From positions 1 to 35,098 of the forward strand of contig NZ_CADEGK010000021.1 of the NCBI RefSeq assembly GCF_902826855.1: a stretch of DNA of 35,098 bases. The letters are read 5' to 3'. This DNA is from an uncultured Phenylobacterium sp. GTDB taxonomy: Bacteria > Pseudomonadota > Alphaproteobacteria > Caulobacterales > Caulobacteraceae. Below are positions 1 to 35,098 of this stretch, one piece after another; the first letter of the stretch is position 1, and each line of letters opens with the position of its first letter. Made by a program: the position numbers and the translations under genes. Below the pieces are notes generated by a model, which worked only from the letters and a program-made list of their open reading frames with translations, had not been told where the DNA came from and ran no database searches.

Positions 1-924
1 GTCGCGGCGCTGGAGCACCTGAAGATCTCCACGCCGTCCGGCCCGGTGCCGGCGAGCTATTTCATCAAGCGGGAGCCGGCCCAGCAGGTCACCCAGATCC
101 AGCGGCGCGACGCGCAGCGACTGGTGGTCGTGCAAGCCAACACCATCGGCGACGCGGCCGCGAACCTGAAGATCGCTGAGCTGCGGCCCTCGCTGACCAA
201 GGCGCTCGCCGCCTACCCGTCGGTGGAGTGGAAGTTCATCGGGGCGGACGAGGAAGGCGCGGAGGCGGCAGTGTTCTTCATGGGCGCGATGGCCGCGTCC
301 CTGTTCATGATGTTCGTCATCCTCCTGTGGCAGTTCAACAGCTTCTACGGCGTGTTCGTGACGCTCTCGGCGGTGATCCTGTCGACCGTGGGCGTGCTGC
401 TGGGGGTGCAGGTGAACCTGGGCGGGACCTTCCCGTACATCTCCGTGATCATGCTCGGGACGGGGGTGGTCGCCCTTTTCGGGGTCGTCGTCGGCCACAA
501 CATCGTGCTCGTCGACACCTTCTACCACCTGCGCCACGCCGGCTATTCGGCCGACGAGGCGGCGATCCGGGCGGCCACGCAGCGCTTCCGGCCAGTGGTG
601 CTGACCACGCTGGTGACGGTGGTGGGCCTGCTGCCGCTGATGTTCCAGATCCACCCGAACTTCCACACCGGCCACCTGGAGTACAAGGCGCCAGGCTCGA
701 CCTGGTGGGTGCAGCTCTCGGCCTCCGTCGTGTGGGGCCTGTCGTTCGCCACCCTGCTGACCCTGATCCTCACGCCGGTGATGCTGGCCGCGCCGAAGGT
801 CTACTCACGGCGGTTCGGCTGGCTGCGCGACCACATCCCCGGACGGCGTCCCAAGGACCGCGAACACCGCCCGCCGCCGCCCGCCAGCTTCGGCGAGGAC
901 GACGTCCCGCGCGCGGCGGAGTAG
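1..924 (+). CDS. RND-family efflux transporter, C-terminal part (5' end outside window)
   Basis: The reading frame is open from base 1 and stops at 922-924, so only the last 307 residues of a roughly 1000-residue inner-membrane proton-driven exporter are present. What remains is the end of the second periplasmic domain followed by hydrophobic segments typical of the AcrB/HAE transmembrane block (for example near MGAMAASLFMMFVILLW and FGVVVGHNIVLVDTFYHLR), then the conserved loop with RFRPVVLTTLVTVVGLLPL. The last 40 residues are a charged, proline-rich cytoplasmic tail. The substrate cannot be told from this fragment, and the membrane-fusion partner would lie to the left of the window. The family is secure; the subfamily is not. 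Confidence 0.9.
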   Translation, partial: VAALEHLKISTPSGPVPASYFIKREPAQQVTQIQRRDAQRLVVVQANTIGDAAANLKIAELRPSLTKALAAYPSVEWKFIGADEEGAEAAVFFMGAMAASLFMMFVILLWQFNSFYGVFVTLSAVILSTVGVLLGVQVNLGGTFPYISVIMLGTGVVALFGVVVGHNIVLVDTFYHLRHAGYSADEAAIRAATQRFRPVVLTTLVTVVGLLPLMFQIHPNFHTGHLEYKAPGSTWWVQLSASVVWGLSFATLLTLILTPVMLAAPKVYSRRFGWLRDHIPGRRPKDREHRPPPPASFGEDDVPRAAE

Positions 925-990
925 TCGCGGCTGCGGCGAAGCGCGCCGCCCGCTGGCGTGGCGGCGCGCATCACCCCACATAGCGGGGCG

Positions 991-1401
991 ATGAGCATGA
1001 CCCGCATCGGCCCCGGCGAAGGCGTCGTCTCGGAGGAGACCATCCGGCGCCAGGTGCACACCTTCTACGGCCGTGTGCGTGAGGATGCGGTGCTAGGACC
1101 CGTGTTCAACGACGCGGTCGAGGACTGGGACGAGCACCTCGCCAAGCTGTGCGATTTCTGGTCGTCCGTGCTGCTGGCGACGGGGCGGTTCAAGGGCTCA
1201 CCGATGGCGGCGCATGCGCAACGTCCGGCCGTCCGCGACGAGCACTTCGCCCGCTGGCTGGCGCTGTTCGAACGCACTGCCCGCGAGGTCTGCCCGCCCG
1301 CCGCCGCCGCGCTGTTCGTCGAGAAGTCGCAGATCATCGGGCGCAGCCTGCGCCTGGGCCTGGCGGTGAGCCGCGGAGAGATCCCGCCGCTGGGCGTCTG
1401 A
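991..1401 (+). CDS. Group III truncated haemoglobin
   Basis: This 136-residue protein has the short 2-on-2 globin length. By alignment from memory with Campylobacter Ctb, Tyr26 sits at B10, His49 at E7, His75 at the proximal haem position F8 and Trp89 at G8, so the haem pocket looks intact. Members of the family bind O2 or NO and are usually assigned to oxygen handling or nitrosative stress; the physiological role here is unknown. ATG 991 is chosen because it follows a purine-rich GCGGGG; a second ATG at 997 is possible, and a longer in-frame start at 958 has no such support. It lies 66 bp after the RND gene on the same strand and converges on the ABC exporter gene with a 15-bp gap. Confidence 0.88.
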   Translation: MSMTRIGPGEGVVSEETIRRQVHTFYGRVREDAVLGPVFNDAVEDWDEHLAKLCDFWSSVLLATGRFKGSPMAAHAQRPAVRDEHFARWLALFERTAREVCPPAAAALFVEKSQIIGRSLRLGLAVSRGEIPPLGV

Positions 1402-1416
1402 GCCGGCCCTACCTAG

Positions 1417-3246
<1,830 letters not shown>

Positions 3247-3341
3247 GTGGGCGTGGACCAAGGCGGTTCAGGCCCCGGCCAGGCTGGAAACTGTCGGCGC
3301 CTTCACGGTTTGGCTGAAACTCCCTAACGTCCCCAGGCTAG

Positions 3342-3375
3342 TTGGGCTTGCGCGACACAGAAGCAAGCGGCCCAA
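3342..3375 (+). promoter_or_regulatory. Imperfect hairpin upstream of the LOG-family gene
   Basis: TTGGGCTTGC at 3342-3351 can pair with GCAAG (3363-3367) plus CCCAA (3371-3375), leaving CGG as a three-base bulge. It lies 25 bp before the start codon at 3400, in the divergent promoter region shared with the ABC exporter. It could be an operator or a leader hairpin; nothing else identifies it. Confidence 0.3.
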
Positions 3376-3399
3376 TCCAATTCCTCCGGAGTATGCGCT

Positions 3400-4002
3400 A
3401 TGCCGCGCGAGCGCCAACGCCTGGAATCGACCTGCGTGTTCTGCGGTTCGTCGGACGACGCCGATCCGGCCTTCCTGGCCGCCGCGCAGCAGCTTGGCAA
3501 GGCGCTGGCCGACTGCGGCATCAAGCTGGTCTACGGCGGCGGCGGCGTCGGCTTGATGGGCGAGGTGGCGCGCGCGGCGCACGGAGCCAACGGCGCCGTG
3601 CTGGGGATCATCCCGACCTTCCTGGTGGGGGCCGAGCGCGCCCTGGAGAGCGTCGAGCACATCATCGTCGACAGCATGCACGAGCGCAAAATGCTGATGT
3701 TCCAGCGTTCGGACAGCTTCGTGATCCTGCCCGGCGGCATCGGCACGCTGGAGGAGGTGGTGGAGCTCCTGTCGTGGCGCCGGCTGGATCTGCACGCCAA
3801 GCCGATCGTGTTCTACAATCCGCGCGGCTTCTGGGAGCCGCTGTTCAAGCTGTTCCAGCATACGGTCGACGAGAAGCTGACCCCGCCCGATTTCATGCAA
3901 GCGTGGACCTCGGTCGCGACCGTGGGCGAGATCGTACCCGCCCTGCTGGGCCAGGGCCGCGAGCCCTACCCGTCCGAGGCGGCGGTCGGCCGGCGCGGCT
4001 AG
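3400..4002 (+). CDS. LOG-family protein (cytokinin-riboside monophosphate phosphoribohydrolase type)
   Basis: The 200-residue protein has the Rossmann-like fold signature of the family once called lysine decarboxylase. GGGGVGLMG is near residues 47-54, MHERK at 93-97 and the PGGIGTLEE motif at 111-119, which carries the catalytic glutamates and the phosphate-binding glycines. Known members cleave nucleoside 5'-monophosphates to a free base and ribose 5-phosphate; in bacteria the usual substrate is often AMP or an adenine derivative. The start at 3400 is preceded by CCGGAG at 3386-3391. It is a single gene with a 212-bp spacer before the next one. Function is inferred from the family alone. 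Confidence 0.9.
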   Translation: MPRERQRLESTCVFCGSSDDADPAFLAAAQQLGKALADCGIKLVYGGGGVGLMGEVARAAHGANGAVLGIIPTFLVGAERALESVEHIIVDSMHERKMLMFQRSDSFVILPGGIGTLEEVVELLSWRRLDLHAKPIVFYNPRGFWEPLFKLFQHTVDEKLTPPDFMQAWTSVATVGEIVPALLGQGREPYPSEAAVGRRG

Positions 4003-4032
4003 CTGGCGCAACCTGCCCGCGCATCCGACGGA

Positions 4033-4049
4033 CGCCCAGCAATTGGGCG
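4033..4049. other. Short hairpin after the LOG gene
   Basis: CGCCCA (4033-4038) and TGGGCG (4044-4049) form a six-base-pair stem with a five-base loop, 31 bp after the LOG stop codon. No thymine run follows on the plus strand, so it is at best a weak or factor-dependent terminator, or an mRNA 3' end stabiliser. Confidence 0.3.
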
Positions 4050-4119
4050 CCGAGAGCGCTGCCGGGATTTCCAGCGTAGAATGCTACTCTGAGTGTTGCC
4101 CGAAAGCCGCACCTTTCGC

Positions 4120-4147
4120 CTTTGGTGCATTTGTCGGCATCCCAAAG
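4120..4147 (+). promoter_or_regulatory. Hairpin in the leader of the outer-membrane protein gene
   Basis: CTTTGG-TGC (4120-4128) pairs with GCA (4137-4139) and CCAAAG (4142-4147), with TC as a bulge and an eight-base loop. It ends 67 bp before the start of the beta-barrel gene. Stable leader hairpins are common on abundant outer-membrane protein mRNAs, but no promoter is clear enough here to say whether this element is transcribed. Confidence 0.3.
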
Positions 4148-4214
4148 CGCCCTACCTTCGTAGCTGACGGACCGGCGCAAGAGGGTTGCCCGGCGAAACA
4201 AGAGCAGACAGCAC

Positions 4215-5054
4215 ATGAAGAAACTGATCCTGGCTACGGTCGCAGGGGCGGCGCTGACGATGGCCGCGGGCGCGGCGAGCGCGGCCGACCCGACGGACTG
4301 GACCGGCGTCTACATCGGCGTCAGCGCCGGGCTGGCCGACCGCAACGAGAGCGGCGGCGAGACCATCCTCTTCGACACCAACCTGGACGGCAACTACGGC
4401 GACACCGTGAACACGGCCGCCGGCGCCAACGCCTTCTCGCCCGGTTTCTGCGGCGGTTCGTTCAACACCAACGCCGCCGGCGGCGGCTGCCGCAAGGACG
4501 ACGACACCGACACCGAGATCGGTGTGCGCCTGGGTTACGACCACCAGATCATGGGCAACTTCGTGATCGGCGCGCTTGTCGAATACAACCAGCTCGAGCT
4601 GCAGGACGCGGTCACCGCCTTCTCGACCACCCCGGCCAGCTACAACTTCACCCGCAAGCTGACGAGCACCTTCGCCGTGCGTGCGCGCGCCGGCTACGCC
4701 GTCGACAACCTGCTGATCTATGCGACCGGCGGCTACGCGGTGGGCAACATGCGCCACAGCTTCCGCACCACCAACGGCGTCAATGCCTTCCCGGTCTCCG
4801 GCGGCGGCGACGCCAAGGGCTACCAGCTGGGCTTCGGCGCCGAATACAGGATCATGCCGAACGTGAGCATCGGGGTAGAGGCCATCCGCACATCGCTGGA
4901 GGACGACGACTTCACAACCCGCGCCAGCAACAGCGGCACGACGGCAGCAACCAACCCGTTCCTGCTGGTGAACACCGCCGGCACGGACTTCCTGCGTTCG
5001 GATGACGACTTCGAGTACAACAGCATCCGCGCGACCCTGAGCTACCGCTTCTAG
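4215..5054 (+). CDS. Outer-membrane beta-barrel protein
   Basis: This 279-residue protein starts with a typical signal peptide (MKKLILATVAGAALTMAAG, cleavage after the following ASA). The mature part alternates polar and hydrophobic residues, with repeated glycine/aromatic strands such as VRLGYDHQI, LLIYATGGYAVG and YQLGFGAEYRI, and ends in YRF, the C-terminal phenylalanine recognised by the BAM assembly machinery. Length and pattern fit the small Omp25/31-like or OmpW/OprF-N-type porin families of alphaproteobacteria. An acidic segment near residues 90-100 (KDDDTDTE) suggests an exposed loop. The stop codon overlaps that of the convergent LysR gene (shared CTAG at 5051-5054). The function is structural or transport-related; the exact substrate is unknown. 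Confidence 0.85.
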   Translation: MKKLILATVAGAALTMAAGAASAADPTDWTGVYIGVSAGLADRNESGGETILFDTNLDGNYGDTVNTAAGANAFSPGFCGGSFNTNAAGGGCRKDDDTDTEIGVRLGYDHQIMGNFVIGALVEYNQLELQDAVTAFSTTPASYNFTRKLTSTFAVRARAGYAVDNLLIYATGGYAVGNMRHSFRTTNGVNAFPVSGGGDAKGYQLGFGAEYRIMPNVSIGVEAIRTSLEDDDFTTRASNSGTTAATNPFLLVNTAGTDFLRSDDDFEYNSIRATLSYRF

Positions 5055-5974
5055 ACCGAAGCGATGAGACGTTGCGCGGCTGGGTCCTCGGCGACCTGGC
5101 CGCGCAGCCACTCGCGGAAGGCCGCGATCTTCCGGGCCCGGGCCCGGTCTTTCGGATAAACTAGCCAATAGGCCTCGGCCGGCCCGATATAGATGTCGAA
5201 TGGCTGGACGAGCCGGCCTGCGGCGACCTCCGTGGCGAACATCACCGGCGAGCCAAGCGCGACCCCGGCGCCAGCCAGCGCCGCCGCGACCTCCAGCGTC
5301 TGGGTATCCGCCGCGATACGCGGCGCGCCCCCTGAGACCTCCGCCGGCGCGACCCCGGCCGCGGCGAACCACGCCTTCCACTCCGCCTCCGAACCGACCC
5401 GCGGCGCCCGCAGCAGCGCATCGGGACGAGGCCGGTCGCCGAGCGCGGCGAGCGCCTGCGGCGTCGCCAGCACGGTCTGGCTGGAGGGGAAAAGGAACAT
5501 CGCTTCCATGCCCGGCCACTCGCCACGCCCGGAACGGATCCCGACGTCCATCTCCTCGCGCGTGAGGTCGACGATGCGGCCGTCGGCTTCCAGCCGCACG
5601 GCGATCCGCGGATGCGCGACCTGGAAGGCGCCCAGGCGCGAGGCCAGCCACTGGGTGGCGAACGTCTGCAGCGTCGTGATGGCGAGCACGCCTTCGCCGG
5701 TGTCGGTCAGGTCGGAGATGGCGCTGCGCAATGCGCTCATTGCCTCGGTGGCCGCCCGCGCCAGTCGCTCGCCGGCCGCCGTCAGCGCCACCTCGCGCGG
5801 GAGGCGGCGGAACAGCGGCTGGTCGAGCCTGCGCTCCAGGGCCTTCACCTGCCAGGAGACCGCCGCCTGGGTCATGCCCAGCTCTTCCGCCGCCCGGGTG
5901 AAACTGCCCAGCCGCGCCTCCGCCTCGAACACCCGTATCGCGCTGAGCGGCACTGTGGCGAGTGGGTCTGACAT
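5051..5974 (-). CDS. LysR-family transcriptional regulator (GcvA-like)
   Basis: The protein has 307 residues with the N-terminal winged helix-turn-helix typical of the family (SFTRAAEELGMTQAAVSWQVKALERRL, residues 24-50), then a linker helix and a two-lobed effector domain. The conserved opening (PLSAIRVFEAEARLGSF) is of the GcvA/AmpR subgroup. ATG 5974 is preferred over the in-frame TTG at 5980 because AAGGG lies at 5981-5985 on the minus strand, six bases before it. It is divergent from a tiny ORF, and a perfect palindrome lies between them. The target genes and effector cannot be deduced. Confidence 0.93.
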   Translation of the reverse strand: MSDPLATVPLSAIRVFEAEARLGSFTRAAEELGMTQAAVSWQVKALERRLDQPLFRRLPREVALTAAGERLARAATEAMSALRSAISDLTDTGEGVLAITTLQTFATQWLASRLGAFQVAHPRIAVRLEADGRIVDLTREEMDVGIRSGRGEWPGMEAMFLFPSSQTVLATPQALAALGDRPRPDALLRAPRVGSEAEWKAWFAAAGVAPAEVSGGAPRIAADTQTLEVAAALAGAGVALGSPVMFATEVAAGRLVQPFDIYIGPAEAYWLVYPKDRARARKIAAFREWLRGQVAEDPAAQRLIASV

Positions 5975-5993
5975 AAACAACCCTTATGAATGC

Positions 5994-6018
5994 AGCAGGA
6001 GAACGCATTTGTCCTGCT
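5994..6018. promoter_or_regulatory. Palindrome, candidate LysR operator
   Basis: AGCAGGA (5994-6000) and TCCTGCT (6012-6018) are perfect inverted repeats separated by 11 bases. The centre is 32 bp upstream of the lysR ATG and about 67 bp upstream of the divergent small ORF. LysR-type regulators usually bind interrupted dyads of this size between their own gene and a divergent target, so this is the natural candidate for autoregulation. Confidence 0.6.
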
Positions 6019-6072
6019 CGGCTCTGCAGACCACCCTCCCTAGCGAAATGCAACCGGCGACCGGAGATGGAC

Positions 6073-6228
6073 ATGGAAGAACTACACCGCATCCATAAGG
6101 ACGTTCCCTTCGGCTACTGGGTCTTCTGGGTCCGGCCGGCCTGGCGCGCCCTGGCCCGGAAGTGGCGCGAGCCGCGCAAGGGCCGCGACCTCTCGGCCGG
6201 CCTTGATCAGCTGTCCGCGCCGCACTGA
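6073..6228 (+). CDS. Small protein of 51 residues, unknown function
   Basis: A short ORF divergent from lysR encodes a basic, tryptophan-rich protein (FGYWVFWVRPAWRALARKW in the middle). There is one weakly hydrophobic stretch, and the C-terminal half is strongly positive. ATG 6073 is favoured over ATG 6067 because GGAG at 6063-6066 is six bases before it. Most codons end in G or C, as in neighbouring real genes. I do not recognise the family. Position suggests it may be the target of the LysR protein, but this is inference and the ORF is short enough to be spurious. Confidence 0.45.
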   Translation: MEELHRIHKDVPFGYWVFWVRPAWRALARKWREPRKGRDLSAGLDQLSAPH

Positions 6229-6306
6229 CACCGTTCCGTTCGGCCAGCTTTGCCTTAGGGTGTGCGCTGGGCGCGGGGCTCTCCCGCGCGAACCGGGGCG
6301 CTGCGC

Positions 6307-7113
6307 GTGAAGATCCTCCTGGTGTCTGACCTGCACTACGCCCTGAAACAGTTCGACTGGACGGCCGCGGTCGCGCCGGACTTCGACTTGGTGGTCATCG
6401 CCGGCGACCACCTGGACATTGCTGGGCAGCTCAGCGGCGGCGTCCAGGTCGTAGTGGTTCTCAACTACCTGAAGCGCATGGCCGCGCGGGGCCGGCTGAT
6501 CGTGTCGTCCGGCAACCACGACCTCGACCGCCGCGACGCTGCCGGCGAGAAGGTGGCCGCCTGGATGTCGCGGGTGCGCCGACACGGCATCCCGACCGAT
6601 GGCGACAGCCTGGAGATCGACGGCGCGCTGATCACTATCTGTCCCTGGTGGGACGGGCCACACGCGCGCCAGGCGGTGGCCGACCAGCTGGCCCGCGACG
6701 CCGCCCGGCCGAAGTCATCGTGGCTGTGGGTCTATCACGCGCCGCCAGAAGGTTCGCCGACCTGCTGGGGCGGTCATCGCTTCCACGGCGACGCCGAGCT
6801 GACGCGATGGATCGAGACCTATGCGCCCGACATGGTGTTCTGCGGTCACATTCACGAAGCGCCGTTCAAGCGCGGGGGATCCTGGGCGGACCGGATCGGC
6901 GACACCTGGGTGTTCAACGCCGGCCGGCAGATCGGCCCGACGCCGACGCACGTCGTACTCGACACCGAGGCTCGCGAGGCCGCGTGGTTCTCGCTGGCCG
7001 GGGCCGAGTTCGCAGACCTGGACGCGCCGTTGCGGCGGCCGCTGCCGGAGCTCACGACCTTCCCGTCCTGGCTCGGGCCTAATATCCGGGATCCCGATCC
7101 GACCCGGGTGTGA
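6307..7113 (+). CDS. Calcineurin-like metallophosphoesterase
   Basis: A 268-residue protein with the ordered metal-binding motifs of the family: D8-x-H10 (SDLH), GDH with D34, the GNHD block with N70-H71, a later VYHAPPEG histidine and the final CGHIH. These residues coordinate two metal ions and hydrolyse phosphomonoesters or phosphodiesters; substrates range from nucleotides to proteins and cannot be chosen here. GTG 6307 is preferred because translation then begins MKILLVSDLHY, the standard family beginning; a longer frame from 6262 adds a non-conserved stretch. The last 35 bases overlap the end of the convergent cNMP-fold gene. Confidence 0.88.
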   Translation: MKILLVSDLHYALKQFDWTAAVAPDFDLVVIAGDHLDIAGQLSGGVQVVVVLNYLKRMAARGRLIVSSGNHDLDRRDAAGEKVAAWMSRVRRHGIPTDGDSLEIDGALITICPWWDGPHARQAVADQLARDAARPKSSWLWVYHAPPEGSPTCWGGHRFHGDAELTRWIETYAPDMVFCGHIHEAPFKRGGSWADRIGDTWVFNAGRQIGPTPTHVVLDTEAREAAWFSLAGAEFADLDAPLRRPLPELTTFPSWLGPNIRDPDPTRV

Positions 7114-7558
7114 ATTCCGCGCGCTGCTCGTGGACGAGGCTCTCGAGGATCTCGTCCACCACGCCCAGGTGGCCGCCCTCCCCTTCGAACTGGCGCTTCA
7201 GATCGACGAGGTAGGTCGAGACGCCGTGGAGCCGCTGAGCCAGCAGCTGCGCCAGCTGGTGCGACACGTCGTGGTGCGATTTCAAGAAGCCTGGACCGTC
7301 CTCGGTGACCCGGGCCGCGCAGGCGGTCAGCGCCCGGACGGTGGCCGTGTGCGGCAGGCCGAGCAGGATCGACATCTCCCCGAACAGGGCGCCCGGTTCG
7401 ACAACGGTGTTGATGTGGGTCTCGCCCCGGACCACCTCCACCGCGCCGTCGACCAGCACATACAGCTTCCCCGAGGTCTCGCCCTCGGCCAGCAGCACGC
7501 CACCCGGCTCGAAGCGGACGACGGGCAGATCCGCGCAAAGGTCGGCGATCGATGTCAC
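7079..7558 (-). CDS. Cyclic-nucleotide-binding-fold protein without a DNA-binding domain
   Basis: The 159-residue protein is one Crp-type beta-roll domain (residues about 8-95) followed by a helical tail; no helix-turn-helix follows, so it is not a Crp/Fnr transcription factor. The phosphate-binding cassette is recognisable as GALFGEMSILLGLPHTATVRA. In cyclic-nucleotide-binding members the position before TA is usually arginine, which holds the cyclic phosphate; here it is histidine, so ligand binding is doubtful. The start is GTG 7558, with only a weak upstream GGGG. It lies 129 bp downstream of nadE on the same strand. Its partner or effector domain is unknown. Confidence 0.85.
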   Translation of the reverse strand: MTSIADLCADLPVVRFEPGGVLLAEGETSGKLYVLVDGAVEVVRGETHINTVVEPGALFGEMSILLGLPHTATVRALTACAARVTEDGPGFLKSHHDVSHQLAQLLAQRLHGVSTYLVDLKRQFEGEGGHLGVVDEILESLVHEQRAEFTPGSDRDPGY

Positions 7559-7687
7559 GGCGGGCCCCAGTGTTCCGCCCCAGCGTAGTCCCGCCCATCC
7601 CGCGGCGTCTCGCGGGACCCACGCCCGGCGCCGGGGCCTGCCTGCAGCGCCTCATTTCTGGGCAGAGGCAGAGCCAACGCGACGGCC

Positions 7688-9733
<2,046 letters not shown>

Positions 9734-9750
9734 CGTTTGCTCCGGCTTCT

Positions 9751-9769
9751 TATGCTCAATCTGAGCATA
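9751..9769. promoter_or_regulatory. Palindromic operator over the nadE start site
   Basis: TATGCTCA (9751-9758) and TGAGCATA (9762-9769) are perfect eight-base arms around ATC. The element lies 18-36 bp upstream of the nadE GTG and overlaps the downstream edge of its likely -10 box, where a repressor would block initiation. NAD synthesis genes are often controlled by dedicated repressors such as NrtR; which regulator acts here is not visible. Confidence 0.65.
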
Positions 9770-9796
9770 TATAGCTTAACGGAGCGCGAAGGGCAA
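9768..9796 (-). promoter_or_regulatory. Likely nadE promoter
   Basis: On the minus strand TTGCCC (9791-9796) and TATATA (9768-9773) are separated by 17 bases and each match the housekeeping consensus at four of six positions. The predicted start falls inside the palindrome at 9751-9769, giving a leader of about 27 bases. Confidence 0.5.
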
Positions 9797-9946
9797 AACC
9801 ATGGGCGGGAGACTGAACCAGCCTCTGCCGTGCCGCGCCTGATGACCTGGGACGTCTCTCGATCGCCTGACCATGCGCTTCATTCAGTTGGCCATTGGCG
9901 GCGCATCGCCAGCGGCGGGCGGCAACAACCTGCGAACGGGCCCCGC

Positions 9947-10375
9947 TCAGTCGTCGCGGTGGACGCGTTCCCTGCGCTCGTGGCGCTCCTGGGCTTCGAG
10001 GCTGAGGGTGGCGATGGGCCGGGCGTCGAGACGGGCCAGGCCGATCGGCTCGCCGGTCTCCTCGCAGTAGCCGTAGGTGCCGTCCTCGATCCGGCGCAGC
10101 GCCGCGTCGATCTTGGAGATCAGCTTGCGTTGCCGGTCGCGGGTGCGAAGCTCCAGCGCACGGTCAGTCTCCGACGAGGCCCGGTCAGCAAGATCCGGGT
10201 GGTTCTCGGTTTCTTTCTGCAGGTGAGACAAGGTCTCGCGAGATTCGCGGAGGATGTCCTCTTTCCATGCGTTGAGCTTTAGCTTGAAATACTCAAGCTG
10301 ACGCTCGTTCATGAAATCCTCGTCCTCGGAGGGACGATAGTCGGGACTCTCAGCCAGAACAGTGGCTGTTTTCAT
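9947..10375 (-). CDS. dksA: DksA-type RNA polymerase-binding regulator, one-cysteine form
   Basis: A 142-residue protein that binds in the RNA polymerase secondary channel and works with ppGpp. The coiled coil has the tip aspartates D61 and D64 (DLADRA) and the conserved ELRTRDRQRKL helix. The zinc-finger region has the usual spacing, but the four ligand positions read C104, T107, S125, A128, so three of the four cysteines are missing and zinc is not expected. Similar reduced-cysteine DksA proteins are known and can act without zinc. GAGG lies five bases before ATG 10375. It is downstream of fliX on the same strand and has its own promoter candidate. Confidence 0.93.
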   Translation of the reverse strand: MKTATVLAESPDYRPSEDEDFMNERQLEYFKLKLNAWKEDILRESRETLSHLQKETENHPDLADRASSETDRALELRTRDRQRKLISKIDAALRRIEDGTYGYCEETGEPIGLARLDARPIATLSLEAQERHERRERVHRDD

Positions 10376-10416
10376 GGTTACCTCACGCCCCTAGGAACCC
10401 TGAGACACGCGGCGGC

Positions 10417-10444
10417 TGTATAGCAAAACCGGTTAACGATTCAA
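10417..10444 (-). promoter_or_regulatory. Candidate dksA promoter with a GANTC site
   Basis: On the minus strand TTGAAT (10439-10444) and TATACA (10417-10422), 16 bases apart, with a TG one base before the -10 box (extended -10). The leader would be about 35 bases. GATTC at 10438-10442 overlaps the -35 box; GANTC is the target of the cell-cycle methylase CcrM in Caulobacterales, so methylation state could affect this promoter. Confidence 0.45.
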
Positions 10445-10486
10445 CGCATCCTGAATGTCGCAGGCCGTCAGGTCGCACCCGGCGGG

Positions 10487-10936
10487 CTATCGGCCTTGGC
10501 CAGCCGGCGTGTAGGCGCTGGATTCCAGCTTGGCGAGTTCGACCGCGGCGCGGGTTTCGATCTCGTCAAGGAGCGCCTCCAATCCGGGATCCTCGGTCGT
10601 CGCGCGTTGCTCGCGGATGGCGCGGGCGAGGCGGTCGAGCTGGTCCGCGTCGAGCTCGCCCGAGAGGAGCGATATCTTCAGGCCGTCCAGTTCGTCCAGC
10701 ATGCGCCCGGCGCGGCCGACCGACCGACGGCGGCGTTCTGTGGCCGACTCCACGTCCTGCAGGGCCAGCAGGGCCTCGACACCCACCACGCCGCCCACCC
10801 CGGGGGCGCTGGACACCACGGCCGGCGCCGCAGGCGCCTGCGCGCCGGCGATGCTGAACCCTCCGCCGCCGCCCGTACGGGCGGGCCGGCTCGGGCCGGA
10901 CGTCTGGGACGGACCGCCTGTTCGGGTGACCTTCAT
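10487..10936 (-). CDS. fliX: Flagellar assembly regulator FliX
   Basis: The 149-residue protein matches FliX, the class II flagellar factor that in Caulobacter couples basal-body assembly to activity of the sigma-54 activator FlbD. A low-complexity glycine/alanine/proline N-terminus (to about residue 55) is followed by the conserved helical region GVEALLALQDVESATERRR and the DELDGLKISLLSG motif. ATG 10936 is used because translation then begins MKVTR, the family start; the longer frame upstream runs through the promoter region. It is divergent from flgI, as in Caulobacter crescentus. Confidence 0.92.
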   Translation of the reverse strand: MKVTRTGGPSQTSGPSRPARTGGGGGFSIAGAQAPAAPAVVSSAPGVGGVVGVEALLALQDVESATERRRRSVGRAGRMLDELDGLKISLLSGELDADQLDRLARAIREQRATTEDPGLEALLDEIETRAAVELAKLESSAYTPAGQGR

Positions 10937-10992
10937 GGGATTGGACGCGTAAGACCCCTCAATGCACTGGCGGACAGCATTGCCGGGCAAGC

Positions 10993-11007
10993 TTGAGGCA
11001 TGGTTAA
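10993..11007 (-). promoter_or_regulatory. Candidate CtrA box for fliX
   Basis: The minus strand reads TTAA-CCATGCC-TCAA, one mismatch from the CtrA consensus TTAA-N7-TTAA. It is 57-71 bp upstream of the fliX ATG, a position suitable for activation. In Caulobacter fliX belongs to the CtrA-controlled class II flagellar genes. Confidence 0.5.
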
Positions 11008-11081
11008 CGGGCGGCTGTTTCTGCCTAGTCGGAACTTGCCGCCCCATCGCCTCCGTCGTTGATTCTATTGGCAGTTTAGTC

Positions 11082-11096
11082 TGGCACGCTTCTCGC
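11082..11096 (+). promoter_or_regulatory. Sigma-54 promoter of the flgI operon
   Basis: TGGCACG (11082-11088), four bases, then TCGC (11093-11096) matches the -24/-12 consensus TGGCACG-N4-TTGC with one mismatch. The invariant GG and GC are exactly ten bases apart. Transcription would begin near 11108, about 25 bases before the flgI ATG. Late flagellar genes in Caulobacter use sigma-54 with the activator FlbD. Confidence 0.75.
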
Positions 11097-11132
11097 GTCT
11101 GGCCCTCCCGAACAACTGCGTCCAAGGCTGCC

Positions 11133-12239
11133 ATGCGTCCCATCCGTGTCTTCTCCGCCCTGCTGCTCTCCGCCTCGCTGTTGACGGGCCCGGCGTTCGC
11201 CAAGTCGCGCATCAAGGATGTGGTCGAGTTCGAAGGCGTTCGCGAGAACCAGCTGGTCGGCTACGGCATCGTCGTGGGCCTGAACGGCACAGGCGATGCG
11301 CTGCGCAACGCGCCATTCACCAAGCAGAGCCTGGAAGCGATGCTCGAGCGGCTGGGCGTCAACGTCCGCGACGCCAACCTCAACACCAAGAACGTGGCCG
11401 CGGTGATGGTCACCGCCAAGCTGCCGGCCTTCGCCGCGCCGGGCTCGCAGATCGACGCCACGGTGTCGGCCTTCGGCGACGCCAAGAGCCTGCTGGGCGG
11501 CACCTTGCTGGTCACTCCCCTGCTGGGCGCCGACGGCCAGGCCTATGCAGTGGCCCAGGGCACGGTGCAGACCGGCTCGGTCAGCGCCGGCGGGGCCTCC
11601 GGCTCCACTGTGCTGAAGGGCGTGCCGACCGCCGGCCGGATCGCCGGCGGCGCCAGCGTCGAGCGCGAGGTCAACTTCCAGCTCGCCAACATGGCCCAGA
11701 CGCGCCTCACCCTGCGCAACCCCGACTTCACCACCGCCAAGCGCATCGCCGACGTGATCAACGGCGCCTATCCGGGCTCGGCCTATGCCGACAATCCGAC
11801 CATCGTGGCGGTCCGCACCCCGGCGGGCACGAACATGATGGCCTTCATGTCGGCGATCGAGAACCTGACTGTCGAGCCGGACTCCGCCGCCAAGGTGGTC
11901 ATCGACGAGGTGGCGGGCGTCATCGTCATGGGCGACGCGGTCCGGATCTCCACCGTCGCGATCCAGCAGGGTAACCTGACCATCACGGTGCGTGAGCAAC
12001 CGGCGGTGAGCCAGCCCGGCGCCTTCGCCCGCGTCGGCCAGACCGCCGTGGTGCCTCAGAGCGACGTCTCGGTGGAGGAGGAGAAGGGCAAGCAGTTCCT
12101 GACCCTGAAGTCCGGCGCGGCGCTCTCGGTCCTGGTCTCGGGCCTGAACGCCCTGGGCGTCACCCCGCGCGACATGATCTCCATTCTCCAGACCATCAAG
12201 GCCGCGGGCGCACTGCAGGCCGAAATCGAGGTGATGTGA
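11133..12239 (+). CDS. flgI: Flagellar P-ring protein FlgI
   Basis: A 368-residue periplasmic protein that polymerises into the P ring around the flagellar rod. It begins with a signal peptide ([19 protein letters not shown], cut after AFA) and then the highly conserved start [30 protein letters not shown] region. The C-terminus carries [15 protein letters not shown] and ends IEVM, as in the family. ATG 11133 is chosen for the signal peptide and a short AAGG upstream; a longer frame from 10962 crosses the promoter. The stop overlaps the next ATG (TGATG), so cheL is probably translationally coupled. Confidence 0.97.
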   Translation: [368 protein letters not shown]

Positions 12240-12553
12240 TGGCCGACCTGATGTCCGCCGCGGGCCTGACCCCCAACCTGCTGGCGCCGGCAGCGACGAC
12301 CACGGCGGGTGAACTCGCCCGGGCGAACGCCAAAGACGTGGCCCAGAAATTCGAGGCCCAGTTCCTGTCGTCGATGTTCCAGTCGATGTTCGCCGGCCTG
12401 AAGAGCGACGGCCCCTTCGGCGGCGGCGAGGGTGAGGAGATGTTCCGCTCGCTGCAGACGGAGGCCATGGCCAAGCAGGTGGCCAAGCGCGGCGGCATCG
12501 GCGTCGCCGACGTGGTGCAACGCGAGATCCTGAAGATGCAGGGGCTGACCTGA
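12239..12553 (+). CDS. cheL: Rod-binding protein, FlgJ N-terminal type (CheL)
   Basis: A 104-residue protein corresponding to the N-terminal rod-capping half of FlgJ without the muramidase half. The family block is clear: AKDVAQKFEAQFLSSMFQSM, then GGGEGEEMFRSL and the end MAKQVAKRGGIGVAD. Caulobacter has the same single-domain protein, called CheL, in the same place after flgI. It acts in the periplasm during rod assembly; a separate hydrolase must open the peptidoglycan. ATG 12239 overlaps the flgI stop, with GAGG seven bases before it inside flgI; an in-frame GTG sits one codon earlier. Confidence 0.93.
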   Translation: MADLMSAAGLTPNLLAPAATTTAGELARANAKDVAQKFEAQFLSSMFQSMFAGLKSDGPFGGGEGEEMFRSLQTEAMAKQVAKRGGIGVADVVQREILKMQGLT

Positions 12554-12996
12554 TGGCGCTTTCCGCGACCGACGCCGCAGACCGCGTCGAACAGCTGGTA
12601 ATCCTGACGGAACGCCTCACCGCGCTGATCGCCGACCAGGCGGCCTGCTTCGAGCAGCGCCGGCCGCAAGACGCCGCAGCCATGCTGGATGAGGTCTCTC
12701 GGCTGGCGAACCTCTACCGACACGAGAGCGCCCGGGTGCGCGCCGACACCTCGATGGTGTCTTCCGCGCCCTTGGCCGCTCGCGAGCGCCTGATCCGCGC
12801 CACTGAGGGCTTCGATGCCGTCCTCGCCCGCCAGGGCCGCGCCATCGAGGCCGCCCGCACGGTGACCGAAGGCCTCGTCCGCTGCATCGCCGACGAGGTC
12901 GCCGCCCAGCGCACCCGCAGCTCGAGCTATGGCGCCGGCGGCGTGGTGAGCCCGGGCGCCGAAGCCACCGCGATCACGCTGAACAAGCGGGCTTAG
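12553..12996 (+). CDS. flbY: Flagellar protein FlbY (FlgN-like)
   Basis: The third gene of the operon overlaps cheL by one base. The 147-residue product is almost entirely helical with heptad-like spacing (VEQLVILTERLTALIADQ and later EGFDAVLARQGRAIEAAR), like FlgN-type export chaperones and Caulobacter FlbY, which follows cheL in that genome. The role is probably in flagellar export or assembly in the cytoplasm; naming rests mainly on position and overall shape, because the family is poorly conserved. Confidence 0.82.
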   Translation: MALSATDAADRVEQLVILTERLTALIADQAACFEQRRPQDAAAMLDEVSRLANLYRHESARVRADTSMVSSAPLAARERLIRATEGFDAVLARQGRAIEAARTVTEGLVRCIADEVAAQRTRSSSYGAGGVVSPGAEATAITLNKRA

Positions 12997-13030
12997 GCCC
13001 CTCCCTCGTCGCTGAGCAACTGGGCGACTG

Positions 13031-13047
13031 GCGCCGCGTTCCGGCGC
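13031..13047 (+). other. GC hairpin between flbY and the next gene
   Basis: GCGCCG (13031-13036) and CGGCGC (13042-13047) form a six-pair stem with loop CGTTC, 34 bp after the flbY stop. No thymine run follows. It may partly terminate the flagellar operon or protect its 3' end. Confidence 0.3.
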
Positions 13048-13061
13048 GGCTATGCTCGGCC

Positions 13062-13331
13062 ATGGCCCGCCCCGACCTCAGCACGCCCGAAGGACGGGCC
13101 GACTACCAGGCCGAACTGCGCCCTGTGGGCGCACCGTGGCGGATCGCCGGCATCGTGCTCGTGGTGATCGCCGCCCTGGGCGTGGTCATCACCCGCGGCA
13201 TGGGCCGCGGTCCCACCGATCCGGTCTTCCTGGGCAGCCTGGCCCTGCTGGTGCTGGGCTGGGCGGCCGTGGGTGTCGGGGTGTTCCTGCGCGGACGCCA
13301 CAACCACCACCGCATGCGCGAGCCGCTATAG
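13062..13331 (+). CDS. Small inner-membrane protein, unknown function
   Basis: An 89-residue protein with two predicted transmembrane helices (IAGIVLVVIAALGVVIT around residues 28-44 and FLGSLALLVLGWAAVGVGVFL around 56-76), a short connecting loop and a basic, histidine-rich tail (RGRHNHHRMREPL). Charge distribution places both ends on the cytoplasmic side. I do not recognise a named family. It follows flbY by 65 bp on the same strand, but a hairpin lies between, so it may or may not be read with the flagellar operon. Codon use matches its neighbours. Confidence 0.7.
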   Translation: MARPDLSTPEGRADYQAELRPVGAPWRIAGIVLVVIAALGVVITRGMGRGPTDPVFLGSLALLVLGWAAVGVGVFLRGRHNHHRMREPL

Positions 13332-13345
13332 CGGATGGGGGCGGT

Positions 13346-13371
13346 ATGGGCGGCGGCCGGCCGCCGCCCAT
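13346..13371. repeat. Perfect 26-bp GC palindrome
   Basis: Bases 13346-13371 read identically on both strands: arms of 13 bases beginning ATGGGCGGCGGCC and no spacer. It lies between two convergent genes, 15 bp after one stop codon and 15 bp before the other. As RNA it would be a very stable hairpin, so a bidirectional terminator or mRNA end is likely, although no thymine tract follows on either side. Confidence 0.7.
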
Positions 13372-13385
13372 GAAGCTTTAGGCTG

Positions 13386-13556
13386 CTAGAAGCCCAGGCC
13401 GCCGGTGGCCGCGCCGGCCATGAGGGCCAGGCATACGAGGGTGATGGGGGCGGAGGCGTCGAGGACGCGGATCAAGCGGGCGATCATGAGGCGGAACTCC
13501 TTCCGGCGAGCGGGACGGGTCGGGATGAGGTGTCGTGGGGTCGCTTTCGGCTTCAT
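13386..13556 (-). CDS. 56-residue single-pass membrane protein, unknown function
   Basis: A small gene. The protein starts MKPKATPRH, has a very basic N-terminal third (RPARRKEFR) and one hydrophobic helix (APITLVCLALMAGAATGGLGF) that runs to the end. ATG 13556 has AAGGAG five bases upstream. A second in-frame ATG at 13487 also has a strong AAGGAG, nine bases upstream, and would give a 33-residue form that is nearly only the helix. Codons end in G or C at almost every position, as in real genes here. It follows the hydrolase gene on the same strand after 45 bp. Family not recognised. Confidence 0.6.
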   Translation of the reverse strand: MKPKATPRHLIPTRPARRKEFRLMIARLIRVLDASAPITLVCLALMAGAATGGLGF

Positions 13557-13601
13557 CCAGTCTCCTTCGGCTATTGATGGGATCGGTGGCCGGCCGGGCC
13601 G

Positions 13602-14471
13602 CTACGGCCGAACCAGAAACTCGAGGATCCGCGCGTTGACGGCCTCAGGCTGCGCCACGGCGGCGATGTGATCGGCGCCGGGGACGATGGCGGTCTCGAG
13701 GGCGGGCATCCGCCGCTTGGCCAGCGCCAGGGTCGCCTGCGGGTCGTAGAGCCGCTCCTGGTCGCCGATCAGCAGCAGCGTCGGCGCGCGGATCGCGCGC
13801 AGCTCCGGCGTGCCGAGCACGGCGGCCGAGATGGTCTGCAGTCGCGGCCGCTCGGCCATCATCACGCCCATCAGGGCGGCCCATTGTGCATCGCGCGGGG
13901 CCATCCGCAGGTCCGCCATGCTGGCCTCGCGCTGGTCGCCCATGAGCCGCCGCAACCGGCGGCGCAGCGGCAGGCTCAGCATGGTGAGCATGAACTTCAG
14001 CGACAGGCCGACGAACGTGCCCGCCGGGCTGATGAGCACGACGCGATCCACCCGCTCGGGGGTCAGCGACGCTTGGCTGAGCGCCAGGAAGCCGCCGAAG
14101 GAACAGCCGACGATGGATGCGCGCTGCACGCCCAGGCCGTCGAGGACATCCGTCAGCCAGCCGGCGAAGGCGCGCCGGCCCCGGATGCGCGCACCGCTGG
14201 CGACGCTCTTGCCCCCCTGCCCGATCACGTCGACCGCATAGGTCCGGAAATGCCCGCTGAGCGCCGCGACGTTGGAACGCCAGACCGTGGCGCTGGCCAC
14301 CAGGCTGTGCAGCAGCACCAACGGCGGCGCATCGAGGGGACCGCTGGCGATCACATGAGTGGTCCCGAGCCGTGTCGGGAGCTGCAGGGTGTCGAACGGG
14401 ACCGGCCAGGCAGCGAGCACGGCATCGTAGGCGGCGATGTAGCGGCGTTGGCTCTCTTCAGTTCTGAACAT
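13602..14471 (-). CDS. Alpha/beta hydrolase
   Basis: A 289-residue protein of the alpha/beta hydrolase fold. The nucleophile elbow is GCSFGG (Ser near residue 124), the acid is probably the Asp in the IGDQERLYD segment, and the catalytic histidine is in GADHIA near the C-terminus; an early PLVLLHSL stretch forms the oxyanion region. The closest recalled relatives are esterases or C-C bond hydrolases of unknown substrate. ATG 14471 is preferred over upstream frames because GGAGG lies six bases before it. Upstream, on the same strand, are a promoter candidate and two terminator-like hairpins that could limit its expression. Confidence 0.88.
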   Translation of the reverse strand: MFRTEESQRRYIAAYDAVLAAWPVPFDTLQLPTRLGTTHVIASGPLDAPPLVLLHSLVASATVWRSNVAALSGHFRTYAVDVIGQGGKSVASGARIRGRRAFAGWLTDVLDGLGVQRASIVGCSFGGFLALSQASLTPERVDRVVLISPAGTFVGLSLKFMLTMLSLPLRRRLRRLMGDQREASMADLRMAPRDAQWAALMGVMMAERPRLQTISAAVLGTPELRAIRAPTLLLIGDQERLYDPQATLALAKRRMPALETAIVPGADHIAAVAQPEAVNARILEFLVRP

Positions 14472-14623
14472 GCAGACCCTCCAGCTGCGTCCGCGCATGG
14501 CGGACTCCCGGGGAAGCGCGGCGGGCCAACAGGATCGCGCACCCGCAGGTGGACCTGCGGGCGGCCGGCGCGAGGGCCGGGGATGGCTGGTCTGTCGAAT
14601 GGCCCTGCGACCAACAGGGCATG

Positions 14624-14652
14624 AAAAACCCGCCGGGATCGCTCCCAACGGG
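14624..14652 (-). terminator. Intrinsic terminator on the minus strand
   Basis: Read on the minus strand, CCCGTTGGGA (14652-14643) and TCCCGGCGGG (14638-14629) form a continuous ten-pair stem with two U-G pairs and a GCGA tetraloop, followed at once by TTTTT (14628-14624). No minus-strand gene precedes it: it lies 153 bp upstream of the hydrolase ATG, so it must end a short RNA or act as an attenuator. Confidence 0.7.
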
Positions 14653-14716
14653 CGGTCGTATACAGACGCGAAAAAGACAGCGCAACAACTAAATTGTGCG
14701 CGGGCCTAGTTCGCCA
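14624..14716 (-). ncRNA. Candidate small RNA or attenuated leader, about 90 nt
   Basis: The segment lies between a promoter candidate (14723-14750) and an intrinsic terminator (14652-14624), both on the minus strand. It would also contain a 5' hairpin at 14701-14680 (GCGCA-CAA pairing with TTG-T-TGCGC), itself followed by CTTTTT. Two stable stems joined by a U-rich single strand resemble bacterial trans-acting RNAs. The other reading is an attenuated leader for the hydrolase gene 153 bp downstream. No known RNA family is recognised. Confidence 0.4.
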
Positions 14717-14722
14717 AGTGCG

Positions 14723-14750
14723 AATGTAAGCCTTCCTCTGACCATGTCAA
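14723..14750 (-). promoter_or_regulatory. Housekeeping-type promoter on the minus strand
   Basis: TTGACA (14750-14745, perfect -35) and TACATT (14728-14723, four of six) are 16 bases apart. The start would be near 14716. An inverted repeat TTCGC-N5-GCGAA at 14710-14724 covers the start point and may be an operator. Confidence 0.5.
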
Positions 14751-14782
14751 GCCCGCATCACTTTGAGGTTCCGATTCCCAAT

Positions 14783-14798
14783 TCAAACGCTTGTTTGA
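14783..14798. promoter_or_regulatory. TetR-like operator upstream of the FMN riboswitch
   Basis: TCAAAC (14783-14788) and GTTTGA (14793-14798) are perfect inverted repeats around GCTT, a shape common for TetR-family repressors. On the plus strand TTGTTT (14791-14796) and TATCCT (14815-14820), 18 bases apart, could be the -35 and -10 of the ribH transcript, so the operator would overlap the -35 box. No TetR gene is in the window. Confidence 0.45.
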
Positions 14799-14850
14799 CG
14801 CCGCGGAATTGCCCTATCCTTCCCTCGCCGTCGGATGTTCCGGCGGCCTA

Positions 14851-15021
14851 CGTTCTCAGGGCGGGGTGTAATTCCCCACCGGCGGTAATGCCCTTCGAAG
14901 CTTCGGCCAAGACGGGACGAGCCCGCGGGCGCCTTCCGGCCATTCCAGAAATGGGGCCGGCAGGGACGAGCAGACCCGGTTCGATCCCGGGGCCGACGGT
15001 TAGAGTCCGGTTATGAGAACG
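14851..15021 (+). ncRNA. FMN riboswitch (RFN element)
   Basis: The conserved core is plain: the 5' strand CGTTCTCA (14851-14858) pairs with TGAGAACG (15014-15021) to close P1. The hallmark stretch AGGGCGGGGTGTAATTCC follows, then CCACCGGCGGTAATG, and near the end CCGACGGTTAGAGTCC. It lies 87 bases upstream of ribH, the lumazine synthase gene, which is a classic target. Binding of FMN normally switches the downstream riboflavin gene off. Confidence 0.96.
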
Positions 15022-15067
15022 GTCGAATGCGCGAAGGCGGGCAACCGTCGCTGCGCGTCCGGCCTGC

Positions 15068-15100
15068 CCCTGAGTCGTGGTCCTTTGAACCCGGTCAGGG
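15068..15100 (+). promoter_or_regulatory. Candidate ribosome-site sequestering hairpin of the riboswitch
   Basis: CCCTGA (15068-15073) can pair with TCAGGG (15095-15100), which includes the start of the GGGAG ribosome-binding site (15098-15102) six bases before the ribH ATG. A competing pairing, GGGCA (15039-15043) with TGCCC (15065-15069), would free the site. This fits control of translation, not transcription; no thymine run follows. Confidence 0.5.
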
Positions 15101-15108
15101 AGAAGACC

Positions 15109-15624
15109 ATGACCCAAATCGCCCCCCAGAAGCTCGAGACCCTCGAGTTCCCCACCGCCAACGGCGCCTTCCGCGCCGGGCGCATCGCGTTCGTCCACGC
15201 CCTGTGGCACGCTGACATCGTCCGCGAGGCCTATGCCGGCTTCGTCGAGGAGATGGCGGTGCTCGGCTATGCCGAGGACGTCATCGAGCGCTTCGAGACC
15301 CCCGGCTCCTTCGAGATCCCACTGCACGCCCAGACCCTGGCCCGCACCGGCCGCTATGCCGCCATCGTGGCCGCCGGTTTCGTGGTCGACGGCGGCATCT
15401 ACCGCCACGACTTCGTGGCCCAGACGGTGATCCAGGCCCTGATGCAGGTGCAGTTGGCCACAGAGACGCCGGTGTTCTCGGTGGTGCTGACGCCGCACCA
15501 CTTCCACGAGCACGACACCCACCAGGGCTTCTTCCACGCCCACTTCCGCACCAAGGGGGCGGAGGCCGCGCGAGCCTGCGTCGGCACGCTCACCAGCCTC
15601 GGCAAGCTGGCGGGGGCGGTGTGA
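15109..15624 (+). CDS. ribH: 6,7-dimethyl-8-ribityllumazine synthase (type II-like)
   Basis: The 171-residue enzyme joins 5-amino-6-ribitylaminouracil with dihydroxybutanone phosphate to form the direct precursor of riboflavin. Family features are the RIAFVHALWHADIVREAY substrate-site strand, the GSFEIPLHAQ motif and the phosphate-site stretch ending in FFHAHFRTKG. The AALWH/LWHADI form and the HDFVAQ segment recall RibH2 of Brucella and rhizobia, the lumazine synthase that is often riboswitch-controlled and separate from the main rib operon. ATG 15109 follows GGGAG; the longer frame from 15013 would run through the riboswitch. The stop overlaps the thioesterase ATG by one base. Confidence 0.95.
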   Translation: MTQIAPQKLETLEFPTANGAFRAGRIAFVHALWHADIVREAYAGFVEEMAVLGYAEDVIERFETPGSFEIPLHAQTLARTGRYAAIVAAGFVVDGGIYRHDFVAQTVIQALMQVQLATETPVFSVVLTPHHFHEHDTHQGFFHAHFRTKGAEAARACVGTLTSLGKLAGAV

Positions 15625-16052
15625 TGGATGCCGGCGCCCACGTCCCGGACGGCTTCGTCGCCGACGAACGCGACAGCCCCGCCACCAACGCCTGGAAGCC
15701 GATCTACCGGCGAATGGCGGGTGACACGGTGATCATCGGCCTGCGGGTTACGTCCGCCCACACGAACAGCCGCGGCTTCGTCCACGGCGGGCTGATCTCG
15801 GCGCTGGCGGACAATGCCATGGGCCACTCCTGCGCCAGCCGGATCGGCCCAGACTCCACCCTGGTCACGGTGAGCCTCACCGTCGATTTCCTGGGGCCGG
15901 CGTTTCCGGGGCAGTGGCTGGAGTTCGACACGGTGTTCGTGAAGCCCGGCGGCACGCTTTGCTTCACCCAGGCCTTCGTCACCGCCGACGGCCAGCCGTG
16001 CGCCCGGACCAACGGCGTGTTCCGGGTGGTGAGGCAGAAGATGGCGGCCTGA
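15624..16052 (+). CDS. PaaI-type hotdog thioesterase
   Basis: A 142-residue single hotdog domain. The motif SRGFVHGGLISALADNAMG holds the HGG signature that binds the CoA thioester and the following Asp/Asn that acts in catalysis; the strand TVSLTVDFLGPA is also typical. Such enzymes hydrolyse acyl- or aryl-CoA in the cytoplasm. It overlaps ribH by one base (TGATG), so it is probably translated by coupling and is under the FMN riboswitch. No link between acyl-CoA hydrolysis and riboflavin is known to me. An in-frame GTG one codon upstream is possible. Confidence 0.9.
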   Translation: MDAGAHVPDGFVADERDSPATNAWKPIYRRMAGDTVIIGLRVTSAHTNSRGFVHGGLISALADNAMGHSCASRIGPDSTLVTVSLTVDFLGPAFPGQWLEFDTVFVKPGGTLCFTQAFVTADGQPCARTNGVFRVVRQKMAA

Positions 16053-16059
16053 CGGTCTC

Positions 16060-16084
16060 GCCTGCGTCCCCGCTTGGCGCAGGC
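16060..16084. terminator. Hairpin between convergent thioesterase and protease genes
   Basis: GCCTGCG (16060-16066) and CGCAGGC (16078-16084) form a seven-pair stem with an 11-base loop, midway between the two stop codons. No thymine run follows on either strand, so termination may be weak or need Rho. Confidence 0.45.
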
Positions 16085-16097
16085 AATGCAGCCGGGA

Positions 16098-17519
16098 CTA
16101 GGCCCGGAACGTGCCGATGATCTGTTGGCCGTTCCGTTCGATTGTCACCCGCCATCCCGGCTGCGGGCCCGCCAGCGCGTCGGCAAGGCCGCGCACCGTG
16201 GCGATCCGCACGCCGTTGACCTCGCGCACGATGTCGCCGGGCCGCAGGCCGAAGTTCAGCGCCAGGCCGCGGCTGACGCCGGTCACCAGCACGCCGGGCG
16301 GGGCGAAGGGATCCATACCCACCTCGTCGGCCACCGCCGGCGACAGGTTCACGACTGTGGCCCCGTCGAACGGGTGGCGGCCGGCGAGCGTGCGCTGATC
16401 GCGCGCCGGCGTCGCGGGCGGCGGCTCGGCCCGCAGCGTGAGCGTCTGTTCCCGCCCGTCGCGGCGCACAACCAGCGGCGCGGTCTCACCCGGGCGATGG
16501 TTGCCGATGGCGTAGGTGAGCATCGCGGCGTCGGGCACGGGACGCCCGTCGATGCGCATCACCACGTCGCCTTGGCGCAGGCCGGCGCGCGCGGCGGGGC
16601 CGTTCGGCCAGATATCGGCCACGATGGCGCCCTGCGGCACGCTGAGGCCCAGGCCGCGGGCCAGGTCCGGCGTCACGCTCTGGATGCGCGCGCCCAGCCA
16701 GGGCCGCACCACCGCGCGCCCACCGCCCACCGCCGTCTCCACCACGCGGCGCACGACCGCGGCCGGGATCGCGAAGCCGACGCCGGACGAGGAGCCCGAG
16801 CGCGAGAGGATGAAGCTGTTCACCCCGATGAGGTCGCCGTCCATGTCGATGAGCGCGCCGCCGGAGTTGCCCGGATTGATCGCCGCGTCGGTCTGGATAT
16901 AGGCCGAGCCCATCTCGCCGGTGGGATCGGCGGTGCGGTTCAGCGCCGAGATGATGCCGTTGGTCACGGTCTGGCCGACGCCGAAGGGGTCGCCGATCGC
17001 CAGCACCAGGTCGCCGACCTCGGTGTCGCCGGAGTCGTCCATGGCCAGAACGGGGAGGCGCTCGCCGGCGGGGAGATCGATCTTGAGCACCGCGAGGTCG
17101 CGACGCGGGTCGGCCAGCAGGATCTTGGCGGCGAACTCCCGACGGTCGGAGAGCGCGACGGTGATCTCCTGGCCGCCCTCGACCACGTGGTTGTTGGTGA
17201 CCACGACGCCGTCGGGCCGCACGATCACGCCGGAGCCCAGCGACTGGGCCAGTCGCGCCTGCGGCACTCCGCGGCCGAACAGCGACCAGAAGGGGTCAGT
17301 CTGCTGGCGCACCAGCCGCTTGGACGAGATGTTCACCACCGCCGGCGCGGCGCGGCGCACCACCGGGGCGAAGGAGGACTTCATCGTCAGGGCGTCTCCG
17401 GGCGGGACGCGGTTGGGTTGGGCCAAGGCTGGCGGAGCCAGGGTCGGCTGGACCTGGGCGGCGGCCGACGCGGCGGTCGAGAGAGCTGCGAGGAGGATGA
17501 GGGCGCGTCTTGCGAACAT
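16098..17519 (-). CDS. Periplasmic serine protease of the HtrA/DegP family
   Basis: A 473-residue exported protease and chaperone for misfolded envelope proteins. A signal peptide (MFARRALILLAALSTAAS) ends before AAAQ. The trypsin-like domain has the triad His111 (TNNHVV), Asp141 (RRDLAVLK) and Ser219 (NPGNSGGAL). Two PDZ domains follow (about 285-375 and 395-473), the first with the GLGLSVPQGAIV groove. ATG 17519 is preferred to ATG 17525 because AAGGA is six bases before it, while it would touch the upstream ATG. Its own gene unit lies between a convergent thioesterase and an MFS gene on the same strand. Confidence 0.95.
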   Translation of the reverse strand: MFARRALILLAALSTAASAAAQVQPTLAPPALAQPNRVPPGDALTMKSSFAPVVRRAAPAVVNISSKRLVRQQTDPFWSLFGRGVPQARLAQSLGSGVIVRPDGVVVTNNHVVEGGQEITVALSDRREFAAKILLADPRRDLAVLKIDLPAGERLPVLAMDDSGDTEVGDLVLAIGDPFGVGQTVTNGIISALNRTADPTGEMGSAYIQTDAAINPGNSGGALIDMDGDLIGVNSFILSRSGSSSGVGFAIPAAVVRRVVETAVGGGRAVVRPWLGARIQSVTPDLARGLGLSVPQGAIVADIWPNGPAARAGLRQGDVVMRIDGRPVPDAAMLTYAIGNHRPGETAPLVVRRDGREQTLTLRAEPPPATPARDQRTLAGRHPFDGATVVNLSPAVADEVGMDPFAPPGVLVTGVSRGLALNFGLRPGDIVREVNGVRIATVRGLADALAGPQPGWRVTIERNGQQIIGTFRA

Positions 17520-17587
17520 CGTCATTCCTTACACCTGAAACGGCGGCTGATATCGGCCAAGGTTCAGGCGCAAAAGTGGCGCGCAGC

Positions 17588-18871
17588 CTACTCGGCGGCC
17601 GCCGGAACAGCCCCCCGCGGGGCATGGCCGACCCGCAGCGACAGCAGGTAGGCGGCCACCATCAGTCCGGCGGCGATGTAGATGGGCAGGCCGGGCATGT
17701 GCAAGCTCGCGTCGTGCCGAACGGCCCAGGCGAAGGTCAGGCCGAAGACCATCGGGCCCGCCACGGAGGCTATGCCCTGCAAGCCTTGATTGGCGCCTTG
17801 AAGCTGCCCCTGCTGCTGCGGTCCCACGCGCCGGGTCATCAGGCCCTGAAGGCCAGGCTGCATGAAGTTCATCAGCGCGAACACCGGGGCCGAGGCGAGA
17901 TACGCCCAGCCGGTGGGCGCCCAGCCGTAGAGGGCGAAGCCGACGGCGCCGGCGAGCGTGCCCAGCAGCAGCGCTCCGCGCTCCCCGATCCGCGCCACCA
18001 CCGGCCCGACCAGCAGGGTCTGGACCAGGATGCCCAGGATCCCGGTGGCCATCATGCTCAGGCCCACGATGTCGGCCCCCCAGCCGTACCGGTAGCCGGC
18101 GTAGAGCACGAAGATCGACGGCAGGACCGTGTGGGCCAGCTGGAAGAGGAAGTTCACGCCGGCCAAGCCCAGCAGGTCCCCGTGCTTGCCCAGGAACGAC
18201 AGCGAGACGAGCGGAATGGCCTGGCGCCACTGGAAGCTCTTCTGGCGCTTCTCCGGCGGCAGCGATTCCGGCAGCACGAACAGGCCGTAAAGCCAGTTGA
18301 CCGCCGTCAGCCCCGCGGCTGCGAGGAACGGCACCCGCAGGGCGAAGTCGCCGAGGTAGCTGGTCATCCACTCCCCGGCCAGGAACCCGCCCAGGGCCGG
18401 CCCGATCAGGAAGCCGAAGGAGAACGCCGAGCCCATCAGGCCGAAGGTCTTTGCCCGGTCCTGCGGCGCGGTCACGTCCGCCACATAGGCGTTTGCGGTC
18501 GAGAAACTGGCCGCGGTCGCCCCGTTGATCAGCCGGCCGACGAACAGCCAGAACAAGCTGGGCGCAAACGCCATGAACAGGAAGTCGATCGCCAGACCGC
18601 CGAAGGAGATCAGCATCACCGGCCTGCGTCCGATCCGGTCGGAGAGCATGCCGAGAAGGGGCGCGACGCAGAGCTGCATCAGCCCCCAGCTCACTGCGAA
18701 CAGGGCGTTCCAGGTGGAGGCGTCGGCCGTGTCGCCGCCCGAAAGCTGCTTCACCAGGTTGGGCAGCACGGGGATCATGATCCCGAACGAGACGGCGTTC
18801 ATCAACGCGGCCGCGAAAATGAAACGGAAACCCGCCTCGCGCCCGCGCCGCGTCTTGGTCGGTTCGGTCAT
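17588..18871 (-). CDS. MFS transporter, TetA-like (drug/H+ antiporter family)
   Basis: A 427-residue protein with 12 hydrophobic segments. The loop between helices 2 and 3 has the motif GMLSDRIGRRP, the conserved signature of the TetA branch of the major facilitator superfamily, and FGFLIGPALGGFLAG is the helix-5 antiporter motif. Such proteins expel small molecules in exchange for protons; homologues in soil alphaproteobacteria are common, and tetracycline should not be assumed. ATG 18871 follows GGGAG at nine bases; an in-frame start 33 bases upstream lacks support. It lies 55 bp after the SRPBCC gene, possibly the last gene of the VOC operon. Confidence 0.92.
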   Translation of the reverse strand: MTEPTKTRRGREAGFRFIFAAALMNAVSFGIMIPVLPNLVKQLSGGDTADASTWNALFAVSWGLMQLCVAPLLGMLSDRIGRRPVMLISFGGLAIDFLFMAFAPSLFWLFVGRLINGATAASFSTANAYVADVTAPQDRAKTFGLMGSAFSFGFLIGPALGGFLAGEWMTSYLGDFALRVPFLAAAGLTAVNWLYGLFVLPESLPPEKRQKSFQWRQAIPLVSLSFLGKHGDLLGLAGVNFLFQLAHTVLPSIFVLYAGYRYGWGADIVGLSMMATGILGILVQTLLVGPVVARIGERGALLLGTLAGAVGFALYGWAPTGWAYLASAPVFALMNFMQPGLQGLMTRRVGPQQQGQLQGANQGLQGIASVAGPMVFGLTFAWAVRHDASLHMPGLPIYIAAGLMVAAYLLSLRVGHAPRGAVPAAAE

Positions 18872-18926
18872 TTGGCGTCTCTCCCAACCGCCAGGATGAA
18901 ACAAAAAGGGAACCTGAGCAACACGG

Positions 18927-19397
18927 TTACGTCACCCGCGCGCCCACGGAACGCAGCTGCGCCTGCCAGAATTCCGCCAGTCGCGCGAGCAGCGCCTGGT
19001 CGGGGAAACGGTGACGCGCCGCACTCTCGGCGGGGACCTGGTCGTAGCCGCGATGCTCGACGCTGACCCGCGTCTCCTCGCCGACCGCCTCGAAACGGAC
19101 CTCGACCTCGGTGTGAAGATCCACCGGGAAACTGGCCTGCCGCCAAGAGAAGACCAGGCGTTCCCCCGGCGCCCAGGCCAGCACGCTGCCGATCTCGAAG
19201 ACCTTGCCGTTGGCCAGGGTCTCGATCAGCCGCCCGCCCTCGCCCTGCGGCTCGAACGCGAGGCGCCCAGGCGCCCGCGGCGTGGTCTGGAACAGGCCGT
19301 GCGGGCGCCACCACTCGCCGCCCTCACCGGTGAACACCGCAAACGCGCGCTCCGGCGTCGCCTTCACGCGAAGGGCGACATAGACCTTGGACGTCAT
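18927..19397 (-). CDS. SRPBCC/AHSA1-like domain protein
   Basis: A 156-residue single-domain protein of the START-like (SRPBCC) fold. Typical features are the opening KVYVALRVKATPERAFAVFT, the GGEWWRPHG turn and the final ALLARLAEFWQAQL helix. In many bacteria such a protein is encoded directly after a small ArsR regulator, as here, and binds a hydrophobic ligand in its cavity; ligand and reaction are unknown. ATG 19397 shares ATGA with the stop of arsR (19394-19397), which indicates translational coupling. Confidence 0.88.
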   Translation of the reverse strand: MTSKVYVALRVKATPERAFAVFTGEGGEWWRPHGLFQTTPRAPGRLAFEPQGEGGRLIETLANGKVFEIGSVLAWAPGERLVFSWRQASFPVDLHTEVEVRFEAVGEETRVSVEHRGYDQVPAESAARHRFPDQALLARLAEFWQAQLRSVGARVT

Positions 19398-19747
19398 GCG
19401 TCGGGTCCGGCCGGGACCGCCTTCTCGATATGCGCCTTGAACGCCAGGAGCTGGGCGCTCCACAGCCGTTCGCTCTCCTCCAGCCAGCGCAGCAGATGGA
19501 CCATCGGTTCGGGCCTCAAGGCGTAGATGCGGACGCGTGCATCGAACTCGGGATGGGACTCCTCCACGAGGCCACAGGTGCGGAGCGTCTTCAGGTGGCG
19601 GCTCATGGCGGGCGCGCTGATGTCCAGCGCCCGCGCCAGTTCCCCCGACGCCCGCGGCCGCTCCGCCAGCAGGTCGACCACACGCCTGCGATACGGATCG
19701 GCCAACGCGGCCAGGGTCTGGTCCAGGGCGGCGGAGGATGCGGCCAT
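19394..19747 (-). CDS. ArsR-family transcriptional regulator
   Basis: A 117-residue winged-helix protein. The DNA-reading helix-turn-helix is RASGELARALDISAPAMSRHLKTLRTCGLVEE (residues about 31-62), followed by the beta-wing with a degenerate acidic segment. No CxC metal motif is present, so it belongs to the metal-independent group often paired with SRPBCC proteins. It probably represses its own operon, where it is the third of four coupled genes. ATG 19747 overlaps the cupin stop by one base; the longer frame upstream is unrelated sequence. Confidence 0.92.
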   Translation of the reverse strand: MAASSAALDQTLAALADPYRRRVVDLLAERPRASGELARALDISAPAMSRHLKTLRTCGLVEESHPEFDARVRIYALRPEPMVHLLRWLEESERLWSAQLLAFKAHIEKAVPAGPDA

Positions 19748-20121
19748 CAGAGCGGCCGGTGCTGGGTGCCGGCGCCGTAGGTGAGGGTGAGAAGGCTGCC
19801 CGCTTCCGGGACGAGGGCGCGATGCCAGATCCCCCTCGGCACGATGCAGGTGGATCCCGGCGTCATCTCCACGCGCCGCTCGCCGCCCGGTTCGTCCAGG
19901 ATCAAGATCATGCGGCCCTCGACCAGCACCAGGACCTCCTCGCCCGCCGGGTGCATCTCCCACTGAGGCCAGTCCTCGGTGTTCGGGAAGGCGGACACCA
20001 GCGTGCCGAGCAGGGTCGGGTTTTCGTCGACGCTTTCCCAGAACCCCGCTGCGGGATGGGTCCGCACTTGCCCCTGCCCGTCCAGGCTGAGGTAAGTCTG
20101 CTCCAGGTCCAGCGCGGGCAT
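19747..20121 (-). CDS. Cupin-domain protein
   Basis: A 124-residue single cupin barrel. Motif 1 is seen as WEMHPAGEEVLVLVEG, with one histidine and the glutamate kept but the usual HxH reduced to a single histidine; motif 2 is GSTCIVPRGIWHRALV. Metal binding may thus be altered. Small cupins act as dioxygenases, isomerases or sensory domains; no reaction can be assigned. It overlaps both neighbours by one base, so it is strictly part of the operon. Confidence 0.85.
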   Translation of the reverse strand: MPALDLEQTYLSLDGQGQVRTHPAAGFWESVDENPTLLGTLVSAFPNTEDWPQWEMHPAGEEVLVLVEGRMILILDEPGGERRVEMTPGSTCIVPRGIWHRALVPEAGSLLTLTYGAGTQHRPL

Positions 20122-20573
20122 CAGATCCAGCCCGTGATCTTCAGCCCGCTGACCGCTTCGGCCTCCTCACGGCTGACCGCCTCGACGCTCTGGCCGATGG
20201 TCCAGATGTGTCCCTCGGGGTCGCGGCAGCGGTAGCTGCGGTCGCCGTAGAACTGCGTCGTGGGCTCCATCAGGATCTCGAAGCCGGCCGCGCGGGCGCG
20301 CTCGCAATGGGCGTCGCAGTCGGTGTCGATGTGGATATGCACCGTCTGGGTGACCTTGCCACCGATCGAGGCCGGGCTCTTGTGGTCGTCTGTCCACTCG
20401 CTCCCGATCATCACCTCGGCGTTGCCGAACCGCATCTGGGAGTGAGCGATATTGCCCTCGCCGTCCTCGATCAGCATGACCAGTTCGAAGCCGAATGCCG
20501 CTTCCAGGAATTTCAGCGCCGCCCGAGGATCGCGGTAGCACAGCGCCGAGGTGAGGGACGTTCGTTCAGCCAT
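20121..20573 (-). CDS. VOC-family (glyoxalase/bleomycin-resistance fold) protein
   Basis: A 150-residue protein of the vicinal-oxygen-chelate fold, PhnB-like subgroup. The first beta-alpha-beta module starts SLTSALCYRDPRAALKFLEAAFGFE and the second has TVHIHIDTDCDAHCERARAAGFE with the end motif FYGDRSYRCRDPEGHIWTIGQ. Most relatives are uncharacterised. ATG 20573 has AAGGAGG six bases before it, a very strong ribosome site, and this gene leads the coupled VOC-cupin-ArsR-SRPBCC operon. Confidence 0.9.
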   Translation of the reverse strand: MAERTSLTSALCYRDPRAALKFLEAAFGFELVMLIEDGEGNIAHSQMRFGNAEVMIGSEWTDDHKSPASIGGKVTQTVHIHIDTDCDAHCERARAAGFEILMEPTTQFYGDRSYRCRDPEGHIWTIGQSVEAVSREEAEAVSGLKITGWI

Positions 20574-20645
20574 GAGCGGCCTCCTTCGCAGCGGCTCGAC
20601 GGTATCCGGCAATCACCTGGTCGGAGGTCGTAGCCATTTTCTTGC

Positions 20646-20662
20646 ATATTTCCACAATATTT
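20646..20662. promoter_or_regulatory. AT-rich repeat upstream of the VOC operon
   Basis: In an unusually AT-rich patch, ATATTT occurs at 20646-20651 and again at 20657-20662, 11 bp apart (one helical turn); the same bases contain the inverted repeat ATATT-N5-AATAT. It is 73 bp upstream of the operon start and is a fair guess for the ArsR binding site or promoter. Confidence 0.35.
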
Positions 20663-20721
20663 AACTCATACCGCAATCATATCGTCAACGGTCCATGTCG
20701 CCGCTGCGGAAGCCGGGCAAC

Positions 20722-20751
20722 GAAAAGCCCCGGAAGCGGACTTCCGGGGCT
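20722..20751 (-). terminator. Intrinsic terminator of the ribosomal protein locus
   Basis: Read on the minus strand, AGCCCCGGAAG (20751-20741) and CTTCCGGGGCT (20736-20726) form a perfect 11-pair stem with a four-base loop, and TTTT follows within the last bases (20726-20723). It begins 26 bp after the rplQ stop codon. Confidence 0.9.
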
Positions 20752-20776
20752 CCTGCGATCTGATTGTGTGAGCGGT

Positions 20777-21196
20777 CTATTCGTCCGAGCCGAAGGCGGT
20801 GTCAGCGGTCGGACCGCTGTCCTTGCCCTTTTCGGACGGGTCGCGGTCGACGAACTCGATCACCGCCATGGCGGCATTGTCGCCGTGGCGATAGCCGGCC
20901 TTCAGGACGCGGATGTAGCCACCCTGGCGTTCCTTGTAGCGCGGACCCAGGACGGCGAAGAGCTTGCCCACCTGCTCCACGTCGCGGACTTGGCTGATCG
21001 CCTGGCGGCGCGCATGCAGGCTGCCGCGCTTGGCCAGCGTCACCAGCTTCTCGACGAAGGGGCGGAGCTCCTTGGCCTTTGGCAGGGTCGTGACGATCTG
21101 CTCGTGCTTGATGAGGCTGGCCGACATGTTGGCGAACATGGCGGTTCGGTGGGCGGACGTGCGGCCCAGTTTGCGATGGGCGATACCGTGGCGCAT
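20777..21196 (-). CDS. rplQ: 50S ribosomal protein L17
   Basis: A 139-residue protein with the classic start [17 protein letters not shown] and the [19 protein letters not shown] block. L17 sits near the exit of the peptide tunnel on the large subunit. The C-terminal 25 residues ([20 protein letters not shown] and beyond) form an acidic extension common in alphaproteobacteria. It is the last gene of the locus, preceded by a 186-bp spacer and followed by the terminator. AGGAG lies seven bases before the ATG. Confidence 0.98.
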
Positions 21197-21303
21197 TTCA
21201 TATCTCCTGGGCGCTTTGCCCGCCGGACGCGCCCGACCTGCCGGGTAGGCGTCCTTGCCTGAACAAGTCCCAGCCTGCTCCCGCCTGGGTCATCACGAAA
21301 TCG

Positions 21304-21356
21304 CCGGGGCCCTCCGCCGCTGTTGCGGCTTCCTCGGGCCCGGACCGCGGGACGCG
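21304..21356 (-). promoter_or_regulatory. Structured spacer between rpoA and rplQ
   Basis: The spacer contains a nested stem: GCCGC-TGTT-GCGGC (21316-21329), bracketed by GGGCCC at 21307-21312 and 21336-21341, plus an adjacent CCGCG-GGA-CGCGG (21344-21356). No thymine run follows on the minus strand. It may slow transcription or be an RNA processing site between rpoA and rplQ. Confidence 0.35.
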
Positions 21357-21382
21357 GCCTGGAGTCGGCGTGAAAGCGTTTG

Positions 21383-22399
21383 CTACATCTGGTCTTCGAA
21401 CTTCTTGGCGAGCTCTTCGATGTTCTCCGGCGGCCAGTTCGGCACGTCCATGCCGAGGTGGAGACCCATCCCGGCGAGAACTTCCTTGATCTCGTTCAGC
21501 GACTTGCGGCCGAAGTTCGGGGTGCGGAGCATCTCCGCCTCGGTCTTCTGGATCAGGTCGCCGATGTAGACGATGTTGTCGTTCTTCAGGCAGTTGGCCG
21601 AACGGACGGAGAGCTCGAGCTCGTCGACCTTCTTCAACAGCGCCGGGTTGAACGGCAGTTCCGGCTTGGCTTCGCCTTCGACCTTCTTCTTCGGCTCTTC
21701 GAAGGTGATGAAGATCTGCAGCTGGTCCTGGAGGATGCGGGCGGCGTAGGCCACCGCGTCCACGGGCGAAACCGCTCCGTTGGTCTCCAGGTCCATGATC
21801 AGCTTGTCGTAGTCGAGGCTCTGGCCCTGGCGGGTCGGCTCGACGCGATAGGCGACGCGCTTGACCGGCGAATAGAGGGCGTCGACGGCGATGAGGCCGA
21901 TCGGGGCATCCTCGGGGCGGTTCATCTCGGCGGGGACATAGCCCTTGCCGGTCTGGACCGTGAACTCCATGCGCACCTGGGCGCCCTCGTCCAGCGTGCA
22001 GAGCACGTGGTCGGGGTTGAGGATCTCGATGTCCGAGGGGGCCTCGATCTGCGCCGCCGTCACCGCGCCGGGGCCGTTGGCGCGCAGCGTCATCCGCTTC
22101 GGGCCCTCGGCGTGCATGCGCAGCGCCAGTTGCTTGATGTTCAGAACGATGTCGACCACGTCCTCACGCACGCCTTCCAGCGACGAGAACTCGTGGACCA
22201 CGCCGTCGATCTGCACCGCGGTCACCGCCGCGCCCTGCAGGGAGGAGAGGAGCACGCGCCGCAGGCTGTTGCCCAGGGTCACGCCAAAGCCGCGCTCGAG
22301 GGGTTCGGCCACCAGACGCGCCTTGCGGGCGGCGTCCTGGCCGATCTCGATCTGCGGCTTTTCGGGACGGATTAGCTCATTCCAGTTTCGTTCGATCAC
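21383..22399 (-). CDS. rpoA: DNA-directed RNA polymerase alpha subunit
   Basis: A 338-residue subunit that starts the assembly of the polymerase core. The N-terminal dimerisation domain has the [17 protein letters not shown] motif, a linker follows around residues 230-250, and the C-terminal domain has [14 protein letters not shown], whose arginine contacts UP elements and activators. The start is GTG 22399 (protein begins MIERNWNEL, as in relatives), with GAGGGA five bases before it; the upstream frame is not conserved. Confidence 0.98.
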
Positions 22400-22473
22400 G
22401 TGTGTCCCTCGGAAACGCAGGATCGCCGGCCGCAAACCGCGGACCGGCGTCAGGGATTAGGTCGGTCTTGCGA

Positions 22474-22863
22474 CTAGACGCGCCGGCGCTTGGGCGGGCG
22501 GCAGCCGTTATGCGGAATAGGGGTCACGTCCCGGATAGTGGTGATCGTCATACCCACCGCCTGCAGAGCGCGGAGCGCGGACTCACGTCCCGAGCCGGGG
22601 CCCGAGACATTTACTTCCAGCGTCCGCACGCCGTGTTCGGCGGCTTTACGGCCGGCGTCCTCGGCCGCCATCTGGGCGGCATAGGGCGTCGACTTACGCG
22701 AACCCTTGAACCCCATCAGGCCGGCGGAGGACCAGGAGATCGCGTTGCCCTGGGCGTCGGTGATGGTGATCATGGTGTTGTTGAACGAGGCGTTCACGTG
22801 CGCCACGCCCGAGGTGATGTTCTTACGCTCGCGACGTTTGACGCGCGCCGGTTCCTTGGCCAT
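22474..22863 (-). CDS. rpsK: 30S ribosomal protein S11
   Basis: A 129-residue protein forming the platform of the small subunit near the E site and the anti-Shine-Dalgarno helix. The conserved parts are [41 protein letters not shown] and the basic end [13 protein letters not shown]. It lies 15 bp after rpsM and 74 bp before the rpoA start, the standard alpha-operon order without rpsD, which is elsewhere in alphaproteobacteria. Confidence 0.98.
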
Positions 22864-22878
22864 CGGAGATACGCTCTC

Positions 22879-23247
22879 TTACTTCTTCTTGCCGGCGATC
22901 GGCTTGGCGGGGCCCTTGCGGGTCCTGGCGTTGGTGTGCGTGCGCTGTCCGCGGACCGGCAGGCCCTTGCGGTGACGCAGGCCGCGATAGCAGGCCAGGT
23001 CCATCAGGCGCTTGATGTTGACCGCGGTCTCGCGACGCAGGTCGCCTTCCACCATGTAGTCGCGGTCGATCGTCTCGCGGATCTGCAGGACTTCCTGGTC
23101 GGTCAGCTGATTGACGCGCCGGGCGTCCTCGATGCCAACCTTATCGACGATCTCGCGGGCCTTCGCCTCGCCGATGCCATGGATGTACTGCAGCGCGACG
23201 ACGACGCGCTTGTTGGTGGGGATATTGACGCCAGCAATACGAGCCAC
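22879..23247 (-). CDS. rpsM: 30S ribosomal protein S13
   Basis: A 122-residue protein of the subunit head that touches the P-site tRNA and the large subunit (bridge B1). Recognised by [20 protein letters not shown], the [20 protein letters not shown] region and a basic lysine-rich tail that reaches into the decoding site. It is the first gene after a 299-bp spacer carrying a strong promoter candidate, so it probably begins a separately controlled alpha operon. Confidence 0.98.
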
Positions 23248-23356
23248 GTGAAACCTTCTCCTGGATCACGCAAGAGAAGCGCGAACGGCGCCCCGACCCT
23301 CAACACCCATAGGCGTCGGCCGGCGCGTCCTTCGCGCTCTTTCGCGGAAGCGCCCC

Positions 23357-23384
23357 GTTATATGGATCGGCGACGCGCCGTCAA
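23357..23384 (-). promoter_or_regulatory. Promoter in front of rpsM
   Basis: On the minus strand TTGACG (23384-23379) and TATAAC (23362-23357), each five of six consensus bases, are 16 bases apart. Start near 23350 gives a leader of about 100 bases before the rpsM ATG. It would serve rpsM-rpsK-rpoA-rplQ independently of the S10/spc promoters. Confidence 0.65.
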
Positions 23385-23546
23385 TGGCGGAAACGCCCAA
23401 ATGTGAACGAATTGCTGCACGCGCAAGGGGTAGTCCGCCCTGGCGTGGGTCATCGAGGCTCGGACATGGCCGGCCAGTCGCGAGAAAAGCATGAGCCGCC
23501 CCGATCCGCAATGCGCGGCGCCGGTTGGGGGAATCGGTCAGCGTGG

Positions 23547-24107
23547 TCAGCCCAGCGCCTTGTCGATGCCGGCGGCCACCGCGTCCATCGAGCCCATGCC
23601 GTCGACTTCCACCAGCTTGCCCTGGCCCTGGTAGTACGGCAGCAGCGGCGCGGTCTGGGTATTGTAGGCATTCAGCCGGATCACGAAGCTCTCCGGGTTG
23701 TCGTCGGGCCGGCCCGACTCGGCGAAGCGACCCGCGATGCGTTTCTTCAGCGCCTCGTCGTCGACCTTCAGGCGGATGACCAGGTCGATCTTGGCGCCCC
23801 GGCCGGCCAGCATCCTGTCCAGGGCCTCGGCCTGGGCCAGCGTGCGCGGGAAGCCGTCGAAGATCGCACCCCCGGCGGCCTCCGTCTCCGGCAGGCGACT
23901 CTCGATCAGTTCGATGACGATCTCGTCGGAGACCAGCTCGCCGCGCTGCATGATGCCGGAGACCCGTTGTCCAAGCTCCGAGCCCGACGCGATCGCTGCG
24001 CGCAGCATGTCGCCGGTGGACAGCTGCACCATGTTGCGGCCGTCGACCAGACGCTTGGCCTGGGTGCCCTTCCCCGCCGCCGGCGGACCGAACAGGATCA
24101 GGTTCAT
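23547..24107 (-). CDS. adk: Adenylate kinase, short-lid form
   Basis: A 186-residue enzyme that balances ATP + AMP with 2 ADP. The P-loop GPPAAGKGTQ is at residues 7-16, the AMP site has LSTGDMLRAAI and the GFPRTLAQAEALD segment follows. The lid between the RFAESGRPDDNPE bases is short, lacking the zinc-binding insertion and the long lid of about 30 residues found in E. coli Adk. It follows secY, the usual position, across a 115-bp spacer with two hairpins. Confidence 0.97.
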   Translation of the reverse strand: MNLILFGPPAAGKGTQAKRLVDGRNMVQLSTGDMLRAAIASGSELGQRVSGIMQRGELVSDEIVIELIESRLPETEAAGGAIFDGFPRTLAQAEALDRMLAGRGAKIDLVIRLKVDDEALKKRIAGRFAESGRPDDNPESFVIRLNAYNTQTAPLLPYYQGQGKLVEVDGMGSMDAVAAGIDKALG

Positions 24108-24124
24108 CTCACACTCTCTCCCCC

Positions 24125-24199
24125 GAGCCGGTTATGTGAACCGGCTCATCTTGCTCAAGGTCCGCGCGGAACGCGCGGGGGGCGCTCTTGATGGCGCCC
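24125..24199 (-). promoter_or_regulatory. Two hairpins between secY and adk
   Basis: In transcription order the first stem is GGGCGC (24199-24194) with GCGCCC (24185-24180), loop of eight. The second is GAGCCGGTT (24147-24139) with AACCGGCTC (24133-24125), nine perfect pairs and a five-base loop. The second ends 18 bases before the adk ATG, close to its ribosome-binding site; no thymine run follows either. Confidence 0.5.
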
Positions 24200-24222
24200 G
24201 TCCTTAGGTCAGACAACCCGGC

Positions 24223-25569
24223 CTAGCGGCCTCGGCCGCGCAGCTTCGACTTCTTGATCAGGCCTTCGTACTGGTGGGCCAGGAGGTGCGACTGGATCTG
24301 GGCGACGGTGTCCATCGTAACGCTCACCACGATCAGCAGCGACGTGCCGCCCATGTAGAACTGCACGTTGAAGAAGCCGATCAGGGCCTCGGGCAGCAGG
24401 CAGACGATGGTGATGTAGGCCGCGCCGATCACCGTCAGGCGGGTGAGGACGTAGTCCAGGTACTCAGCCGTTCGCTTGCCCGGCCGGATGCCCGGCAGGA
24501 ACCCGCCGTACTTGCGGAGGTTCTCGGCGGTGTCCTCGGGGTTGAACACCACCGAGGTGTAGAAGAAGCAGAAGAACACGATCAGGGCGCCGTACAGCGC
24601 AATGAAGGCGGGCTGCCCGTGCGTCAGCTGGCCTACCGCGTAGGGCAGCCACTGCAGCCACGCGGGCAGGTTTCCCTGCGCAGCAAAGCCCATCACCGTG
24701 GTCGGCAGCAGCAGCAGCGAGCTGGCGAAGATCGGCGGGATCACGCCGGACGTGTTGATCTTCAGCGGCAGGAACGAGGTGTCGCCGCCGAACATGCGGT
24801 TGCCGACCTGACGCTTTGGGTACTGCACCAGCAGTCGGCGCTGCGACCGCTCCATGAACACGATGGCGACGGTGACGACGATCACCAGGGCGGCGATGAC
24901 GAACAGGGTGGCCGGGTTCATCGCACCGGAGCGGGTCAGCTCCAGCGACTGGAAAATGTACTGCGGCAGGACCGCCACGATGCCGGCGAAGATGATCAGA
25001 GAGATGCCGTTGCCGACCCCACGGCTGGTGATCTGCTCGCCGAGCCACATCAGGAACATCGTCCCGCCGGTGAGCGTCACGACAGTGGAGATGATGAAGA
25101 ACAGGCCGGGGTTCTCGACCATCCCCGGGCTCTGCGACAGGCCGGCTGCGATCGTGAAGCTCTGGAACACCGCCAGCACGACAGTGAGGTAGCGGGTGTA
25201 CTGGTTGAGCTGCTTGCGGCCCGCCTCGCCGCCGTCCTTCTTCAGCTTCTCCCACGGTGGATAGACCGTCTGCAGGAGCTGCACGATGATCGACGCGGAG
25301 ATGTAGGGCATCACGTTCAGCGCGAAGACCGCCATCCGCTCGACGGCGCCGCCCGAGAACATGTTGAACATGCCCAGGATGCCCTTGGACTGGCCGGTGA
25401 AGGCCTCCTGGAAGGCGACCGGGTCGATGCCGGGGATCGGGATGTAGGTCCCGAGGCGATAGACGACCATCGCCATCAGGGTGAACCAGATGCGCTTGTG
25501 AAGCTCCGTGGCCTTGGCGAAGGCGCCGAAGTTCAGGTTCGCGGCGAGCTGTTCAGCGGCCGAAGCCAT
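24223..25569 (-). CDS. secY: Protein translocase channel subunit SecY
   Basis: A 448-residue inner-membrane protein with ten hydrophobic helices, the pore of the general secretion pathway. Conserved marks are the plug region (GIDPVAFQEAF), GNMFSGGAVERMAVFAL, and the cytoplasmic loop PEDTAENLRKYGGFLPGIRPG before helix 9, which contacts the ribosome and SecA. The start at 25569 (MASAAEQLAANLNFGAF) fits relatives. It lies 80 bp after rplO. SecE and SecG are not in the window. Confidence 0.98.
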   Translation of the reverse strand: MASAAEQLAANLNFGAFAKATELHKRIWFTLMAMVVYRLGTYIPIPGIDPVAFQEAFTGQSKGILGMFNMFSGGAVERMAVFALNVMPYISASIIVQLLQTVYPPWEKLKKDGGEAGRKQLNQYTRYLTVVLAVFQSFTIAAGLSQSPGMVENPGLFFIISTVVTLTGGTMFLMWLGEQITSRGVGNGISLIIFAGIVAVLPQYIFQSLELTRSGAMNPATLFVIAALVIVVTVAIVFMERSQRRLLVQYPKRQVGNRMFGGDTSFLPLKINTSGVIPPIFASSLLLLPTTVMGFAAQGNLPAWLQWLPYAVGQLTHGQPAFIALYGALIVFFCFFYTSVVFNPEDTAENLRKYGGFLPGIRPGKRTAEYLDYVLTRLTVIGAAYITIVCLLPEALIGFFNVQFYMGGTSLLIVVSVTMDTVAQIQSHLLAHQYEGLIKKSKLRGRGR

Positions 25570-25649
25570 TCAGGCAATCCCCTTCACCATAGTCCCGCTC
25601 AGATAGGACGCGTCGCTACCGATAGCGAGGGGCGGCGCGGTCACAGTCC

Positions 25650-26141
25650 TTAGGCCTTCGCCTCTTCGGCGGCGGCCTCGGGCTTGGTCGTGGTGAGTGT
25701 GCCGCCAGCCTTTTCGACGGCCGCGCGGGCCGAAGCAGTGGCGGAATAGACGGTGAGGTTGAGCTTCGACTTCAGCTCCCCCTTGCCCAGCAGCTTCACG
25801 CCGTCCTTCGCCCGGCGGATGACGCCGGCCTTCAGCAGCGCCTCGGCGTCGATCGCGGCCTTGGCGTCGAGCTTGCCGGCCTCGATCGCCTGCTCGAGAC
25901 GCCACAGGTTCACCTCCGCGAAGTCCTTGCGGTTGCGCGAGGTGAAGCCGCGCTTGGGCATGCGCATGTGCAGCGGCATCTGGCCGCCTTCGAAGCCGTG
26001 GATCGACACGCCGGAGCGCGCCTTCTGACCCTTCACGCCGCGGCCGGCGGTCTTGCCCTTGCCCGAGCCCGGGCCACGGCCGACACGCATGCGGCCCTTC
26101 ACGGACCCTTCGCGCGGAGCGATTTCGTTGAGCTTGGTCAT
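25650..26141 (-). CDS. rplO: 50S ribosomal protein L15
   Basis: A 163-residue protein that threads through domain II of 23S rRNA late in assembly. The glycine-rich basic N-terminus ([20 protein letters not shown]) is diagnostic; the end is an acidic, alanine-rich tail ([12 protein letters not shown]) longer than in E. coli (144 residues). ATG 26141 has AAGGAG seven bases upstream; a longer frame from 26255 is not conserved. A 14-bp palindrome (26168-26181) sits in the preceding spacer. Confidence 0.98.
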
Positions 26142-26214
26142 GCGCCTCTCCTTTGGAGATCTATCGCCCGGCGATCGCCGGACTCGGCTGATGTGAGTTG
26201 GGGTGGGTGGAGGA

Positions 26215-26394
26215 CTAGCCCTCCACCACCTCGACCAGGTGTTGCACCTTGGCAATCATGCCGCGCACCGAGGGGTTGTCCTCGAGCGTGGAGGTGCGGC
26301 CCAGCCGGTTGAGGCCCAGGCCCACCAGGGTGGCGCGCTGGTCGTTCTTGCGGCGGATCGGGCTGCCGGTCTGGCGAACGGTAATCTGAGCCAT
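26215..26394 (-). CDS. rpmD: 50S ribosomal protein L30
   Basis: A 59-residue single-domain protein: [20 protein letters not shown], then [20 protein letters not shown], the family signature, and an ending VEVVEG. It binds domain II of 23S rRNA. The ATG at 26394 is four bases after the rpsE stop, so the two are probably coupled; the extra upstream residues of the open frame lie inside rpsE. Confidence 0.97.
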
Positions 26395-26398
26395 GTGA

Positions 26399-26989
26399 CT
26401 AACCTTCCGCGTCCGCGGCGGCCGCAACCGCCGAGGCGCCGTCGGCGCGGCGGCCGATCACGTCGGAGACCTTCTTGCCGCGCTTGGCCGCGACCTGGCG
26501 GGGCGAGGATTGGGCCTTCAGCGCTTCGAACGTCGCGCGCACCATGTTGTAGGGGTTGGACGAGCCGACCGACTTGCCGACCACGTCCTGGACGCCCAGG
26601 GTTTCCAGCACCGCGCGCATCGGGCCACCGGCGATGACGCCGGTGCCGGGAGGCGCCGCGCGCACCATCACCTTGCCCGCGCCCCAGCGGCCGTTGCCGT
26701 CATGGTGCAGCGTGCGGCTTTCGCGCAGCGGCACGCGGATCATCGACTTCTTGGCCTCTTCGGTCGCCTTGCGGATGGCTTCCGGCACTTCGCGCGCCTT
26801 GCCGTGACCAAAGCCGACGCGGCCCTTCTGGTCGCCCACGATCATGAGGGCGGCGAAGGAGAACCGGCGGCCGCCCTTCACGGTGGCCGCAACGCGGTTG
26901 ATGTGGACCAGCTTCTCGACGATGTCGCTGTCGCGTTCTTCTTCGTTGCGATTGCGTCCGCCGCCGCGCTGTTCGTCTCTGCGAGCCAT
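26399..26989 (-). CDS. rpsE: 30S ribosomal protein S5
   Basis: A 196-residue protein at the mRNA entry and decoding region; changes in it affect fidelity and spectinomycin response. Core motifs: [22 protein letters not shown] (double-stranded-RNA-binding fold) and [33 protein letters not shown]. Compared with E. coli (167 residues) it has an arginine/glutamate-rich head ([18 protein letters not shown]) and an alanine-rich tail. Confidence 0.98.
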
Positions 26990-26999
26990 GATCGTTTCC

Positions 27000-27359
27000 T
27001 TAGAAGTTCAGGCCGGCTTCGCGCGCGGCGTCGGCCAGGGCCTTGACCCGACCGTGGTACAGGTAGCCCCCACGATCGAAGACGACGTCCTTGACGCCCT
27101 TTTCGATGGCGCGCTGGGCGACCAGGGCGCCGACCTTCGCGGCGGCGTCCTTGTCGGAACCCTTGGCCTTGGCCTTCTCGCCTTCCAGCGATGAAGCGGC
27201 CGCCAGCGTCACGCCGCGCGCATCATCGATGATCTGGGCGTAGATGTTCTTGGCCGAGCGGAAGACCGACAGCCGCGGACGCCCGTTGGCCACCTTCTTG
27301 AGGTGGGTGCGGACGCGCTGGGCGCGACGGATAGTGGTGGAGCGGTTGGAGAGCGCCAT
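27000..27359 (-). CDS. rplR: 50S ribosomal protein L18
   Basis: A 119-residue protein that, with L5, holds 5S rRNA in the central protuberance. Recognised by [21 protein letters not shown] and NIYAQIIDD, and the final [22 protein letters not shown]. It lies three bases after rplF and ten before rpsE. Confidence 0.98.
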
Positions 27360-27362
27360 GGC

Positions 27363-27896
27363 CTACTTCTTCTTGCCTTCCTTGCGCCGGACCTTTTCGC
27401 CCGCGTAGCGCACGCCCTTGCCCTTGTAGGGCTCCGGCGGACGGATGCGGCGGATCTGGGCGGCAATCTCGCCCACGACCTGCTTGTCGATCCCGGAGAT
27501 GCGGATTTCGGTCTGCTTCGGCACCGCGAACTGCACGCCTTCCGGCGGCTTGATGTCCACGTCGTGGCTGAAGCCCAGCTGCATGGAGAGGTTCGACCCC
27601 TTCATCGCCGCGCGATAGCCGACGCCGACCAGTTCGAGGGTGCGCTCATAGCCCTGGGTGACCCCCTGGACCATGTTCGCCACCAGCGTGCGCGACAGGC
27701 CCCACATCGCATGTGCGCGTGTGGTGTCGGCTCGCATGGAGAGCGTCAGTTCGCCGTTCTCCTGCTTCACTTCGATCTCTTCGGCGACCGTCCAGGAAAG
27801 CTGCCCCTTGGGGCCCTTCACCGCGACCGTCTGGCCGTCGAGGGTCACCGTGACCCCTTGCGGGATGGCGACCGCCTTCTTTCCGATACGAGACAT
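27363..27896 (-). CDS. rplF: 50S ribosomal protein L6
   Basis: A 177-residue, two-domain protein near the factor-binding centre. [17 protein letters not shown] is the usual start; the second domain has [23 protein letters not shown], the conserved rRNA-binding signature and tail. It is one base after rpsH, so the genes are tightly linked. Confidence 0.98.
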
Positions 27897-27897
27897 A

Positions 27898-28293
27898 TCA
27901 GTAGACCCGGCAGAGCACTTCGCCGCCCACGTTGGCGTCGCGCGCCGCGGTGTCCGACATGACGCCCTTGGGCGTCGACAGGATCGAGATCCCGAGGCCG
28001 TTCTTTACCGGCTTCAGGTCCTTGATCGACGAATAGACGCGCCGGCCCGGCTTGGAGACGCGGCTGATCTCGACGATGACGGGGGCGCCGTCAAAGTACT
28101 TCAGCTCGATCTCGAACTCCGGGAAGGCGCCGGGCTTTTCCACCAGGTGGTAGCCGCGGATGTAGCCCTCGTCGGCCAGTACGTCGAGGACGCGCGAGCG
28201 CATCTTCGACGCGGGCGTCGAGACCTTGGAGCGGCCGCGCGAAGCGGCGTTCTTGATGCGGGCGATCAGATCGCCAATGGGGTCGTTGACCAC
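27898..28293 (-). CDS. rpsH: 30S ribosomal protein S8
   Basis: A 131-residue protein that binds helix 21 of 16S rRNA and organises the central domain. The N-terminal block [14 protein letters not shown] and the C-terminal [19 protein letters not shown] with GGEVLCRVY are typical. The start is GTG 28293 with GGGAGG six bases upstream. In E. coli S8 represses the spc operon by binding near the rplX-rplE junction; I did not find a clear S8-like hairpin there. Confidence 0.98.
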
Positions 28294-28305
28294 TTGTCCC
28301 TCCCC

Positions 28306-28611
28306 TTACCAGCTCGACTTGACGAGGCCGGGGATCAGGCCTGCGGACCCGAGGTCGCGCAGGGAGATCCGGCTCATCTTCAGCTTGCGGTAGTAGCCGC
28401 GCGGCCGGCCCGTGATCTCGCATCGGTTACGGATGCGGGTCTTGGACGAGTTGCGGGGCAGTTCGGCCAGCTTGAGGCGGGCGTCGAAACGTTCCTCGGG
28501 CGCGAGGCTCGCGTTGTTCGCCGTCGCCTTCAGCGCAATGCGCTTGGCGGCGTACGTCTTCACGAGCTTCTTGACCCGTTCGTTGCGGTTGACGGCGCTT
28601 TTCTTTGCCAT
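28306..28611 (-). CDS. rpsN: 30S ribosomal protein S14, zinc-free form
   Basis: A 101-residue protein of the subunit head. The signature [21 protein letters not shown] is present, but with a single cysteine, so it is the long C-minus type that needs no zinc. The gene follows rplE by 20 bases in the usual order. Confidence 0.98.
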
Positions 28612-28631
28612 GTGCCTGTTCCTTCCCGCCG

Positions 28632-29198
28632 CTAAGCTTGCGCTTGCACGAACGGGAACTGGAATTCCCTGAGAAGCTCGCGAGCTTCGTCATCGGTCTT
28701 CGCAGTGGTGGTGACGATGATGTCCATGCCCCAGATCTGGTCGATCTGGTCGTAGTTGATTTCCGGGAACACGATGTGCTCCTTCAGACCCATGGCGTAA
28801 TTGCCGCGGCCGTCGAAGGACGTGGGCTTCAGGCCCCGGAAGTCCTTCACCCGCGGCAAGGCGATGGTGATCAGGCGGTCGAGGAACTCGTACATCTGAT
28901 CCTTGCGCAGGGTGACCTTGCAGCCAACCGTCATGCCCTCGCGCAGCTTGAAGCTGGCGATCGAGAGACGCGCCTTCGTGGCCACCGGCTTCTGGCCGGC
29001 GATCTTCGCCAGGTCCGCCATCGCCGAGTTGATCTTCTTGGAGTCGGCGACGGCTTCGCCCACGCCCATGTTGATCACGATCTTCTCGATCTTCGGGATC
29101 TGCATCTCGTTCGTGTAGCCGAAGTGCTCCTTCAGCTTCGCCCGGATGCGCTGGCGGTACTCGGTCTTGAGCCGCGGTTCATAAGCTTGATCAGCCAT
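28632..29198 (-). CDS. rplE: 50S ribosomal protein L5
   Basis: A 188-residue 5S rRNA-binding protein that also touches the P-site tRNA. Marks: [20 protein letters not shown], then [25 protein letters not shown], and the IFPEI-like [18 protein letters not shown]. It overlaps rplX by eight bases, implying coupled translation. Confidence 0.98.
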
Positions 29199-29505
29199 TG
29201 ATCACCTCGCCGGTCGTCTTGGCGAAACGGACCTTCTTGTCGCCGTCCACGCGGAAGCCGACGCGGGTCGCCTTGCCGGTGGAATCGACGATGGCCACGT
29301 TCGACAGGTGGAGCGACGCTTCCTTGTTCTTGATGCCGCCCTGCGGGTCGCCCTGCGTCGGGCGGGTGTGGCGCTGAACCATGTTCAGGCCCTGCACCAC
29401 GACGCGTTCGTCCTTGGGCAGGACCTTCAGGACGTTGCCCTGGCGGCCCTTGTCCTTGCCGGTGAGGACCACGACGCGGTCCCCCTTCTTGATCTTTGCG
29501 CTCAT
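29191..29505 (-). CDS. rplX: 50S ribosomal protein L24
   Basis: A 104-residue protein that begins large-subunit assembly at the 5' end of 23S rRNA. The KOW motif is [23 protein letters not shown] 29505 shares its A with the rplN stop (TGATG); an in-frame GTG one codon upstream is less likely. Confidence 0.98.
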
Positions 29506-29873
29506 CACAGCACCTCGGGCGCGAGCGAGATGATCTTCATGTGGTTCTTGGCGCGCAGTTCGCGGGGAACCGGGCCAAAGATCCGCGTGCCGATCGGCTC
29601 GGATTGCTTGTTGACGATCACGGCCGCGTTCTTGTCGAAGCGGATCACCGAGCCGTCCTTGCGCTTGATGGCCTGGCTGGTCCGAACGACGATGGCCTGC
29701 AGCACATCGCCCTTCTTCACGCGGCCGCGCGGGATCGCCTCCTTCACGGAGACGACGATCTTGTCACCAACGCCGGCGTAACGGCGCTTCGCGCCGCCCA
29801 GCACCTTGATGCACATGACCCGGCGGGCGCCGGAATTGTCGGCGACGTCCAGGTTAGTTTGCATCTGGATCAT
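29505..29873 (-). CDS. rplN: 50S ribosomal protein L14
   Basis: A 122-residue protein at the subunit interface (bridges B5 and B8). [21 protein letters not shown] is the conserved start, and ATIVRT-like [21 protein letters not shown] and [11 protein letters not shown] follow. Typical bacterial length. Confidence 0.98.
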
Positions 29874-29885
29874 GTGTGTCGATCC

Positions 29886-30134
29886 TTACGCTTGGGCCGC
29901 GCCGCCGGCAGGCAGCACTTCCCAGGTCTTGGTTTTCGACTTGGGCGCGCATTCGATGATGCGGACGACCTCGCCGGCTTTGTGAGCATTGGCCTCGTCA
30001 TGGGCGTGGTACTTCTTGGACCGGCGGACGGTCTTCTTCAGCACCGGGTGCAGGAAGGTCCGCTCGACCTTCACAATCACCGTCTTGTCGCCCTTGTCGG
30101 AGACGACAACGCCCTCGAGAATTCGTTTCGGCAT
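29886..30134 (-). CDS. rpsQ: 30S ribosomal protein S17
   Basis: An 82-residue OB-fold protein that binds 16S rRNA early. The motif [21 protein letters not shown] and [22 protein letters not shown] are the family marks. The end carries an alanine-rich short tail (GGAAQA). It lies 13 bases after rpmC. Confidence 0.98.
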
Positions 30135-30147
30135 CTGTCGGTCCTCC

Positions 30148-30342
30148 TCAGGCCTGGGCCTGCTTGCCGCGCAGGACCGTCTTGATGCGCGCGATATCCT
30201 TGCGCACCTGGTCCACGCGGTGGGTCTTTTCGATCTGGCCGGTCGCCTTCTGGAAGCGCAGGTTGAACTGCTCCTTCTTCAGGGAGACGAGTTGGTCGGC
30301 CAGCTGATCGGGGGTGAGCCCCCGGACTTCTTCGATCTTCAT
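30148..30342 (-). CDS. rpmC: 50S ribosomal protein L29
   Basis: A 64-residue two-helix protein at the tunnel exit, part of the docking site for SRP and trigger factor. [20 protein letters not shown] and [16 protein letters not shown] are diagnostic. ATG 30342 overlaps the rplP stop by one base; GTG 30345 just before it is less likely. Confidence 0.97.
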
Positions 30343-30773
30343 CACGCGTGCTCCGCGACCGGCGCGTCGATGCGCGTGACGATGCGGGTCTTGATCGGAA
30401 GCTTGGCCGCGCCGAGGCGCAGGGCTTCACGGGCCACATCGTCCGGCACGCCGTCGATTTCGAACATGATCCGCCCCGGATGGACGCGGGCCGCCCAGTA
30501 ATCGACCGCGCCCTTGCCCTTGCCCATGCGGACTTCGGCCGGCTTGCCGGTCACCGGAACGTCCGGATAGATGCGGATCCACACCCGGCCCTGGCGCTTC
30601 ATCTGGCGCGTGATCGCGCGGCGGGCCGCCTCGATCTGACGCGCGGTGATGCGCTCCGGCTCCACCGACTTCAGCCCGTAGGAGCCGAAGTTGAGGGTGA
30701 AACCGCCCTTGGCCAGGCCGTGAATACGGCCCTTGAACTGCTTGCGGTACTTGGTTTTCTTCGGAGACAGCAT
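30342..30773 (-). CDS. rplP: 50S ribosomal protein L16
   Basis: A 143-residue protein near the A-site tRNA and peptidyl transferase centre. [21 protein letters not shown], the basic [21 protein letters not shown] and [17 protein letters not shown] are conserved. An arginine before the RMGKGKG loop is where L16 is hydroxylated in some bacteria; the state here is unknown. Confidence 0.98.
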
Positions 30774-30785
30774 CTCTTCGGATCC

Positions 30786-31544
30786 TTAGGCGTTCGCCGG
30801 TTCGCGGCGATCGCGACGGGGGCCGCGGTCGGGACGATCGCCACGTTCACGGCCGCCGCCTTCACCAGCGGGCCCGCTCTCGCTGGCCAGGCGCTTGTCC
30901 AGCGCCATCGGGTCGTGGTCCAGGACCTCGCCCTTGAAGACCCACACCTTCACGCCAATGATGCCGTAGGTGGTCTTGGCCTCGGTGAAGCCGTAGTCCA
31001 CGTCGGCGCGCAGGGTGTGCAGCGGCACGCGGCCTTCGCGGTACCACTCCATCCGGGCGATCTCCGCGCCGCCGAGGCGGCCGGAAACGTTGATGCGGAC
31101 GCCCTTGGCGCCCAGGCGCATGGCCGACTGCATCGAGCGCTTCATGGCCCGGCGGAAGGCGACGCGGCGCTCGAGCTGCTGGGCGATGTTCTCGGCCACC
31201 AGCTGGGCGTCGGTCTCGGGCTTGCGGATCTCGACGATGTTCAGGTGAACCTCGCCATCGGTCATCGCCGCCACGTCCTTGCGCAGCTTCTCGATGTCCG
31301 CACCCTTCTTGCCGATGATCACGCCAGGGCGGGCGGCATAGATGGTGATGCGGCACTTCTTGTGCGGGCGCTCGATGATGATCCGCGACACGCCGGCCTG
31401 GTACAGGCGCTTCTTCAGCTGCCGGCGGACCTTGATGTCCTCGTGCAGCAGGCGGCCGTACTCTGGGCCGTCGGCGAACCAGCGGCTGTCCCAGGTGCGG
31501 TTGATGCCGAGGCGAAGCCCGACCGGATTGATCTTCTGACCCAT
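30786..31544 (-). CDS. rpsC: 30S ribosomal protein S3
   Basis: A 252-residue protein lining the mRNA entry tunnel with helicase-like activity shared with S4 and S5. [20 protein letters not shown] is the usual start, the KH domain has [16 protein letters not shown], and the C-terminal domain [20 protein letters not shown]. The last 25 residues are an extension rich in glycine, arginine and aspartate ([19 protein letters not shown]). It overlaps rplV by one base. Confidence 0.98.
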
Positions 31545-31924
31545 TAGGCGGCCTCACCCACTTCGCGGACCACGATCGTGATCTCGCTGAACGGCTTTTC
31601 GACGCGCGAAGCACGGCCGCGGGCGCGGGCGTGGAAGCGCTTCATGATCAGGTTCTTGCCCACGAAGGCCTCGGCGACGATCAGACTGTCGATGTCGAGG
31701 TTGTGGTTGTTCTCGGCATTGGAGATCGCCGAGTACAGCGCCTTGCGGACGTCCTTGGCGATGCGGCGGTGGCTGAACTCGAGTTCGTTCAGCGCACGCT
31801 GCACCTTCAGGCCGCGGATCGAGGCGGCGACCAGGTTCAGCTTGCGCGCGCTGGTGCGCACGCTGCAGACCTTGGCCATGGCCTCCTGGCCGGTGAGGCG
31901 GCGGGCTTTCGCTTGCTTGCTCAT
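31544..31924 (-). CDS. rplV: 50S ribosomal protein L22
   Basis: A 126-residue protein whose long beta-hairpin (around [18 protein letters not shown]) lines the exit tunnel beside the macrolide site. The helix [21 protein letters not shown] is conserved. An N-terminal stretch of about 12 residues ([12 protein letters not shown]) is longer than in E. coli. Confidence 0.98.
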
Positions 31925-31925
31925 C

Positions 31926-32204
31926 CTACTTCCTCTTGGCCTTCTTGTCGGCCGCGTGGCCGGGGAAGAAGCGGGTGGGTGCGAACTCGCCCAGCTTCAT
32001 GCCGACCATGTCTTCGGAGACAAGCACGGGAACGTGCTTCTGGCCGTTGTGGACGCCGAACGTCAGGCCCACGAACTGCGGCATGATCGTCGAGCGGCGC
32101 GACCAGGTCTTGATCACGTCCTTGCGGCCGGAGTTTTGGACGGCTTCGGCCTTCTTGAGCAGATACCCGTCGACGAACGGGCCTTTCCAGACGGAACGGG
32201 TCAT
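31926..32204 (-). CDS. rpsS: 30S ribosomal protein S19
   Basis: A 92-residue head protein that pairs with S13 and touches the A-site t[43 protein letters not shown] and [13 protein letters not shown] are the family signature. Three bases separate it from rplB upstream and one from rplV downstream. Confidence 0.98.
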
Positions 32205-32207
32205 GGC

Positions 32208-33044
32208 TTAGCGAGCCTTCCGAGCATGGCGCGAGCGGATGATGTACTTGTCCGTCGCCTTGTTCTTGCGGGTCTTGGATCCCTTGGTGGGCTTTCCCCA
32301 GGGGGTGACCGGGTGGCGGCCGCCGGAGGTGCGGCCTTCGCCGCCGCCGTGCGGGTGGTCGATCGGGTTCATGGCCACGCCGCGCACGTGGGGCCTGCGG
32401 CCCTTGTGGCGGTTGCGGCCGGCCTTGCCCATCACCTCGTTCATGTGGTCGGGGTTCGAGACCGCGCCCACCGTGGCCATGCAGGTGTCCATCACCATGC
32501 GCAGCTCGCCCGAGTTCAGGCGGATCTGGGCGTAGCCCGCGTCCCGGCCGACCAGCTGGGCGTAGGTCCCGGCAGAGCGGGCCACCTGGCCGCCCTTCAT
32601 GGGCTTGAGCTCGATGTTGTGGATGATCGTGCCGATCGGCATGCCGCGTAGCGGCATGGCGTTGCCGGGCTTCACGTCAGCCCGTTCGGCGGCGATCACC
32701 TGGTCCCCGACCTTCAGGCGCTGCGGCGCCAAGATGTAGGCCTTCTCGCCGTCAGTGTAGTTCACCAGGGCGATGAAGGCCGAACGGTTCGGGTCGTATT
32801 CCAGGCGCTCGACCGTGGCCGGCATGTCGAACTTGCGGCGCTTGAAGTCCACCATGCGGTAGAGGCGCTTGGCGCCGCCGCCGCGGAAGCGGACCGCGAT
32901 GCGGCCGTTGCCGCCCCGGCCGCCGGACTTGGTCAGCCCCTCGACGAGGGACTTCTCCGGCCGGCCCTTGTGGAGCTCGGACTTGTCGACCAGGACCAGC
33001 TGGCGACGGCCAGGCGAGGTCGGGTTGAATTGCTTCAGAGCCAT
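32208..33044 (-). CDS. rplB: 50S ribosomal protein L2
   Basis: A 278-residue protein needed for subunit joining and peptidyl transfer. The loop [13 protein letters not shown] at residues 225-237 carries His230, equivalent to E. coli His229 near the catalytic centre. [18 protein letters not shown] and the basic ending [15 protein letters not shown] are also typical. Four bases after rplW. Confidence 0.99.
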
Positions 33045-33048
33045 CGAC

Positions 33049-33351
33049 TTAGAGCCCCGTGGTGATGTCGATCGACTGGCCTTCGGCCAGCGTCACGATC
33101 GCTTTCTTGACGTCGGAACGCCGACCCTTGATGCCGCGGAAGCGCTTGGTCTTGCCCTTCACGTTGATCGTATTGACCTTCGTGACATTGACCTTGAACA
33201 GCGCTTCGACAGCGGCGGCGATCTCGTCCTTGGACGCGTCCCCGGCCACGCGGAAGACCACCTTGTTCTGCTCGGAGAGCAGCGTGGCCTTCTCGGTGAT
33301 CACCGGCGACAGGATGGTGTCGTAGTGACGGACTGTGGGCTCCACGGCCAT
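33049..33351 (-). CDS. rplW: 50S ribosomal protein L23
   Basis: A 100-residue tunnel-exit protein that is the main dock for trigger factor and SRP. The pattern [21 protein letters not shown] and [18 protein letters not shown] is diagnostic. ATG 33351 overlaps the rplD stop by one base; a GTG one codon earlier is less likely. Confidence 0.97.
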
Positions 33352-33989
33352 CACGCGGCCTCCTCAGGCTGGAAGCGCGCGTTGATCGCGGCCACCGCGT
33401 CCTTGGTCAGGACGAGGGTGCGGCGACGCAGCACGTCGTAGACGTTCAGGCCGGCGTTCGGCAGCACATCCACGTTGGGGATGTTGCGTGCGGCCAGGCC
33501 GAAGTTCTTGTCAACCTCGGCCCCGGCGATGAACAGGGCGTTAGAGACGCCCAGGCTCGTAAGTTGCGCACGCAGCGCCGCGGTCTTCGGGTCGTTGATG
33601 GCGACATTGTCGATCACGATCAGCGAGCCGTCCTTGGCCTTGGAGGACAGGGCGTGGCGAAGCGCCAGCGCGCGGACCTTCTTGGGCAGGTCGAAGGCGT
33701 GGCTGCGGACCACGGGGCCGTGGGCCCGGGCGCCGCCGACGAACTGGGCCGCCCGGCGCGAGCCGTGACGGGCGCCGCCGGTGCCCTTCTGCTTGTACAT
33801 CTTCTTCGAGGTGCGGGAGACCTCGTTGCGGACCTGGACCTTGTGGTTGCCCGAGCGGCGCTTCGCGAGTTGCCAGGTGACGACCCGTTGAAGGATGTCG
33901 CCGCGGATCTCTTCGATGCCGAAGATCTCGTCGGCCAGCTCGATCGAGCCGCCCTTCCCGCCGTCCAGCTTGATGACGTCGAGTTTCAT
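33351..33989 (-). CDS. rplD: 50S ribosomal protein L4
   Basis: A 212-residue protein whose extended loop ([20 protein letters not shown] through [22 protein letters not shown]) reaches the peptide tunnel near the erythromycin site. In gammaproteobacteria L4 also represses the S10 operon, but that mechanism is not expected in alphaproteobacteria, and the leader is outside the window. It overlaps rplC by one base. Confidence 0.98.
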
Positions 33990-34828
33990 TAGGCTTTGTC
34001 CCCTTCGGTCTTCGGGGCCTCTTCAGCGGCCGGCGCTTCGGCGACGGGCGCTTCAGCTTCGTGCGCGGCGGCCTCGACGGGCGCTTCGGTCACGGCGGCC
34101 TCTTCAACGGCCGCGGCAGCGTCAGGCCCTTCGTTGGCCGCAGGCGCTTCGCCGTTGCGACGGAATGCGCCGGGGGTAGGCACGCCTTCCGGCGCAGCCG
34201 ACTTCACCGCGTCGCGGAGGCGGACGTAGGTCCCTTCCGTGCCCGGGACGGAGCCCCGCACCAGGATCAGACCGCGCTCGACGTCGACGCGCCAGACGGT
34301 GACGTTGAGGGTGGTGACGGTCTCCTGGCCAAGGTGGCCAGCCATCTTCTTGCCCTTGAAGGTACGGCCCGGGTCCTGCCTCTGGCCGGTGGAGCCGTGC
34401 GAGCGGTGCGACACCGACACGCCGTGCGTGGCCCGCAGGCCGCCGAAGTTCCAGCGCTTCATCGCGCCGGCGAAGCCCTTGCCCACCGTCGTGGCGGTGA
34501 CGTCGATCTTCTGGCCGGGGAGGTAGTGGTCGGCCGTGATCTCGGCGCCCACGTCGATGAGGTTATCCTCGGAGACGCGGAATTCGACCACCTTGTGCTT
34601 GGGCTCGACCTGGGCCTTGCCGAAGTGGCCGCGCAGGGCCTTCGAGGTGTTCTTGGGTTTCTTGGAACCCGCGCCAAGCTGGAGGGCCACGTAGCCGTCC
34701 TTATCCTTGGTGCGGTGGGCCACGACCTGACAGCCCTCGAGGCTGAGCACGGTCACCGGTACGTGCGCGCCGGCTTCGTCGAAGAAGCGGGCCATACCGA
34801 GTTTCTTGGCGATTACGCCGGTTCGCAT
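33989..34828 (-). CDS. rplC: 50S ribosomal protein L3 with long acidic tail
   Basis: A 279-residue protein; E. coli L3 has 209. The core is ordinary: [40 protein letters not shown] with the conserved Gln that PrmB methylates in E. coli, then [15 protein letters not shown]. After about residue 225 a tail of roughly 55 residues is nearly all Ala, Glu and Pro (for example [19 protein letters not shown]), predicted to be disordered and very acidic, an odd property for an rRNA-binding protein. Confidence 0.98.
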
Positions 34829-34832
34829 CGGA

Positions 34833-35098
34833 TCAATTCCCTGAGAGCTTGATCTCGACGTTCACGCCGGCGGACAGGTCGAGCTTCATCAGCGCGTCCA
34901 CGGTCTGCGGGGTGGGGTCGACGATGTCGAGCACGCGCTTGTGCGTGCGGATTTCGAACTGCTCGCGCGACTTCTTGTCGATGTGAGGCGAGCGGTTGAC
35001 GGTGAATTTCTCGATGCGGGTGGGCAGCGGAACCGGACCGCGAACCTGGGCGCCCGTGCGCTTGGCGGTCGACACGATCTCGCGCGCCGACATGTCGA
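34833..35098 (-). CDS. rpsJ: 30S ribosomal protein S10 (N-terminus cut by window edge)
   Basis: The frame runs off the right end. The visible 88 residues start after the missing head and include [39 protein letters not shown] and [22 protein letters not shown], matching S10 (about 102 residues). About 14 residues are outside the window. The ATG visible at 35093 is internal, not the real start. First gene of the S10 operon; the promoter lies outside. Confidence 0.97.

What the first reader, a model, noticed from the sequence alone, without database searches (positions are those of the whole stretch)
14624..14750. Possible new small RNA, or attenuated leader, on the minus strand upstream of the hydrolase
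A perfect TTGACA -35 with TACATT 16 bases on, an inverted repeat over the predicted start, a bulged 5' hairpin followed by CTTTTT, and then a ten-pair GCGA-loop intrinsic terminator with five thymines all lie on the same strand within 127 bp and no gene lies between. The order promoter, hairpin, terminator predicts a discrete RNA of about 90 nt, or premature termination ahead of the hydrolase gene at 14471.
Basis: partly seen in the sequence, partly recalled or inferred. Interest (0 to 1): 0.72.

Follow-up and report, generated by a model that had tools for sequence, protein, structure and literature searches.

The report
Likely new small RNA gene, Phenylobacterium
Between two genes of a bacterium of the genus Phenylobacterium lies what looks like a small stand-alone RNA gene of about 90 letters with its own start and stop signals; one other species keeps it in the same place, but it is an ordinary kind of gene whose task is not yet known and whose RNA has not been seen.

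Summary
On the minus strand TTGACA-N16-TACATT (14750-14723) is followed by a structured stretch and an 11-pair intrinsic terminator (14653-14628, T-run to 14624). No shuffle of the intergenic region gave such a pair (0 of 3000). One other genome of the 101 held in the genus (G032, a Phenylobacterium MAG) carries the element at the same place, divergent from the FMN-riboswitch/ribH2 gene, with the same 16-nt promoter spacing. Similarity spans the predicted start to the terminator (body 66%, terminator 97%) and drops to near shuffled level on both sides. No hydrolase follows in G032, and no close relative of it was found in the other 100 genomes, so attenuation of the hydrolase is not the shared function; a stand-alone sRNA gene fits best. 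The large 5' hairpin is not kept as a whole (14 of 21 body pairs, no compensatory change), nor is the inverted repeat over the start. A 56-aa hydrophobic ORF follows in both species, so a leader of that ORF is the main rival. No Rfam match in the window segment. Sequence evidence only.

The parts
14723..14750 (-). sigma-70/RpoD-type promoter, TTGACA-N16-TACATT
   Evidence: 10 of 12 consensus matches; G032 has TTGACT-N16-TAACTT, 8 of 12, at nearly the same distance from the riboswitch
14713..14716 (-). predicted transcription start (range)
   Evidence: RpoD motif 5' end lies -34 to -37 from mapped starts in Caulobacter (PMC4287350, passage); similarity to G032 starts at 14716
14624..14716 (-). 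predicted RNA of about 90 nt
   Evidence: 78% identity over 94 nt with G032, E 1.2e-11; CM R1 112 and 113 bits for the two, next best 39.8; no ATG in either species' RNA
14680..14701 (-). central hairpin of the RNA body
   Evidence: kept in the two-sequence consensus fold; 3 of its 8 pairs change on one side, none on both
14624..14653 (-). intrinsic terminator, 11-pair stem, GCGA loop, five T
   Evidence: 31 of 32 bases identical in G032
14541..14562 (-). second hairpin beyond the terminator; one G-C to A-U double change between the two species
   Evidence: letters; 73% against shuffled 50+-6
13605..14471 (-). alpha/beta hydrolase gene (possible earlier start 14502), not conserved at the locus
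   Evidence: Abhydrolase_1 E 2.9e-22; match in 1 of 101 genomes, its own
13386..13556 (-). 56-aa small hydrophobic ORF, also downstream of the RNA in G032
   Evidence: 48% identity; E 3.3e-8; AAGGAGACTG just ahead of ATG in both
14848..15024 (+). FMN riboswitch of the divergent ribH2 gene (anchor of the synteny)
   Evidence: RF00050, 82.5 bits

Best explanation
A stand-alone intergenic small RNA gene of about 88-93 nt. RNA polymerase with the housekeeping sigma factor starts at about 14716-14713 on the minus strand and stops at the intrinsic terminator ending at 14624. The terminator fold is more stable than the best fold without it, so termination is probably constitutive. The RNA most likely acts in trans by base pairing through its conserved blocks (GAAYTAGGC, TTGTTGCG, the U-rich stretch after it). 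Shown: the signals, their order, their conservation at the same place in a second species, and no ATG or steady reading frame. Inferred: transcription, RNA size, trans action, targets.
For: Promoter-terminator pair beyond shuffles; same element at 116/216 against 118/215 nt outward of the riboswitch in G032, same promoter spacing; identity by block: spacer 48% (shuffled 44+-6), body 66% (46+-4), terminator 97% (47+-5), after the terminator 52% (45+-3); single-base gaps in the body alignment and no ATG argue against coding; no hydrolase in G032's locus and no close relative in the genus.
Against: No transcript data. Two species only. The body fold differs between them (14 of 21 body pairs of either fold fit the other, no compensatory change) and the body alone folds only moderately better than shuffles (z -2.44 and -1.90). 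The conserved blocks are mostly paired in the window's predicted fold, which does not favour trans pairing. 72 of 74 riboswitch-flanking regions lack the element, among them G051, G002 and G012, each closer on a ribH2 tree to one of the pair than the pair are to each other. The promoter of G032 scores 8 of 12, no better than another site in the same stretch, and -35 to -10 overall is 52% identical against 44+-5 shuffled. Pairing with neighbouring genes not above shuffles.
Confidence: 0.64

Rival explanations
1. An attenuated or leaky leader: the promoter drives the downstream genes (56-aa ORF in both species, hydrolase in the window) and the terminator limits read-through.
For: Same strand; the small ORF follows in both; beyond the RNA promoter no site of 9 of 12 or better was found down to the small ORF in either species (two 8-of-12 sites in the window, at 14648 over the terminator and at 14378 inside the hydrolase, none in G032 past the terminator); a second hairpin beyond the terminator is kept with one double change. 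In G032 the terminator's 3' arm can pair with the RNA's 5' end (8 pairs, -15.3 kcal/mol, 5% of shuffles as good).
Against: That pairing is not shared: the window's best is 6 pairs at another place, 32% of shuffles as good; the terminator fold is favoured by about 10 (window) and 6 (G032) kcal/mol over the best fold without it; no ATG for a leader peptide ahead of the terminator; sequence between terminator and ORF is near shuffled identity apart from the second hairpin; terminator-to-ORF distance is about 1.07 kb against 0.38 kb.
Confidence: 0.24
2. A promoter and terminator left from a cassette gained or lost beside ribH2, now without function beyond insulating the divergent ribH2 promoter.
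For: Patchy presence (2 of 74 regions); what follows the riboswitch differs among the 13 regions printed; the hydrolase has no close relative in the genus.
Against: Body and terminator stay conserved while the adjacent spacers have lost similarity.
Confidence: 0.09
3. An ortholog of GsrN, the general-stress sRNA of Caulobacteraceae.
For: Similar size; GsrN orthologs are predicted in Phenylobacterium (PMC5869019, passages).
Against: RpoD-type promoter; no GGAAC-N15-18-CGTT, the EcfG-type site as I recall it, anywhere in the window; present in 2 of 101 genus genomes. I had no GsrN sequence to compare.
Confidence: 0.01

Closest known systems
Intergenic small RNAs of Caulobacter crescentus (133 ncRNAs, 27 of them known from tiling arrays; PMC4117421, passages)
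   Same: Intergenic, short, own start
   Different: No relative of this RNA in the family genomes searched with the models (299, 390) beyond the two species; expression not shown here
GsrN (PMC5869019, passages)
   Same: About 100 nt, ends in an intrinsic terminator hairpin
   Different: [quoted passage not shown] here an RpoD-type promoter and two species
Attenuated leaders such as that of ilvBN (described in PMC4117421, passage)
   Same: Promoter, hairpins and terminator ahead of same-strand genes
   Different: No leader-peptide ATG and no shared anti-terminator found

Membership tests
Stand-alone intergenic bacterial sRNA | Own promoter and own intrinsic terminator a short way apart with no gene between | tested here: met
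   (signals by consensus only)
Stand-alone intergenic bacterial sRNA | Conserved as a unit and non-coding in relatives | tested here: met
   In one other species only; single-base gaps; no ATG
Stand-alone intergenic bacterial sRNA | A discrete transcript is made | not testable with these tools
   no RNA data
Stand-alone intergenic bacterial sRNA | Conserved secondary structure with covariation | tested here: inconclusive
   Two sequences; 1 double change among 23 consensus pairs; outer 5' stems not kept
Transcription attenuator of the hydrolase | Regulated gene conserved with the leader | tested here: not met
   No hydrolase in G032's locus; 1 of 101 genomes
Transcription attenuator of any downstream gene | Mutually exclusive terminator and anti-terminator | tested here: inconclusive
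   terminator arms against body, fraction of shuffles as good 0.95 and 0.32 (window), 0.59 and 0.05 (G032); the G032 pairing has no counterpart at the same place in the window
GsrN | EcfG-type promoter | tested here: not met
   0 matches of the recalled site in the window
GsrN | Sequence similarity to GsrN | not tested
   GsrN sequence not at hand
Any Rfam family | Score at the family's gathering cut-off | tested here: not met
   the G032 stretch gives only two sub-threshold hits (15.8 bits against 49.5, 14.6 against 50)

The most novel reading that the evidence does not exclude
The RNA and the 56-aa hydrophobic ORF form a two-part cassette, RNA regulator plus small membrane protein, gained and lost together beside ribH2. 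The ORF follows the RNA in both species that have it; tblastn of both ORFs against the 74 outward regions found it in no other (best other E 0.077; regions about 700 nt long). The ORF may be a divergent member of an unnamed family of 30-37-aa proteins that stands in tandem in other genomes of the genus (weak matches, E 0.01 and above).
Probability: 0.12. Interest if true: 0.5.

Novelty: new member of a known kind. Interest (0 to 1): 0.35.

Why it matters
If transcribed, it is an undescribed RNA gene of narrow range, gained or lost within one small clade of Phenylobacterium, with exact coordinates for a test. Among the papers listed by my searches (10 of 1,287, 7 of 7) none looked like a study of Phenylobacterium sRNAs, judged by title and abstract start. 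It does not by itself open a long-standing question.

Tried and rejected
Attenuator of the hydrolase: rejected as the shared function. Anti-terminator: nothing shared between the species. Pairing of the RNA body with ribH2 leader, hydrolase start, small ORF or G032's short ORF: none better than mononucleotide shuffles (0.22-0.88 of shuffles as good). Wider homologs: the CM of the whole RNA gave hits of 25-34 bits in 9 further genus genomes at E <= 0.1 and hits in 86 of 299 family genomes, the two included, at E <= 0.01 (others up to 39.8 bits); in the eight such alignments printed the strong part is the terminator, so I dropped them. A CM without the terminator left the two species plus four weak hits (18-24 bits) in 390 family genomes: L230 and L231 share an open frame that reads as one coding gene, L228 and L229 show no terminator in the 70 nt printed beyond the match. 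The spirochaete hit of the pattern scan has no T-run after the stem-like part and is taken as chance. BLAST at E <= 1 listed matches in 86 of 101 genus genomes, but apart from G032 those listed span at most 38 nt. My alignment of nine of them put minus-strand matches in the wrong way round and I draw nothing from it except the G032 row. Plasmid search: the 20 rows listed of 80 cover query 89-261, the riboswitch side, not the RNA. A first protein alignment used a wrong frame for the G032 ORF and was replaced.

Full report
OBSERVATION. The minus strand of 14750-14624 reads as described: TTGACA, 16 nt, TACATT; an inverted repeat TTCGC-ACTTG-GCGAA at 14724-14710; a structured stretch with CTTTTT; and an intrinsic terminator with stem 14653-14628 and T-run to 14624. 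The stem has 11 pairs counting G-U. Single elements of this grade are expected by chance in 14 kb (1 promoter against 0.8 expected; 5 terminators against 5.7), but the pair is exceptional: it is the only one in the window on either strand, and none arose in 3000 shuffles of the intergenic region or 40 of the window. Fold of the whole RNA z -3.56; of the body without the terminator z -2.44, and z -1.90 for the G032 body.

SETTING. The plus strand beside it carries an FMN riboswitch (RF00050, 82.5 bits) and ribH2, lumazine synthase (PF00885, E 2.3e-37). The minus strand downstream carries an alpha/beta hydrolase (13605-14471, PF00561) and then a 56-aa ORF (13386-13556). The window is contig 21 of a genome (G000) whose genus has 101 held genomes, its own included. 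Contig C35 of G032 in that genus has 33,555 bases, as has the public record of a Phenylobacterium sp. MAG that the pattern scan found, so I take the genus to be Phenylobacterium.

CONSERVATION. BLAST of the segment against 100 genomes found one strong match outside its own, in G032: E 1.7e-11, 78%, query 45 to 138, i.e. window 14716 to 14623, the predicted start and the terminator end (again among the 101 genus genomes, E 1.2e-11). I took the regions outward of all 74 FMN riboswitches (the window's and 73 others). By the patterns of my script a promoter and a terminator were found in 2 of 74, the window and G032, at 118 and 215 against 116 and 216 nt. G032 has TTGACT-N16-TAACTT, 8 of 12. By block, identity between the two is 84% from riboswitch to a palindrome, 48% in the spacer (shuffled 44+-6), 52% from -35 to -10 (44+-5), 66% in the RNA body (46+-4), 97% in the terminator (47+-5), 52% after it (45+-3), 73% in a second hairpin (50+-6). 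That is the pattern of a discrete unit. Body gaps are single bases and neither RNA has an ATG.

RANGE. A covariance model of the two gave 113 and 112 bits for them, at most 33.8 elsewhere in 101 genus genomes and at most 39.8 elsewhere in 299 family genomes; in the eight such alignments printed the strong part is the terminator. Without the terminator, 2 of 101 genus genomes and 6 of 390 family genomes matched at E <= 0.1, four of the six at 18-24 bits, by inspection chance. These searches used the stricter filters and a two-sequence model, so distant relatives could be missed. An exact pattern scan of the genome collection found G032's record and one spirochaete stretch, the latter without a terminator; the window's own record may be left out there. 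On a ribH2 DNA tree of the 30 best matches of 74, window and G032 fall in one set of five with G051, G002 and G012 (support 86, not starred); the window pairs with G051 and G032 with G002 (98 each), and G051, G002 and G012 lack the element at the locus. On that tree it was lost three times or gained twice.

STRUCTURE. The terminator stem is identical. The central hairpin is kept, 3 of its 8 pairs changing on one side; over all 23 consensus pairs one double change occurs, in the weak outer stem. The inverted repeat over the start is absent in G032. I build on neither.

MECHANISM. Attenuation ahead of the hydrolase fails as the shared function because no hydrolase follows in G032 and no close relative was found in the other 100 genomes. 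Attenuation ahead of the small ORF remains possible: the ORF follows in both species, no site of 9 of 12 or better lies between, and G032's terminator 3' arm can pair with the RNA's 5' end about as well as 5% of shuffles. Against it, the window shows no such pairing at that place, the terminator fold is favoured by about 10 and 6 kcal/mol, and distances to the ORF differ nearly threefold. A stand-alone sRNA needs only what is seen. In Caulobacter 93% of RpoD motifs lie -34 to -37 from the mapped start (PMC4287350, passage), which puts the start here at 14716-14713. Trans action through the conserved blocks is inference, and these blocks are mostly paired in the predicted fold; pairing with neighbours was tested and not found.

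PRIOR WORK. Rfam has no match in 14520-14800 at E <= 5. Papers: search listings (one search listed none) and passages of PMC4117421, PMC4287350 and PMC5869019 were seen; none of what I saw names this RNA. Supplementary ncRNA lists were not available, so a Caulobacter ncRNA at a like position is not excluded.

VERDICT. A probable new small RNA gene of narrow range: a new member of a known kind. The most novel reading still open is a joint cassette with the small hydrophobic ORF. On checking, I lowered the sRNA odds slightly (0.66 to 0.64) and raised the leader's (0.22 to 0.24), because of the weak G032 promoter, the moderate body fold and the G032 pairing.

Noticed in passing
window 13386-13556 (-); L170 1528-1626, L172 1232-1333 and 1537-1638, L174 1513-1614, L176 1516-1617: A family of 30-37-aa hydrophobic proteins ending in TAGLG-x; in three of the four loci printed they stand in tandem, with a hairpin ahead of the ORF and a GC-rich terminator-like hairpin behind. 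Six proteins, the window's 56-aa ORF included, gave no Pfam or NCBIfam match at cut-off. The window's ORF ends in ATGGLGF and matches them weakly.
   Followed up: partly
window 14541-14562 (-): Second hairpin beyond the terminator, kept in G032 with a G-C to A-U double change and no T-run after it.
   Followed up: partly
window 14783-14796: Palindrome-like AAACAAGYGTTTGA (minus strand) upstream of the ribH2 riboswitch, exact in 29 of the 74 outward regions; possibly part of the ribH2 promoter.
   Followed up: partly
window 14471-14502 (-): Hydrolase start is ambiguous: ATG at 14502 and ATG at 14471 are in one frame, each with a purine-rich stretch ahead. In G032 an ATGCGC after the second hairpin opens an 18-aa ORF instead.
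   Followed up: no
L197-L201, L204, L206, L207: Terminators with the core GGAGCGATCC recur in family genomes: 8 of the 8 alignments printed, chosen by the model and so biased. In the window's own genome the pattern I tried matched only this terminator.
   Followed up: partly
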